Source: Candidatus Thalassolituus haligoni
GTDB taxonomy: Bacteria > Pseudomonadota > Gammaproteobacteria > Pseudomonadales > Oceanobacteraceae
NCBI RefSeq assembly: GCF_041222825.1
Contig: NZ_CP139482.1
Location: 2,015,001 to 2,079,000, forward strand
Length of the DNA: 64,000 nt
Reading direction: 5' to 3'
Shown here: positions 1-64,000 of the stretch, one piece after another
Layout of the letters: each line of letters begins with the position of its first letter
Position numbering within the stretch: position 1 is the first letter of the stretch
Position numbers and translations under genes: made by a program
The notes under the pieces: model-generated
The model's input: only the letters and a program-made list of their open reading frames with translations
What the model was told of the DNA's origin: nothing
Databases searched by the model: none

Positions 1-1
1 A

Positions 2-769
2 GAAAACCCCAAAAAATCCCTAGAAATCCAAGCCGAAATCGTCCGCATTCTGGACACCTTCACCGAGCTGACCACCGAGCTGACCGCCGAGCTGACCGCC
101 CGCAAAAAACAATACAACTACTACCGCGACCAATTGTTGAGTTTTGAAGACGAAGTACCAGTGGTGCAACTGTCATATTGTTGCGTCAGCATTGCTGATG
201 GTGATCATCAGGCACCACCAAAAACCAACTTGGGCATTCCTTTTATCACCATTTCAAATGTCTCAGATTCAAAGCAAATTGATTTTATCAATACGCGATT
301 TGTTTCAGAGGCTTACTATGATGCACTTCATGATAAACGCAAAGCACGCAAAAACGATATTCTCTACACTGTTGTGGGTTCGTTCGGCATTCCTGTTTTT
401 ATAGATAATGACAGAAAATTCACATTTCAGCGTCACATCGCTATTTTACGCCCGGATGAAAATGTGGTTACTTCAAAATATCTATATCATGTACTTCAAA
501 GTTCTGATTTTTTTAAACAAGCTAATGCAGTAGCTGTTGGTGCAGCACAAAAGACTATTACTCTAACAGCACTGAATAAAATGAAAGTTCCAGTTCCTCC
601 ACTTGCCGAACAAGCCCGCATCGTCGCCATCTTGGATAAATTCGACGCTCTAACCAGCTCAATCACCGAAGGCTTACCCCGCGAAATAGAACTGCGCCAA
701 CAGCAATACGAATATTACCGCGATTTGCTGCTTAGCTTTCCCAAGCCAGATTTAGAGGTAGCCGCCTGA
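2..769 (+). CDS. hsdS: Type I restriction-modification specificity subunit HsdS (5' end outside window)
   Basis: The frame is open from base 2, so the gene starts left of the window. The first residues carry the central conserved segment of HsdS (AEIVRILDTFTEL, then RKKQYNYYRDQLLSF), followed by one variable target-recognition domain (about codons 45-195) and a C-terminal copy of the conserved helix (EQARIVAILDKFDAL, then QQQYEYYRDLLLSF). That half-repeat architecture is diagnostic of HsdS, which determines the DNA sequence recognised by the HsdM/HsdR complex. Only the second recognition domain is visible. The stop is one base from the ATG of the fic gene, so hsdS, fic, rhuM and hsdR look like one operon. 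hsdM is not in the window. Confidence 0.93.
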   Translation, partial: ENPKKSLEIQAEIVRILDTFTELTTELTAELTARKKQYNYYRDQLLSFEDEVPVVQLSYCCVSIADGDHQAPPKTNLGIPFITISNVSDSKQIDFINTRFVSEAYYDALHDKRKARKNDILYTVVGSFGIPVFIDNDRKFTFQRHIAILRPDENVVTSKYLYHVLQSSDFFKQANAVAVGAAQKTITLTALNKMKVPVPPLAEQARIVAILDKFDALTSSITEGLPREIELRQQQYEYYRDLLLSFPKPDLEVAA

Positions 770-770
770 T

Positions 771-1766
771 ATGGGCTATCAACCGCCGTTCACCATCACC
801 GCTGAGATTCTCAACCTTGTGGCCGATATCAGCCAGGCGGTTGGACGCTTAACCGCTGAGTTTGAACAGGAGAAACTGCTGCGTCTGCGCAAAGTGAATC
901 GTATGCGCACGGTACAGGGGTCGTTAGCGATTGAAGGCAATACCCTGTCACAAACGCAAATTACCGCCATGCTTGACGGTAAGCGGGTGATTGCACCACC
1001 CAAAGAGGTGTTGGAGGCGCAGAATGCCATTGCGGCGTATGATGCTATCAGCACCTGGCAGCCCGCTGATAACAAGGATCTGTTGGCCGCCCACCGGCTT
1101 TTGATGAAAGGCTTGATTGACGAAGCGGGCAGATACCGCAGTCAGGGCGTGGGTGTCATGTCGGGCGATCAGGTGGTGCATATGGCCCCGCAGGCCGATC
1201 GAGTACCAAAGCTGATGCAGAAACTGCTGGCTTGGCTGGCGGATACGGATATACATCCTCTGATTGCCAGCTGCGTTTTTCATTACGAATTTGAGTTTAT
1301 CCATCCTTTCTCTGATGGTAATGGCCGTATGGGGCGGTTGTGGCAAACCCTGATTCTGTCGCAGTGGCAAACCATCTTTATCAATATCCCCGTTGAAAGC
1401 CTGGTGTATCAGCATCAGCAGGCGTATTACCTGGCCATCCGCAGCAGCACCGCCAACACCGATTGTTCGCCATTTATCGAATTTATGCTGCACATGATAC
1501 GGGATGCGATTGAGGAAGGTTCGGCGCAGCCCATTAAAAATGCGGGTTTAAACGCGGGTTTAAATGCGGGTTTAAAATTGTCTCCTCTCGATCAGACCAT
1601 TCTCGAATTTATGAGAATAGACCCGACCATCACCAATGCGGTGTTGGCTGAGCAAACGGGTAAGGCGATCAGTACCATTGAGCGCAGAATCAAAAAGCTT
1701 AAAGAACAAACGTTAGTAAAACGGATTGGTGCTAAGAAAACGGGCCATTGGGAGCTTCTACTGTGA
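771..1766 (+). CDS. Fic family protein (AMP-transferase-like) with N-terminal inhibitory motif
   Basis: This is a 331-residue Fic-domain protein. The catalytic motif HPFSDGNGRMGR starts at His178, matching HxFx(D/E)GNGRxxR. An inhibitory motif of the (S/T)xxxE(G/N) type is seen near the N-terminus (Ser51...Glu55-Gly56), so it belongs to the self-inhibited Fic group with the helix N-terminal to the core. The C-terminus looks like a winged helix (about residues 270-331), common in Fic proteins beside restriction genes. Fic enzymes usually transfer AMP from ATP to a hydroxyl side chain of a target protein; the target here is unknown. It sits one base after hsdS and overlaps the following small ORF (GTGA). 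A triple NAGL repeat links the Fic core to the winged helix. Confidence 0.92.
   Translation: MGYQPPFTITAEILNLVADISQAVGRLTAEFEQEKLLRLRKVNRMRTVQGSLAIEGNTLSQTQITAMLDGKRVIAPPKEVLEAQNAIAAYDAISTWQPADNKDLLAAHRLLMKGLIDEAGRYRSQGVGVMSGDQVVHMAPQADRVPKLMQKLLAWLADTDIHPLIASCVFHYEFEFIHPFSDGNGRMGRLWQTLILSQWQTIFINIPVESLVYQHQQAYYLAIRSSTANTDCSPFIEFMLHMIRDAIEEGSAQPIKNAGLNAGLNAGLKLSPLDQTILEFMRIDPTITNAVLAEQTGKAISTIERRIKKLKEQTLVKRIGAKKTGHWELLL
1539..1574 (+). repeat. Three tandem 12-bp units inside fic
   Basis: The unit AATGCGGGTTTA occurs three times head to tail (second copy has one T to C change). It encodes the four-residue repeat NAGL three times in the linker between the Fic core and the winged helix. Because the unit is a multiple of three, copy-number change would lengthen the linker without shifting frame. 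Confidence 0.9.
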
Positions 1767-1906
1767 AGGAATACAAAACCATCGCTGAATCCAGTGGGCC
1801 TGAAAAGAATACAGTAGGCTTGCTACTGAACCACTTGGTCAGCAATTACGGCTTTTGGCCGCAGGCAGACGCTGCCGCCAGCGCCACCGTTGAGACGCAA
1901 GGATAA
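1763..1906 (+). CDS. Small ORF (47 aa) whose start copies the N-terminus of HsdR
   Basis: A GTG codon overlapping the fic stop (GTGA) opens a 47-codon frame. Its first residues (VKEYKTIAES) match the beginning of HsdR ([10 protein letters not shown]) 1.2 kb downstream, and at the DNA level about 19 of 20 bases agree in the shared core. After that the sequence diverges and ends shortly before rhuM. It may be a relic of an earlier gene start, the edge of a cassette that inserted rhuM, or a non-coding duplication. I do not recognise a function and doubt that it is a functional protein. Confidence 0.35.
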   Translation: MKEYKTIAESSGPEKNTVGLLLNHLVSNYGFWPQADAAASATVETQG

Positions 1907-1910
1907 AGCC

Positions 1911-2927
1911 ATGCCTAACCTGAGCCTGCAAGACCAAACCACCGAGTTTTTGCTCTATACAGCCCCTAATGGCGCAGTAAAAGTCGAGGTACTGCTAAGC
2001 GGCGAAACCCTCTGGTTAACCCAGAAACGCATGGCTGAGTTGTTTGGTGTGGGGGTGCCTGCTATCTCCAAGCACTTGAAAAACATATTTGAAAGCAATG
2101 AGTTACAGCAGGATTCAGTTATTTCCATTTTGGAAACAACTGCCGAAGACGGCAAGAACTATCAGACGCAATATTATAACCTTGATGCAGTGATCTCGGT
2201 CGGTTACCGGGTGAATTCGGCGCAGGCCACCCAGTTCCGTATCTGGGCAACAGCGCTGATCAAAGAATACATCATCAAGGGCTTTGCCATGGATGATGAG
2301 CGTTTAAAAAATGGCCGCTTATTTGGCAAAGATTACTTTCGTGAGCTATTGGAGCGGGTGCGCTCTATACGCGCCAGCGAGCGGCGCATCTATCAACAGA
2401 TTACCGATATTTTCGCCGAGTGCAGCATCGATTACGACTCAAAATCCCAAACCACCCAGCAGTTCTACGCCCATGTGCAAGATAAGTTTCATTTTGCCAT
2501 TACCGGCCATACCGCCGCCGAGATTATTTCTCTGAAGGCCGATGCCAACAAACCTCTGATGGGTATGAGCACCTATAAAAATGCACCGGAAGGTCGGGTA
2601 TTAAAATCGGATGCGACGGTCGCGAAAAATTATTTAAGTGAAGATGACATTAAAAAGCTGGAACGTGCCGTGTCGGCGTTTTTTGATTACATCGAGGGCA
2701 TTATTGAACGGCGTAACACCTTTACCATGGAAAGCTTTACCGAGAGCGTGAACAAGTTTCTGGCATTCAATGAGTATCAAATTCTTGAAGGTTACGGCAA
2801 AGTGTCTCGCAAGCTAGCTGAGCAAAAAGCCTATGCGGAATACGACCAATTTAACAAGCAACAACGCATCGAATCAGACTTTGATCGGGAAGTTAAAAAA
2901 CTGCTTAAAAAGGATTACGACGTATGA
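1911..2927 (+). CDS. rhuM: RhuM family (virulence-associated) protein
   Basis: This 338-residue protein belongs to the RhuM family: an N-terminal DNA-binding-like part ([20 protein letters not shown], about residues 37-56), the segment [16 protein letters not shown], then [20 protein letters not shown]. RhuM genes are often carried between the subunits of type I restriction systems and on islands; the molecular role is not established. I chose ATG 1911 rather than TTG 1890, because the latter overlaps the preceding ORF and adds only seven residues. The gene overlaps hsdR by four bases (ATGA), indicating translational coupling. Confidence 0.9.
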
Positions 2928-5900
2928 TGGATTATAAAACCATCGCTGAATCGAACAACTTTATCGTTCTGGATAAATACAACAAAGATTGGAAAGTGGC
3001 CGAGAGCTACCAGAGCGAAGATGCCTTAGAGCGCGAGCTGATTCAGGATTTGCAAAATCAGGGCTATGAGTACCTGCCGGGTTTGAATAACCCGCAAGCC
3101 ATGCTGGCCAATGTGCGCGAGCAGTTGCAAACGCTCAATAATGTGCAATTTGCCGAAGGTGAGTGGCGGCGTTTTGTGGAAACGTATCTGGATAAGCCTA
3201 GTGATACTATCGTGGATAAAACGCGAAAGATTCACGATGACTATATTCACGACTTTGTGTTTGACGATGGCCGCATCAAAAATATTTATCTGCTGGATAA
3301 AAACACCATCACCCGCAACAAGGTGCAGGTGATCAAGCAGTTTGAACAAACGGGCAGCCATGCCAACCGCTACGATGTGACTATTCTGGTGAACGGCTTA
3401 CCGCTGGTACAAATCGAGCTGAAAAAGCGTGGCGTAGCGATTCGTGAAGCCTTTAACCAAGTACATCGTTACAGCAAAGAGAGCTTTAACAGCGAGGATT
3501 CGCTGTATAAGTACTTGCAGTTGTTTGTTATCTCTAACGGCACCGATAGCCGCTATTTTGCCAATACCACCCAGCGTAACAAAAACAGCTTCGACTTCAG
3601 CATGAACTGGGCGAAGGCCGATAACAACCTGATTAAAGACCTGAAAGACTTTACCGCGACTTTCTTTCAGAAGCACACCCTGCTCAATGTGTTGCTGCAT
3701 TATTCGGTGTTTGATGTGAGTGACACATTACTGGTGATGCGCCCCTACCAGATTGCTGCCACCGAGCGTATTTTGTGGAAGGTGAAAAGCTCTTATGAGG
3801 CAAAAACCTGGAGCAAGCCAGAAAGCGGCGGGTTTATCTGGCATACCACCGGCTCGGGTAAAACCTTAACCAGCTTTAAAGCGGCTCGCTTGGCCACTGA
3901 GCTTGAGTTTATCGACAAAGTATTTTTTGTGGTGGATCGAAAAGATTTAGATTTTCAAACCATGAAAGAATACCAGCGCTTTTCGCCCGATAGCGTGAAC
4001 GGCTCTGACAGTACCGCTAAGCTCAAAGAAAATCTGGATAAAAACGATAACAAAATCATCGTCACCACCATCCAAAAGCTTAACAACCTGATGAAGAGCG
4101 AAGGCGACCTGCCCATCTACAACAAGCAGGTGGTGTTTATTTTTGATGAATGCCACCGCAGCCAGTTTGGTGAAGCGCAGAAAAACCTGAACAAGAAGTT
4201 CAAACGCTTCTATCAGTTTGGCTTTACCGGCACGCCCATCTTCCCGCTCAACGCTTTAGGTGCAGAAACCACTGCCAGTGTATTTGGCCGTGAGTTGCAT
4301 TCTTATGTAATTACCGACGCGATACGCGATGAGAAAGTGCTCAAGTTCAAGGTGGACTACAACGATGTGCGCCACAAATTTAAGGCCATTGAAACCGAGC
4401 AGGACGTGAAAAAACTATCGGCCGCTGAAAACAAAGAGGCGCTGTTACACCCAGAGCGTATTCGCGAAATTTCTCAGTACATTTTGAACACCTATCGTCA
4501 GAAGACCCATAGATTACAGACGAACGCGAAAGGCTTTAATGCCATGTTCGCCGTGAGCAGTGTGGATGCCGCTAAGCTCTATTATGAGTCGCTGAATAGT
4601 TTGCAGGCTGACCCTTCCAATAAAAATAGCGAAAAGCCGCTAAAAATCGCCACCATTTTCTCCTTTGCCGCCAATGAAGAGCAGGATGCGGTGGGTGACA
4701 TTCTGGATGAAAGCTTTGATCTGTCTGGCATGGATAGGGCCATGAATAGCAGCGCCAAAGAGTTTTTAAACGCGGCGATAGGCGATTACAACGCCTTCTT
4801 TAAAACCAATTTCAGTGTCGATAGCAACGGCTTCCAGAATTACTATCGTGATTTGGCCAAGCGGGTGAAAACCAAAGAAATTGATTTGCTGATCGTCGTA
4901 GGAATGTTCCTCACCGGCTTTGATGCCCCTACGCTTAATACGCTGTTCGTCGATAAAAACCTGCGTTACCACGGTTTGATGCAAGCCTTTTCGCGCACCA
5001 ACCGTATTTATGACGCCACCAAAACCTTCGGCAATATTGTTACATTCCGAGACCTAGAAAAGGCAACCGTGGATGCTATCACGCTGTTTGGCGATAAAAA
5101 TACCAAAAACGTGGTGCTAGAAAAAAGCTACAAGGAATACATGGATGGCTTTACCGATGTAGTCACCGGTGAAGCGCGGCGCGGCTTTATGGATGTGGTG
5201 AGCGAGTTGGAACAGCGCTTTCCTGATCCGGCCGCCATTGAAAAAGAATCCGATAAAAAAGATTTTGCCAAACTTTTTGGCGAATACCTGCGCGTAGAGA
5301 ATGTGCTGCAAAACTATGATGAGTTTGCCAGCTTGAAAGCCCTTCAAAACGTGGACATGAGCGACCCAGAAGCGGTCGAGGCGTTTAAAGCAGAACATTA
5401 CTTAGATGATGAAAAACTGGCTGAGTTGCAGACTATACGCCTGCCAGCTGATCGAAAAATTCAGGATTACCGTTCTACTTACAACGACATCCGTGACTGG
5501 CAGCGTCGCCAAAAATCGGCAGAGGAAAAAGAAAAATCCACCATTGACTGGGATGACGTGGTGTTTGAGGTAGACCTGCTCAAGTCACTAGAGATCAACC
5601 TTGATTACATTCTGGAGCTAATTTTCGAGCACAACAAGAAAACTAAAAGCAAAGCCGACTTGGTTGACGAAGTGCGCCGGGTGATCCGTGCCAGCCTTGG
5701 CAACCGCGCTAAAGAAAGCCTAGTGGTGGACTTCATTAATCAAACCGACCTTGACCAGATTGGTGAGAAGGCCAGCGTGATCGAAGCCTTCTTTTCCTTC
5801 GCCCAAGTTGAACAACAGCGTGAGGCAGAAGAGCTGATAAATACTGAGAACCTGAATCACGAAGCCGCGAAGCGCTATATCACGACATCTCTTAAACGGG

Positions 5901-6049
5901 AGTATGCCAGCGACGCAGGAACAGAGCTCAATGCCATTCTGCCTAAGATGAGCCCGTTAAACCCGCAATACCTGACTAAAAAACAGAACGTGTTTCAAAA
6001 GATCGCTGCGTTTGTGGAGAAGTTTAAAGGTGTGGGCGGGAGAGTTTAA
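2924..6049 (+). CDS. hsdR: Type I restriction enzyme HsdR subunit (EcoR124-like)
   Basis: A complete 1041-residue motor and nuclease subunit. The nuclease core is seen as Asp151, Glu165 and Lys167 (IELKK), the same positions as in EcoR124I HsdR. The helicase part has Walker A HTTGSGKT (about 307-314), DECHRS (about 408), SAT-like motif FTGTP and downstream motif [19 protein letters not shown]. It cleaves unmodified foreign DNA after ATP-driven translocation, in complex with HsdM and HsdS. The C-terminal region (after about 800) is the HsdM-binding helical part. All motifs look intact. The gene closes the hsdS-fic-rhuM-hsdR cluster. Confidence 0.96.
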
Positions 6050-6207
6050 TAAAAGAACAAAGCAGACCTAATCTTAGGGTTATCAAACGTAAGTGTTTGA
6101 CGAATTCCAAAAAGTACCTATAGCGTCCGGTCAGTGGGTGTCGAGCTTGCTCGATATGCACTGATTGGAAACCAAAGCGTGCCGTCGGATTGCAGGCGTT
6201 CGACACT

Positions 6208-6556
6208 TCATCGCCAGCCAGACTTACCCAGCCCACCTCTCCAGTCACTTTCCTTTCCCAATGCGATAATTATATTCTTTACTGTCAGCCCATGACGATA
6301 CTGCGTATCAGGCTTAAGGTGTCGAATTTTTTGTATCCAGATACCACTTCAGATGCTTGACTTGATATTGGTACGGGCCAACGTGAAATCTCGTCCATAT
6401 CACAGCTGCTATTTTCTTTGCACGCTGTGTATGTTCTTTAACGCGAGTACCACGATTACCTTTCAGCTTACGATTTAATAAATGCTCCATATGAACTTCC
6501 CAGACCAAGGTTAGCTCTTTTTTTAGCGACGGGCCGGGTGTAACCCGCTCTCTCAT
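6208..6556 (-). pseudogene. Decayed integrase N-terminal fragment with a frameshift
   Basis: Reading the minus strand from an ATG at 6556 gives a basic segment containing HMEHLLNRKLKGNRGTRVK and then VGPYQYQVKHLKWYLDTK, which then stops. In the neighbouring frame, after a run of six A bases around 6330, the sequence continues as HLKPDTQYRHGLTVKNIIIA and LGKESDW before a stop at 6208. The continuity of protein-like sequence across a one-base shift indicates a broken gene. The pattern recalls the SAM-like N-terminal domain of phage or island integrases; that family call is from memory and tentative. The catalytic domain is missing. Confidence 0.4.
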
Positions 6557-6581
6557 TAAGAACGTCCCTGGCAGCCTCCGA

Positions 6582-6974
6582 TCAGAGAGTCTGGTTTGAT
6601 AACAGGTCGTAAACCACACCAAAATCCGGCAGATTCTCCAGTGTGAGTGGACGAATAGCACCCATCCAGATGGCTCGGTCGCGGTGGTCAATCAAGTCTT
6701 GTCCGGTAATCGGGTGAATAAACACTGTAAGACCGTGGCGGTTCAAGGCCAGAAACCCCATCACGCTGGAAAACAGCTCATTGGCAAAGGCCAACTGGCA
6801 GCTCCAGTCTGGATGTGGGCCGACAAGTTTTTCATGTACTCGACCCATTTGAATGGCTGGAAATGTCTCGGCCAGGGCAAAACACAGATTGCGGGCTTGC
6901 TCCAGAGTGGATGCATCAAAATACACATGGGCATGCCAACCCTTGATGTGGCGGATATCAATCAGATCAGTCAC
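6582..6974 (-). CDS. DOPA 4,5-dioxygenase family protein
   Basis: A small 130-residue protein of the DOPA_dioxygen family. Conserved features are the metal-ligand-type histidines in WHAHVYFD, PHPDWSCQLAF and HPITGQDLIDHRDRAIWMG. Family members are thought to act on catechol-like or lipid-like substrates by extradiol-type cleavage, but bacterial substrates are mostly unknown. The start is a GTG at 6974, six bases after AGGAG on the minus strand. It stands alone between the integrase relic and a stretch without genes. Confidence 0.85.
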   Translation of the reverse strand: MTDLIDIRHIKGWHAHVYFDASTLEQARNLCFALAETFPAIQMGRVHEKLVGPHPDWSCQLAFANELFSSVMGFLALNRHGLTVFIHPITGQDLIDHRDRAIWMGAIRPLTLENLPDFGVVYDLLSNQTL

Positions 6975-7368
6975 AAGTGGCTCCTGTGGTGGTTTTGGGT
7001 CGTTGTGAGGGGGATAGCTGTGTGGGTCGTTATGTGGATGCTGTGTGATTACGTCATCATAAAACTATTCGTCAGGAACATGTGGATGTTTTGCTTGTTG
7101 TATGGACTGCTGCTCAGCACAGCGGTATGGCAGATTCAGCACGGCCCTTCCTGGCGACTGGATAGGTAATCGACAGCAGGCAATATAGACAATAGAGGCA
7201 AGAGTGAGCGATCGGAGTGGATGGCCGGGGTGGCGTTGGTTTCCGACAGCAAAGATTGATATTGTAGCGCTCTTTTGGCCGGGTCAAACGACAGCCAACG
7301 ATACTCAAAGCGCCGTTGGCAACGGATTCCCGCCGCAGATCTTCTTATACAGGCTCTCCATAACGTTT
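6975..7368. other. Intergenic stretch without recognisable gene
   Basis: About 390 bases between the divergent DOPA-dioxygenase-like gene and the small membrane protein. The frames that are open here have no family resemblance and no good ribosome binding site. Promoters for both flanking genes should lie here, but I cannot place them with confidence. Confidence 0.5.
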
Positions 7369-7647
7369 ATGAAAAACCAACTACAACAGCTGTTTGCTCC
7401 TCTTCTTAACCTGTTTGAAAAAGGTGAAGGCGAATACAGTTACAAACCTTCATTTCGCAGAATCTTGCTGGTGGTCGGTTACCTGTTTCTGGTGATTGCC
7501 AGTGGAGCGTTATACGTTGCCGTAAAAGCAGCCATGTGGGGCGGTTTACTGCCAGGCAGTATTTTTCTGATTGCAGGCCTGGTCTGCCTGATCGTTGGAC
7601 TGCTGGGCAGTGATCGAGCCGTGGCTCAAATCTGGAAAAGCAAGTAG
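7369..7647 (+). CDS. Small inner-membrane protein, unknown function
   Basis: A 92-residue protein beginning MKNQLQQLFAPLLNLFEKG. It has two predicted membrane segments (about residues 29-52 and 57-79) and a short basic C-terminus ending in WKSK. The frame is open further upstream to 7204, but the ATG at 7369 gives a plausible cytoplasmic amphipathic head followed by the membrane hairpin. I do not recognise the family. No operon partner: the next gene is convergent. Confidence 0.55.
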   Translation: MKNQLQQLFAPLLNLFEKGEGEYSYKPSFRRILLVVGYLFLVIASGALYVAVKAAMWGGLLPGSIFLIAGLVCLIVGLLGSDRAVAQIWKSK

Positions 7648-7810
7648 GTTGACTGGCCGCTGGAGTTTCTCGTTCTCATGCCCCGCGTGGGAATACAACG
7701 GTAACGAGTGAATAGTCTGGTTTGTGACGCAAAGAACAGGCATACCGAAAACAGGACGACCGGCCTCCTGCCAGCTTCAAACCAGCACCGCATCTTTTGG
7801 GGGGCATTAT

Positions 7811-7846
7811 CAGCTATTAGACCCCAAACATGGGGCCTAATAGCTG
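7811..7846. terminator. Long inverted repeat between convergent genes
   Basis: A hairpin with a 10-bp stem (CAGCTATTAG with CTAATAGCTG), one A/C mismatch and a further 4 G:C pairs around a six-base loop. It lies 28 bases past the stop of the efflux permease and after the small membrane protein, which suits a bidirectional transcript end. There is no clear T-tract, so it may act in RNA processing or stability rather than as a classical terminator. Confidence 0.5.
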
Positions 7847-7873
7847 GTTGACCGTGTCATAACGCGATGACGT

Positions 7874-10800
7874 TTATGATGTTGCCACTTCTCCCCTCAG
7901 TTGTTCGCCCAGGTTTTTGGGCATCAGCGAGAAGTACAGCAGTGGAATTACGATCAGGGTCAACAGCGTTGAAATCATGATGCCGAAAATCAGTGAGATC
8001 GCCAGGCCATTAAAGATTGGATCATCCAGAATAAAGAATGCGCCAATCATGGCGGCGACGGCGGTCAGTACAATAGGCCGTGACCGTACTGCGGCGGAGG
8101 TGATTACGGCGTCTTCAAAACGCATGCCTTCTTCCAGCTGCTGATTGATGAAGTCGACCAGCAGGATGGAGTTACGCACGATGATGCCCGCCAGTGCGAT
8201 CATGCCGATCATGGAGGTGGCAGTAAACTGGGCACCAAACAGGGCGTGGCCCGGCATGACGCCAATCACGGTCAGTGGAATCGGGGCCATAATGATCAGC
8301 GGCACCAAGTAGCTGCGAAATTGGCCAACCACCAGCAGGTAGATCAGGATCATGCCGACGCCGTAGGCAATACCCATATCGCGGAAGGTTTCGTAGGTAA
8401 TCTGCCATTCGCCATCCCATTTCATGCTGATGTCGTCAGTGAGAGCAGGTTGCTGAATAAACCATTGTTGCCAGTTGAGTCCGGCATCTTCCATTCCAAA
8501 CGAGATACCAAACAGGCCGTAGAGCGGGCTGTCGAGTTCTCCGGCCATGTCGGCGGTGACAAACACCACCGGTTGCAGATTTTTATGGTAGATGCTCTTG
8601 TCGGTGATGGTTTTGCGGATGCTGACTACGTCGGCTAACGATACCAGGCTGCCGTCGGCGGCTTTGACTTTCATGACCAGCAGCTGGTTCAGGCCGACCT
8701 TGTCGCCTTCGTTGAGTTCAAGTCGAATGGGCAAGGGGTATTTGCTGTTGGCGCCGGGGTGGTCTTCGGCATCGGCGTGGGTGTGTAGATAGCTGACGTC
8801 TTCGCCACCCAGGGCGGTGCTGATGGCCTGGACGATGCTGGCCTGGGCAACGCCGAGCAGGGAAGCGCGCTGGCGGTCGATATTCACAATCCACTTTTGC
8901 TGATCGGCTTCAATGTAGTCGTCGACATCAACAATATCGGTGGTGGTTTCAAACAGGCCACGTAATGCTTTGGCGGCAGTGATCTGGCGACTGTATTCCG
9001 GGCCGTAGACTTCGGCCACGATCGGGGCCATGACCGGTGGGCCGGGTGGCACTTCAATGATCTTGACGTTGGCATTCAGCCTGTTGCCAATGGCTTGTAG
9101 CGGTTCCCGTACCGAGCGGGCAATGTCGTGGCTTTTACGGTCACGATGATGTTTGTCGACCAGGTTCACTTGAATGTCGCCCTGATTCGGTAAGCCCCGC
9201 AGGTAGTACTGACGTACCAGACCATTGAAGTTGATCGGCGCGGCCGTACCGGCATACAGCTGGACATCGCGGATTTCCGGTACTTGCATCAGTTCGTCGG
9301 TCAGTTCATCCAGCACCCTAAGGGTTTGTTCTACGGGGGTGCCTTCCGGCATGTCGACGACTACCTGGAATTCTGATTTGTTGTCGAACGGCAGCATTTT
9401 CAGTACCACCAGTTCCGTTGCCGGTAACGCGACGGCAACCACGATCAGGCCGGTAATACCAACGAATAACAGGATGCGTTTTTTCGTCGCGCCAGCGCCT
9501 TCAAGAAACGGTGACATCAGCTTCTGGAAAAACCGGTGCAGCTTTGAGATGGCGGGTTGTTCTTCATCATGAGCGGCAGTGCCTTCCGGTAAATGGCGCT
9601 TGAGCAGCTTGTAAGACAGCCAGGGGGTTACTACAAAAGCCACCACCAGCGAGATCAGCATGCCGGTTGAGGCATTGATCGGGATGGGGCTCATATAGGG
9701 GCCCATCAGGCCGGAGACAAACGCCATGGGCATCAGGGCGGCGATGACGGTGAAGGTGGCGAGAATGGTCGGGCCACCGACTTCGTCAACGGCGCAGGGG
9801 ATGGCTTCCAGCAGTTTTTTGCTGCCCATGTGCAGGTGCCGGTGAATGTTTTCTACCACCACTATGGCGTCGTCAACCAGAATGCCGATGGAGAAAATCA
9901 GCGCGAACAGCGACACCCGATTCAAGGTAAAGCCCCAGACCCAGCTGGCAAACAGGGTGATCGCCAAGGTGATAAAAATAGCGCCGCCAACAATGATGGC
10001 TTCGCGCCAACCCATGGTGGCCAATACCAGAATCACGACGGCGGTGGTGGCAAACAGCAGCTTGGCAATCAGCTTGTCGGATTTGGCTTTGGCGGTGACG
10101 CCGTAATCGCGGGTAACGTCGGCATCTATATTGTGGGGGATCACGCGTTCCTTGAGGTCAACCAGGCGCTGCTCAATCGATTGGGTGATGTCGATGGCAT
10201 TGGTGCCGGGTTGTTTGGCAATGGCAATGGTCACGGCGGCCTTGCTGTTGCTGTCGCCCAGATCCCGATGCATGACAAATTGCTCAGGGGTGTCGGCTCC
10301 TTGGTGAATGTCGGCGACGTCGGCCAGGTAGACCAGTCCGGCAGTGGTTTTGCCGACAATCAGCTGGCCCAGATCGGCGCTGTTTTGCAGGAATGCCCCG
10401 GCCTGTATTTGAATGACTTCGTTGTTTTGCACCAGCGGCAGGCGTTGACCTCCGGCATTGGCACTCATCAGCGCGTTACGGACATCGTCAAACGCCAGGC
10501 CGTAGCCATTCATGCGGGCCGGATCAAGTTTTACCTGCACCACGGCAGAGTGTTCACCAATACTGTAGATGTCACGGGTGCCGGGAATACGTTTGAGTTC
10601 GGTTTCCAATGCGTGGGCGACCTGGGTCAGGTCGGCGGCAGCAACGCTGTTATCGTCCGAGGACAGGGTAATGGCCATGATCGGCACGTCATCAATGCCC
10701 ATGGGTTTGATGACGGGCTGGCTGACCCCCAGATTCTCAGGGAACCAGTCGGCGTTGCTGTGTACCTGGTTGTAGAGGTTGAGGATGGCGGTTTCTCGTG

Positions 10801-11131
10801 GCACGCCGACCTTGAAGGCGATCGTCAGAATCGCTTGGCCCGGCTGGCTGATGGAGAAAATGTCGTCGACATCCTTGATCTCCGACAGTACCTGTTCTGC
10901 CGGAATGGCCACCAGCTGTTCCACTTCATGGGCGCTGGCACCCGGATAACCAATAAAGACGTTGGCAAAGGTTACGTCGATTTGCGGCTCTTCTTCTTTC
11001 GGGGTGATCATCACCGCGAAGAACCCCAACAGCAGGCCAACCAGCGCCAGTAAAGGCGTGATGGCTGAATTCTGGAAAGCGCGGGCGGTTTTGCCGGAAA
11101 TCCCCAGCATTGCTGACTTATCTGCGGACAT
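7874..11131 (-). CDS. RND family efflux permease (HAE-1/AcrB-like)
   Basis: A 1085-residue inner-membrane proton-driven pump of the AcrB superfamily. The start shows the first membrane helix (PLLALVGLLLGFFAVM) followed by the periplasmic porter domain. The proton-relay Asp pair is present in SIGILVDDAIVVVENIH, and a second helix bundle is seen near residues 930-1070 (LAGIIVRNSILLVDF). Length and layout are normal for the family. It is preceded by its adaptor gene with only a 5-base gap, so the pair forms an operon; no outer-membrane channel is encoded here, so one elsewhere would be needed. The subfamily resembles those exporting small organic compounds, but substrate cannot be read from the sequence. 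Confidence 0.94.
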   Translation of the reverse strand: MSADKSAMLGISGKTARAFQNSAITPLLALVGLLLGFFAVMITPKEEEPQIDVTFANVFIGYPGASAHEVEQLVAIPAEQVLSEIKDVDDIFSISQPGQAILTIAFKVGVPRETAILNLYNQVHSNADWFPENLGVSQPVIKPMGIDDVPIMAITLSSDDNSVAAADLTQVAHALETELKRIPGTRDIYSIGEHSAVVQVKLDPARMNGYGLAFDDVRNALMSANAGGQRLPLVQNNEVIQIQAGAFLQNSADLGQLIVGKTTAGLVYLADVADIHQGADTPEQFVMHRDLGDSNSKAAVTIAIAKQPGTNAIDITQSIEQRLVDLKERVIPHNIDADVTRDYGVTAKAKSDKLIAKLLFATTAVVILVLATMGWREAIIVGGAIFITLAITLFASWVWGFTLNRVSLFALIFSIGILVDDAIVVVENIHRHLHMGSKKLLEAIPCAVDEVGGPTILATFTVIAALMPMAFVSGLMGPYMSPIPINASTGMLISLVVAFVVTPWLSYKLLKRHLPEGTAAHDEEQPAISKLHRFFQKLMSPFLEGAGATKKRILLFVGITGLIVVAVALPATELVVLKMLPFDNKSEFQVVVDMPEGTPVEQTLRVLDELTDELMQVPEIRDVQLYAGTAAPINFNGLVRQYYLRGLPNQGDIQVNLVDKHHRDRKSHDIARSVREPLQAIGNRLNANVKIIEVPPGPPVMAPIVAEVYGPEYSRQITAAKALRGLFETTTDIVDVDDYIEADQQKWIVNIDRQRASLLGVAQASIVQAISTALGGEDVSYLHTHADAEDHPGANSKYPLPIRLELNEGDKVGLNQLLVMKVKAADGSLVSLADVVSIRKTITDKSIYHKNLQPVVFVTADMAGELDSPLYGLFGISFGMEDAGLNWQQWFIQQPALTDDISMKWDGEWQITYETFRDMGIAYGVGMILIYLLVVGQFRSYLVPLIIMAPIPLTVIGVMPGHALFGAQFTATSMIGMIALAGIIVRNSILLVDFINQQLEEGMRFEDAVITSAAVRSRPIVLTAVAAMIGAFFILDDPIFNGLAISLIFGIMISTLLTLIVIPLLYFSLMPKNLGEQLRGEVATS

Positions 11132-11136
11132 GACGT

Positions 11137-12213
11137 TTATTCTCCAGCGTGGTTGGAGGTAGCCGCTACGGCCTGTTGGGCAATGGCAGCCAGTGCCGCG
11201 TAGCCGTCGATGGCGATGATGTCACCTGCCACGAGGCCCGCCAGAACTTCTGCTTCGCCGTTGCGGCTGTTACCCAGGCGCACCTGACGCATTTTTAACT
11301 GTTTGCCGTCCAGAATATAAACCGAGGTCACTTCGGAGTGCCTGACGATGGCGCTTTGGGGGATCAATATGCCTTCACGTGCACCTGCGGGCAGGCGAAC
11401 CCGTGCCCACATGCCAGGGTATAAATGACGATTGTCGTCTGCCGGTAACTCGGCCCGCAGACGGACACTGTGATAACGGGCATCGGCATAAGGATAAAGT
11501 GTGATTTTGTCGGCACTGATCGAGGTCATCTGGTCACCGACAAGTACCTGAATGGCGGTTGCTGCCTGACTGGCTTGATCACGACTGGCTTGAAAGTGGC
11601 TGGCGATACTCTGGGGCAAATCGGCCACCGCACGTAACGGCTGTAATGCCAGCCCTGTCATCATTGGTTGACCCGGATTCACCAGTTCGCCGACCTGTAC
11701 CATGCGTGCCTTGACGATACCAGAATAGGGCGCAATGACGCGGGTATAGGACAGCTGGGTGCGGGCCTGGCGAACGTTGGCATTGGCTGCAGCCACCGCC
11801 GCAGCGGTGCTTTTGGCCTGGGCTTCGGCGCTATCGAACAGGCCCTGGGAAATGGTGCCTTGTTTCAGTAATCGCTGGTTACGTTTGAGCAGAATCTGGG
11901 CGTCTTCATTTTGAGCTTCTGCCTGGGCTAGCTGGGCTTCTGCCTGAGCCAATTGTGCTTGTTGCTGGGTGTTGTCGATTTCGATCAGCAAGGTGCCCTT
12001 TTTAACGCGGTCGTTTATATCAACATGGACAGCCTGGATAGCACCGCTGGTTTGGGCCGATATGGTACTTTCGTTAACGGCTTCCAGCGTGGCTTCGAGA
12101 TCGTAAAACACCGGAATCTGGCTGGTTTGCAGTGTGCGGGTTTCCAGAGCGTCGGCAGGCAGGGCCAGCAGGGCAGTCAGGCCAAGGCTCAGCATCAAAC
12201 GTGAAGTCAGCAT
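11137..12213 (-). CDS. RND efflux periplasmic adaptor (membrane fusion protein)
   Basis: A 358-residue HlyD/AcrA-type adaptor with an N-terminal signal peptide (MLTSRLMLSLGLTALLALPA). It has a biotinyl-lipoyl half-motif (SAQTSGAIQAVHVDINDRVK), an Ala/Gln-rich alpha-hairpin coiled coil (about 80-150), the second half-motif (TRVIAPYSGIVKARMVQVGE), then beta-barrel and membrane-proximal parts. I prefer the ATG at 12213 over the one at 12222, because the AAAGGA sequence is 8 bases from the former and practically touches the latter. The adaptor links the RND permease to an outer-membrane channel. Its promoter region holds palindromes described separately. Confidence 0.92.
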   Translation of the reverse strand: MLTSRLMLSLGLTALLALPADALETRTLQTSQIPVFYDLEATLEAVNESTISAQTSGAIQAVHVDINDRVKKGTLLIEIDNTQQQAQLAQAEAQLAQAEAQNEDAQILLKRNQRLLKQGTISQGLFDSAEAQAKSTAAAVAAANANVRQARTQLSYTRVIAPYSGIVKARMVQVGELVNPGQPMMTGLALQPLRAVADLPQSIASHFQASRDQASQAATAIQVLVGDQMTSISADKITLYPYADARYHSVRLRAELPADDNRHLYPGMWARVRLPAGAREGILIPQSAIVRHSEVTSVYILDGKQLKMRQVRLGNSRNGEAEVLAGLVAGDIIAIDGYAALAAIAQQAVAATSNHAGE

Positions 12214-12265
12214 AGATGGCATCCTTTGTTAACTTTTGGGGCGGCGGCAGAAGCCCCGCAGAATT

Positions 12266-12295
12266 AATATTCCTGTATTAGAATATACTAATATT
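12266..12295. promoter_or_regulatory. Nested AT-rich palindromes upstream of the efflux operon
   Basis: Two nested inverted repeats: TATTAG and CTAATA separated by six bases (12276-12293), framed by AATATT at both edges (12266-12271 and 12290-12295). The site is about 55-80 bases upstream of the adaptor start. This layout suits the operator of a small helix-turn-helix repressor (ArsR, TetR or MarR type), but no regulator gene is adjacent. Confidence 0.4.
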
Positions 12296-12324
12296 TGAAT
12301 TGCAACCGGGTTGATGCCGCCTGT

Positions 12325-12340
12325 AGTGATTCACATCACC
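12325..12340. promoter_or_regulatory. CRP/Vfr-like palindrome
   Basis: AGTGATTCACATCACC resembles the TGTGA-N6-TCACA consensus of CRP/Vfr regulators, with both half-sites slightly imperfect. It lies between the divergent efflux adaptor and glutaredoxin genes and could serve either. Confidence 0.3.
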
Positions 12341-12562
12341 GGGTTCATTGGCCAGATTGGTCGGGTGTATTGGCTATCTGGGCAACTATCTGGATGGCTA
12401 TGGTTGTTATAGTAAATTTTGATTTAACGCTGGGTGTTCTATCGCTTTAGACTATGGGCATACTTTCTACTACGGACTGGCCCTGGTTTGTACCTGTTTT
12501 ATACTCATGCAGGTACTGAGTTGGGCAGCCAGCCATTACCTTTGCTGCTGGAGAACATACTT

Positions 12563-12799
12563 ATGAAACGTGTCACTATTTTTGGTCGTGAAGGCTGTGG
12601 TTACTGTCGTCGTGCCAAAGAACTGTGTGAAATCAAAGAACTGGATTTCAAATACATTGATATCAATGTGGAAGGCATCAGCAAGGCGGATCTGGAAAAA
12701 ACCGTCGGCAAGCCAGTTGATACAGTGCCGCAAATATTTATCGGCGCCGAGCACGTTGGCGGCTACACTGAATTTGCTGCTTTGATCAATGCCAGATAA
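12563..12799 (+). CDS. Glutaredoxin (GrxA/GrxC-type)
   Basis: A 78-residue glutaredoxin with the dithiol site CGYC (Cys12, Cys15), the TVPQIFI cis-Pro motif and the GG(Y/F)xE glutathione-binding segment (VGGYTEFAAL). It reduces protein and glutathione mixed disulfides in the cytoplasm using glutathione. The frame is open upstream to 12434, but ATG 12563 has a GGAG sequence about 10 bases ahead and starts exactly at the first strand of the fold. It is followed by a strong terminator. Confidence 0.92.
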   Translation: MKRVTIFGREGCGYCRRAKELCEIKELDFKYIDINVEGISKADLEKTVGKPVDTVPQIFIGAEHVGGYTEFAALINAR

Positions 12800-12851
12800 T
12801 CACGCGATTACATTATAACCATCGAGTTCCTTCAGTGCCCTGGAACACCTC

Positions 12852-12887
12852 AAAAAAAGCCCGGTCAGGATGACCGGGCTTTTTTTG
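12852..12887. terminator. Bidirectional rho-independent terminator (grx / nhaA)
   Basis: GCCCGGTCA and TGACCGGGC pair around a GGA loop. A-tract on the left and T-tract on the right make it a good terminator on both strands, ending the glutaredoxin transcript and the convergent nhaA transcript. Confidence 0.93.
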
Positions 12888-12909
12888 GTTTAAACATTGA
12901 TGCTGATGT

Positions 12910-14115
12910 TTAGCTGTTAGCTGTTACTGCAGGCTTGCCCAGGCTTTTCCTCAGGATCAGAAAGCCGACAATGCCGGATGCCAAAGAACCTACAATAATG
13001 CCCAACCGTTCATCAAAGGTGTTGTCGATGCCACCGCCTTCAAACGCCAGCGAACCAATAAACAGACTCATGGTAAAACCGACGCCGCATAGCGTGGCGG
13101 TGCCGTAGAGCGTTAGCCAGGAAACACCGGTCGGCAATTTGGCCCAGCCGACTTTGATGGTGAGCCAGCAAAACGCAAAAATACCCAGCTGTTTGCCGAT
13201 GAACAGGCCCGCCGCAATACCGACGGGCACCGGGTGCAGCAGCTGATCCATGCCGATTCCAGTGAGGTTCAGGCCCGCGTTGGCGAAGGCAAAAATTGGC
13301 AAGATAAAGAACGCCACGACCGGATGCAGGTCTTGTTCCAGCTGGTGGGCGGGTGAGTAATCCGGGCGGCGATCCAGTCGCATAGGCACAAACATCGCCA
13401 GAATAATGCCCGCCAAGGTTGCGTGTACGCCAGACTTCAACATCGATACCCACATAATGGCGCCCAAAAGCATGTAAACGCTTTTGGATTCAACCTGAAA
13501 TCGATTCATCAGGAACAGCACTGGCAGACACAAGGCGATAACACTGAGCGCTGTCATGGAGATATTGTCGGTGTAGAACACGGCAATAATAACGATGGCT
13601 CCAATGTCGTCAAAAATGGCCAGCGAGGTCAGGAATATTTTGATGCTGGTGGGGACGCGGGAGCCAAGTAACACCAAGATGCCGAGGGCAAACGCAATAT
13701 CGGTGGCGGCCGGGATGGCCCAACCCTGAATATCAATGGCGTTTGAGTGGTTGAAGTAAACATAGATCAGTGCGGGTACCAGCATGCCGCCAAGGGCACC
13801 AACGCCGGGTAATACCACGTTGCGCTTGTCTTGCAGTTCACCTTCGAGCCATTCGTACTTCAGTTCCAGGCCAACCATAAAGAAGAAGATGGCCATCAGG
13901 CCGTCATTAATCCACAGCAGCAGCGGCTTGGCGATGTGTAGTGCACCAATTCGGACTTCTACCGGCGTTTCCAGTAGCAGATTGTAAAAGGACTCCAGTG
14001 GGGAGTTGGCAAAAATAATGGCCAGCAATGCGGCAAGCATCAGCAGAATGCCACCGGCGGATTCCATCTTTAAAAATTTGTTCAGCGGGTTTGGCCGTGT
14101 TGAGGGTATGTTCAT
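12910..14115 (-). CDS. nhaA: Na+/H+ antiporter NhaA
   Basis: A 401-residue, about 12-helix antiporter. The sodium-binding acids are in place: Asp139 in ATDIAFALG and the pair Asp169-Asp170 in AIFDDIGAI, matching Asp133, Asp163 and Asp164 of the E. coli protein. It exports sodium in exchange for protons and supports growth under salt and alkaline conditions, in keeping with a halotolerant or marine host. It is single and divergent from the MetF-like gene. Confidence 0.96.
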   Translation of the reverse strand: MNIPSTRPNPLNKFLKMESAGGILLMLAALLAIIFANSPLESFYNLLLETPVEVRIGALHIAKPLLLWINDGLMAIFFFMVGLELKYEWLEGELQDKRNVVLPGVGALGGMLVPALIYVYFNHSNAIDIQGWAIPAATDIAFALGILVLLGSRVPTSIKIFLTSLAIFDDIGAIVIIAVFYTDNISMTALSVIALCLPVLFLMNRFQVESKSVYMLLGAIMWVSMLKSGVHATLAGIILAMFVPMRLDRRPDYSPAHQLEQDLHPVVAFFILPIFAFANAGLNLTGIGMDQLLHPVPVGIAAGLFIGKQLGIFAFCWLTIKVGWAKLPTGVSWLTLYGTATLCGVGFTMSLFIGSLAFEGGGIDNTFDERLGIIVGSLASGIVGFLILRKSLGKPAVTANS

Positions 14116-14303
14116 GGGTAGTGAATAGGCTTCCTGTCGTTCAGAGGTGTTTACCCTACCATTCAGGCCGCCTGTTGGGCCAGTACGATCGGTCTATATA
14201 TATCCTTCTGTATGGAGTACCCGAGAGCTGCTCCGGTTCCCCAGAATTTACAAAATCAGTTGTCAATTCAGGGGTTTAGCGCCTCAAGCCAAGCTGGGTT
14301 AAT

Positions 14304-15284
14304 ATGTCGTCTTTGTTTGATCTGCCGACTGCGCCGGTGGATTATGAGATCACTGGTTCTGGAATCGTCATTATGCTTACTGAAAAAATCCGTAACAGGG
14401 AAAGCGGCATTGTGCTGTACGGCATAGTGCCACCGAAAAAAGGCACCGATCCAGAACGGATTGTGGAGATCGCCAAGCTGCAAATGCAACGGTTGCAGTC
14501 GCTGCCGATAGACGGGTTAGTACTGTACGATATTCAGGATGAGGCGTCGCGGACGTCAGCAAGGCGCCCGTTTCCATTCATCGAAACCCTCGATTGTTTT
14601 GACTATAGTCGTCACCAGCTGGCGGCTCTGGATTTGCCCAAAATCATTTACCGTGCCGCTGGAAAATACTCACGTGAGGAATTAAGCCGCTTCCTCAATC
14701 AGGCCTCCGCCACAAATAATATGACCGTGTTTGTCGGGGCGGCCTCAAAAGATCAGTCGGTCAGTATGACCATGTCCGAAGCTTACGATCTTAAACAACA
14801 GGTACGGCCAGAGTTGCTGATGGGCGGTGTGACGATCCCGGAGCGTCATCGCGCCAAGGGCGACGAACATGTGCGGGTGTTTGAAAAAATTCGTCAGGGC
14901 TGTTCGTTTTTTATTTCCCAGGGTGTTTACGATCTGCAGGCGTCGAAAGATTTTCTGTCCGATTATTATTACGCTGGCCGTGAGCAGGGTATTGATCTGG
15001 TGCCAGTGATCTTCACTCTGACCCCCTGTGGTTCCGTACAAACGCTGAATTTTATGAAATGGCTGGGGATCAGCATTCCACGCTGGCTGGAAAATGAATT
15101 GCTGCATGCCCACGATATTCTCGAACAGTCGGTTAATTATTCCGAAGCCAACTGGCGCGAACTGAAGGCCTTTGCCGATACTCTGGGTGTGCCGGTGGGC
15201 TGCAACATTGAAAGTGTTGCCGTGCGCAAGGTGGAAGTCGAGGCTGCCATTGAATTGCTGAACCGCGTATCGCGCAGTTTATGA
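14304..15284 (+). CDS. Methylenetetrahydrofolate reductase-like protein (MetF family)
   Basis: A 326-residue TIM-barrel protein resembling methylenetetrahydrofolate reductase: GIVPPKKGTDPERI near the start, DGLVLYDIQDE, GGVTIPERHRAKGDEH and GCSFFISQGVYD. Family members use FAD and a folate, but this variant is more distant from the canonical metF, so a paralogous role is possible. The start is ambiguous: ATG 14304 has no clear ribosome binding site, and ATG 14373 (giving MLTEKIRNRESG) is an alternative that begins close to the first conserved strand. Confidence 0.75.
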   Translation: MSSLFDLPTAPVDYEITGSGIVIMLTEKIRNRESGIVLYGIVPPKKGTDPERIVEIAKLQMQRLQSLPIDGLVLYDIQDEASRTSARRPFPFIETLDCFDYSRHQLAALDLPKIIYRAAGKYSREELSRFLNQASATNNMTVFVGAASKDQSVSMTMSEAYDLKQQVRPELLMGGVTIPERHRAKGDEHVRVFEKIRQGCSFFISQGVYDLQASKDFLSDYYYAGREQGIDLVPVIFTLTPCGSVQTLNFMKWLGISIPRWLENELLHAHDILEQSVNYSEANWRELKAFADTLGVPVGCNIESVAVRKVEVEAAIELLNRVSRSL

Positions 15285-15293
15285 TTCCGCTAT

Positions 15294-15327
15294 TTTTGAT
15301 TTGGCCGTTGTTTTGATTTGGCCGTTT
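15294..15327. repeat. Tandem duplication of a 17-bp unit
   Basis: TTTTGATTTGGCCGTTG is followed immediately by a copy differing only in the last base. It lies in the 101-base gap ahead of the SMC-type operon, in or next to its likely promoter region (a TATACT -10-like sequence follows around 15345). Confidence 0.85.
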
Positions 15328-15385
15328 AACCCTCGGGCGTCAGGCTATACTTGACGTCTGTTTTTGGTATGGATCCCGCTAACAT

Positions 15386-16897
15386 ATGTTTTTTCTACAG
15401 CAACGAGAACATTTTTTTCGCCCCTTGACGGGCAAATACCGCGCCCAGGTGGTCGCATGTTTGAGTGAGCTGTATCAACGCTCGTACAGCTCTGCCAACG
15501 CGGATTACGGCCATGCTCTGGTGCGTGACCAGCTGGTAGAGATTTTTCAGGAAGTGCTGGTGCGCAAGCCCCAGCTTGCCAGTGTCGATGATCTGGGTGA
15601 GGGTGAAGAAACCGACAAGGATCAAGCCGGGTTCCGGGGCACGCGGGAACAGGCCGGGTGGATTCTCAGCCTGTTAATGGAGCATGGCTGGATCGACAAG
15701 CAGGTGGATCAGGCGACGTTACACAGCACGTTTTCATTGACCCGGTACGGCCGCGAGTTTACCGAGCCTTTTGTGAACGAATCCCGCGCTACGGCGCGCA
15801 CCCGGCATCGCAATACCCGCAACACCCGTAATGCGCTGGAAAGCTTTGTTGAGCGCGGGGATGTGTATGATCTGCTGGATGCCTTTGAATATTCCGAACG
15901 TATTATCAGTGATTTTACCGATGTGATTGCCGAACTGGATGAACGCAAGCGCGATCTGGTGCAGGAAATGGAAGACCAGTTGCTGGTTCAGCATGCCAGT
16001 GATGCCTTTTTTGATTTTATGGAAAACCGCTTTCAACCGGATCTGTCGGTGCGGCTGTCGGCGGATAATGTCGAGCGCCATCGTGACCGGATTGAGGGTT
16101 TGATTCGTACCATCCGGCGCAAGGATGACAAGTTCAAGATCGCCACCGAAAAACGTTTACGTGAGTTATTACCCGAGCAGGTGCAGCCTGGCCAGTCGCT
16201 ACTGTGGTGGATTCTGGATGGCATTGAGCAGCGTTTGGGTAATGCCTCGGAAATCATGCTGCCGGCGTTACGGCGGGCGCTGCAGGGATTTACCAAACGG
16301 GCGGATATTATCATGCGGCAGATGAGCTATCTGGCATCGCAGCGGCACAATGATGTGCTGGCGGTGTGCAAGCGACTGGCCGAGTTGCCGCAGACTCGAC
16401 AAGATGCGCTGTTGGCCCTGGCCGGTGAACAAATGGCGGTGCCCACCATCGGCTTTATTGATCCGGCCCAAGTGCGGTTGGCACCCCCTCGCAGCCGTCA
16501 GCGCATGGCTGCGATACTGGATCCAGGCCAGGGCGAGGTAGACATGGATGCGCGTAAACAAAGTTATATCCAGCAGCTGCTGGATCAGGCATTTCTGGTG
16601 AATCAGCAAGCGCTGCGCCGGTATTTGCAATCTCACCTTGGCTCCGGCCAACGGGTTTCCACTCGCGAATTACCAATTCACAACGCCGCTGATTTTATCG
16701 CTGTCGCCCATGCCATCAGTCTGGGTGCTGCTGACAGCGCGGTTGCCGATAGCAGCAGTGAGTTCCGCTTTGTCGTCAGCCAGGAGCGGCCTGAAGAAGC
16801 GGCTTTGCCTCCCGGTGATGCCGATCACTATTTTATCGGTAAAGATCATTTTATCTTCGAGCTGGTGGCGAAAGACCAGCCTCAGCCAACGGAATAA
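15386..16897 (+). CDS. mksF: MksF / JetA-like kleisin subunit of an SMC complex
   Basis: A 503-residue protein of the JetA family of Wadjet/MksBEF complexes. It begins REHFFRPLTGKYRAQVVACL, has a winged-helix-like N-terminal region, a helical middle (about 150-260) and a C-terminal winged-helix-like region. By analogy it is the kleisin bridging the SMC heads and MksE. It is the first gene of a tight operon (3-base gap to mksE). Calling it MksF or JetA depends on whether the complex works in chromosome condensation or plasmid defence; the absence of JetD favours the former. Confidence 0.8.
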   Translation: MFFLQQREHFFRPLTGKYRAQVVACLSELYQRSYSSANADYGHALVRDQLVEIFQEVLVRKPQLASVDDLGEGEETDKDQAGFRGTREQAGWILSLLMEHGWIDKQVDQATLHSTFSLTRYGREFTEPFVNESRATARTRHRNTRNTRNALESFVERGDVYDLLDAFEYSERIISDFTDVIAELDERKRDLVQEMEDQLLVQHASDAFFDFMENRFQPDLSVRLSADNVERHRDRIEGLIRTIRRKDDKFKIATEKRLRELLPEQVQPGQSLLWWILDGIEQRLGNASEIMLPALRRALQGFTKRADIIMRQMSYLASQRHNDVLAVCKRLAELPQTRQDALLALAGEQMAVPTIGFIDPAQVRLAPPRSRQRMAAILDPGQGEVDMDARKQSYIQQLLDQAFLVNQQALRRYLQSHLGSGQRVSTRELPIHNAADFIAVAHAISLGAADSAVADSSSEFRFVVSQERPEEAALPPGDADHYFIGKDHFIFELVAKDQPQPTE

Positions 16898-16900
16898 CGC

Positions 16901-17770
16901 ATGTTGACTCTGATTGAAAAACAGCTGGAAAAGGCCGGTATCAGCCTGCGCGACTTTTCTGAAGTATTGATGCGGCTACTCGATTACGGCGTAATTTGCC
17001 GTGACGAAAGCCAGATTGAACAACAGCTATACGACCGGTATTTGCGTATTGATGAGCTGGTGCAGGATTACTTGCAGTTGATTGGCATGCGGGTATTGCA
17101 CGACCGGCGTTTTTGCTTTTTACGGGTGATTCCTCCTGGTGCTGTGGTGCCGGGTATGGCCGAGGATGTCGGCTTTGAACACAGCCAGGCCTTTCGAGTG
17201 CGGCTGAATCAGCACGAAGTTGCCTTGACACTGGTACTGCGCGCCCAATATGACAAGGCCTTGAGAGAAGGTGCCGTGGATGAGCAAGGTTGCGTCATGG
17301 TGCCGCTGGAGGCGTTGGGTATCGCCATGAAAAACTTGCTGAAGCGGGCTCTGCCAGACAATCTCACCGAGCGTAAGGCGCTGTTCCGGCGCTTGCGCCA
17401 ACTGCGGCTGGTGCATTTGAACAGCGATGAGCAGTTGTCGGATGGCGATACCTGGTTACGTATTCGGCCGATGATCATGAGTTATGTCTCCGACGAGGTA
17501 CTGTCTGCCTTATTAGTTGATGAGGTGTTAGGTGACGAGGTGTTAGGTGACGAGGTGCTGGACGGTGAGAAGCCAGCGCCAGACCTTGCCGGTGCTGCCG
17601 TCGATGACCAGAACCCGAATTGCCCGAATCAAGACACACCAACAGCCGACGACAGAGAGCAAGGGTCTGGCCCGAGTCTGTTTGCTGAGATTGAAACAGC
17701 ACCTGGCGACCACCTGGCCAGACATGACGCCAGCCAGCCGAAAGTCAGCCAGCAGGGCAGCGAGGAATAA
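16901..17770 (+). CDS. mksE: MksE / JetB-like (DUF4194) subunit
   Basis: A 289-residue protein of the DUF4194/JetB family. The conserved part covers about residues 1-200 (two winged-helix-like domains; [40 protein letters not shown]). The remaining roughly 90 residues are acidic and low in complexity, with three copies of a short DEVLG-type repeat encoded by a 15-bp tandem repeat near 17515-17560. Such a tail is not a usual part of the family. It would bind the MksF kleisin. Two bases separate it from mksB. Confidence 0.82.
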
Positions 17771-17772
17771 CC

Positions 17773-20700
17773 ATGTTTCTGAAAAAGTTTATCTATGTGA
17801 ATTGGGGCAATATTCCCGCGACGGAATTTGAATTTGGCCCGATTAACCTGCTCTCTGGTGGTAACGGTTCCGGTAAAACCACGGCTGCGGATGCGATCCA
17901 GACCATTATGACTGCTGCCCACGATACGCTGTTTAACTACAACCCCGGTCAGGATGAAGCCACCCAGCGTGGCCGGGGCAAAAACGTCCGCACCTTGGCC
18001 AGTTATGTGTTGGGCTGTGATGACGGCAGCTATGCCAGGCCTGATGGTGCGGTGGGGTATCTGGCAGCGGTATTTCATCCGACCGGCAATGAGCCGGGCG
18101 AAGCCTTTACGGCAGTGATTGGCGTGTCGGCATCCCTCGACAAAGCGGGCAGTCAACCAATAGCGCGTCAGAATGACATCCAGTTTTACATCGTTGCCGG
18201 TGAGCAGCTGACGCTGTCTGACTTTCTGCAAGACGATCTCGATGGCAATCGGCTGGTTGTGCCCTTAAACCGTCTCAAACAGTGGCTGGGGAATCGCCTT
18301 ACCGGTGGCAAGGACAGTGCCACGACGCTAAACATCGAACAATACGACACAAAAAAACAGTATCTGCGGCGTTTGTACGGGGCGTTGCGTGGCCGCTTTG
18401 ATGCTGTTGGCGAGCGCGAGGCTATCAATGCTGCGCGCACATTCTCGCGCTTTATGGCTTATAAACCGGTCAAGAGCATCAATGGCTTTGTTGCCAACGA
18501 AATTCTGGAAGCCCGTGATCTCGGCGATGCGATTCGATCCGTGTCGGACTTGATGAAAACCATTCACGCCATGGAAGCAGAATCAAAATCCCTCGCCGCT
18601 ACGATTGAGCGGCTGAATCGTGGACGAGTGTCTGCGAGTCGTTATATCGATCAGTGGCTGGAACATCAGGTATTAACATACACCGCAGTCAAAAGCCGGT
18701 TTCTGGCCGATCAGCGGGATTACCTCAGCGCCAAACAGCAACAGCAACAGTTAGGCTCACGCCTGCAAGAGGCCGAGCAGGAGCGTGAACTGGCGCAGGA
18801 GCGCCGCCGTGCCTTGCGTGAACAGCTGATTGCCATGGAGGCGCGCCGCTTGGGCATCTGTGCCTTGCAAGACAAGGACGCTGCCGAGCAGGCCATTGCC
18901 ATGCACCGTCGTGCATTACAGCAGCAAGCGTTACCACTGCTGGAGCAGGATCAGCAATTACAAACCGGATTCAAGGCAACCGGGCAGGTTTATAGCGCCA
19001 TGCAGCGCAGCAGTATCAGCGTGGATGTTCCGTCGCTGGCCGAGCGCAGCCTGATGGGTCAGGCCAGGGCCGTGCTGGCACTGAACGATGACAGTAGCAT
19101 CGATTTACAGCGCTTGCTGGGCAAGGACTGGATCGATCTGTCACCGCTGGAGCAACATCTGGATCGCGCCCGTGAACGGCAGCGGCTGGTGAATGACTGG
19201 CGTCAGCGCTTTCTTGATGAGTCGCTGGAACGTTCAGGCCAGAGTATTCGCGATCAAGTGTCGCGGTTGGCAGACCGTCGTGAACAGAAGCTGCAACAGC
19301 TGCAGCATCGGATCAGCCAGAAGCAGGCCGATATCGACAGTCTGGAAACTCGTCAATTAAATTATCCCGGCTTCGTCCGTCAGGCACTGGAGCTGATCCG
19401 GCGCGAATGTCCGCAGGCGGATCCAAGGGTGCTGGCCGATTACGTCGAGGTTTCGGACTCACAATGGCAAAGCGCTATTGAGGGTTATATCGGTGGTGCA
19501 CGCTTCTCCATCATTGTTGAGCGCGAGTTTGAAGCCGAGGCGGCGCAGCTGGTGCGCAGTATTCCAGGCGGCAGTCGTGCCCGTGTGGTGCAAGGTGAAA
19601 AGGCGCGCAAGGACTGCGAGCGGCTGACCTTGCCGTCCAATTCCATTATTCAGCTGATGACGTTTGAACACGCCACCGCCAAAGCGTATCTGCAAGCCAG
19701 CTATGGCATGGTAGAGCAAGTGCCCGACAGTGAGGCATTGCGGCGCACCCGTCGCGGTGTGACGCGTGAAGGGCTGGGTTCCGGTGCCTATTCGATTTAC
19801 CGCTGTGATCTGGATGATGCCGAACTGGTCTTTGGTGTCGGGGCAAGAGATCGGGCGCTGGCGGCCAAGCAACAGGAGCTGACGGGGCTGCTTGATCAGG
19901 CCAATGAGGCTCAGGCCAGTTGGCAAGAGTCGCTACAGCTACTTGATGCCATCAACCTGCTGCGCCCTGTGTCGTTTGCCGACCTGATGAAAGAGATGGT
20001 TGATACCCACTATCAGCTCCAGCAAGCCGAGCAGTTGCTGGAGCGGGTTGATCTGACCGATTTTGCTGATGTAGAGACGGAGTTTGAACAGCTGCAGCAA
20101 AAGGCCGAAGCACAGGATGTTCGTATCCGTGATCTTGATGGCTCTCTGGGGCGTTTGACCCAGCAGCTGAAAGACAGTGAAGCGACGTGCAAGAGTCTCA
20201 GTGCCCGCCAGGAGGTCACCAGTGACCAGGCGGAGCGTGCCGAAGTCGCATTGCGTCGGGTCAGCGCCTTGTGGCCGGAGATGGACGTAGAGCAGGTGCT
20301 GGAACAGGCTGACAGTGACGCTGGCAGGGTATTGGTCGATGGTATTGAAGCGCAGGCGCGGGAGTTGTTGCAGCAACTGAACGGATCCGCCTATGACGTT
20401 GAACGTCAAATTGCCGAGCACAACCTTAACTGCCAGACCCTTGATGCCATTGTTTATAACCCGGATTATCGCCAGGAACACAGCGATGGCTTCTTCAAGT
20501 CGTTGTGTGAGTTATTGCGGGAGATTGATCGTATTCATAATCGCCTCAAAAACAATATTCTGGTGGCGAAGCAGCAGCAATTATCGACCTTGCGGGAAAG
20601 TTTCAATAATGCATTTGTCAGCAATCTTTGTCATTCAATCTATCAGTCCATTAACGATGGCAAACGGGTACTGGAAGACCTGAACAAGGAGTTGGCACAC

Positions 20701-21438
20701 CATCGTTTTGGTGCCGACCAGGAATGTTACTGGTTTGACTGGGAGTGGGTGCCGGAATACAAGGCATACTGGCAGTTTTTTGAAGAAGTGATCAAAAATC
20801 CAACCCTGGGAGAGGGGGCGACGCTGTTTGATGCAGACTTGCCGAAATCGGCGTTACGGGTGCGTGATCAGTTGATGGCCATGCTGCTGGACGACGACGA
20901 ACAGCACGCGATGCGGGAGCTGGAAAGGATCTCGGACTACCGCAATTATCGCAGCTATGAAATTTACAAACAGCCTGCCAACAAGGAACCTATCGCCCTG
21001 AGTCAGTACGGTACCGGCTCTGGTGGTCAGCTCGAAACGCCCGCTTATATTATCCGCTCAGCGGCGATCACTTCGGCCTTCCGTTTTAACGACGGTGACA
21101 CGCATTTACGTATGGTGCTGGTGGACGAGGCTTTTTCGAAAATGGACGAGACCCGCTCCAAGGAAGTAATCAACTACCTCACCGAAAGTCTCGGCTTGCA
21201 GCTGCTGTTTATTATGCCAACCAGTAAATCCGGCCCATTTATGGACATGATTTCGAATCAGTTTGTATTCAGCAAGATTCCGTTAATGGCGGGACAAAGG
21301 GCGGGGCAGCTACAGACCCGAGTGTTGGTGGACCGTCAGCAGTGTCATCAGCAGCGGGTGAAAGAATTGTGGGCTAATCATCGCAAGACCATTCGTCACC
21401 AGGCGGGGCTGGATTTTATGGCCGGATTCTCAGATTGA
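17773..21438 (+). CDS. mksB: MksB / JetC-like SMC ATPase
   Basis: A 1221-residue SMC/SbcC-like ATPase. Walker A GGNGSGKT is at about residues 29-36; long glutamine-rich coiled coils run about 280-540 and 690-1000 on either side of a hinge-like globular part; the signature GTGSGGQLETP is near 1081-1091; and Walker B MVLVDEAF has Asp1118-Glu1119. It would clamp DNA and extrude loops with MksF and MksE. The operon lacks the fourth gene (JetD/MksG, a TOPRIM nuclease needed for plasmid cleavage by Wadjet), since nothing resembling it lies downstream. Therefore a condensin-like function is the likelier one. Confidence 0.88.
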   Translation: MFLKKFIYVNWGNIPATEFEFGPINLLSGGNGSGKTTAADAIQTIMTAAHDTLFNYNPGQDEATQRGRGKNVRTLASYVLGCDDGSYARPDGAVGYLAAVFHPTGNEPGEAFTAVIGVSASLDKAGSQPIARQNDIQFYIVAGEQLTLSDFLQDDLDGNRLVVPLNRLKQWLGNRLTGGKDSATTLNIEQYDTKKQYLRRLYGALRGRFDAVGEREAINAARTFSRFMAYKPVKSINGFVANEILEARDLGDAIRSVSDLMKTIHAMEAESKSLAATIERLNRGRVSASRYIDQWLEHQVLTYTAVKSRFLADQRDYLSAKQQQQQLGSRLQEAEQERELAQERRRALREQLIAMEARRLGICALQDKDAAEQAIAMHRRALQQQALPLLEQDQQLQTGFKATGQVYSAMQRSSISVDVPSLAERSLMGQARAVLALNDDSSIDLQRLLGKDWIDLSPLEQHLDRARERQRLVNDWRQRFLDESLERSGQSIRDQVSRLADRREQKLQQLQHRISQKQADIDSLETRQLNYPGFVRQALELIRRECPQADPRVLADYVEVSDSQWQSAIEGYIGGARFSIIVEREFEAEAAQLVRSIPGGSRARVVQGEKARKDCERLTLPSNSIIQLMTFEHATAKAYLQASYGMVEQVPDSEALRRTRRGVTREGLGSGAYSIYRCDLDDAELVFGVGARDRALAAKQQELTGLLDQANEAQASWQESLQLLDAINLLRPVSFADLMKEMVDTHYQLQQAEQLLERVDLTDFADVETEFEQLQQKAEAQDVRIRDLDGSLGRLTQQLKDSEATCKSLSARQEVTSDQAERAEVALRRVSALWPEMDVEQVLEQADSDAGRVLVDGIEAQARELLQQLNGSAYDVERQIAEHNLNCQTLDAIVYNPDYRQEHSDGFFKSLCELLREIDRIHNRLKNNILVAKQQQLSTLRESFNNAFVSNLCHSIYQSINDGKRVLEDLNKELAHHRFGADQECYWFDWEWVPEYKAYWQFFEEVIKNPTLGEGATLFDADLPKSALRVRDQLMAMLLDDDEQHAMRELERISDYRNYRSYEIYKQPANKEPIALSQYGTGSGGQLETPAYIIRSAAITSAFRFNDGDTHLRMVLVDEAFSKMDETRSKEVINYLTESLGLQLLFIMPTSKSGPFMDMISNQFVFSKIPLMAGQRAGQLQTRVLVDRQQCHQQRVKELWANHRKTIRHQAGLDFMAGFSD

Positions 21439-21465
21439 ATCTGGCTTGACGTACCCGTCGGTTCC

Positions 21466-21483
21466 GCCACGATTGCTCGTGGC
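21466..21483. terminator. Short hairpin after mksB
   Basis: GCCACGA and TCGTGGC form a 7-bp stem with a TTGC loop, 28 bases after the mksB stop. There is no T-tract, so termination is only a possibility. Confidence 0.35.
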
Positions 21484-21502
21484 GCAGTGTCAATCCGATC
21501 TC

Positions 21503-21559
21503 GGGTTGTTGCGGGTTGGGTTGTTGCGGGTTGGGTTGTTACGGGTTGGGTTGTTGCGG
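21503..21559. repeat. G-rich 15-bp tandem repeat
   Basis: The unit TTGTTGCGGGTTGGG is repeated about 3.6 times (one G to A change in the third copy). The array contains seven GGG runs within 48 bases, spaced 2-7 bases apart, which fits the sequence pattern of a G-quadruplex on the plus strand. It is 64 bases after the mksB stop. Confidence 0.85.
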
Positions 21560-21605
21560 AGTTGGTTTGTTTTGGCGCTTGCCTGAAAGGGCTTTAACAC
21601 CCTGA

Positions 21606-21785
21606 TTAATGCTGAGTGTCGGAGATCTTGCTGGTTTTTATAGCGGTCAGATCTGTCGCTGCCGGGCTGGCTGGTACTGTAGCAACTAATTTGGTGACGG
21701 GCTTGCGAGGGCCAAAGCGTGGGGCTGGCAGGCTGGGTGTTCGAAGAGCACGATGCGCCTGAAGTCGAAAATTGGGTTTGGGCAT
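21606..21785 (-). CDS. Possible small basic protein (59 aa)
   Basis: A minus-strand ATG at 21785 is preceded by AGGA with a 6-base spacer and opens a 59-codon frame starting MPKPNFRLQAHRALRTPSLP. The product is rich in Arg, Lys and Pro in its first half and in Ala and Thr afterwards. It has no membrane segment and I recognise no family. It is the only frame with a good ribosome binding site in this otherwise gene-poor 850-base gap. Could be chance. Confidence 0.35.
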   Translation of the reverse strand: MPKPNFRLQAHRALRTPSLPAPRFGPRKPVTKLVATVPASPAATDLTAIKTSKISDTQH

Positions 21786-22288
21786 GATGATTCCTGTTCA
21801 GTCTGGATGGGCCTGGTTCAACAATAAACCGCTGTCATGGCGGGCTGTTGAAGCCTGTGTGCGTAGAGATTGCTGCGTTAAAAATGATAAAGAGGTGGTC
21901 AGATTCTAAGACGCCATCATATAAAGCGCCGCAGTTTTCAGACCTGCCTTTTAGTTTACCATAGCTGAGTATTATATGATTAAGGTTTGGTTGCGAGTTA
22001 TTGCCCATTGCCGGGATATAACCCGAAACACCCTGGAACTTGCTGTTTCACCAGTTGTTGGGGACAGATGTTTAGGGGGGCGTTCTCGATGATTAAACCG
22101 AGCCCCCTGACAGGCCCCGTGTCAAATAATTGAGAACGTCCCCTAAGCATGGCCCAGTAGATGCAGTGCTAAAGACTATCGCTGTGGTAAAAGAAAAAGT
22201 ACGGTTGAATACTATTTAGGCTGTGTTATTTATGCCTTTATAGTTATGCTTGAATTATTGATATGTCTTACTTTGTGCAGGAAATACA
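21786..22288. other. Gene-poor stretch before the rhodanese gene
   Basis: About 500 bases without a supported gene. The sequence turns AT-rich toward 22288. It contains the palindromic element at 22072-22146 and must hold the promoter of the rhodanese gene. I see no RNA gene. Confidence 0.5.
22072..22146. repeat. Dispersed palindromic element, copy A
   Basis: An imperfect 75-bp palindrome: the left arm TTAGGGGGGCGTTCTC pairs with the right arm GAGAACGTCCCCTAA, with an internal segment containing CTGACAGG. A related 67-bp copy lies at 37034-37100 after ftsK. The two share CGTTCTC, ATTAAACCGA, CTGACAGG, CAAAT and ATTGAGA in the same order and spacing. It looks like a REP/MITE-type repeat. Confidence 0.75.
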
Positions 22289-22612
22289 ATGAAAAAATTA
22301 TTGATTGTACCGCTGCTGCTGACAGCGTCGTTGACGATGGCGGATACCGTGTTTGTGGATGTACGTACCGATGAGGAATTTCAGCAAGATCATCTTGAAA
22401 GCGCTGCACATATTCCTTTTCAGCAAATAGCCGCAGAAATTGGCAAGTTGAATCTGGCGAAGGATGACGAAGTGGTGCTGTATTGCCGCTCTGGTCGGCG
22501 TGCCGATATTGCTGCTGAAACCCTGGCGGGGATGGGATTCACCCACGTCAAAAACGTCAAGACACTGGATGGCGCCCGGTCGTATCAATCCACGCTGACC
22601 GCCAAACCTTGA
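22289..22612 (+). CDS. Periplasmic rhodanese-like sulfurtransferase
   Basis: A 107-residue single-domain rhodanese with an N-terminal signal peptide (KKLLIVPLLLTASLTMA). The active-site loop is CRSGRR with Cys66. It resembles PspE-type thiosulfate sulfurtransferases, which move a sulfane sulfur from thiosulfate to acceptors in the periplasm; the physiological acceptor is not evident. A GGAAA sequence precedes the ATG. It stands alone and converges on dusA, separated by a hairpin. Confidence 0.88.
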   Translation: MKKLLIVPLLLTASLTMADTVFVDVRTDEEFQQDHLESAAHIPFQQIAAEIGKLNLAKDDEVVLYCRSGRRADIAAETLAGMGFTHVKNVKTLDGARSYQSTLTAKP

Positions 22613-22663
22613 ACGGATTGGTTAGGTAAGTCCTTATAAATCAAAAGGTTGAGTGTTTATTTG

Positions 22664-22703
22664 CAACCAATGACAGAAGCTGAGCTGTCTTCGTCATTGG
22701 TTG
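22664..22703. terminator. Hairpin between rhodanese gene and dusA
   Basis: CAACCAATGAC pairs with GTCATTGGTTG (11 bp), extended by GAAG/CTTC across a bulged A. It lies between convergent genes and may end both transcripts, though T-tracts are weak. Confidence 0.5.
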
Positions 22704-22712
22704 TCCTTAACG

Positions 22713-23693
22713 CTATTCGACAAACGCCAACGCCTGTTCCATGACTTCCGGCCCGGCACCTTTCTTGTGTGCGTTTTCACTGAGATGGCGGCGATACAGT
22801 CGTGCGCCTTTCTGAGCATTAAACAGGCCCAGTGTATGGCGGCTGATATGGTGCAACGTTGCCCCTTTACCCAACTGCTCTTCAATGTAGGGGTACAGGC
22901 GGCGAATCACATCGGCTTTTGATACCGGGGGCTTTGGGGCTGCAGCTGCACTTTCGAAATAGAGCGCATCGACATCCAGTAGAATGCCGGGGTTCTGGTA
23001 GGCCTCCCGGCCGACCATTACGCCATCAAGGTGTTGCAAGCATTGTAATGATTCTTCGTGGGTTTTCAGACCGCCGTTAAGGAGAATTTCCAGCTGCGGG
23101 AGTTCCTGTTTCAGCCGGTAGACGTAGTCGTACTTCAACGGTGGCACTTCGCGGTTTTCTTTTGGAGAGAGTCCCTGCAGGATGGCTTTGCGGGCGTGAA
23201 CAATAAATACCTCACAGCCTGCTTCGGCGACGGTGGCCACGAAGTCGCGCATATGTTCGTAGCTGTCCTGATCATCAATACCGATGCGATGCTTGACGGT
23301 AACGGGAATATCACAGCTGTCACGCATGGCTTTGACGCAGTCGGCGACCAACGGTGGGTGACCCATCAGGCAGGCGCCAATCATGTTGTTTTGTACCCGG
23401 TCGCTGGGGCAGCCGACATTCAGGTTGACCTCGTCGTAACCCCAATCCTGGGCGAAACGGGCACATTGGGCCAGCTCATCCGGGTTGCTGCCGCCCAGCT
23501 GCAGGGCAATCGGGTGTTCAATGTCGTGGTATTGCAAAAAGCGCTCACGATTGCCATGAATCAGGGCACCGGTTGTCACCATTTCGGTGTACAGCAGCGC
23601 CTGGCGGGATAGCTGCCGCCAAAAAAAACGGCAATGAGAATCACTCCAATCCATCATCGGCGCAGTACTGAAACGGCGATTCAGTGCGGTCAT
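22713..23693 (-). CDS. dusA: tRNA-dihydrouridine(20/20a) synthase DusA
   Basis: A 326-residue FMN-dependent Dus protein that reduces uridines 20/20a in the tRNA D-loop with NADPH. DusA-type signatures are RFSTAPMMDWSDSHCRFF at the start, the catalytic segment NLNVGCPSDRVQNN with its cysteine, and HARKAILQGLSPKENR. It overlaps hflD by four bases, at the end of the nudix-mnmA-hflD-dusA operon, so two tRNA-modifying enzymes are co-expressed. Confidence 0.95.
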   Translation of the reverse strand: MTALNRRFSTAPMMDWSDSHCRFFWRQLSRQALLYTEMVTTGALIHGNRERFLQYHDIEHPIALQLGGSNPDELAQCARFAQDWGYDEVNLNVGCPSDRVQNNMIGACLMGHPPLVADCVKAMRDSCDIPVTVKHRIGIDDQDSYEHMRDFVATVAEAGCEVFIVHARKAILQGLSPKENREVPPLKYDYVYRLKQELPQLEILLNGGLKTHEESLQCLQHLDGVMVGREAYQNPGILLDVDALYFESAAAAPKPPVSKADVIRRLYPYIEEQLGKGATLHHISRHTLGLFNAQKGARLYRRHLSENAHKKGAGPEVMEQALAFVE

Positions 23694-24325
23694 TGGTTGT
23701 CACCCTCTGGCCGCGCTAACTGTTCCAATGCGTTGAGGTATTGCTTGCGACGTAATAGCAGATGCCAACGGCGTCCGCCAACCTGACGCCAGAGAATGGC
23801 GGCGCGGATGCCGGACAGCAGTAATGCACGCACCCGGTTGGCGGTGTGTTCGTTTTGCAGGTGAGTCGGGTTGCCGGTAACGTGAATGCGAAAGCTGAGG
23901 TTGCTCAATGTCTGTTTGTAGAGTTCGGCCAGAGCAGCAATGGTGTTTTCGTGGCTGATGGAAAAGTGCTCCACCTGGCGGGAAGCTTGCTGAATGCCAT
24001 TGCCAAGGGCAGTAATCATGTTTTGATTGCGGCGTAATTTGCTTTCAAGGTGCAGGATGGCCACGGTATAGCGGGTGATGTCCGGGCTGAGGCCGCCGCC
24101 CTTGCCGGAAGCCAGGGTCAACAGGGTGTTGATACCCAGGTTCAGGCTGTGACCGGGGTCGCCGTAGATAGCATCAAACGACTCCGGGTTTTGCTCAAAC
24201 AAGCTGGACAACAAGGGGGTTGCATCGGTGAGCGGTATGTCTCCGGTGCGAGCCAGTTGCTCCACCAGGGTGGCCGCCTGAACGACGGCGGCAATGGCGA
24301 TGGCTTGCTGGCGACGATCGGTCAT
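23690..24325 (-). CDS. hflD: High-frequency lysogenisation protein HflD homologue
   Basis: A 211-residue HflD (YcfC) family protein. Recognisable stretches are [19 protein letters not shown] at the start and [20 protein letters not shown] with [11 protein letters not shown] near the end. In E. coli HflD binds the lambda CII protein, but the family is conserved next to mnmA in cells without such phages, so its native role is unclear. It overlaps mnmA and dusA by four bases each. Confidence 0.92.
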
Positions 24326-25443
24326 GTTGGCTTCCTGTTGTTTTGTGTGGTTTCGATGACGCCACCACCGAGGCAGGTTTCATTAAGATAAAACACCACT
24401 GATTGACCCGGAGTGATGGCGCGTTGTGGGCTGTCGAATACGACCCGGTAGCCGATCTGGCCATGGTTGTCCTGGCGTTCAATCACACAAGCCTGGTCAT
24501 CCTGGCGATAACGCACCTTGGCGGTACAGCGTAGTGGCAGGTTTTCCGGCTCCTGGTTGACCCAGAAAATAGCGCCGGTGGTGAGGGTGTCGGTAAACAG
24601 TAATGGGTGATTTTTGCCTTGTACGGCAATCAGTACATTACGTTCGAGATCCTTGCCTGCCACAAACCAGGGCTGATCCGGATGGTTGGCAAGCCCGCCA
24701 ATGCCCAATCCCTGGCGCTGCCCCAGGGTGTGGTACATCAACCCCTGGTGCTCGCCAATGTCCTCTCCTGTGGGCGTTTCTATGCGTCCGGGTTGAGCCG
24801 GGAGGTATTGTTTGAGAAAGTCGCGAAAGCGTCGTTCGCCAATAAAGCAGATACCGGTAGAGTCTTTCTTGTTCGCGGTAACCAGCCCGTTGGCTTCGGC
24901 AATTTTACGTACTTCGGGTTTTTCCAGTTCGCCAACCGGAAAGAGTGTCTGGGCTATCTCGGTGCCGCCAACGGCATGCAGGAAGTAGCTTTGATCCTTA
25001 TTCGGATCAAGCCCCTTGAGCAATTCGGTTTGACCGGTAGCCGTGTCGCGTCGACGCACGTAGTGACCGGTAGCGATCAGCTCGGCACCCAGTACCTTGG
25101 CGTATTCGAGAAAGGCTTTGAACTTGATTTCGCGGTTACAGAGAATATCCGGGTTGGGGGTGCGCCCAGCCTTGTACTCAGCGAGAAAGTATTCGAAGAC
25201 GTTGTCCCAGTATTCGGCTGCAAAATTGGCCTGATGCAAATGAATCCCCAGGGCATCACATACCTGTTGGGCATCAGCCAGGTCGTCTTTGGCGGTGCAG
25301 TATTCGGTGCCGTCATCTTCATCCCAGTTTTTCATAAACAGGCCTTCGACCTGATAGCCTTGTTGCAGTAGCAGCCAGGCAGAAACGGATGAGTCAACAC
25401 CGCCGGACATGCCAACAATGACTTTGGTGTTCTGGTTTGACAT
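24322..25443 (-). CDS. mnmA: tRNA-specific 2-thiouridylase MnmA
   Basis: A 373-residue enzyme that adds sulfur at U34 of tRNA Lys, Glu and Gln. The PP-loop SGGVDSS is near residue 15; catalytic cysteines lie in [12 protein letters not shown] and [10 protein letters not shown]. It takes its sulfur from the TusBCDE relay encoded at 43.4-44.8 kb in this same window. ATG 25443 is preferred over TTG 25458, because it leaves one base after the nudix stop and starts right at the conserved N-terminus. Confidence 0.96.
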
Positions 25444-25444
25444 C

Positions 25445-25894
25445 TTACGGGTGCTCAACGATTGCGTTTAACGGAAATAGTTTGCCAGCGAGGTAATCTT
25501 CGACGCAGGATAGAACCATGCTGCTACGAAGATTGGGGCAATTACGCAGTTCTTCAATGGTCATCCAGCGGGGGCCAAGGATGCCGTCATCCAAGGGGCT
25601 GTCTGGCAGGTACTGGTCGGCGCTGGCGCTGAAGCAGTAACGGTGGTAAGTCACGCCGTTGGTGGGAGCTGTGTAGGTGTAAAGGCCAATCAGGGCGGTG
25701 GGGGTGACTTGCCAACCGCTTTCTTCGAGCGTTTCCCGAATGGCGGCATTGATAATGGTCTCGCCCTGTTCGATATGCCCGGCAGGCTGGTTAATCACCG
25801 TTTCGCCAGCGCAAATCTCTTCAATCATCAGAAAACGTTGATCCTGCTCAACAACGGTGGCAACGGTGGCGTGGGGTGTCCAGCGACTCGGCAT
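25445..25894 (-). CDS. NUDIX hydrolase (NudJ-like)
   Basis: A 149-residue NUDIX protein with a complete box, [20 protein letters not shown] followed by SGW. It is like NudJ, a phosphatase acting on nucleoside tri/diphosphates and on the thiamine precursor HMP-PP. ATG 25894 has AGGAG five bases upstream. It lies upstream of mnmA, the same association as in E. coli. Confidence 0.88.
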
Positions 25895-25996
25895 GGTGGC
25901 TCCTGGCGTTAGCGAGGGCAAATGATAAACGATTGTGACGGCAACCCCAAAACCTGCTGAGCTTTTGTGGTGTGATCAGGGTGTCGCTGCTCCGTT

Positions 25997-26656
25997 TCAG
26001 GGCTTGCGTTTGGCTTTGGGTGCGTGGGCGTTGCTCAGCTTGCTCCTTGCTGGTTTGTGCGCTCGGTTGTGCTTGTTGCTGTTGCCGCGAGCAGGCCGTG
26101 CCGGTGTTGCTGGCATATGAACCGTTTCGCTGCGGTATTGGCCTGGCGGCAACGTGCCGAGTGCCCAGGGGCCTATGGCAGCCCGAACCAGCCGCAAGGT
26201 TGGATGGCCTATGTGGGCGGTCATGCGGCGTACCTGACGATTGCGGCCTTCGGTGATGCGTATTTCCAGCCAACTGGTGACATCGTTGGCACGTTGGCGA
26301 ATAGGCGGGTTACGGGGCCAGAGTCGGGGTTCTGCAATCTGCTCGGCGTAGGCAGGGCGGGTTGGCCCGTCTTTCAGAAGAATACCCTGGCGCAGTTGTT
26401 CCAGTTTGTTTTCGTCGGGGATTCCTTCTACCTGTACCCAATAGGTTTTTTCCATTTTTTGTGCCGGATTGGCAATTCTGGCCTGTAATTGACCATCATC
26501 CGTGAGCAGTAGCAGGCCTTCGGAGTCATAATCCAGTCTGCCTGCGGGGTAGACCTTTGGGATGTCGACTAAAGTAGCGAGGGTTTTTCGTCCCTCAGTA
26601 TCGGTAAACTGTGACAAGACGTTAAAAGGTTTGTTGACAAGAATAAGCAGGGCCAT
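25997..26656 (-). CDS. rluE: 23S rRNA pseudouridine synthase RluE
   Basis: A 219-residue pseudouridine synthase of the RsuA/RluE type. The catalytic Asp is in [15 protein letters not shown]; other family segments are [12 protein letters not shown] and [20 protein letters not shown]. The S4 domain is absent, as expected for RluE, which modifies U2457 of 23S rRNA. About 35 residues of basic, low-complexity tail follow the domain. Divergent from icd. Confidence 0.9.
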
Positions 26657-26668
26657 ATGCGCTCATTG

Positions 26669-26726
26669 TTCTGTAGGAAAACTACCTAACTGATAGTCTA
26701 GCTTGCAATTTCTGTAGAAAAACTAC
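26669..26726. promoter_or_regulatory. Duplicated 17-bp dyad between rluE and icd
   Basis: TTCTGTAGGAAAACTAC (26669-26685) and TTCTGTAGAAAAACTAC (26710-26726) are direct copies with one difference. Each holds an inverted GTAG-N5-CTAC. Their starts are 41 bases apart, about four helical turns, so two dimers could bind the same face of the DNA. They lie just upstream of rluE and about 185-240 bases upstream of icd. A regulator is not apparent. Confidence 0.45.
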
Positions 26727-26749
26727 AAATTATGCGCCGTTTCACGATT

Positions 26750-26777
26750 GGAATATCGTCGGAGTGGGCGATATTCC
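26750..26777. promoter_or_regulatory. Inverted repeat upstream of icd
   Basis: GGAATATCG and CGATATTCC form 9-bp perfect arms around a 10-base spacer. It lies about 130-160 bases upstream of the icd start and could be an operator or an mRNA leader hairpin. Confidence 0.35.
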
Positions 26778-26879
26778 GGCGAATTCGGGTAATCCCCGCG
26801 TTCGTTTTCATCTTTGTCTGCGGGTTCCTGCCAAAGTATAACTGCCAAAAGTGGTTGTAAGGGAATCCGAGCGCTATAG

Positions 26880-29144
<2,265 letters not shown>

Positions 29145-29150
29145 TGGCTC

Positions 29151-29190
29151 AGACATAAAAAAACCGCCGAAAGGCGGTTTTTTTATGTCT
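29151..29190 (+). terminator. Rho-independent terminator after icd
   Basis: A perfect 18-bp stem (GGCGG core with A and T tracts) around a GAAA tetraloop, starting 7 bases after the icd stop. The arms AGACAT and ATGTCT extend beyond the tracts, making it symmetrical, so it would also work for transcripts from the right. Confidence 0.95.
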
Positions 29191-29311
29191 GCTGATTGGA
29201 AGTCAGCGCATTTTTAGGCTGGGCATGGAATGCATAATTCGCTAAATGTAACAAATCAGTGATAGTCCGCTTTGCTCGCTTAGGTCTCTGTCTTGGTGTC
29301 TGTGGGCCAGT

Positions 29312-29575
29312 TCAGGCAGATACAGGCGGACTATTGTCATCTGCAGATAGCGGTATGTCATTAGGGGTGTCATCGAGGGCGCGGATGTTGATGGCGTGGG
29401 TGCCTTTATCGCTTGGTTTGGTGTCGAACTGTACGGCCTGGCCGGCCTTGAGAGTGCGGTAACCATCCATAACGATGGTGGAGTGGTGGGCGAACAGATC
29501 TTCTTTGCTGTCGTCAGCAAGGATAAATCCATAACCTTTTGCATTGTTGAACCATTTGACCGTTCCGGTTTTCAT
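29312..29575 (-). CDS. cspD: Cold-shock-like protein CspD
   Basis: An 87-residue CspD-type protein. The RNA-binding motifs are KWFNNAKGYGFI and DLFAHHS. It has the longer C-terminal tail typical of CspD. In E. coli CspD is a stationary-phase inhibitor of replication. ATG 29575 has AAGGAGG seven bases upstream, so the longer frame from 29617 is not used. It is divergent from clpS, the conserved cspD-clpS-clpA arrangement. Confidence 0.93.
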   Translation of the reverse strand: MKTGTVKWFNNAKGYGFILADDSKEDLFAHHSTIVMDGYRTLKAGQAVQFDTKPSDKGTHAINIRALDDTPNDIPLSADDNSPPVSA

Positions 29576-29763
29576 CGCAATACCTCCTTGTTTTTTGCCC
29601 GCATGTTGGTGCAGCAATCATTACGACGTGGCCAATACAGTACTGATAGCGGTGTCAGGCGTCAAGCCGCTAGAGCATCCTCGCTTGCACGGGTATCATG
29701 AAATCAAATTTCAAGATCATCAGTGCTATGTACCTTACTTCCGAAACTCAACTAGAATTAAAC

Positions 29764-30090
29764 ATGAGCAATCAGCCTGGGGACGATCGCGAAGGCGGGG
29801 TGGCAGTTGAAAATGCCAAACCTGCCCTCAAGAAACCCCCTATGTACAGTGTGATCATGATGAACGACGATTACACGCCCATGGAATTTGTGGTCGACGT
29901 GCTGCAACGGTTTTTTAACAGAAGTCCAGAGCAGGCCACACAGATTATGTTGACAGTTCATACCAGGGGCAGTGCAGTATGTGCCATCTACACTCGGGAT
30001 GTTGCTGAAACTAAAGCTGAGTTGGTGAATCAATATGCTAGAGATTGCCAGCATCCATTGCTGTGCGAGGTAGCACCAGCTGACGATTAG
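29764..30090 (+). CDS. clpS: ATP-dependent Clp protease adaptor ClpS
   Basis: A 108-residue adaptor with the N-degron pocket motifs [16 protein letters not shown] and the helix [17 protein letters not shown], and a His in [10 protein letters not shown]. It hands N-end-rule substrates to ClpAP. I start it at ATG 29764 ([12 protein letters not shown]), which gives the usual disordered N-terminal extension; the frame is open to 29698. Eleven bases separate it from clpA. Confidence 0.94.
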
Positions 30091-30101
30091 GGGGACTATC
30101 A

Positions 30102-32366
30102 ATGCTGAACAAAGAGTTAGAGCTTACTCTGAATGAGGCTTTTAAAGACGCTCGCTCAAAACGGCATGAGTTTATGACCGTAGAGCATTTATTGTTGGCA
30201 TTGCTCGACAATGATGCAGCGTCAGCCGTACTTGGAGCCTGTGGGGCGGATGTTCCGCGCTTGCGCAAGGAGCTGACGGATTTTGTGGATGCAACAACGC
30301 CACTGATTCCGGATACCGATGACGAACGTGAAACCCAGCCGACCCTGGGGTTTCAGCGTGTGCTTCAGCGCGCTGTATTTCATGTGCAGTCGTCCGGCAA
30401 GGCAGAAGTTACCGGTGCCAACGTTCTCGTTGCTATTTTTAGTGAGCAGGAGAGTCAGGCGGTTTATTTTCTCAAACAACAGAATATTGCCCGTATTGAT
30501 GTGGTCAATTACATCTCTCACGGCATTTCCAAGGTGTCTGGTCAGGATGATGAGTCCGGCGCAGCCGGTGCATCGGAAGCAGCAGACGAAGATGGCGAAG
30601 CATCTGCCAGTAATGCGCTGGAAGGGTATGCGACCAATCTCAACAAGGTGGCTCGTGAAGGCAAGATTGATCCGCTGATTGGCCGTGATCATGAGGTTAG
30701 CCGACTGATCCAGATTCTGTCCCGTCGCCGCAAGAATAACCCGCTGCTGGTAGGAGATTCCGGTGTCGGGAAAACGGCGATTGTCGAAGGTCTGGCCAAA
30801 CGTATTGTCGATGGCGAAGTGCCTGACGTGATTAATAACGCCGTGGTTTACAGCCTGGATATGGGGGCCTTGCTTGCTGGCACCAAATACCGGGGCGATT
30901 TTGAAAAACGCCTGAAGGCCCTGTTGGCAGAACTCAAGCGCCAGCCTCACGGCATTTTGTTTATTGATGAGATCCATACCATTATCGGCGCGGGTGCCGC
31001 TTCGGGTGGTGTCATGGATGCCAGCAACCTGTTGAAGCCAATGCTGAGTTCTGGAGAGATTCGCGTCGTGGGTTCGACGACGTTTACTGAGTTTCGCGGG
31101 ATTTTTGAAAAAGACAGTGCATTAACACGACGTTTTCAGAAAATTGATGTGGCTGCGCCCTCCGTTGAAGATACTTACAAAATCCTCAAGGGGCTGAAAT
31201 CCAGATTTGAAGATCACCACAACGTCAAGTACACAGACAAGGCGTTGCGTGCCGCTGCAGAGCTGTCTGACCGTTACATCACGGATCGCAATCTGCCAGA
31301 CAAGGCGATCGATGTGATTGATGAAGTGGGGGCGTTGCAACAGCTGTTACCTGTCAGCAAGCGCAAGAAGCAGATCAATGTCACCGAGATAGAACAGGTG
31401 ATTGCGGCAATTGCCCGTATTCCGCCCAAAACAGTATCTGCGGATGACAAAGAGCTGCTGTTCAAGCTTGAAGACAAGTTGCAGATGGTGGTATTTGGTC
31501 AGAATGAGGCAATTCAGACCTTGTCGACTGCGATCAAGATGTCCCGTGCGGGCCTCAGTGCACCGCAAAAACCGATTGGTTCATTTTTGTTTGCCGGGCC
31601 GACAGGGGTGGGTAAAACCGAAGTATCGCGTCAGTTGGCCAATGTGATGGGAATGGAACTGATCCGGTTTGACATGTCCGAGTATATGGAACGTCATACG
31701 GTTTCACGCTTGATTGGTGCGCCTCCAGGGTATGTCGGCTACGATCAAGGTGGGTTGTTGACGGAAACGGTTAACAAGACGCCACACTGTGTCTTGTTGC
31801 TGGACGAGATCGAAAAGGCGCATCCAGAGGTCTTTAATATTCTGTTGCAGGTGATGGATCATGGCACGCTGACGGATAACAATGGTCGCAAGACTGACTT
31901 CCGTAACGTAATTCTGATCATGACCACTAATGCGGGCGCTGAGCGCATGAGTCGCGCCAGTATCGGCTTTACCCACCAGGATCATACGGTTGATGGTGCG
32001 GAAGAATTGAAAAAGTTCTTTACGCCAGAATTCCGTAATCGTCTGGATGCGACCGTGCAGTTTGCGGCGTTGGGTCGAGACACGATTCTGAATGTGGTCG
32101 ACAAGTTCCTGGCTGAGTTGCAGGGGCAGTTGGATGACAAGCGCGTGATGTTGCATATCGATGATGATGCACGTTTCTGGCTGGCAGAGCATGGCTATGA
32201 CGAAAAAATGGGTGCTCGCCCAATGGGTCGTCTGGTGCAGGAAAAGGTCAAGAAGCCGTTGGCAGAAAAGATTCTGTTCGGAGAATTGGCGCGTGGTGGG
32301 GATGTACTGGTTCAGGTCGAAGACGGCGAGTTAGTGATTGTCGTGCCTGAAGAGGTGCCTGCCTGA
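30102..32366 (+). CDS. clpA: ATP-dependent Clp protease ATPase ClpA
   Basis: A 754-residue double AAA+ unfoldase. It has an N-domain (about 1-145, where ClpS docks), D1 with Walker [11 protein letters not shown], and D2 with Walker [13 protein letters not shown]. It threads substrates into ClpP. ATG 30102 follows AGGGGG. The gene cluster links it to the two aminoacyl-transferases bpt and aat that create N-degrons. Confidence 0.97.
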
Positions 32367-32378
32367 AGAGGGGGGTAG

Positions 32379-32412
32379 TCTGTGCCCCTGCCTGTTAAGG
32401 CAGGGGCACAGA
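32379..32412. terminator. Long hairpin between clpA and infA
   Basis: TCTGTGCCCCTGCCT pairs perfectly with its complement around a GTTA loop (15-bp stem), 12 bases after clpA and 12 bases after the end of convergent infA. No T-tract, but stability and position suit a shared transcript end. Confidence 0.7.
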
Positions 32413-32424
32413 TATCGCTACCGA

Positions 32425-32643
32425 TTAACGGGCGCGATAGGTAATTCGGCCTTTACTAAGGTCGTAGGGAGTCAGCTCAACCTTGACCTTGTCGCCAGTC
32501 AGGATGCGGATGTAGTTCTTGCGCATCTTTCCGGAAATGTGAGCCGTAACCACGTGACCGTTTTCAAGTTTTACGCGGAACATGGTATTAGGCAGAGTGT
32601 CTATAACCTCACCTTCCATTTCAATATGATCGTCTTTCGCCAT
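32425..32643 (-). CDS. infA: Translation initiation factor IF-1
   Basis: A 72-residue S1/OB-fold protein of the standard length, [20 protein letters not shown] at the start and GRITYRAR at the end. It binds the 30S A-site during initiation. Its position next to clpA and aat is conserved in gammaproteobacteria. Confidence 0.98.
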
Positions 32644-32709
32644 TCATCACCTGTTTAGAGAATATACAGAGCGGGCGCATTCTGCCCTAATTCCCTTCAA
32701 TAATCAAAG

Positions 32710-33411
32710 TTATACGACAGAATAACTACACCAATTGCCACTAACGAACTGTTCCAGTGGCTGGAAGTCGGTTTTGTATTCCATTTTGGTACAGCCAGGC
32801 ACCCAGTATCCCAGGTAATGATGCGGCAATTTCAGTGCTGCCGTCAGTCGGGTCAGTTGCAGGATCATAAAGGTACCTGGTGACTCGCGGGTCAGTGCCG
32901 GGTCATAAAAACAATAAACAGATGATAAACCATCCATAAACACATCAAATACCAGGCAGGCCCTGAAGTGGCCGTTTTCTCTGGCAACTAGGAAAAAATG
33001 ATTGTTGAAGCCGTTGACGAGGAAGTCGTTAAATTGTTCTTTTGATGGCGGATACATACTGCCGTCGGCATGGCGTGCATCAATGTAGGCTGCGTAATCC
33101 GGGTACAAATTCATCGCAGGTGTTTCTACACTGAGTTGCCAGTGCTTCAGGCGTTGTAATACTTTGCGGAAACGACGTTTGGGTGAAAATCGATCAACCG
33201 GGATGCGCACCGACGTGCAGGCGTTACAGTTTGGGCAGTCCGGTCGATAGAGGCTGCGACCACTGCGGCGGAAGCCGTTCAGGTTGAGTTGGCTGAGCAG
33301 GAATTCATCCGGAACTATCTTGGGATCGACATACAGGCTGACGGATTCCTGATTGGTCAGATAACCACAGGGGTGAGTTGATTGTGGTTTGAGTAGCATG
33401 ATTCGGGTCAC
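32710..33411 (-). CDS. bpt: Aspartate/glutamate leucyltransferase Bpt
   Basis: A 233-residue member of the ATE1-like family (YcgT/Bpt). Segments are YRPDCPNCNACTSVRIPVDR with the cysteines, FSPKRRFRKVLQR, and YLGYWVPGCTKMEYKTDFQP. It transfers Leu from tRNA to proteins starting with Asp or Glu, feeding them to ClpS-ClpAP. It overlaps aat by four bases. Confidence 0.93.
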   Translation of the reverse strand: MTRIMLLKPQSTHPCGYLTNQESVSLYVDPKIVPDEFLLSQLNLNGFRRSGRSLYRPDCPNCNACTSVRIPVDRFSPKRRFRKVLQRLKHWQLSVETPAMNLYPDYAAYIDARHADGSMYPPSKEQFNDFLVNGFNNHFFLVARENGHFRACLVFDVFMDGLSSVYCFYDPALTRESPGTFMILQLTRLTAALKLPHHYLGYWVPGCTKMEYKTDFQPLEQFVSGNWCSYSVV

Positions 33412-34151
33412 TGTGGCACCTCCGAAGGGCTGGTGGAGCCGGTTGTTGCTGGCTTATTTAGCCAAGTTGGCAACAAAGGTCTGGTAGGTATACGTTGAAT
33501 CGCCTGGTGCAGGTGGCTTTCGAACTGACGGCGGCTGAGAGTGACAATGCCGAATCTGGCCAGGTGCTCGGTATGCATTTGGCAATCGATTATTTTTATA
33601 CCGTTATCTATTAGTTGTGGTGCAGCACAGGCAAATGCCAATTTTGCGGTGTTGGGTTGGCGGGAAAACATCGATTCACCAAAAAAGGCCACGCCAATCC
33701 GGATGCCATAAAAACCACCAACCAGATCACCTTTGTTGTTCCAGCATTCAACGCTCAAGGCAAAACCGGCAGCAGCCAGGCGATGGTATTCATCGATCAT
33801 TTCTGGCTGGATCCAGGTGCCTGAATGTTTGGCGTGGGTTTCTGCGCAAGCGGCCATTACCTGCCTGAAGGCCAGGTTGCTGGTAAAGCTCAGTGGGCTG
33901 CGTTTCAGTTCTTTGCGAATGGTGCGCGGAATACGAAAAGTGTCCGCCAAAATGACGGCTCGGGGCGCTGGTGTCCACCACAAGCGAGGCTCGTCATGGC
34001 CATGCCACGGGAATATACCTCTGGAATAGGCATGATGTAGCCACAGAGGGGTTATTTTTCCTCCGGCAGCCAACAATCCATTGGGATCGTTCAAAGCGTT
34101 CGATGTATCCGGAAATTGCGGATCAGCGCATTCATCCAACCAATCAATCAT
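33408..34151 (-). CDS. aat: Leucyl/phenylalanyl-tRNA-protein transferase
   Basis: A 247-residue Aat. Typical stretches are [40 protein letters not shown] and [20 protein letters not shown]. It appends Leu or Phe to proteins with N-terminal Lys or Arg, creating N-degrons. With bpt, clpS and clpA it completes the bacterial N-end rule pathway in this window. Divergent from ftsK with a 32-base gap. Confidence 0.96.
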
Positions 34152-34183
34152 GTTTTAGCCGTGGTAAACTCAGGTCTTTATTG

Positions 34184-37006
34184 ATGTCGCAGGGTATTGA
34201 TTTGTCTAAGGATACACCGGAAATGGCCGATGCCGTTGATGCTAATTCCGGAGCTCAGGCTGCAGCCGTATGGAGCCGTCGTCAGGATGCCTTGTTTTTG
34301 CTGCTGACGCTGGCCTGTTTGCTGCTGTTAATGGCGTTGTCCAGCTATTCTCCATCAGATCAGGGCTGGTCTGCCAGTGGCTCCGGGCCTGCGCATAATG
34401 CCGTCGGGAAAGTAGGTGCCATTGTTGCCGATATTCTGTTTCATGGCTTCGGCTATCTTGCCTATGGTTTGCCCGCTTTACTACTGGCGAAGCTCTGGTT
34501 GCTGTTCCGTAAGCCGGATCGAGCGGGCTGGGTCATTTGGTTGTTACGGGGCTTCGGTATTGTCCTGACGCTGTCCGCTTTGTGTTCACTGGCGCACCTG
34601 AGTATCTGGCTCGGGCAGGAGTTGCCAGTTGGTTCTGGTGGTGTCCTGGGAGTAACGGTTTTTGGCTTTCTTTCACCGCTGTTTGGCTTTTCTGGCTCGG
34701 TTGTAATTCTTGTAGCGGGTTTGGCGTTGGGGTTGATGCTGTTCCTCGAATTTTCGTGGCTGGGGTTATTTGACCGGATTGGCGGAGCACTGCTGGCCTT
34801 GTTCTCCCGCAGGAAAAAGTCTGATCTGGCGGTTAGTGACTGGCAAGATCATTCGATGCCAGCTGCAGTGTTAGGCTCGAGCGACAATGACAGTGATGAT
34901 GTCAATTTACTGGATGCGCAGGGCAATGATATGGATGTTGATAGCCCAGCAGCCGGGTTCTGGTCACGCTTGGGTATCGGTAAGAAAAAGGGCGCGGGTA
35001 ACGACGAGCCGGTCAACGCTGGTGAGGTCGATCCAGAGCGGAAAGCCGATATGGCCACTGCTGCGGCGCGAAGTGGCGGGCGCTCGGAACCGGTGCTGGG
35101 TGATGCCGGTTTGCTGGATGTATTTCCCTCTGCTGTTGCTGACGATGATGCCGATGATAATATTTTTTCTGCCGCGTCTGAAATGCCGCTGGTAGCGGTA
35201 GCGCCGGAGCCAGTTGTTGCGGCAACAGCAGGATCGAACCGTCGTCCATCGTTGCCGCAAGAGGATGATGCGGATATTCCATGGTTGACCGAGCCAGACA
35301 CCTCGACACCTTCGCCGCGTGTACCCGCTGCACCAGCGGCTGCAGCAACATCCCGCAACCCGGAGGAAGCAAGTCGGGTGAATGCTGCAGCCAAACCGGC
35401 GAGTGTTGTTGCAGAAGACAAGGTGATTCCCATTCAGCCGCTGGAAAAAAAAGACACGGGGGTTAGCGAACGAGCCAAGCGCGATTTGCAAGGTGCGCTG
35501 TTCCAGGAAAAATCCCCCTTGCCTTCGATCGCGGTACTGGATCCTCCGCGTACCGATCAGAAAAGTGGCTTCTCGTCGGAACGATTACATGAGATGTCGA
35601 AGTTGCTGGTGCAGAAGTTGGCAGACTTTGGCGTCAAGATTGCTGTGGTTGCCGTTGCGCCCGGGCCGGTGATTACGCGCTTTGAAATCCAGCCAGCGCC
35701 TGGGGTCAAGGCAAGCAAAATTACCAACCTGGCAAAAGACCTGGCCCGCTCCATGGCAATGATCAGTGTTCGAGTGGTGGAGGTGATTCCCGGGAAATCG
35801 GTCATGGGGATCGAGGTTCCCAACGAAAATCGCGCGATCGTGTCATTTTCCGAAGTCCTGTCTTCCAACGAATTCGACAAATCAAAATCGCCATTAACAC
35901 TGGCGCTCGGGCATGACATTGGCGGTAACTCGATTGTGGCGGATCTGGCGAAAATGCCTCACCTTCTGGTGGCAGGTACTACCGGTTCGGGTAAGTCGGT
36001 GGGCATCAATGCCATGATCCTGAGCATGCTCTTCAAAGCCACACCGGAAGAGCTGCGCCTGATCATGGTTGACCCCAAGATGCTGGAATTGTCTGTTTAT
36101 GAGGGGATTCCACATCTGCTGACGCCGGTTATTACCGATATGAAAGAGGCGGCTAATGGCTTGCGTTGGTCCGTGGCCGAAATGGAGCGGCGCTATCAGC
36201 TAATGGCGACCATGGGTGTGCGTAACCTGGCGGGCTACAACAAGAAAGTACGTGATGCGATTGCAGCCGGTGAGCCGCTACTGGATCCGCTTTGGGATAT
36301 TTCGCAGTCGTACGACACGACGCCACGAATGATGGAACCCTTGCCTTATATTGTGATCGTGATCGACGAATTCGCTGACATGATGATGATGGTGGGCAAA
36401 AAGGTTGAAGAGCTGATTGCCCGCATCGCCCAGAAAGCTCGTGCCGCAGGCATTCATATGATACTGGCAACGCAACGGCCGTCGGTCGATGTGATTACCG
36501 GGTTGATCAAAGCCAACGTTCCGACACGTATTGCCTTCCAGGTATCTTCCCGCATCGATTCCAGAACCATTCTGGATCAGGGCGGGGCAGAGCAACTGCT
36601 GGGCCATGGCGATATGTTGTTTATGCCACCGGGGCTGGCTTTGCCGGAACGGATACACGGTGCCTTTGTCGATGATGATGAGGTGCACCGGGTTGTGGCA
36701 GAGTGGAAGTTGCGTGGTGAACCAGATTATCTGGAGGAAATTACCCAGATGTCGGAGGAATCACAGTCCGTCCTGGCCGCTGGAGAAGGCGGCGACGAAC
36801 AGGATGAGCTGTTTGATCAGGCCGTCGCCTTCGTGACGGAATCGGGTAAATGTTCAACCTCATCGGTACAGCGCAAATTGCGTATTGGTTACAACCGCGC
36901 GGCGCGCCTGGTTGAAGCGATGGAAGCTGCCGGAGTGGTGAGCCCTCCGGCCCATAACGGCAGTCGTGAAGTCATGGCTGCTGCGCCGCCGGATCGGCCT
37001 TTTTAA
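34184..37006 (+). CDS. ftsK: DNA translocase FtsK
   Basis: A 940-residue septal DNA pump. There are four or five membrane helices in the first 190 residues, a Pro/Ala-rich acidic linker (about 210-460), and the alpha/beta motor with Walker A GTTGSGKS (about 598-605), then [10 protein letters not shown]. The C-terminal gamma winged helix begins near residue 880 ([20 protein letters not shown]), binding KOPS sequences and activating XerD. ATG 34184 ([16 protein letters not shown]) is chosen, since the open frame upstream to 33971 overlaps aat. Confidence 0.95.
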
Positions 37007-37033
37007 TGAATCTCAAAAGCAACAAGTTACTTC

Positions 37034-37100
37034 GGTGACGTTCTCAAATATTAAACCGATCCTGCTGACAGGCTGTGGCAAATCATTGAGAGCGCCCCCT
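37034..37100. repeat. Dispersed palindromic element, copy B
   Basis: Related to the element at 22072-22146: it shares ACGTTCTCA, ATTAAACCGA, CTGACAGGC, GGCAAAT and ATTGAGA in the same order. It lies in the 133-base gap between ftsK and lolA, so it would be in the lolA 5' region or a shared transcript. Confidence 0.7.
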
Positions 37101-37139
37101 GGTGTTGTTACAAATTCTGGAATATTTGAGGATGTCTTT

Positions 37140-37799
37140 TTGTCTCTGAACCGTTTTTTTCATCCGTTGCCGAAGGTGTTTTTGACACTGCTGGCGGCTG
37201 TTTTTTATTCTCTGGTGGCGGCTGCCGATGACGCTGCCCTGACGTCTTTTGTACAGCGATTGGGAGGAACGACGACGCTGGAAGCTGATTTTGTTCAGAC
37301 CGTCCAGGATCAACAAGGGCAAGTGCTGCAACAAACCGAAGGGCGTCTGGCGATTGCCAATCCTGGAAAATTACGCTGGGAAACCCGTCCGCCTTACGAG
37401 CAACTGGTGGTCTCGGACGGCAAGGTGGTCTGGGTTTATGATCAGGATCTAGAGCAGGTCACCATCCGTAATCTGGAGATGCGGGTGCAGGATACACCTG
37501 CCTTGCTGCTGGGTGGGCGGCAAGCAGATGTTGCCAGTAACTTTGAGGTTAGCCAGTTCCAACAGGATGGCTTGCGCGTATTTCATTTGATTCCGCATGA
37601 TAAAAGCCAATTGTTCGAGTCACTCGAATTTGCCTATCAGGCTGATCAGTTAGTGTCGATGACCATTGCCGACGCCACCGGTCAGGTGACGGATATTCAG
37701 CTCAGCAACGTTGCGCGTAATCAGCCGCTGGATGGGATGGCCTTTGTGTTTGATGTGCCAGAAGGTGTTGATGTGATTGATGCCCGTGCCGGTTTCTGA
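37140..37799 (+). CDS. lolA: Outer-membrane lipoprotein carrier protein LolA
   Basis: A 219-residue periplasmic chaperone that carries lipoproteins from LolCDE to LolB. The signal peptide (MSLNRFFHPLPKVFLTLLAA...) precedes SFVQRLGGTTTLEADFVQTV, PGKLRWETRPPYEQLVVSDG and VWVYDQDLEQVT. The start is most likely TTG 37140, seven bases after GAGGA; no ATG gives a proper signal peptide. Its stop overlaps the rarA start (TGATG). Confidence 0.92.
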   Translation: MSLNRFFHPLPKVFLTLLAAVFYSLVAAADDAALTSFVQRLGGTTTLEADFVQTVQDQQGQVLQQTEGRLAIANPGKLRWETRPPYEQLVVSDGKVVWVYDQDLEQVTIRNLEMRVQDTPALLLGGRQADVASNFEVSQFQQDGLRVFHLIPHDKSQLFESLEFAYQADQLVSMTIADATGQVTDIQLSNVARNQPLDGMAFVFDVPEGVDVIDARAGF

Positions 37800-39154
37800 T
37801 GGCTTCAGGCTCTGCTGATCTGTTTGCCCAGCCAGGTGGTTATGAACCGCTGGCATCTCGCATGCGGCCGCAATCACTGCAGGAATATGTCGGCCAGACC
37901 CATGTGGTTGGTCCCGGCGCGCCATTGCGCCGTTCGCTGGATGCAGGGCAACTGCATTCGCTGATTTTCTGGGGGCCTCCAGGTGTCGGTAAAACCACGC
38001 TGGCGCGGCTGGTTGCCAGTTATGTTGATGCCCGATTTATTTCTCTGAGTGCGGTGATGTCGGGTGTCAAAGACATCCGGGCGGCGGTCGACCAGGCCCG
38101 TATGTATCGTTCCCAAGGCATCATGACGGTGCTGTTTATTGACGAAGTGCACCGCTTTAACAAGTCCCAACAAGATGCCTTTCTGCCTCATGTCGAAGAC
38201 GGAACGCTGCTGTTTATTGGCGCCACCACCGAGAACCCCTCGTTTGAACTGAACAACGCCTTGCTCTCTCGCGCCCAGGTATACGTGCTGCGCAGCCTGA
38301 GCCAGGACGAGGTGTTGCTGGTATTGCAGCAGGCCGAGCAACGTTTGCTGACAGCGGGCGAGTTATCCGCTGTTGCTGAAGCCGATGCCCTGCAACGTAT
38401 CGCCCTGGTGGCCGATGGCGATGCTCGTCGAGCGCTGAATAACTATGAATTTGCTTTGCAGTTGGCTGCTGGCCAGGCACTGACTCCCGCAGTGATTGAT
38501 ACCCTGCTGACTCAGCCAGGGCGTCGCTTTGACAAGGGCGGCGAAGCTTTTTATGACCAGATTTCGGCGATGCACAAATCGGTTCGTGGTTCTGATCCGG
38601 ATGCGGCCTTGTACTGGCTGGTACGAATGTTGGATGGTGGTTGTGATCCGCTGTATCTGGCCCGGCGTATTGTGCGGATGGCCAGTGAAGATATTGGTAA
38701 TGCGGATCCACGTGCGTTGGGGCTGTGTATGAGTGCCTGGGATACTCAGGAGCGCCTGGGCAGCCCGGAGGGCGAATTGGCATTAGCCCAGGCCGTGATT
38801 TATCTGGCCTGTGCGCCCAAAAGTAATGCCGTTTATAAAGCTTATAATGAGGTGCGCGCCCTGATTGCCTCACAGCCAGGATTTGAGGTGCCGCTGCATT
38901 TGCGTAATGCACCAACCCGGCTGATGAAGGAGCTCGATTATGGTGCGGAATACCGCTACGCCCATGATGAACCGGGTGCATTTGCGGCGGGAGAAAATTA
39001 CCTTCCGGCTGAATTACGCGACGCCTGTTTTTACCATCCGGTAGAGCGTGGACTGGAGAGTAAAATCGGTCAGAAACTGGAACACCTGAAAGAGTTGAAT
39101 CGTCAGTCGCCGATTCAGCGTTACCATCACAATCATTCGGATCAGCCCGAATAG
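37799..39154 (+). CDS. rarA: Replication-associated recombination protein RarA
   Basis: A 451-residue AAA+ ATPase (MgsA/RarA) related to clamp-loader subunits. It has Walker A WGPPGVGKTT (about 58-67), Walker B FIDEVHRFNK and the C-terminal tetramerisation part (SPEGELALAQAVIYLACAPK). It acts on stalled replication forks. The lolA-rarA-crcB-serS order is conserved in Pseudomonas relatives. Confidence 0.95.
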   Translation: MASGSADLFAQPGGYEPLASRMRPQSLQEYVGQTHVVGPGAPLRRSLDAGQLHSLIFWGPPGVGKTTLARLVASYVDARFISLSAVMSGVKDIRAAVDQARMYRSQGIMTVLFIDEVHRFNKSQQDAFLPHVEDGTLLFIGATTENPSFELNNALLSRAQVYVLRSLSQDEVLLVLQQAEQRLLTAGELSAVAEADALQRIALVADGDARRALNNYEFALQLAAGQALTPAVIDTLLTQPGRRFDKGGEAFYDQISAMHKSVRGSDPDAALYWLVRMLDGGCDPLYLARRIVRMASEDIGNADPRALGLCMSAWDTQERLGSPEGELALAQAVIYLACAPKSNAVYKAYNEVRALIASQPGFEVPLHLRNAPTRLMKELDYGAEYRYAHDEPGAFAAGENYLPAELRDACFYHPVERGLESKIGQKLEHLKELNRQSPIQRYHHNHSDQPE

Positions 39155-39176
39155 ACAAGATAGAAGGAGAATGATC

Positions 39177-39563
39177 ATGGCCCTGTTATGGATCGGACTG
39201 GGCGGCGCCCTGGGAGCAATCTCCCGCTACTGGGTGGCCAGCACCGTATTCCGCTGGATGGGCAAGGCGTTCCCGTATGGCACGCTGTCAGTGAACCTGA
39301 TAGGCTCCTTCGTGATTGGCTTGGCCTTTGTTTTGCTGGTTCAGCAGCAGTGGGGCAGTGAGCACCACAAGCAGTTGGCCATGGTTGGTTTTCTGGGGGC
39401 CTTTACCACGTTCTCGACGTTTTCTCTGGAAAGTGTGGCCTTGTTGCAGCAGCAGCGATATAGCGCATTTGCAGCCTACATCGGCGTTTCCGTCATTGGC
39501 TGTTTGCTGGCAACCGGTACTGGTATGGTGCTGGCCAACAGTCTGCTTAAAAGCCATAGCTGA
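39177..39563 (+). CDS. crcB: Fluoride exporter CrcB/Fluc
   Basis: A 128-residue, four-helix dimeric fluoride channel. Conserved parts are [26 protein letters not shown] and [16 protein letters not shown] with the Phe-box. ATG 39177 is preferred over 39171, because GGAG is seven bases from the former and one base from the latter. No fluoride riboswitch is visible upstream. Confidence 0.93.
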
Positions 39564-39661
39564 TACGGAGGGCAACTCTGCAAACGCCTGTTCTCGACAG
39601 GGTCTTGCAGGATGTGCCCCGAACTCAATTTAGACGTTTTACATATCCGGACTTTATTCAC

Positions 39662-40945
39662 ATGCTCGACATCAAGTTTATTCGCGACAACCTGGAAATC
39701 GTAACGGCAGCACTGGGGAAAAAAGGCGTTGAATTTGACGCTGCCAGTTTTTCCTCCATGGATGAGCGTCGCAAGTCCGCATTGACCCGCGCCCAATCCT
39801 TGCAGGCCGAAAAGAAAAAAGCCTCCAGGCAGGTGGGTGTGTTGATCAAGCAGGGAATGTCGCCGGACGCCGCCAAGAGCCAGGTGATGGGCGGCATTGA
39901 CTCCGATATCTCCGTTGCCGAAAGCGAAGCCAAAGAAGCCGAAGCGGCCCTGCACGACTGGCTGATGGCCATTCCGAACGTACCGCATGACGACGTTCCT
40001 GCTGGCAAGGATGAAGACGACAACATCGAAGTTCTGACCTGGGGTGAACCGGTCAAACTGGATTTTAGCGCCCGTGATCATGTGGATCTGGGTGAGCCGC
40101 TGGGAATGAGCTTTGATGCGGGTACGGCGGTTGCCGGTTCCCGTTTTGTTGCTCTGAGTGGCCAAATCGCCCGGCTGCATCGGGCACTCGCCCAGTTTAT
40201 GCTCAATACCCATATTGAAGAACATGGTTATGAAGAAACCTATGTCCCTTATCTGGTGAATAGAGAGGCGCTGGAAGGCACTGGCCAGTTGCCCAAATTT
40301 GCGGAAGATCTGTTTTGTATCCCGGCAGCACAAGGCGACAAGGATTTTTATTTGATCCCGACCGCCGAAGTACCAGTGACCAATCTGCTGCGTGACAGCG
40401 TGGTTGAGGCTGAGTTGCCGATCAAAAAAGTGGCTCATACGCCCTGTTTTCGCAGTGAAGCGGGCAGCTATGGTCGCGATACGCGCGGCATGATTCGTCA
40501 GCACCAGTTCGACAAGGTTGAGCTGGTGCAATTTGTTCAGGCGGGCCAGTCTGAAACTGCGCTGGAAGAACTCACAGGCCATGCCGAAGCAATTCTGCAG
40601 AAGCTGGGCTTGCCGTATCGCAAGGTGATTCTGTGTGGTGGCGACCTGGGATTTTCGGCGGCCAAAACCTATGATCTCGAGGTCTGGTTGCCAGGACAGG
40701 ACAAGTATCGCGAGATCTCATCGTGCAGTAACTTTATGGATTATCAGGCGCGTCGTATGCAGGCGCGCTGGCGTAACCCGGAAACAGGCAAGCCCGAGCT
40801 GCTGCATACCCTGAACGGTTCCGGCCTTGCCGTTGGCCGTACGCTGGTTGCAGTGCTGGAAAACTATCAACAGGCTGACGGCAGTGTGATCGTGCCGGAT
40901 GTCTTGCGCCCGTATATGGGTGGCCTTGAGGTACTGAATCCATGA
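39662..40945 (+). CDS. serS: Seryl-tRNA synthetase
   Basis: A 427-residue class II synthetase. The N-terminal coiled-coil arm starts [20 protein letters not shown]; motif 2 is [20 protein letters not shown] and motif 3 is [22 protein letters not shown] 39662 is the family start; the open frame from 39605 adds unrelated residues. It overlaps cysG by four bases. Confidence 0.97.
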
Positions 40946-42315
40946 TGACATTGCCGCTGGTTCTGAAAGGAGACATTCGGCCATTTTATGTGGTTGGTGG
41001 CGGTGCGATTGCCAGTCGCAAGGTTCACACTCTGGTTCAGGCGGGGGCGGCAGTGACCGTGATAGCGCCAACAGCGGGGGTGGATATCGCCCGTCTGGCA
41101 CAGCAGGGTTCGATTCAGTTGCAAGCTCGTGAAGCCAGTGAACAGGAGGTTTTTACTCCCGGCGCTTTTGTTGTACTGGCAACGGATAATGAGATTCTGA
41201 ATGCGGTGCTCGCCAGTGCTGCTCGCCAGCAAGGGTGTTTCGTCTGTCGGGTTGATAATCAGGACGACAATGATTTTATCTTTCCGGCGGTGATTGATCG
41301 CTCGCCCGTGATGGTCGCGATTTCCAGTCGTGGTGCCTCGCCAGCATTGACGCGCCATTTGCGTCAGCGTCTGGAGGCGTTTTTGCCACAGGAATACCGT
41401 CAGCTGGGTGAAATGGTTGAAGCCATGCGTGGTCAGGTAAAAGACCGCCTGGCTGCTCCGTTGCGAACGGCATTCTGGCGCAAATTCATGCGCAGTAACG
41501 TGCCTGAGCTGGTGCTGGCGCGTCAGCCAGAGCGTGCCCAACTGCTGGCCAATCAGTTACTTGCCGGTCAGGAAGCCAGCATGGGCGAGGTGTATCTGGT
41601 CGGGGCTGGGCCAGGTGACCCGGATTTGTTGACGTTTCGTGCCTTGCGCCTGATTCAGTCTGCGGATGTAGTCTTTTATGATCGCCTGGTCGGGCCGGGT
41701 GTGATGGCGCTGATTGCGGGTGACGCTGAACGCATTTATGTTGGCAAGGCAAAAAGTGATCATGCGGTACCACAAGAAGAAATCAATCAGCGGCTGGCGG
41801 ATGAGGCGCGTAAAGGCAAGCGGGTATTGCGGCTGAAAGGCGGTGACCCGTTTATCTTTGGTCGTGGCGGTGAAGAGATTGAACTGCTGGCGCAGTATGG
41901 CGTTCCCTTTCAGGTGGTGCCTGGTATCACTGCTGCCAGCGGCTGTGCTGCTTATGCCGGCATCCCACTGACGCATCGGGATCATGCCCAGAGCGTTCGT
42001 TTCGTGACCGGGCATCTGCGCGATGGCAGCTGTAATCTGCCCTGGTCCGAGCTGATTCACCCGCACCAGACGCTGGTTATCTATATGGGGTTGGGCGGCA
42101 TCGCGGAAATCTGTCGGCAGCTGGTTCAGCATGGCATGGATGCGACAACACCAATCGCCTTGGTTGAGAAGGGTACGTTGCCCGATCAGAAAGTGCACAT
42201 CGGCACATTGGCCGATATGCCTGACTTTATTGCTGCCAATGAGGTGCAGGCACCGACATTGACGATCATCGGCAGCGTCGTCAGTCTGCATCGCAAGCTG
42301 GCCTGGCGCAGCTGA
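40942..42315 (+). CDS. cysG: Siroheme synthase CysG
   Basis: A 457-residue trifunctional enzyme. The N-terminal part is the NAD-dependent precorrin-2 dehydrogenase/ferrochelatase ([12 protein letters not shown]); the C-terminal part (from about 215) is the uroporphyrinogen-III methyltransferase ([36 protein letters not shown]). It makes siroheme for sulfite and nitrite reductases. Translationally coupled to serS. Confidence 0.97.
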
Positions 42316-42328
42316 TGAGGCACTTTAA

Positions 42329-42352
42329 CCGCCTGATCTTCAGATCAGGCGG
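42329..42352. terminator. Hairpin between cysG and the YbiB-like gene
   Basis: CCGCCTGATCT and AGATCAGGCGG form an 11-bp stem around a TC loop, between convergent genes. It lacks a T-tract; likely transcript end for both. Confidence 0.6.
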
Positions 42353-42358
42353 GTGTCA

Positions 42359-43387
42359 TCACTCCCTGTTGTTGTCCAGCCTGGTTTTGTCCCGTGCTTG
42401 CCATGCGGCATGACACTCTGCAATCAGGGCCTCCAGTTGCTCTGGTTGCTTGCGAATGGTCACCAGCGCCAGTGCAGCGGTGTGAATGACCGCCTGTAAG
42501 GCGTAATCGCTGGTCAGCTGACCTTGCCACAACCGTGTCAGCAGGCTGCTCTCTATGCCTTCCGGTTTATCGGCAAAATGGCTTTGCTGGTTGGTAATGA
42601 CCAGTTCCCCGGATTGACCATTCAGATGATAACGGGCACGACAGGCTCGCTCCGGATTGACCTCAAACTCACCCCCTTCGCCCTTGATGACCAGCATGTC
42701 GTTGCCATTGATTGCGGCGGCACCGGCGTGAGTGATGGCATACCCCGGGTGGAATATCCCCTGAACGCTGGCAACTCCGCTCGGTGCAATGGTTTTCAGC
42801 AAGGTATTGATGGGTGAACGAACACCGAGGATAGCCTTCAGTGACAGCCAGCGTTGAAACACCGGATTGATTTCTGCGCAAGGCAGGTAGGCCAGGCTGG
42901 GGCCGTGATTGATCTGTTCCAGTGTATTGAGGGTGGGGAGGTTGAGTTGTTCAAAAACTTCGTGCAGGTACACCCTGCCTTCGGTATGCGCGGTACTGCC
43001 ATGGAACAGAATGCGATAGCCCATTTGCTCCAGCAGCAGTGCGGATAACAAACACCAGAAAGGCTGACGGCGCTTGCCAGCATAGCTTGGCCAGACCAGG
43101 TCATACGCCATTGCGCCTTCAGCAGCAGCGGGCCATTGGTCGTTGATGGCGGCAGCAAATCCGGCCAGTTCTTCCGCCGTCTCTTCCTTTACTCGCAGCA
43201 GCATCAGGATTGCACCCAGTTGTTCCGGTTCAAAACGACCGGCAACCAATTCGCCCATAGTGAATTTGGCTTCATCAAAGGTCATGCTGCGGCTGGCATT
43301 TTTACCACGAGCAAAAATGCGGACAAAATCCGCCAAAGGGTGCTTGTTTTTATAGCTGACGGGTGTGTTTATCTGGGTCACAGGCAA
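42359..43387 (-). CDS. ybiB: YbiB-like protein (TrpD2 family)
   Basis: A 342-residue relative of anthranilate phosphoribosyltransferase. It has the helical N-domain (GELVAGRFEPEQLGAILMLL) and the glycosyltransferase-like domain with GYRILFHGSTAHTEGRVY and the AINGNDMLVIKGEGGEFEVN segment. E. coli YbiB binds nucleic acid rather than making tryptophan, so this is probably not a biosynthetic enzyme. It overlaps tusE by ten bases. Confidence 0.85.
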   Translation of the reverse strand: MPVTQINTPVSYKNKHPLADFVRIFARGKNASRSMTFDEAKFTMGELVAGRFEPEQLGAILMLLRVKEETAEELAGFAAAINDQWPAAAEGAMAYDLVWPSYAGKRRQPFWCLLSALLLEQMGYRILFHGSTAHTEGRVYLHEVFEQLNLPTLNTLEQINHGPSLAYLPCAEINPVFQRWLSLKAILGVRSPINTLLKTIAPSGVASVQGIFHPGYAITHAGAAAINGNDMLVIKGEGGEFEVNPERACRARYHLNGQSGELVITNQQSHFADKPEGIESSLLTRLWQGQLTSDYALQAVIHTAALALVTIRKQPEQLEALIAECHAAWQARDKTRLDNNRE

Positions 43388-43731
43388 TTCTCCGGGCGTG
43401 GCAGCCCTGCTATTTTGGCGGCGATTTTGGCGGGGCTTCCAGGAAACAGCTTGAGTAAATAAATGCTGCTGGCTTGTTCGGCACCGAGGTGGGTTTTGAT
43501 GTATTTGGTCAGCGGGCGCATGGCGGGCGACAGGTCAAACTCGGCATGAAATTGCCGTAGCAGTCGCAAGATTTCCCAGTGTGCATCGGTAAGCTGGATG
43601 TTTTCTGTCTGGGCCAACTGTGCTGCCATGGCCGGATTCCAGTCGTCAAGATTCACCAGAAAACCGTCCTTATCGAGCAGCCGAGCGTCGAGTAATTGAG
43701 GGCTGAGTAGGCGATTGTCAGTGTCAGTCAT
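43378..43731 (-). CDS. tusE: Sulfur relay protein TusE
   Basis: A 117-residue TusE/DsrC family protein ending PRPENCL, with the conserved penultimate Cys. The second Cys found in dissimilatory DsrC is absent, so it belongs to the tRNA-thiolation type. It takes sulfur from TusBCD and passes it to MnmA (encoded at 24.3-25.4 kb). ATG 43731 overlaps the tusB stop as ATGA, better than ATG 43743. Confidence 0.92.
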   Translation of the reverse strand: MTDTDNRLLSPQLLDARLLDKDGFLVNLDDWNPAMAAQLAQTENIQLTDAHWEILRLLRQFHAEFDLSPAMRPLTKYIKTHLGAEQASSIYLLKLFPGSPAKIAAKIAGLPRPENCL

Positions 43732-44006
43732 GACTGTTTCCAAGTGAGAAGGCGCTGATGCGTCAGGGTCAGTTTAACCCAAGCTTCGTCATCTATAGGA
43801 ATAGCTGGAGAATAGCGGGTATCGAGACCTCGCTGGTCGGCATCCGGGCGGCGATAGTACGTGACAATGGCCGCTGGGTTGGCATTGAGCTGAGGCAGCA
43901 GATAAACGCCATCACCGGTCAGCAGCAAGCTGTCTTGCGGGTTGGCAAAACGCAGCAGGCGTTGCAGCACATCAGGGTTGGCCAGGTTCAGGGTATGCAA
44001 GGTCAT
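43728..44006 (-). CDS. tusB: Sulfur relay protein TusB
   Basis: A 92-residue DsrH/TusB protein (MTLHTLNLANPDVLQRLLRF, SLLLTGDGVYLLPQL). It forms the TusBCD heterohexamer. One base separates it from tusC. Confidence 0.88.
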   Translation of the reverse strand: MTLHTLNLANPDVLQRLLRFANPQDSLLLTGDGVYLLPQLNANPAAIVTYYRRPDADQRGLDTRYSPAIPIDDEAWVKLTLTHQRLLTWKQS

Positions 44007-44007
44007 A

Positions 44008-44364
44008 TCAGAAACTCAGACAATGGTGGCTGGAGGCGATCAGAGTTCTGATGACGTCATCCGTGGCAGCGGTTGCCAGTCTGGAGAGCTGCTCGGCATT
44101 CAGGCACAAAGGCTCCAGGTCACTGGCGGCATAATAGATCGCTTCGCATTCGTACATCGGCAGTGCTGCCACCAGGCGAGACGGAGACTTGCCGCCAGGC
44201 TTGCGCGCCTGCTGTCCATTGATCAGCCAGTAGATACCTTGGCCCAGAAAGAGCATCGTGGTGGGTTGATCGAACGCCGCCAGCGCCAGCGCCATATCGA
44301 TCGGTTCGGCATCGGCGACAGGTGCTGCCGTAATCATAATGAGGTTGTGCTGATCCGTTGACAT
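44008..44364 (-). CDS. tusC: Sulfur relay protein TusC
   Basis: A 118-residue DsrF/TusC protein (MALALAAFDQPTTMLFLGQG, CEAIYYAASDLEPLCL). Subunit of TusBCD. Its ATG overlaps the tusD stop by one base. Confidence 0.88.
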   Translation of the reverse strand: MSTDQHNLIMITAAPVADAEPIDMALALAAFDQPTTMLFLGQGIYWLINGQQARKPGGKSPSRLVAALPMYECEAIYYAASDLEPLCLNAEQLSRLATAATDDVIRTLIASSHHCLSF

Positions 44365-44753
44365 CAGAATTCCACAAGGCGATCGGAGTTAGTGGTGGCG
44401 TCAGCCATTTCGCCAAGACCCGCCAGTTCAAAGCCGGACTTGATAGTGGCACCCGACAAGCCGTAACGCTCGCTTTCCTGTGCGTCGACAATACCCCTGC
44501 GAATGCTGTTGGCAATACACAGTTGCAAGGGAAATTGCCCGACCTTGGCAAGTTGCCGCCACTGCTCACCCACATCCTGCTGTCCTTGGGGGGCCTGAAT
44601 GCGATTGTTGCCACAGAGCACCGCATCCTGATAGAAAAATACCCGCTGAATCTGATGCCCCAGCGCCAGCGCGGCACGAATAAAATCCTGCGCCTGTTGG
44701 TGGCTAGTGCCGGGGAATGGGCTTTCGGTGAGCAGTAAGGAAAAACTGGCCAT
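44364..44753 (-). CDS. tusD: Sulfurtransferase TusD
   Basis: A 129-residue DsrE/TusD protein. It starts MASFSLLLTESPFPGTSHQQ and carries the active cysteine in LQLCIANSIRRGI, which accepts persulfide from TusA. The open frame extends to 44816, but ATG 44753 gives the family N-terminus. First gene of tusDCBE-ybiB. Confidence 0.92.
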   Translation of the reverse strand: MASFSLLLTESPFPGTSHQQAQDFIRAALALGHQIQRVFFYQDAVLCGNNRIQAPQGQQDVGEQWRQLAKVGQFPLQLCIANSIRRGIVDAQESERYGLSGATIKSGFELAGLGEMADATTNSDRLVEF

Positions 44754-45134
44754 AAAACTGAAGTTCTGGATATTGGAGTAGCCGCTAATGGTGCGGCTTT
44801 CCTGGCATCGACGCAATAGGGGGCGTGCGCATAGAGGGCGTCTGGATTCCCAGTAGGTGCAACGCTATCGAAGAGCTGTGCGAAGGTATTTGGGTACTCC
44901 TTAGAGTTGAATGTAATAATTCGGTTATCCTGCTGATTCTCGCGGAGGTGATGTCTTTTACTCCGGCTGTAGGAGTGACTGAAAAATCGTTCTTGCGGCT
45001 TTGAAATCGTCTGTTTGGCCTTGTTTTCCGGCTTTAAGGCATCTTTGCCTCTAGTCTCGTCAATGGCCCGATGTTTTGAAAATACGGCTAAAGTTCTGTA
45101 AGGTGAAAATACTTACAGCTATAAATAAATAATC
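44754..45134. other. Promoter region between tusD and proV
   Basis: About 380 bases between divergent operons, with no gene. Promoters for tusD and for the osmoprotectant transporter should lie here. The only clear structure is the inverted repeat at 45096-45118. Confidence 0.6.
45096..45118. promoter_or_regulatory. Inverted repeat just upstream of proV
   Basis: CTGTAAG and CTTACAG are separated by nine bases and end 16 bases before the proV ATG. It may be an operator or a leader hairpin. proV has no recognisable ribosome binding site, so this hairpin could govern translation initiation. Confidence 0.4.
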
Positions 45135-46364
45135 ATGACACCCCCTGATAGAGCATCCATCAAACTCGAAGTAAAAAACCTCTACAAAGTGTTTGGTGCT
45201 GATCCCGAACAGGCACTGGCGCTGGTTGATCAGGGGATCGGCAAGGACGAAATCTTCGCTCTCACCGGACAGACAGTTGGCGTCAAAGAGGTCAACCTGA
45301 GCATCTGCAAAGGTGAAATCTTCGTCATTATGGGCTTGTCTGGCTCCGGTAAATCGACGTTGGTACGGCTACTGAATCGATTAATAGAGCCGACCCGTGG
45401 ACAGGTTTTGATCGACGGTGAGGACATTGCTGTGATTAACCAGCAACAGCTGCGTGACGTGCGGCGTAAAAAAATCAGCATGGTATTTCAGTCATTTGCC
45501 CTGATGCCTCATATGAGTGTGCTGGATAACGCCGCCTTCGGTCTGGAGCTGTTGGGTACTGGCGTAAAAGAACGCCGCCGTAAGGCACAGGCTGCGCTGG
45601 AACAGGTGGGGCTGGCTGCGCACGGCCGTTCTTATCCAGACGAACTGTCGGGCGGCATGCAGCAGCGAGTGGGTCTGGCACGGGCGCTGGCCAACAACCC
45701 GGACATTATGCTGATGGATGAGGCTTTTTCGGCGTTGGATCCGCTGATCCGCACGGAAATGCAGGATGAACTGGTGAAGTTGCAAGCTAATCACCGCCGT
45801 ACCGTTGTCTTTATTTCCCACGATCTCGACGAAGCCATGCGTATTGGTGACCGCATTGCCATTATGCAGAACGGCGAAGTGGTTCAGATCGGTACTCCGA
45901 GCGATATTTTGCAAAATCCGGCCAATGCGTATGTGAAGTCCTTCTTCAAGGGCGTGGATATTGCCAATGTCTATGTCGCCCATCATGTGGCAGAGGTGCT
46001 GCCACAGACTACCATCGACAGCTCGGCCAGCGTGGAAGGCGCGGTGCAGCAGTTGATGGAAAATGGTATTGAATATGGTTATGTGGTCGATGACGAACAG
46101 CAGTTCGTCGGTGTGGCATCACTCAGTGAACTGGAAAAAGAAAAAGCCAGTGCCACGGTGGAGCATTACCTGACCACTGCTGTCGATGCCACAACGGTTG
46201 ATGCCGGAACGCCTGTGCGCGAGTTGATTGCGACGGTTGCCCAGTCTGACTATCCCGTTCCGGTGGTCAGGGGCGGTGAATTTATCGGCAGTATTACCAA
46301 AACCCGCCTGCTGGAGACCCTCGACCGTGCGTCAGGAGATGAAGAAAGGAGTCTGCCCTCATGA
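45135..46364 (+). CDS. proV: Glycine betaine/proline ABC transporter ATPase ProV
   Basis: A 409-residue ATPase. Walker A is GLSGSGKST, signature [15 protein letters not shown], Walker [10 protein letters not shown]; two CBS domains follow (about 285-400), the part that senses ionic strength in this family. It powers uptake of betaine-type osmoprotectants. It overlaps proW by four bases. Confidence 0.95.
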
Positions 46365-47482
46365 GTGACGACAGCAATCCCTTCGTCGCAACACCGAACA
46401 ACCCCCAAGGTGAGCCAAAAGGTGAACCAGAGGATAATCCATTCGCTTCTGCGGCGGATAATCGTGCCGAAACCAATCCTTGGGGTAATGCGGAGCCAGC
46501 ATCTGATAACGATCAGACCGAAAGCTGGTTGCAGGACGACAGTGTCAAAGAGGCTGTGGAATTCACTTTGGCAGATCCTTTTCCAGAAGCCTGGGTGCCG
46601 CTGCAAGAGTGGGTGGAACACGGACTGAATTGGATGGTGGTGCATTTCCGGTCGTTTTTTATCGGCATCAAAGTGCCGATTGATGCCACACTGAACGCCA
46701 TCGATTTATTGCTCAACAGCACCCCACCGCTGCTGATGATAGGGCTGTTTGCCCTGCTGGCATGGCAATTGGCTGGCGGCCGCCTGGCGATCGGTACAGC
46801 ACTGGGGATGGTTATACTGGGTGCCATCGGCGCCTGGAGTGAAGCCATGACGACGTTGTCGCTGGTACTCACCTCGGTCTTTTTCTGCATCCTGCTGGGG
46901 TTGCCGTTGGGCGTTTTGATGGCCCGTAGCAATGGTTTAAACCGCATGCTGCGGCCGACACTGGATGCCATGCAGACCACACCGGCATTTGTCTATCTGG
47001 TACCCATCGTGATGCTGTTCGGCATCGGTAATGTTCCGGGCGTGGTAGTGACCATTGTGTTTGCCATGCCGCCAGTGATCCGCTTGACCAATTTAGGTAT
47101 CCGTCAGGTTCCAGGTGATCTGATTGAAGCGTCAGCATCCTTTGGTGCCAGTCCGCGCCAGCTGCTGTTTAAAGTACAGTTACCACTGGCGATGCCCACG
47201 ATTATGGCTGGGGTCAATCAGACGTTGATGCTGAGTCTGTCGATGGTGGTGATTGCCTCCATGATATCTGTCGGCGGACTGGGACTGATGGTACTGCGGG
47301 GGATTGGCCGATTGGATATTGGTCTGGCTGCAGTGGGCGGCATCGGCATTGTGATTCTCGCCATTATTCTCGATCGACTGACCCAGGCGCTGGGTCAGGA
47401 TGCCCGCGCACGCGGCGCACGTCACTGGTATCAGGTCGGCCCTGTCGGCCTGCTGCTCAGACTGATCAACAGAAACCCATAA
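46361..47482 (+). CDS. proW: Glycine betaine/proline ABC transporter permease ProW
   Basis: A 373-residue inner-membrane permease with a long acidic, Asn/Pro-rich N-terminal extension (about 70 residues) and the permease core ([20 protein letters not shown] is the EAA loop). It partners ProV and ProX. Confidence 0.94.
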
Positions 47483-47493
47483 CAGGAACGACT

Positions 47494-48492
47494 ATGAAAA
47501 CCAGATCTTTGATGGCTGGCTTCGCTACCAGTGTGGCTACCCTGATATTGAGCAGTGTTGTTAACGGGGCTGACCTGCCCGGCAAAGGTATTCGTGTGCA
47601 GGCATTTCACAGCCCGATCGCGGAAGAAAAATTCCAGACCGTCATTGTCAATAAAGCACTGGCCAAACTGGGTTATGACATCAAGCCGATCAAGGAAGTG
47701 GATTACAGTGTCGGTTATACCGCTATTGCCAATGGCGACTTGACCTACACGACCGTGAACTGGTATCCGCTGCATAACACCATGTACAAAAATGCGGGAG
47801 GTGACGAAAAATTCTACCGCCAGGGCACCTATATCAACGGTGCTGCTCAGGGCTACCTGATTGATAAAAAAACCGCAGAAAAATACGGCATCAGCAAAAT
47901 CACTGACCTGAAAGATCCCAAGTTGGCGCAACTGTTCGACACCAACGGTGACGGCAAGGCGGATCTGGCTGGCTGTAATGCCGGTTGGGGTTGCGAAGGC
48001 GTGATTGAATACCAGTTGGATGTATTCAAGCTGCGTGACCGTATCAGCCACAATCAGGGGCAATACGCTGCCATTATTTCCGATACCATCGCCCGTTATA
48101 ATGAGGGCAAGCCAGTTCTGTATTACACCTGGACCCCATATTGGGTGTCTGGCAAATTGATACCGGGCAGGGATGTGGTGTGGCTGGAGGTGCCTTACTC
48201 TGCCAATCCGAATGGCACGGATACCCGGCTGGCGAACGGCAAGGACTACGGTTTTGATATCAACGCCGAGCGCATTGTGGCAAACAAAACCTGGACGGAG
48301 AACAACCCGGCTGCGGCGAAACTGTTCGCCGTTATGAAATTACCGATCAATGCCGTCAGTGCGGAAAACAGAATGATCGCCAATGGTGACGACTCGGTTG
48401 CTGATATCGAACGGCATGCCGACCTGTGGATCAAAGCTAACCAGAAGACCTTTGATGGCTGGGTGAAAACGGCGCTGGCGGCGGCTGAGTAA
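47494..48492 (+). CDS. proX: Glycine betaine-binding periplasmic protein ProX
   Basis: A 332-residue periplasmic binding protein with a signal peptide ([20 protein letters not shown]...). Substrate-box tryptophans are present in [10 protein letters not shown] and [11 protein letters not shown], and the [11 protein letters not shown] segment matches ProX. It delivers betaine to ProWV. Followed by a terminator. Confidence 0.94.
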
Positions 48493-48499
48493 CCCATCT

Positions 48500-48543
48500 G
48501 GGACTATCTATTTAATCCGGTGCCCGTGCTGGGCTCCGGATGG
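48500..48543. repeat. Fragment of the TAAA-flanked element (copy 4)
   Basis: Contains CTATTTAATCCGGTGC followed by CTGGGCT and CCGGATGG, matching the left 44 bases of the element at 53990. It lies 8 bases past the proX stop and merges into the proX terminator hairpin. It is a truncated or fossil copy. Confidence 0.65.
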
Positions 48544-48557
48544 CTTTCTGCCATCCG
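48537..48557 (+). terminator. Terminator after proX
   Basis: CGGATGGC and GCCATCCG pair around TTTCT, followed by a T-rich run. Rho-independent terminator of proVWX. Confidence 0.7.
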
Positions 48558-48680
48558 TGTCTGTTTCTCTCCTTTATTTATTCTCACCTTCCTCTGTATG
48601 GCGCGTATATAGCGCGTCATGTGTGTTTTTTCTGCTCTATAGGCTTTACCCATCGCTCTTATGAATATTTGTATATTTAA

Positions 48681-48700
48681 ATATAACTAATTGGTTATAT
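48681..48700. promoter_or_regulatory. Perfect AT-rich palindrome upstream of the peroxiredoxin
   Basis: ATATAAC and GTTATAT flank TAATTG; outer bases extend the match to 8 bp per arm. It lies about 90 bases upstream of the peroxiredoxin start, where a redox regulator could bind. Regulator unknown. Confidence 0.4.
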
Positions 48701-48791
48701 TATGGCTGCAGATAGGCGGCCGATGTGAGTTCCACGGCGCTAATCGAAGAGCTGTGGCAACAGGCTGCGGCACCAAGCAGAGGAGAACGTT

Positions 48792-49496
48792 ATGAGTTGC
48801 GATACACCGCTCAAACCACGTAAGCCAAAAAAGCCTGAGCAGGCTGATGCAGGAATGACTAATTTTGAGGAGAAAAAGACGATGAGTTCAACCATGGTAC
48901 GTCGCGAAATGCCGGAATTCACTATGGATGCGTATGATGCCAAAAGCGGGCATTACACTACTGTATCCAGTGAAGACTATAAGGGTAAATGGGCCGTGAT
49001 CTGTTTCTATCCGGCAGATTTCACCTTTGTTTGTCCGACAGAAATTGCGGCAATGAATGCTAAATACGATGAGTTTCAGCAAATGGGCGTCGAGATTCTG
49101 GCTGTTTCGGTGGATTCCAAATTCTCGCACAAGCGCTTTGTCGAGACGGAGCCGGTTCTTGCCGGTCTACAGTTGACCATCGGTGCCGATACAACTCAGG
49201 AAGTCAGTCGTGACTTTGGTGTGCTGATTGAAGAAGAAGGCGTGGCATTACGCGGTCGTTTCCTGTTTAACCCGGATGGTGTCTGTGTGGCACAGGAAGT
49301 ACAGGCTGATTCGGTTGGCCGTAACGTTAATGAGTTTTTGCGTCAGGTAGAAGCCTGGCAGTATGCCACTAAAACGGGCGAGGTCTGCCCGGCAGGCTGG
49401 AGACCAGGCAAGAAAACGCTGCCGGTTAATACCGATGCTGAACAGATGACTGGCCGTGTGGGTGACTACATCACCATCGAAGAAATACTGAGCTGA
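48792..49496 (+). CDS. Typical 2-Cys peroxiredoxin (AhpC/PrxA-like)
   Basis: A thiol peroxidase with peroxidatic Cys81 in FVCPTE and resolving Cys199 in EVCPAGW (numbered from ATG 48792, 234 residues). It reduces peroxides in the cytoplasm. Two starts have good ribosome binding sites: ATG 48792 (GAGGAG, 6 bases) and ATG 48882 (GAGGAG, 9 bases). The latter gives a normal-length protein; the former adds a 30-residue Lys/Pro-rich extension. Confidence 0.92.
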   Translation: MSCDTPLKPRKPKKPEQADAGMTNFEEKKTMSSTMVRREMPEFTMDAYDAKSGHYTTVSSEDYKGKWAVICFYPADFTFVCPTEIAAMNAKYDEFQQMGVEILAVSVDSKFSHKRFVETEPVLAGLQLTIGADTTQEVSRDFGVLIEEEGVALRGRFLFNPDGVCVAQEVQADSVGRNVNEFLRQVEAWQYATKTGEVCPAGWRPGKKTLPVNTDAEQMTGRVGDYITIEEILS

Positions 49497-49521
49497 CTTA
49501 AAGCATTGGGGAATGTCAGAT

Positions 49522-49547
49522 GGGTATGACTGATTGATGTCATGCCC
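49522..49547 (+). terminator. Terminator-like hairpin after the peroxiredoxin
   Basis: GGGTATGAC and GTCATGCCC (one G:U pair) with an eight-base loop, followed by TTCTGTT. Likely ends the peroxiredoxin transcript. Confidence 0.6.
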
Positions 49548-49725
49548 TTCTGTTACGACTAAAATATTTGACCGGCGACCAAAGTGTCAGGCATCGTTGG
49601 CAATCTGCGGCAATCGGAAAACTTCTCAGTGATCGAGGCGGCTTCGGGTTCGAATGCTGTAATAAAGGCCTGACGTTATTGATCATAAGTGCCTTGTTCT
49701 TTGGGAAATGCATCATCAGGTGTCT

Positions 49726-50560
49726 AGCAGCCTGTCGGACTTAACCAAGCAGAATCGAAGTGAGATAATCGGAACAACGCACGCCACCGCTGGAGTTTAA
49801 TGATGGGACATTTCGTCATCGCCGATCGGGACACCTGCTTCCACCATCCATTCAGGACTGGTTACCTGAGGATCATCTGGCCCGGTTTGTCGTCGACGTG
49901 GTTGATCAGCTCGATCTGTCTGAGCTAACCCGACAGTATGCTGGGCGCGGCTCACGGGCCCATCATCCTGCCGTATTACTCAGTTTGTTGATTTATGGCT
50001 ACGCAACTCAAGGCCGAAGTGAGCGCCCTCGCCGTCCAGGCGGAGGATCAGGCATCTGTGGTTGATGGTGGTATGGATATCCCCGCCGAGATTGCCCGGC
50101 GTGAAGCGCTGGTTGACGCCAAGCGTATCATAGAGGCGCGAGCGCAAGAGCGCTTCGAACAGGAGCAGGCCGACTACCTGCAAAAAGAGGCCAAACGGCA
50201 GACTCAGAGGGACGCTGGAAAAAAGCCCCGGGGCAAACCACCGCAGCCCGGCCCTCGGGATACTGATCAAGTCAATCTGACGGACGACGAGTCTCGCATC
50301 ATGCCGTCTCCGGCGGCGGCTTTGAGCAGTGTTATAACGCTCAGGTCGGGGTGGATGCCGAGACGATGCTGATTGTCAGCACCCACCTGACCCAGGCGAC
50401 AAACGACAAACGACAAACAGCAGATCGTTCCAGCACTGACCAGGATCGAGGCATTGCCGCAGACTTCTGGGCACCGTCACGGATCTACTGGCCGACACGG
50501 GTTACTTAGCAAAGCCAACGTTCAGCTATGCAGGGAGAAGAACATCTATACGTCTAAGCC
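49726..50560 (+). pseudogene. Decayed IS1182-type transposase
   Basis: Starts with a likely terminal sequence (CAGCCTGTCGGACTTAA). Frames around 49800-50000 encode IQDWLPEDHLARFVVDVVDQ and SRAHHPAVLLSLLIYGYAT, the N-terminus of an IS1182-like transposase. It then jumps over an internal deletion to a charged segment (about 50010-50300) and, in other frames, QCYNAQVGVDAETMLIVSTH. At least three frameshifts and a deletion make it inactive. Confidence 0.75.
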
Positions 50561-50620
50561 ATTGATTTAATAGAAAAGTGTTGACGGAATAAAAATACAA
50601 TGTAATATAAGCCCCTGTTC

Positions 50621-50711
50621 GGAGGGATGGCTGAGTGGTTGAAAGCACCGGTCTTGAAAACCGGCGTAGGTTAATAGCCTACCTAGGGTTCAAATCCCTA
50701 TCCCTCCGCCA
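50621..50711 (+). tRNA. tRNA-Ser (UGA)
   Basis: A 91-base gene with acceptor stem GGAGGGA paired to TCCCTCC, a long variable arm (GTAGGTTAATAGCCTAC), the T-loop GGTTCAAATCC and an encoded CCA. The anticodon TGA is at 50655-50657. A terminator follows. The IS3 element begins 71 bases downstream. Confidence 0.97.
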
Positions 50712-50718
50712 TTATTTC

Positions 50719-50750
50719 AAAGCCTTGGCTCGTAAGAGCCAGGGCTTTTT
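50719..50750 (+). terminator. Terminator after tRNA-Ser
   Basis: AAAGCC-T-TGGCTC pairs with GAGCCA-G-GGCTTT around GTAA, ending in a T-run. Confidence 0.85.
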
Positions 50751-50907
50751 CGTTTCAGGCAGCCGTAACGCAGCCGTAACTATAGTGGTCTACTACTAAA
50801 TCCCGGATAGTCATAGAGGTGGTAACCTTGCGCCAAAAAGGTGTTCCATGAAAAGACAACGTCGTTTCTTACGGTAGTTTTCAACCCAGTTGTCCAAAAT
50901 ACTGCGT

Positions 50908-51963
50908 TTAAGCAGCACATTTATTCCGTTCAATCTCCTGCAGTTTTGCAGGATTGAGTGATACCGCTCCTGCAACGTTGCAGTTTCGGGTATCGCCAGA
51001 CCAGCGTCTGGGATTTTGTTGCTTAGCGTGCTCGTACACCACTTTCCGGTGAGCCAGAAGTGCATGGTCTTCGCCTCGGTGACGCGCACCAGGCGTAACG
51101 AAGTTGATGCTGCTGTGCCGATGCTCTTCGTTATAAGCATGCGAGAACGCCAGCATCCACTCGCGTATCGCTTGCAGCGAGCTGAAGCCCTTTGAAGGCC
51201 ACGCAGGGCAGTATTTGACTGTTCTGAACAGTGATTCGGAGTACGGGTTATCGTTGCTCACCCGTGGGCGACTGTATGACATCAGCATACCAAGTTCCGC
51301 CAGCCGTGCTTTGAGCGTATACGAGGTCATCGGTGCGCCGTTATCCGAGTGCAACACGGGCGGGTTGTGCCAGCAGCCCTCCCGCAGTAACGCACGCTCA
51401 ACCAGCTGTTTCGCACGCTCGCCAGACTCGGCATCATGTACCTCCCAGGCGACGATCTTGCGGCTGTACACGTCCATGATCAGATACAGATACCAGTGCT
51501 GGCCGCGCACTTCCGATGGGCAGTAGCTGATGTCCCAGGTCCACACTTCGTTAGGCCCCGTGGCCGTAAAACTGGTGGGCTGTGGTACTGTTCTGGCAGA
51601 CTGAGCACGGCCGCGGTGGTTGAGCTGCTGGTGCTTTTTCAGCACACGATAGAACGTGGACTCCGATGCGAGGTAGATGCCCTTGTCAGCCAGACGCGGT
51701 ACGATCTGTGAGGGCGGCAGGCTCTGATATTCCTGCAGGTTGCAGGTGTCCACAATGGCCTCTTCCTCTGACTGGGTCAGCTGGTGTGGCTGTTCCGATC
51801 TCGGGGCGTGTGGTCGCTTATCCTCAGCAACTGCACCGTTTTCAGTGCGCCATCGTTTCAACGTGCGGAGATGAATGCCGATCAGTTCCGCAGCATGCTT
51901 ACGCGAAGCGCCATCGGTCACGGCCGTATCAAAATACTCAAGCAGCCTTGTGCGCTCAGTCAT
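50908..51963 (-). CDS. IS3-family transposase OrfB
   Basis: A 351-residue DDE transposase. The catalytic triad segments are TWDISYCPSE, HSDNGAPMTS and NDNPYSESLFRTVKYCP; an N-terminal HTH (about 20-60) is present. ATG 51963 is used; TTG 51972 is an alternative. In this IS type OrfB overlaps or follows OrfA for frameshift expression. Confidence 0.9.
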   Translation of the reverse strand: MTERTRLLEYFDTAVTDGASRKHAAELIGIHLRTLKRWRTENGAVAEDKRPHAPRSEQPHQLTQSEEEAIVDTCNLQEYQSLPPSQIVPRLADKGIYLASESTFYRVLKKHQQLNHRGRAQSARTVPQPTSFTATGPNEVWTWDISYCPSEVRGQHWYLYLIMDVYSRKIVAWEVHDAESGERAKQLVERALLREGCWHNPPVLHSDNGAPMTSYTLKARLAELGMLMSYSRPRVSNDNPYSESLFRTVKYCPAWPSKGFSSLQAIREWMLAFSHAYNEEHRHSSINFVTPGARHRGEDHALLAHRKVVYEHAKQQNPRRWSGDTRNCNVAGAVSLNPAKLQEIERNKCAA

Positions 51964-51968
51964 CGGGG

Positions 51969-52387
51969 TCAAATGACCTCGTTGTCCCGATCGTCCCCGT
52001 ACAAGGCTTCCAGCTTTTTTGAGAGCACCAGTAACGCAGCGGTTTCAGCCAAGGCACGGTCTTTTCGGTTCACTTCAGCCTGAAGTTTTTTAATCGTTTT
52101 GCTCGACTCACGCTGCTGTTTCAGCGCTTCTTTCTCACGGCCCTGCTGCATGGCTGCGCCCTGTAAACAAGCCGCTTTCCAGCTATGAACCTGCTCAACA
52201 TAGAGGCCTTTTTCACGGCAATAGGCCGCACGCTCAACTTCAGACAAGCCCGCTGTTTCGATGACAACAGCCAGCTTGGCATCGGGTGACCAGGTATCGG
52301 CTGTCGGCTGGTTTCCGGGCACGGGAACTCCATCTTGTCGGCATAGTTTCAACCAACTATACAGGGTCACATCGGAAATGCCTTCCT
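51969..52387 (-). pseudogene. IS3-family OrfA, 5'-truncated
   Basis: Codes for an HTH segment (EEGISDVTLYSWLKLCRQDG) and a C-terminal coiled coil (EVNRKDRALAETAALLVLSK). The frame continues to 52493 only through the foreign IS4 end, so the natural N-terminus has been lost. Confidence 0.8.
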
Positions 52388-53637
52388 CTGTCCGGTTAAC
52401 TGACTCGCCAAAAGAAAGGAGCCCGGTTCCCATGCCGTTTCCGGTAAAATGAAGCTTCTCACAGACATCATTCAGAGGAACCGGGCTTGGCACATTCTAA
52501 CACCGTACTGGCACAGCTACTCAACGTCATCCCTCGTCATCAATTTCAGAAAACCGTCGATCAATACCGGGCCGACAAACGCACACGAACCTTGTCATGC
52601 TGGGGGCAATTGGTGGCCTTGCTGGTGGGTCAGCTGAGTGGTGCTTCCTCTCTGCGAGGGCTGGTTGAACAGCTCGATGTTCAATCCCGCCGTCTGTACC
52701 ATCTGGGCCTGAAGCCCGTTCGCAAAAGCACACTGGCCGATGCCAATCAAAAGCGCTCCACGCTGGTCTATTACATGCTGTTCTTTCGCTTGCTGTCCCG
52801 TTTGGCCAGACAGAAAGGTCTTCGGGAAGTCATCACTCAGGTGCAACTGATCGACTCCACCACCATCTCCCTCTGTCAGTCACGCTACCAATGGGCCCAT
52901 TTCCGGAAGAATAAAAGCGGTGTCAAAATCCATACGGTCTACGATCCCAATGCCGACACGCCCATCTATTTTGAAATCACCGACGCTAGAGTTAGCGATG
53001 GCCGCGCCATCTCTCAACTCTCTGTTTTTCAAGGAACTACTTACGTATTTGATCGTGCCTATAACGGTGGGGCGTGGCTCGAAAAGCTCGTGAATGAGGG
53101 CTGTCTGTTTGTGGGCCGGATGAAGAAAGATATGAATTACAAGGTCACGAAGTCTCTGCCACCGAAAGGGGTGGGTGTGGTGAGGGATGAAAAAATCGAA
53201 GTGTGTTACAAGACCCGATCGTATCTGAAAGGCCGCACCTTGAGGCGAGTCGTGTTTCATCGTCAGCAGGATGACAAGGAGCTGGTCTTCATCACTAATG
53301 ACCTGAAACGCAGCGCTCTGGCGATTGCGGATTTGTACAAACAGCGCTGGCAGATTGAATTGTTTTTCAAGTGGATCAAGCAGAATCTCAAGATCAAACA
53401 GTTCTATGGTACGTCAGAAAACGCCGTCAAATTGCAGGTTTTAGTGGCGATGATCAGCTATGTGCTGTTGCGTCTGATCCAGCAAGGCGTGGCCCCTGAA
53501 AGGCGTTTGGGGAATGTGTCAATCCGACTGGGATCGGTACTTATGCAGCGAATGCCGCTGCTGGAGGTGTTCAGAAAACCACCGGATTTGCCGGATGATA
53601 CAGGGCAGCTGGGTCTGGGATTTGGTTAACCGGACAG
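52388..53637 (+). mobile_element. IS4-family insertion sequence
   Basis: 1250 bp bounded by perfect 13-bp inverted repeats CTGTCCGGTTAAC and GTTAACCGGACAG. It carries one intact transposase. It is inserted in orfA of the IS3 element. No target duplication is seen at the edges (left flank CCTTCCT, right flank TAGTGAC), which suggests a later rearrangement. Confidence 0.88.
52487..53629 (+). CDS. IS4-family transposase
   Basis: A 380-residue DDE transposase. Catalytic segments are LIDSTTISLC, VFDRAYNGGA and the Y-R-E motif YKQRWQIELFFKWIKQNLKI. Start at TTG 52487, eight bases after AGAGGA. It appears intact, so the element may still be mobile. Confidence 0.92.
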   Translation: MAHSNTVLAQLLNVIPRHQFQKTVDQYRADKRTRTLSCWGQLVALLVGQLSGASSLRGLVEQLDVQSRRLYHLGLKPVRKSTLADANQKRSTLVYYMLFFRLLSRLARQKGLREVITQVQLIDSTTISLCQSRYQWAHFRKNKSGVKIHTVYDPNADTPIYFEITDARVSDGRAISQLSVFQGTTYVFDRAYNGGAWLEKLVNEGCLFVGRMKKDMNYKVTKSLPPKGVGVVRDEKIEVCYKTRSYLKGRTLRRVVFHRQQDDKELVFITNDLKRSALAIADLYKQRWQIELFFKWIKQNLKIKQFYGTSENAVKLQVLVAMISYVLLRLIQQGVAPERRLGNVSIRLGSVLMQRMPLLEVFRKPPDLPDDTGQLGLGFG

Positions 53638-53798
53638 TAGTGACTTAGTATCGTTCACAACAGGAAGCAAAGGTGGATATTGGCCATTATCTGATGGGTT
53701 CTTACAACCAGCAGCGGCAACATACCGCGAATGGAGGGATTAGCCCTCACGCAGCGAAAGAAAAACTTAAAACCGTATCCGAAATGGGTTGACCACTA
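53638..53798 (+). pseudogene. 3' remnant of another IS3-family OrfB
   Basis: One frame codes for YLMGSYNQQRQHTANGGISP and a Lys-rich tail before a stop at the terminal sequence GACCACTA. This is the C-terminal part of an IS3 OrfB in plus orientation. The rest is missing. Confidence 0.65.
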
Positions 53799-53909
53799 CA
53801 AGCGTGGACGCGACTCAGCATTTTACATACTACGAACTCCTTTTTAAAGTCCAGCTTCATATCAATTGCAGTCTCAGATTATTGTAATAATTCATGCCGA
53901 TATATTAAA

Positions 53910-53927
53910 AATAAACCAAGGTTTATT
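53910..53927. promoter_or_regulatory. StyR-box-like palindrome upstream of styS
   Basis: AATAAACCAAGGTTTATT has 8-bp perfect arms around AA. It matches the STY box known in Pseudomonas (ATAAACCATGGTTTAT) at 14 of 16 positions. It lies 62 bases before the element at 53990, and therefore 339 bases from the styS start; without the element the distance would be about 70, the same as at styA. Confidence 0.7.
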
Positions 53928-53989
53928 GGGAATACAGTGATTCTGGATCAAAGTTGCATGTCATGACATTATGGGTGTGGCTTGCTAAA

Positions 53990-54252
53990 GGGGACATCTA
54001 TTTAATCCGGTGCTTACTCTGGGCTACTGGATGGTTTCGAATCACGAAGCCGACTTGCAGGCCTGACGGATCAAGTCAAACGTCGGCGACACAGAGTCGA
54101 GATCATCCGGCAGCCCCCGCAGGGCGCGGGTTGCCGCCGTCCAGTGCGGTGTTGACGAATGTGAAAAGGACGCGTCATTTTCACATTCGCCGCCTTGCCC
54201 TGAACAAGGGCAACACTCGCGCAGAGCCGTGCAGGATTAAATAGATGTTCCC
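53990..54252 (+). mobile_element. TAAA-flanked 263-bp element, left copy (E1)
   Basis: Terminal repeats GGGGACATCTATTTAATCC and GGATTAAATAGATGTTCCC are inverted with one mismatch. The flanks are TAAA on both sides (53986-53989, 54253-54256). It has no gene. An internal perfect hairpin, CGAATGTGAAAA paired with TTTTCACATTCG, lies near 54157-54190. It is about 95% identical, in inverse orientation, to the copy at 63543-63807. This is a MITE-like structure. Confidence 0.85.
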
Positions 54253-54266
54253 TAAAGGAGACTGTT

Positions 54267-57098
54267 CTGAATATTGTTGATAATTACGCTCGTCTGGTGC
54301 TGGATAATATGTTCCATTTCGCCGGATTGCTGGATCTGGAAGGCAAGATTATTTATATCAATTTGCCTGCGTTAGAGGCTGTTGGTTGTCGTCTTGAAGA
54401 TGTTCGGGGACAGTATTTCTGGGATTCTCCCTGGTTTCAGGTTAATGAGCTCAGTGGGCATCAGCAGCGTGAATTCGTACAGTCGGCATTGGCCGGGCAG
54501 TTTGTTCGTGAAGATTTGGAAGTTTTTGGTAAAAACCAGGGACGTGAAAAAATAATCACAGATTACAGCCTGAAACCAATGTTCGATGGTGAAGGTGACG
54601 TGGCGTTTATACTGGCCGAAGGGCGCGATATTACGGATAAAAAAAATCTTGAGAGAGAGGTCGATCAGAAAAACCAGCGGCTAATAAATTTGCTTGAAGA
54701 GTATGAGGAATTGTCGCGCAACCAGAAGAATTTTTTCTCTAACCTTAGCCACGAACTGAAAACGCCGCTTTCCCTAATTCTAGGTAATACCGATATCCTG
54801 ATGTCTAGGCTCGGTGAAAATGATGACCCGATGGAATTGTCGTCAATCCGTACTAATGCCCTCAGTATGTTGTATCTGGTTGATGAAATGTTAGAACTCG
54901 CAAAAATCGATGCTGGTAAAGCCATGATGAATTTCGAACTCTGCGATCTTCGTGAGATTGTGCAGACGGTGCTATCCAATTTTTACAGTTATGCCAAATC
55001 GCGCTCTATTCAGATTACTCTGCATGCCGCTCCGACAGTCAGAGTCACTGTTGATGTATCCAAGGTGCGGCAGATCGTATTCAACCTTGTGGGTAATGCT
55101 ATCCGGGTGGTTCCTGCCAATGGCCTGATCGAATGCGACGTTAGTCGCTCTCAGGATGTCGTTGTTGTCGCTATCTCTGATAATGGTCCCGGCATTCCAA
55201 TACACCTCAAAAACACCCTGTTTGATCGTTTTCAGACCGGTAACCACCAGCGGTCTGGTTATCATGCTGGAAGCGGTCTGGGATTGGCTATCGTCAAAGA
55301 ATATTGTGAGTTGCATGGTGGTTCCATCCGAGTTGAAGACGTCCAGCCGAGCGGCACTCGGTTTGAGATTCATCTGCCAGTTGGAGAGGATATCATTCAC
55401 GGTGATGACCTGGTGTATACGGTTGAATCAATCATTCAGGGAGACCAGGTGATATTACCTCCGGATATTGCTGATCCGATAAAGGACAATAAGGTACTGG
55501 CTCCGCAACAGCTGACGACAGATGGGTCATATGTACTGCTTGCAGAAGACAACGATGGTGTTGCTGAAATGTTATTGCGGGTACTGTCTTCTTCTTATCA
55601 GGTTGTAGTTGTTAGTAATGGCCAAGCTGCTCTTACAACGCTTCGGCAGGCGCGCCCATTGCTTTTGATTACCGATTTAATGATGCCTGGCATGGACGGT
55701 TATGAGTTGATTCGAGAAATCAAGAAATCTTCTGAACTACAAGATGTTCCTATTCTGGCGCTGTCGGCCAATAAGAATGAACAAGCACGGATCGATTTGT
55801 TGTCGGGCTACGTGGATGATTATGTTACCAAACCATTTTTTATTCCTGAGCTTTTGTCGCGAGTGCGCAATATCATCGAATTACACAAGGCCAAGCTATC
55901 AATCCGGGAGGAACTCTCCACACACAACAACGATTTGATCAGCCTGATTCGAGAACTGATTGAAGCGCGTAGCAATCTGCAGAATGTGCTGGACGAGCAA
56001 AAGGAAATTCAGTACCGGATGAACGCGATTTTCAACAATTCTTGCGTTGGAATCGCTGTGATCGATAGCAATCTGGATGTGGTAGATGCCAATCCATTCT
56101 TCAGTCAGGTACTTGGTTACCAGGACGATGAGATGACGGGAATGTCTGTGTTCGATTTGTCCGCTACTGAAGATGTATCATCGCATTTGTTCCGGTTTGG
56201 TGAATTGTTGGAATTCGACAGTTCCAGTAATCACTATGAAATGCGCTTTATTTCCAAATCTGGTACGGAAGTATGGGTCAATTCGAGTATTTCTGTTGTG
56301 CCAGCGTCGGTGTCCGCTCCAGTGTTACTAGTGGGCATTTTCGAAGATATCACCGAGAAAAAGCACATCAGGGAAAGCCTGATGTTATCACGCAAGGAAA
56401 TCGAACGTTTTTCCAGAATATCTATTGTCAATGAGCTCGCCAGCTCTATTGTTCACGAAATCAATCAGCCGCTGTCGGCGATTGTGTCGAATGTTCATGC
56501 TTGTGACCTTTGGCTAAATGGCGAACGAGCCAATCCTGAGCACGTGAATCGTTCGCTGGGGCTTATTCGGCGCGACGCAGATCGTGCAGTGGAATTGATT
56601 TCCTCTATTCGTAATTTTGTTAAAAGCTCCTCCCTGGAACTGCACTTTACTTTGGCCTCCGAGCTGCTAAAAGATGTTGCAAGGATCGTTTCCTATGAGG
56701 CTCAGGCTGCGGGTATCGAACTTGAGTTCGACATTGTGAAGGATCACCAAATTTACGCAGACCCCGTGTCTCTAAAACAGGTATTCGTAAATCTGATTCT
56801 GAACGCCATTCAGGCACTGGAAGGATGTTATGAATGCACTGCAGGAAAGATTCTGGTGCGATGTGATGCCAGTGATGGCTTTGTCAATATGTCGGTGGAA
56901 GACAATGGTCCTGGTCTGGCATTCCCTCTGATCGACAATTTATTCGAACCTTTCTATTCCAACAAAAAGGATGGGCTGGGATTTGGTTTATCCATTTGTC
57001 GCGGAATTCTTGAAAGTCACCGCAGTTCTCTTGACTACGAACCGCTAATGCCCAGAGGTGCAAGGTTCTTCTTTCGAGTGGTAGGTAAAATCACATGA
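54267..57098 (+). CDS. styS: Hybrid sensor histidine kinase StyS (TodS-like)
   Basis: About 943 residues with the TodS/StyS layout: PAS1 (about 15-120), kinase 1 (H-box SHELKTP, His162), ATPase 1, a receiver (LLITDLMMPGMDG, Asp470), PAS2 (about 590-700), kinase 2 (VHEINQPLSAI, His730) and ATPase 2. It would sense styrene in the cytoplasm and phosphorylate StyR. The start is unusual: AAAGGAG is followed after six bases by CTG 54267, whereas the next usual codon is GTG 54297, with no ribosome binding site. TodS is about 35 residues longer. The E1 element sits 14 bases upstream. Confidence 0.9.
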   Translation: MNIVDNYARLVLDNMFHFAGLLDLEGKIIYINLPALEAVGCRLEDVRGQYFWDSPWFQVNELSGHQQREFVQSALAGQFVREDLEVFGKNQGREKIITDYSLKPMFDGEGDVAFILAEGRDITDKKNLEREVDQKNQRLINLLEEYEELSRNQKNFFSNLSHELKTPLSLILGNTDILMSRLGENDDPMELSSIRTNALSMLYLVDEMLELAKIDAGKAMMNFELCDLREIVQTVLSNFYSYAKSRSIQITLHAAPTVRVTVDVSKVRQIVFNLVGNAIRVVPANGLIECDVSRSQDVVVVAISDNGPGIPIHLKNTLFDRFQTGNHQRSGYHAGSGLGLAIVKEYCELHGGSIRVEDVQPSGTRFEIHLPVGEDIIHGDDLVYTVESIIQGDQVILPPDIADPIKDNKVLAPQQLTTDGSYVLLAEDNDGVAEMLLRVLSSSYQVVVVSNGQAALTTLRQARPLLLITDLMMPGMDGYELIREIKKSSELQDVPILALSANKNEQARIDLLSGYVDDYVTKPFFIPELLSRVRNIIELHKAKLSIREELSTHNNDLISLIRELIEARSNLQNVLDEQKEIQYRMNAIFNNSCVGIAVIDSNLDVVDANPFFSQVLGYQDDEMTGMSVFDLSATEDVSSHLFRFGELLEFDSSSNHYEMRFISKSGTEVWVNSSISVVPASVSAPVLLVGIFEDITEKKHIRESLMLSRKEIERFSRISIVNELASSIVHEINQPLSAIVSNVHACDLWLNGERANPEHVNRSLGLIRRDADRAVELISSIRNFVKSSSLELHFTLASELLKDVARIVSYEAQAAGIELEFDIVKDHQIYADPVSLKQVFVNLILNAIQALEGCYECTAGKILVRCDASDGFVNMSVEDNGPGLAFPLIDNLFEPFYSNKKDGLGFGLSICRGILESHRSSLDYEPLMPRGARFFFRVVGKIT

Positions 57099-57730
57099 AA
57101 ATAAGAAAAAATATTCTGTTGGTTGACGATGACGCTTCGGTGCGCGAAAGCCTGGCCAATTTACTGCAAGCCCATGATATTAACCATCAAGAATTTTGTA
57201 GCGGCCGTGAGTTTCTGAATGCATTAGATACCCTTGCACTGAATGACGGAGGTTATTGCATTCTGATGGATGTACGAATGCCAAGAATGACTGGCCTGGA
57301 AGTGCAAGAACACCTGAAGCGTCGATCTTGCTTTGTCCCTATGGTGTTTATTACAGCGCATGGAGATATTCGAATGGCGGTAAATGCCATCAAAATGGGG
57401 GCTTTTGATTTCGTTACTAAGCCGTTCGATACCTGTTCGCTGCTGGGTGTTATTGAAGGTGCCATTGCTCAGGATCTCAAGGCTCGCAGAGAGCAAAGCC
57501 GAGAGCAGACGATTGTTAACGGCTATCAGTGTCTGACGCCAAGAGAGAAAGTGCTGCTAGAACTGGTTCTGGATGGCAAGCTTAACAAACAGATCAGTGC
57601 CGAACTGAATATATCTGAGGTGACTGTTAAGGTGCATCGCCACAATCTTATGAAGAAACTTGGTGAGCGTTCGTGGGCCAAAATTGCGGTCGCCATCAAT
57701 GGGCTAAAAAAGGGGCTGCCGAGACAGTAG
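57095..57730 (+). CDS. styR: Response regulator StyR (LuxR family)
   Basis: A 211-residue regulator. It has an N-terminal receiver (DDD at 11-13, phosphorylated Asp59 in LMDVRMP) and a C-terminal LuxR-type HTH (LTPREKVLLELVLDGKLNKQ). It overlaps styS by four bases. Phosphorylated StyR should activate PstyA through the palindromes described at 60493 and 60520. Related regulators are TodT and TutB. Confidence 0.92.
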   Translation: MKIRKNILLVDDDASVRESLANLLQAHDINHQEFCSGREFLNALDTLALNDGGYCILMDVRMPRMTGLEVQEHLKRRSCFVPMVFITAHGDIRMAVNAIKMGAFDFVTKPFDTCSLLGVIEGAIAQDLKARREQSREQTIVNGYQCLTPREKVLLELVLDGKLNKQISAELNISEVTVKVHRHNLMKKLGERSWAKIAVAINGLKKGLPRQ

Positions 57731-58109
57731 ATAAATGCGCTGCTCTTGTTAGTTTTTTGGTGCCGTATCCTATTCACGCATTGTGCGCTGTAATCTGGCA
57801 TCATTGCTGAAAAAAATATCACAATGACTTAAGGATCCTCTATTAGTCCCGATAGCTCTAAATTCACCAACCGCTCTGTTTGGCAGCGACCCGCGCCCTG
57901 AGGGTCTACTGAATGACAGCGACTTGTTTTAAATTGACACGTTGATCTGCAAACCGGATTTTTGATATGAAACTACCGCAGGCACAAAATTTAATAGATG
58001 GGCACTCAATTCTTAGATAGTATTTGAACTATAAAAATTAAAAAATAGGAGCAGAATAACCTGCTCCCGAAAAGGCTTGCGGGTGAAAGGGAATCGAAAA
58101 GGAATGCAG
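57731..58109. other. Intergenic stretch between styR and styC
   Basis: About 380 bases between convergent genes, rather AT-rich, with no gene. It holds the styC terminator at 58040-58067. I recognise nothing else. Confidence 0.6.
58040..58067 (-). terminator. Terminator after styC
   Basis: GGAGCAG and CTGCTCC pair around AATAAC. On the minus strand the hairpin is followed by a T-run, ending the styABC transcript. Confidence 0.88.
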
Positions 58110-58595
58110 TTACGAGTGGATCTTGTTGGAAATCAAATTGGAACCCATCATCAGTAAAGCAACGACTGCCAGTATACCAAACAGGTATGCTGGTGCCAGT
58201 GCTATGACGCTGTAAATGTCCCCTGGGCCATATATGTTGTTACCAAAGCTCAGCGCGCGATTTCCGGAGAAATTGGAGAAAAGATAGAAAATTATATTAG
58301 ACCAACCATCCAGAATAACAAACCAGGCCAGCAGTCTGATTTTTGTTTCCGTAAATCTCAGGTAGGGTAGAGCAATGGCACAGGCAATGACCATCATTCC
58401 ATTTAACGCAGGTCCTGTGTGTGCTCGAGCCCATCCCTCAGGCGTGCCCGGAATGTTAAATTCCAAAATGTAGCCTGGGTACAGTTCGAAACCTCCGACC
58501 AGATTAACCCAAAGACCAATACCGAATATCAGCGTTGAAAGGATCATCAATATGCCATGCCCTAGCATTTTTATTTTAAATTGATCTATTGTCAT
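58110..58595 (-). CDS. styC: Styrene oxide isomerase StyC
   Basis: A 161-residue integral membrane protein with about four helices that converts styrene oxide to phenylacetaldehyde. It matches StyC along its length: GHGILMILSTLIFGIGLWVN, GGFELYPGYILEF, PEGWARAHTGPALNGMMVIA and YLFSNFSGNRALSFG. His59 and Tyr104, in conserved segments, are candidates for the heme-binding and catalytic residues reported for this enzyme. It is slightly shorter than the Pseudomonas protein, lacking its basic tail. Twelve bases separate it from styB. Confidence 0.93.
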   Translation of the reverse strand: MTIDQFKIKMLGHGILMILSTLIFGIGLWVNLVGGFELYPGYILEFNIPGTPEGWARAHTGPALNGMMVIACAIALPYLRFTETKIRLLAWFVILDGWSNIIFYLFSNFSGNRALSFGNNIYGPGDIYSVIALAPAYLFGILAVVALLMMGSNLISNKIHS

Positions 58596-58607
58596 GTCGT
58601 CAGCCTC

Positions 58608-59108
58608 TCACATTGGTGTTGCAGGAAGGAAATGATAGCTGCTAGAAAAAAATATTAGAGGTGCCAGCTCAGTCTCCGCTTTTTTACAGAGACTAACTTT
58701 CCCAAGAATTAGTGTGTGATCATCTTGAATAATCTTTTTATCAACGGTGCATTCAAACCAGGCTAGACAATCTTTCAGTGTTGGAACATCATTACGAATC
58801 AGAAAATTCTGATCGTATTTTTCATCCTTTTCTTTGCGAGCGAAGTTAGATGAAATATTTTGTTGGTTGGCGCTCAAGATGCTGACACCAAATACACCGG
58901 TATCATCAATGAGATCGAGCATAGTGCCACTTTTAAGGGAAATCAGTAGGGTGGCGGGATCCAGACTGATGGATGTCAGACTGTTAATCGTCATGCCATA
59001 TGGTTTGCCATTGGGCAGCATATTACTTACCAAGGCAATGCCAGTGGTAAATTTTGAAATTGCCTGGCGAAAATCCAGGCTGTCTACGACGGGTGCTACT
59101 TCAGTCAT
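58608..59108 (-). CDS. styB: Styrene monooxygenase reductase StyB
   Basis: A 166-residue flavin reductase of the StyB/HpaC type: FRQAISKFTTGIALVSNMLP, YGMTINSLTSISLDPATLLI, FGVSILSANQQNISSNFARK, CLAWFECTVDK. It uses NADH to reduce FAD, which StyA takes up for epoxidation. It lies 90 bases after styA on the same strand. Confidence 0.93.
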   Translation of the reverse strand: MTEVAPVVDSLDFRQAISKFTTGIALVSNMLPNGKPYGMTINSLTSISLDPATLLISLKSGTMLDLIDDTGVFGVSILSANQQNISSNFARKEKDEKYDQNFLIRNDVPTLKDCLAWFECTVDKKIIQDDHTLILGKVSLCKKAETELAPLIFFSSSYHFLPATPM

Positions 59109-59198
59109 GATTGTTACCTTGAATATCTAAAATAGGCAGGCGCATAACGCCCGCTGTTAGTGTTTTAATAGTATCTTTGAGTCCCAAGCTAATGCCGA

Positions 59199-60425
59199 TC
59201 AGCTGTATTTTGCGCACCATTTCTGGATGCGATCTGGATTGGAAAAATAATCCATCTGCTTTTCTGGGTAGTTGAAATTATCGGTAAACTCATTGGCCAT
59301 CTCCCGGCTCTGGCTCATGGTCTGAATAAACTCCATGAAAGGGGTTGGCATTTTACGCAGTGCGTCCAAGCAAAAATTGGTCCATCGGGTAGCGCATTGA
59401 ACGCGATCAGCACGGCGTGCTTCAATATGTTCGATAAAGCGGTCATCCAATACACTATTACGAACAATTTCTTCGCCGATAATCTGGGCAGAAAAAGTTG
59501 CCATATTGGCACCTTGTCCCAGTACCGGATCAACGGTGGCATGAATATCGCCTAAGGCAATCACCCTTTTTCCGTTAGGCAATGTTGCCGTGCCCTGTCG
59601 AAGGGTTGGTGTTACGGCGCCCTGAAGAATATCCCGAGAGCTACTGGCGAGACCGAAATTTTTGCGGTCGATACGCTCATAAACAAACGGGTGATGTTTC
59701 TTCAATTTTTCCAATAGTAGATCCAGGAAGGCCTGCGGATTGTCGTCATATTTAGTCTTCATTAGCACTTCCATGTCGCCACCGAAGTGATTTTCCATAA
59801 CCAGTGCAGTACACATGCCATTGAAAGAAAGGGTTGGGATCTCTATCAACTCGCCTTCGCCTGGTGCGAATGACATAGTTACCGCACGGGTTTTATCTTC
59901 CCGAATGCCTTTGAACAGGCCAACGCAAAGAGCTCGCTGCGGTTTGATAAAGGGCGAGTAGGCCTCATTTGTCTCGAATAATCCCGCAAAAGCAAATTTA
60001 CCGACACATACGGTGACCAGATCGAAGCGTTCGGACATGGGCTCCAGATCTTCCTTGGTCAGTTCTTCATAGCTGAACTCGCCGCCCAGTTCTTCGAAAT
60101 CCTGCATTAGGGTCGGCAAATAAATACGGTAATCCACTGCGCGACTGGGGCGTTTAAGATCGCCGTAGAACTTGATAGGATGTTCTCCGCCTATGTTGTA
60201 GTAATGACCGTAATAGCCAGCGTTTGGCCAGTGGTTAATGCCCATGGAATTTTCCCGATCAATCGTGACCGAATGGTGTGCAACGGTGTTGAGCAGTTTT
60301 GACGATGCATATTCTTCAGGCTTTCTATCAGTAAAAATAGTGACGTCTATATCATTTTTTCGTAAGTAGATACCCAGGTGAAGACCCGCTGCTCCGGCAC
60401 CTATAATTGCAATTTTCTTAGTCAT
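59199..60425 (-). CDS. styA: Styrene monooxygenase StyA
   Basis: A 408-residue FAD-dependent epoxidase that turns styrene into (S)-styrene oxide. The Rossmann motif GAGAAG is at residues 9-14. StyA-specific stretches are LLNTVAHHSVTIDRE, KFYGDLKRPSRAVDYR, KPQRALCVGLFKGI, GDIHATVDPVLGQGANMA and SQSREMANEFTDNFNYPE. It is a close match over its full length (415 in Pseudomonas). ATG 60425 follows AAAGGG by 8 bases. Two StyR-box-like palindromes lie upstream. Confidence 0.96.
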   Translation of the reverse strand: MTKKIAIIGAGAAGLHLGIYLRKNDIDVTIFTDRKPEEYASSKLLNTVAHHSVTIDRENSMGINHWPNAGYYGHYYNIGGEHPIKFYGDLKRPSRAVDYRIYLPTLMQDFEELGGEFSYEELTKEDLEPMSERFDLVTVCVGKFAFAGLFETNEAYSPFIKPQRALCVGLFKGIREDKTRAVTMSFAPGEGELIEIPTLSFNGMCTALVMENHFGGDMEVLMKTKYDDNPQAFLDLLLEKLKKHHPFVYERIDRKNFGLASSSRDILQGAVTPTLRQGTATLPNGKRVIALGDIHATVDPVLGQGANMATFSAQIIGEEIVRNSVLDDRFIEHIEARRADRVQCATRWTNFCLDALRKMPTPFMEFIQTMSQSREMANEFTDNFNYPEKQMDYFSNPDRIQKWCAKYS

Positions 60426-60464
60426 CTTAAAGACCCTTTGTTATATTTTTATAGTCGTACTTCT

Positions 60465-60535
60465 ACAGTAGTGTTTATTTTTAGAATACGCAATAAACCA
60501 AGGTTTAATAATTTATTATTTAAACTTTAGTTTAT
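60465..60535 (-). promoter_or_regulatory. Candidate styA promoter with two StyR boxes
   Basis: ATAAACCAAGGTTTAA (60493-60508) is nearly the same as the box ahead of styS; TTAAACTTTAGTTTAT (60520-60535) is a second, weaker palindrome. They lie 68-111 bases upstream of the styA ATG. A possible -10 hexamer on the minus strand, TACTGT, is at 60465-60470, which would put the first box near -41, where activators often bind. The -10 is tentative. Confidence 0.65.
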
Positions 60536-60724
60536 CCTCTATGATAAATAGAATTTTATTGTGATTAATTTTTTTATTTTTCAAGCTATTGAAGTAAAAG
60601 ATTCGGTATGTTTTATTTTGATGGGGTTGGTATAAAAGCTGTGGCTCGCCCGCTGTGTGGTGATGTTGGATAATATTGAGAGCATTGGTTAAGGTTGTAA
60701 AATCATATGGTATCTCCTGCTCTT

Positions 60725-60903
60725 GTTAAATCCTGCACAACTCTAACCTCTGGCTTCTGCATCCATGCATTCGTGCGCGAGTGTTGCTGGATGTCAGAGC
60801 AAGGCGGCGAATGGAGCAAAATGACGAGTCCTTTTCAAATTCGCCAACACCGTTCTGGCTTGCAGTAACACTCGCCCAAAACTGGCACCAGATTAAGATG
60901 TCC
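60725..60903 (-). repeat. Diverged internal copy of the TAAA-flanked element (E3)
   Basis: About 180 bases that match the end and middle of the other copies: TTAAATCCTGCAC at the left, CGCGAGTGTTGC, GCAAGGCGGCGAATG, GTCCTTTTCA and ATTCGCCAACACCG, then GATTAAGATGTCC at the right. It lacks roughly 100 internal bases and is clearly older. Its right edge falls immediately after the TAA stop of the aldehyde dehydrogenase gene. Confidence 0.75.
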
Positions 60904-60905
60904 TT

Positions 60906-62312
60906 TTAGCTGAAGACTACCTGGATATTGGTGTTGGCTAGCAAGCCTTCCTTGCCGAACTCTACACCTATGCCAGAGCTCTTTATACCGCCAAACGGAG
61001 CGTTCGGCTGGATCGCGCCGTGTTTGTTGATCCAGACTGAACCGCACTCCATTCGGAAAGCAATGTTTTTGGCGGCATTAATATCAGTACTCCAGACTGA
61101 TCCACCCAAACCTGTCGGATTATCATTGGCAGCGGCAATAGCATCATTAATATCACTGTAAGGAATGATAGGTAAGGCTGGTCCAAATTGTTCTTCACGT
61201 ACCAGCGGGTCATTCGGGTTGCTGGTGGCAATCAGGGTGACCGGGAAAAACAGCGTATTGTTATCACTCACCGGACCGCCGGTCAGCAGCTTTCCACCCT
61301 GATTGACGGAATCCTTTACCAGTTGATTCACCTTATTGAACTGCATCCGATTCTGGATGGGGCCAAGCTCGCTGTCCTGGTGGAAGCCGTCACCTACGGT
61401 AACGGTGCTGGCAAACTCTGCCAATGCCGTGCACACCTTGCTATAAATGGACTCGTGGACGTACAGACGTTTCAGTGCGGCACAGGTTTGGCCATTATTG
61501 AGAAAGGCCCCCCAGAACAGCCCTGGCGCAATCTCTGTAGGGTCGGAATCAGGCAACACGATACCTGCATCGTTACCTCCCAGTTCCAAGGTCAGTCGCT
61601 TCAGGGTTTCAGCTGACGATGACATGACTTTTTTGCCAGTTTCAATACTGCCAGTAAATACAATTTTACCTATCTGTTCATGAGCGGACATTGCGGCACC
61701 TAACTCATCACCGCCGGTAATACTATTTACGACACCGGCTGGCAGAACTTCGTTCATCAGCTCGATCATCCTTAGAGTCGATAAAGGTGTGAGTGGTGAT
61801 GGCTTGCAAACTACGGTGTTACCTGAGCGAATGGCTGGAATAATGTGCCAGACGGCAATCATCAATGGCCAATTCCATGGGGTGATCGAACCGATAACGC
61901 CGATGGGTTTACGGTGCATTTCAACCTTGCCAGTTTCATCATCCTGCAGCACTTCTACAGGCATCTCCAACGATGCAGTGTACTGTGTCCAAGCGATGGC
62001 ACCGCCCACTTCAAACATGGAGCCAGTGCCCTGCATTGGTTTGCCTTGTTCGGACGTTAGAATAGTTGCCAGCTCTTGATGGTGCTCTTCAAGCTTGGTT
62101 GCAATAGCTTGGCAATACTGTTGGCGTTGCTGGTCTTCAATAGCTGACCAGACAGGAAAGGCCGCATGAGCAGCGGCAACTGCTTGCTCTAGGATGGTTG
62201 TATCTGCCTTTGGGGCATGGCCCGCTATTTCTGTCGTGGATGGGTTAAAAACCTGGAAGCTTGCGCTGATGTCGGCAGGAATGCCGTTAATGTAGTTATC
62301 GAAACGATACAT
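60906..62312 (-). CDS. Aldehyde dehydrogenase, probable phenylacetaldehyde dehydrogenase
   Basis: A 468-residue NAD(P)-dependent aldehyde dehydrogenase. Catalytic residues are Asn147 (PWNWP), Lys170, Glu243 (LELGGN) and Cys277 (NNGQTCAAL). Position beside styABC and a FeaR-like regulator suggests that it oxidises phenylacetaldehyde to phenylacetate, the role of StyD. It is about 30 residues shorter than classical StyD/FeaB, and starts almost at the family core, so it may come from another aldehyde dehydrogenase branch. It ends at the E3 repeat. Confidence 0.8.
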   Translation of the reverse strand: MYRFDNYINGIPADISASFQVFNPSTTEIAGHAPKADTTILEQAVAAAHAAFPVWSAIEDQQRQQYCQAIATKLEEHHQELATILTSEQGKPMQGTGSMFEVGGAIAWTQYTASLEMPVEVLQDDETGKVEMHRKPIGVIGSITPWNWPLMIAVWHIIPAIRSGNTVVCKPSPLTPLSTLRMIELMNEVLPAGVVNSITGGDELGAAMSAHEQIGKIVFTGSIETGKKVMSSSAETLKRLTLELGGNDAGIVLPDSDPTEIAPGLFWGAFLNNGQTCAALKRLYVHESIYSKVCTALAEFASTVTVGDGFHQDSELGPIQNRMQFNKVNQLVKDSVNQGGKLLTGGPVSDNNTLFFPVTLIATSNPNDPLVREEQFGPALPIIPYSDINDAIAAANDNPTGLGGSVWSTDINAAKNIAFRMECGSVWINKHGAIQPNAPFGGIKSSGIGVEFGKEGLLANTNIQVVFS

Positions 62313-62426
62313 AAGCTTTCTCTTTTTATTGGGTTGTATATGTTCGATCGTTCGCTGTGGTTGTAAGCGACAGTGTCACCCTGTTTATAGCAAGAATACT
62401 GTGTGGCTAATACTAGTTTGGCAGTG

Positions 62427-62452
62427 GTGCGAAACCAACTGGCGAAAACAAC
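62427..62452. promoter_or_regulatory. Direct repeat between the FeaR-like gene and the dehydrogenase
   Basis: GTGCGAAACCAAC and TGGCGAAAACAAC are adjacent 13-bp copies agreeing at 10 positions. They lie about 115-140 bases upstream of the dehydrogenase start. AraC-family regulators bind direct repeats, so this is a candidate FeaR-type operator. Confidence 0.4.
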
Positions 62453-62473
62453 CAATCAATTGCCGCCAAAGTA

Positions 62474-63394
62474 TTAGTCGGGGCGGTAGCGCTTACGGTA
62501 GGCTGCTGGCGTCAGACCAAAACGGTGCTTGAATCGAGTGCAGAAATGGCTGCTATCTACAAAACCAAAGCTGTAACCAACGGCAGCGATTTTTTCAACA
62601 TGAATGGCTGTTCTCAACTCTCGAGCACAAAAATCCAGTCGACGATTTCGAATATAAGTCTTTACACCTCCATGTTCTGTAAACAGCCGATACAGGGATC
62701 GCTGGGAGAGGCCTGCCTCGGTGGCGATACATGCCGGAGTCAGGGTCGCATCAGTAAGATGTGCGTCAATCAGACGCTGAAGTTTGTCAAATTGACGCGC
62801 CTGAACGTAATTGCCAGGGAATTTTTCTCTTTGTAGTGGGGTCAGCAAAGAACTGATTGCATCTAGAAAAGCGTCGCTTTCCAGCATGTTCAAAGAGGGG
62901 TTTTGTCCCAGCTCCTGCATTAGGCTATTGGCCAGCCGGGTCATGGGAAGCTGCGCATGCAGCCGTTTTGCTGTAGGCAGGGGGTGATTGTGTTGATTCT
63001 GATTGCTGATGTTGCGAGGCAAAATGAGCGAAATTTGCTGAGACTGATTCGTGAATACCAGTTCAAATGGCAGGCGACTGTCTAGCAGATAGATATCACC
63101 GCAAGCGAGTTCACTACGGTTGTCGGCCTGTTGTATCTGGGCGCAACCGTTCAGCTGGAACACCATAAAATAATGGTCGTTTAAGTCTTCCTGAATATCG
63201 GCGTCCGTTCGGAATAGGCGGCAGTGCTGGGTTTGCACATGACTGAATTTGAGGCTGCCACTGTAATACCCCTTGATGGTACCGCTGAATGGTTCGCCCG
63301 CAGGTTCGGCCTGAAAGCGACCGCAGATGTTGTTAATATCATTCAACCAATGGTCAAACTGTTCGGACGTGTGGGCTTGGGTGGTCATATTCAT
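62474..63394 (-). CDS. feaR: AraC-family regulator, FeaR-like
   Basis: A 306-residue regulator. The N-terminal AraC-binding-like domain (FDHWLNDINNICGRF) and C-terminal double HTH (CIATEAGLSQRSLYRLFTEH, YIRNRRLDFCARELR, FKHRFGLTPAAYRKRY) resemble E. coli FeaR, which activates the phenylacetaldehyde dehydrogenase gene feaB. ATG 63394 is chosen because AGGAG lies seven bases upstream; the longer frame from 63508 adds unrelated residues. It points toward the dehydrogenase gene. Confidence 0.85.
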   Translation of the reverse strand: MNMTTQAHTSEQFDHWLNDINNICGRFQAEPAGEPFSGTIKGYYSGSLKFSHVQTQHCRLFRTDADIQEDLNDHYFMVFQLNGCAQIQQADNRSELACGDIYLLDSRLPFELVFTNQSQQISLILPRNISNQNQHNHPLPTAKRLHAQLPMTRLANSLMQELGQNPSLNMLESDAFLDAISSLLTPLQREKFPGNYVQARQFDKLQRLIDAHLTDATLTPACIATEAGLSQRSLYRLFTEHGGVKTYIRNRRLDFCARELRTAIHVEKIAAVGYSFGFVDSSHFCTRFKHRFGLTPAAYRKRYRPD

Positions 63395-63542
63395 TTGCAC
63401 ACTCCTAAGTGGTGATTGTGCTGGGGCGTTGCAGGGGTTAATAAATCCCTCAAGCTGCGGAAATTGAATTTTCCGATACCTTAGGGGTGGATGTATTAAC
63501 ACCTTCAACTCCTAGTTCGTTCTTTGCGATTGATGAGCTAAA

Positions 63543-63807
63543 GGGGGCATCTATTTAATCCTGCACGGCTCTGCGCGAGTGTTGCCGTTGTTCAGGGCAA
63601 GGCGGCGAATGCAGCGAAAGGACACGTCCTTTTCACATTCGTCAACACCGCACTGGACGGCGGCAACCTGCGCCCTGCGGGGGCTGCCGGATGATCTCGA
63701 CTCTGTGTCGCCGACGTTTGACTTGACCCGTCAGGCCTGCAAGTCGGCTTCGTGATTCGGAACCATCCGGTAGCCCAGAGTGAGCACCGGATTAAATAGA
63801 TGTCCCC
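63543..63807 (-). mobile_element. TAAA-flanked 265-bp element, right copy (E2)
   Basis: The inverse of E1: ends GGGGGCATCTATTTAATCC and GGATTAAATAGATGTCCCC, flanked by TAAA on both sides (63539-63542, 63808-63811). About 95% identical to E1; the internal hairpin arm is partly changed. It is located between the feaR-like start and the window edge. Confidence 0.85.
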
Positions 63808-64000
63808 TAAAGATACTGGAGGTAGAGTTTTATTTTTTATCACATGGTTAAAATAGTTTTTTTCATTTCAAGTATCAAGGCTTGAAGGGACGAAAATCTC
63901 TTCAGGGCTGCTCTCGGTAATCCCTCATCTCTGATAGACGTTATTTTTGCATTTTAAATGGCCAGAATAAATGCCCTTTCGCCTGGTTTCGGTGTTTTTC
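63808..64000. other. Window end, no gene seen
   Basis: About 190 AT-rich bases after the right element. No open frame with family resemblance. A gene may start further right. Confidence 0.5.

Follow-up and report, generated by a model that had tools for sequence, protein, structure and literature searches.

The window analysed here, a 64-kb stretch of the host chromosome, contains intact open reading frames (ORFs) for styS, styR, styA, styB, styC, an aldehyde dehydrogenase (ALDH), and a FeaR-type regulator, each at about the position assigned to it in the initial annotation. The stySR genes on the forward strand are convergent with styCBA on the reverse strand, bearing out the earlier statement that the regulators face the catabolic genes, and the ALDH and FeaR genes lie upstream of styA on the same strand as styA (Table 1).

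Table 1. Features of the styrene locus (coordinates are those of the window; bit scores are followed by model cut-offs)
Feature	Position	Strand	Basis or remark
Acquired region, ~16.3 kb	49532..64000, on to about 65879 past the window end		Empty site in G059
tRNA-Ser(TGA) inside acquired region	50621..50711	+	Inverted relative to tRNA-Ser of empty site
IS3-type transposase gene and adjoining ORF	50908..52493	-	50908-51972: NF033516, 183 bits (cut-off 160); 51969-52493: by position only
IS4-type transposase	52487..53629	+	NF033592, 253 bits (cut-off 115)
STY-box-like palindrome ATAAACCAAGGTTTAT	53911..53926		Upstream of styS, outside left MITE-like element; 0 mismatches
MITE-like element, left copy, 263 bp	53990..54252	+	TAAA at 53986-53989 and 54253-54256
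styS, hybrid sensor kinase, 933 aa from GTG	54297..57098	+	PAS, HisKA, HATPase, receiver
styR, response regulator	57095..57730	+	Response_reg and GerE; 54% to Amphritea StyR
styC, styrene oxide isomerase	58110..58595	-	NF045734, 231 bits (cut-off 150); 8pnu, E 1.4e-65
styB, flavin reductase of styrene monooxygenase	58608..59108	-	NF045733, 191 bits (cut-off 200); Flavin_Reduct
styA, styrene monooxygenase	59199..60425	-	NF045732, 668 bits (cut-off 550); 3ihm, E 3e-183
STY-box-like palindrome ATAAACCAAGGTTTAA	60493..60508		-83 to -68 from styA start; 1 mismatch
Fragment of MITE-like element between ALDH and styA	60774..60877	-	78% to right copy, 78% to left copy
ALDH, presumed phenylacetaldehyde dehydrogenase	60906..62312	-	PF00171, 464 bits; groups with Oceanobacter-type ALDHs
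FeaR-type AraC-family regulator	62474..63508	-	NF007243, 314 bits (cut-off 199)
MITE-like element, right copy, 265 bp	63543..63807	-	TAAA at 63539-63542 and 63808-63811
EthD-family gene, beyond window	64423-64740		TIGR02118, 52 bits (cut-off 30.5)
OmpW-family gene, beyond window	64982-65638		

StyA and StyC score well above the cut-offs of their own NCBIfam models and have homologues of solved structure (3ihm and 8pnu, respectively), so their homology is not to generic families only, and StyA falls into a 100/99 clade with the Amphritea and Paraglaciecola proteins. StyB is just short of the cut-off of its own NCBIfam model, which is nonetheless the best NCBIfam model for that ORF, and it is encoded as a separate flavin reductase adjoining styA rather than as an A2B fusion. 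Of 44 genomes of the family, the host was the only one with StyA at E≤1e-60. A scan of genome contigs with a single StyA sequence confirmed no relative; an alignment-based scan gave 79 loci, from the best 80 of 120. StyC was present at E≤1e-30 in 9 of 390 genomes drawn from the order, host included, and in the 17-18 kb examined around each of the other eight StyC genes, StyS (≥120 bits) could be found in a single genome (G240). StyA is near-identical in Amphritea sp. OB2 (L016) and in a protein named from Paraglaciecola chathamensis (P0002), which suggests that sty clusters may have been transferred recently between marine genera.

We considered whether the monooxygenase could serve another substrate, for example indole, with styrene incidental. 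StyA-like enzymes of 28-30% identity do occur in two of five genomes of the same genus, and similar plasmid matches are named as belonging to a styrene monooxygenase/indole monooxygenase family; but StyA here is well over the equivalog cut-off, clusters with named StyAs, and is accompanied by StyC, StyS, StyR, and the box, making a different substrate improbable.

In StyS, HisKA, HATPase, and PAS each occur twice and a receiver once, a make-up matching that described for Pseudomonas StyS in excerpts of PMC2442086. It is 47% identical to Amphritea StyS and 39-41% identical to six other StyS proteins. All box scans used a literature-derived pattern that we take to be the StyR-type box. With this pattern, StyS and StyR in the window are accompanied by a box before styA, and a putative box (≤2 mismatches, ≤200 bp upstream of styA) was found in 7 of 7 StyS-bearing loci (StyS ≥400 bits; two of them, L021 and L153, appear to be one contig, and L018 and L019 are near-identical) versus 0 of 76 loci without StyS, which are mostly distant (many from Bradyrhizobium and actinobacteria) and so do not amount to 76 independent tests. 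Ninety loci entered this comparison; seven were dropped because the StyA match was below 300 bits, and 75 of the 76 have at least 150 bp of upstream sequence. The position of the styA box is identical in Pseudomonas sp. VLB120, Marinobacter, and the metagenome-assembled genome (MAG) L018, and 1 bp farther out in Marinobacterium and Alloalcanivorax; Amphritea has two boxes with spacings unlike those of the other StyS loci. The co-occurrence of box and StyS, with a spacing that varies by no more than 1 bp across the window and the six non-Amphritea StyS loci, offers a candidate sequence rule for StyR-controlled styA genes.

The ALDH remains under both StyD cut-offs (384 bits versus 850 for the Pseudomonas model NF045735, and 331 versus 800 for the Rhodococcus model) and is thus no StyD by the NCBIfam test. 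ALDHs 62-63% identical to it are encoded in roseobacter sty clusters. Phylogenetically, the ALDHs of Amphritea, Marinobacterium, Marinobacter, and MAG L018 split off together (100/100 and 99/96 in two trees, although the Amphritea sequence forms a long branch and the program flagged its placement as unsure), and the island copy lies outside this clade of sty-associated ALDHs and inside an Oceanobacter-containing group (94/93; 91/90 for its subclade, and 100/100 for a wider group including Marinomonas). Zero-length branches link the ALDHs of two genomes of the same genus with Oceanobacter mangrovi and O. kriegii proteins, and the host may accordingly be a member of Oceanobacter. The host encodes a second ALDH at 4130189-4131589 of its chromosome (G000:C1), 72% identical to the island ALDH; the idea that the island gene is a recent duplicate of this copy is unsupported, as the latter groups with a copy from the same-species genome and not with the island gene. 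Beside this second ALDH lie a gene for an AraC-type regulator (28% identical to the island FeaR) and an ORF resembling, by its start, a GMC-type oxidoreductase.

The AraC-type regulator that the initial annotation had paired with the ALDH is indeed there, and its score against the NCBIfam FeaR equivalog exceeds the cut-off. A FeaR native to the family is unsupported, the host being the only one of 44 family genomes with a match at E≤1e-40; weaker matches of 27-33% occur in four of six genomes of the same genus and, at that level of identity, do not point to a source for the regulator. With up to five candidates scored per genome, FeaR was found at E≤1e-60 in 2 of 389 other genomes drawn from the order (41% identical); in both, an ALDH gene (36%) lies no more than 1 kb from it and paaG matches lie at least 2 kb away. 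What we take to be the FeaR motif, TGNCA-N8-AAA, has one match between FeaR and the ALDH against 22 over 83 kb, and is uninformative. A scan of 49500-66000 for StyR-type boxes (≤3 mismatches) gave one before styS, two in the ALDH-styA gap, and none elsewhere, a pattern compatible with regulation of the ALDH by FeaR, which is probable.

Among the StyS-bearing loci compared, the core proteins StyS, StyR, StyA, StyB, and StyC are closest to those of Amphritea OB2 (47, 54, 69, 56, and 71% identity, respectively). Judged by these protein relationships the island is a mosaic, its sty core and its ALDH having different relatives, and the suspicion of a differently assembled pathway was well founded. 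The GC contrast agrees with a mosaic origin: 0.45-0.46 in the sty core, 0.41 in the EthD-OmpW segment, 0.49-0.50 in FeaR/ALDH, and 0.53 in the IS zone and both flanks.

The limits of the acquired region are given by a genome of the same species, G059 (the one such genome compared; 93% complete in 120 contigs, with the site within one contig). G059 gave no StyA at E≤1e-60. Its contig C9 agrees with the host as far as 49531 (99.3%, 3,547 bp aligned) and again from 65880 onwards (99.1%, 3,232 bp aligned); the two flanks are separated in G059 by 310 bp, which contain a tRNA-Ser gene opposite in orientation to that of the window. The acquired region therefore spans ~16.3 kb, begins 4.5 kb to the left and ends 2.1 kb to the right of the two MITE-like elements, and holds both elements inside it; the empty site gave no match to the element. 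A strain lacking exactly 53986-63811 had been the expected counterpart; G059 lacks this larger region instead. The site is likewise empty and laid out in the same way in the more distant G003, with identities of 78.9 and 80.2% for the left pieces and 83.0% for the right one. Because a same-species genome has an empty site, horizontal acquisition at the tRNA-Ser site is well supported. The stretch from 50554 to 50716, comprising tRNA-Ser(TGA) and sequence upstream of it, is 92% identical to, and inverted relative to, its G059 counterpart, where the flanks are 99% identical; it looks as though the tRNA-Ser gene was exchanged along with the island. In G005, of the same genus, a tRNA-Ser in the orientation of the window is followed by a different ORF of 465 aa and then by the same right flank. 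No integrase was recognised in the acquired region among those of its ORFs of ≥90 aa that were searched, and of the candidate vehicles of insertion, the IS elements found at its left edge are the most likely.

Deletions adjoining tRNA genes are common, and the sty cluster could on that ground be ancestral, having been deleted in the sister strain and other relatives. We regard this as very unlikely: StyA is confined to a single family genome, the distant G003 shares the layout of left flank, tRNA-Ser, and right flank with G059, the GC content is below that of the flanks, and the ~310 bp at the G059 site are too small for IS elements.

The two MITE-like elements are inverted relative to each other, with arms 96% complementary. 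They are 263-265 bp long with terminal inverted repeats and TAAA duplications (both window copies), and belong to a family with at least 57 aligned pieces in the host chromosome that merge to at least 40 places, 21 of them near full length; both counts are lower bounds because 40 of 87 first-look candidates were scored. The family has GGGGACATC-type ends in inverted pairs, and CATCTATTTAATCC-type ends are also given for the 40-place chromosomal family. Ten loci were fetched, and flanks were examined for both window copies (the left copy being L001), L005, L007, L008, and L009; L007, L009, and the two window copies show 4-bp flanking repeats, and in L008 and L005 the repeats are shorter or unclear.

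According to the initial annotation, these elements frame the gene set and might be the ends of a mobile unit that brought the pathway as one 10-kb cassette. The inverted orientation, the complementary arms, and the TAAA at both outer flanks speak for such a unit; but i) TAAA is also present at the inner flanks, and each copy therefore has its own duplication, where a composite or MITE-bounded transposon has a target duplication at its outer ends only; ii) an element of 263-265 bp would be too short for a transposase gene; iii) the family is dispersed over the chromosome; iv) when 21 elements were placed at random, 37% of 20,000 trials produced one or more pairs of neighbours facing opposite ways no more than 9.6 kb apart, and the genome itself has a second, closer opposite-facing pair (1549823/1552856, 3 kb apart); v) the absent region is not the element-to-element interval, and the empty site has no element match; and vi) a StyR-type box lies outside the left element and the EthD- and OmpW-like genes lie outside the right one, and the two elements do not bound the gene set. 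The fragment at 60774-60877 is a third member of the family, lying between the two elements; with 40 places, three within 10 kb anywhere were found in 13% of random trials, so local crowding is mild. Family dispersal, individual duplications, the empty site, and the chance control lead us to reject a MITE-bounded unit, an idea that is largely refuted and to which we give almost no credence. Thus, both elements exist and are inverted, and the region was acquired horizontally, but framing beyond chance, and a role of the elements as ends or movers, are unsupported; the elements are independent insertions internal to the acquired region. More generally, inverted repeats around a gene set are no evidence of mobility when the repeat belongs to a dispersed family.

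The left element lies between the box at 53911-53926 and styS, and may alter styS expression. Homology to Amphritea StyS runs in frame upstream of the GTG at 54297 to about 54276 (VDNYARL versus IEGYARI, three of seven residues identical), and the reading frame contains no ATG, GTG, or TTG from the stop at 54201 down to this GTG, so the StyS start is uncertain. The Shine-Dalgarno-like AAAGGAG is retained at 54254-54260, so the start must be either a rare CTG at 54267 or the GTG at 54297. A promoter and terminator scan of the styS leader revealed nothing above chance: for the one promoter type scanned, 53880-54320 has no promoter-like site on the forward strand and one on the reverse strand (shuffles 0.8). 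These features raise the possibility, doubtful but not negligible, that this copy of the cluster is in decay or has been silenced, the left element having cut styS off from its promoter and operator and removed its start, leaving the pathway uninducible. The site of the element, the lack of an in-frame start codon upstream of GTG 54297, and the lack of a forward-strand promoter-like site would all be accounted for, but the ORFs are intact, the AAAGGAG is kept, the styA box and its spacing are intact, and the scan was for one promoter type only.

As for the lower pathway, PaaG, PaaK, and PaaA matches are located at about 502-511 kb of the host chromosome, and phenylacetate made by the island is probably usable by the host. 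Further ORFs at 502-511 kb resemble paa genes by eye. Besides the host, PaaA/PaaC-type genes are present in two of six other genomes of the same genus (G002 and G003), and neither was found in the 93% complete same-species genome G059; the phenylacetate pathway may vary within the species.

We conclude, with a probability of roughly 0.82 for the explanation as a whole, that the locus is a horizontally acquired mosaic styrene island at a tRNA-Ser site, with MITE-like elements that inserted independently. The pathway on the ~16.3-kb region would have been assembled from two or more sources, with stySR and styABC as an Amphritea-type core and an Oceanobacter-type ALDH with FeaR; the region also carries the EthD- and OmpW-like genes. 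StyA and StyB would epoxidise styrene, StyC would convert styrene oxide to phenylacetaldehyde, and the ALDH would oxidise phenylacetaldehyde to phenylacetate, which the products of the distant chromosomal paa cluster would then degrade. StyS and StyR are predicted to activate styABC through the box at -83 to -68, FeaR probably governs the ALDH, and one of the MITE-like elements would have inserted into the styS leader.

A more detailed history can be proposed, although as a joint scenario it is speculative and rather unlikely. A divergent Amphritea-type arrangement (styR and styS reversed, followed by styA, styB, and styC) may have been circularly permuted to styA, styB, and styC followed by reversed styR and styS, if a circular or tandem-duplicated intermediate opened between two StyR boxes and left one box each before styS and styA; the FeaR/ALDH module may have been recruited later, placing the toxic aldehyde step under a sensor of its own; and the MITE-like element in the styS leader may then have rewired or silenced the styrene sensor.

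The styrene-to-phenylacetate gene set is a known pathway in a new arrangement, acquired horizontally and not as a MITE-bounded cassette, and both its gene order and its combination of modules are new relative to the loci examined. The island points to styrene catabolism in marine gammaproteobacteria being modular, with sty core and dehydrogenase having different relatives, and represents a full sty set inserted into a chromosome with a phenylacetate pathway elsewhere.

The order differs from that of Pseudomonas, as had been claimed: stySR and styCBA are convergent and the ALDH is upstream of styA, unlike the codirectional styS-R-A-B-C-D layout, and the convergent layout is found in none of the other StyS-bearing loci (StyS ≥400 bits in 7 of 90). 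The Pseudomonas order is not itself universal, however, since Marinobacter, Marinobacterium, Alloalcanivorax, and Amphritea differ from it. No such sty cluster is described for Oceanobacter in the titles and abstract openings of the open-licence papers that literature searches listed. The position of the ALDH upstream of styA, previously taken to be unusual, is confirmed but has a precedent in Sphingopyxis fribergensis Kp5.2, where feaB is upstream of styABC according to excerpts of PMC7910268 and PMC5874493; that cluster differs in that the paa genes adjoin, and styS and styR were not found there, as stated in excerpts of the latter. The pSTY stySRABC cluster of Pseudomonas sp. VLB120 (L097) has the same core genes and an identical styA box spacing, but its S-R-A-B-C genes are all codirectional with paaK upstream of styS, and the window ALDH fails the StyD models. 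The clusters of Marinobacterium, Marinobacter, and Alloalcanivorax (L017, L019, and L021) share the core genes, an EthD-like gene, and a StyR-type box with the island, but run A-B-C ... EthD-(ALDH)-S-R on one strand; the order A-B-C ... S-R also holds for MAG L018 and for Alloalcanivorax L021/L153. The Marinobacterium and Marinobacter clusters have an ALDH of another clade, and the Alloalcanivorax cluster has no ALDH match. EthD- and OmpW-like genes also accompany roseobacter sty clusters. Amphritea sp. OB2 differs from the island in the divergent orientation of its stySR and styABC, and in what follows downstream, namely a FadL-type gene and an ALDH from a different clade, with no FeaR match in the stretch, but it has the closest five core proteins, and two box-like sites lie between its styS and styA.
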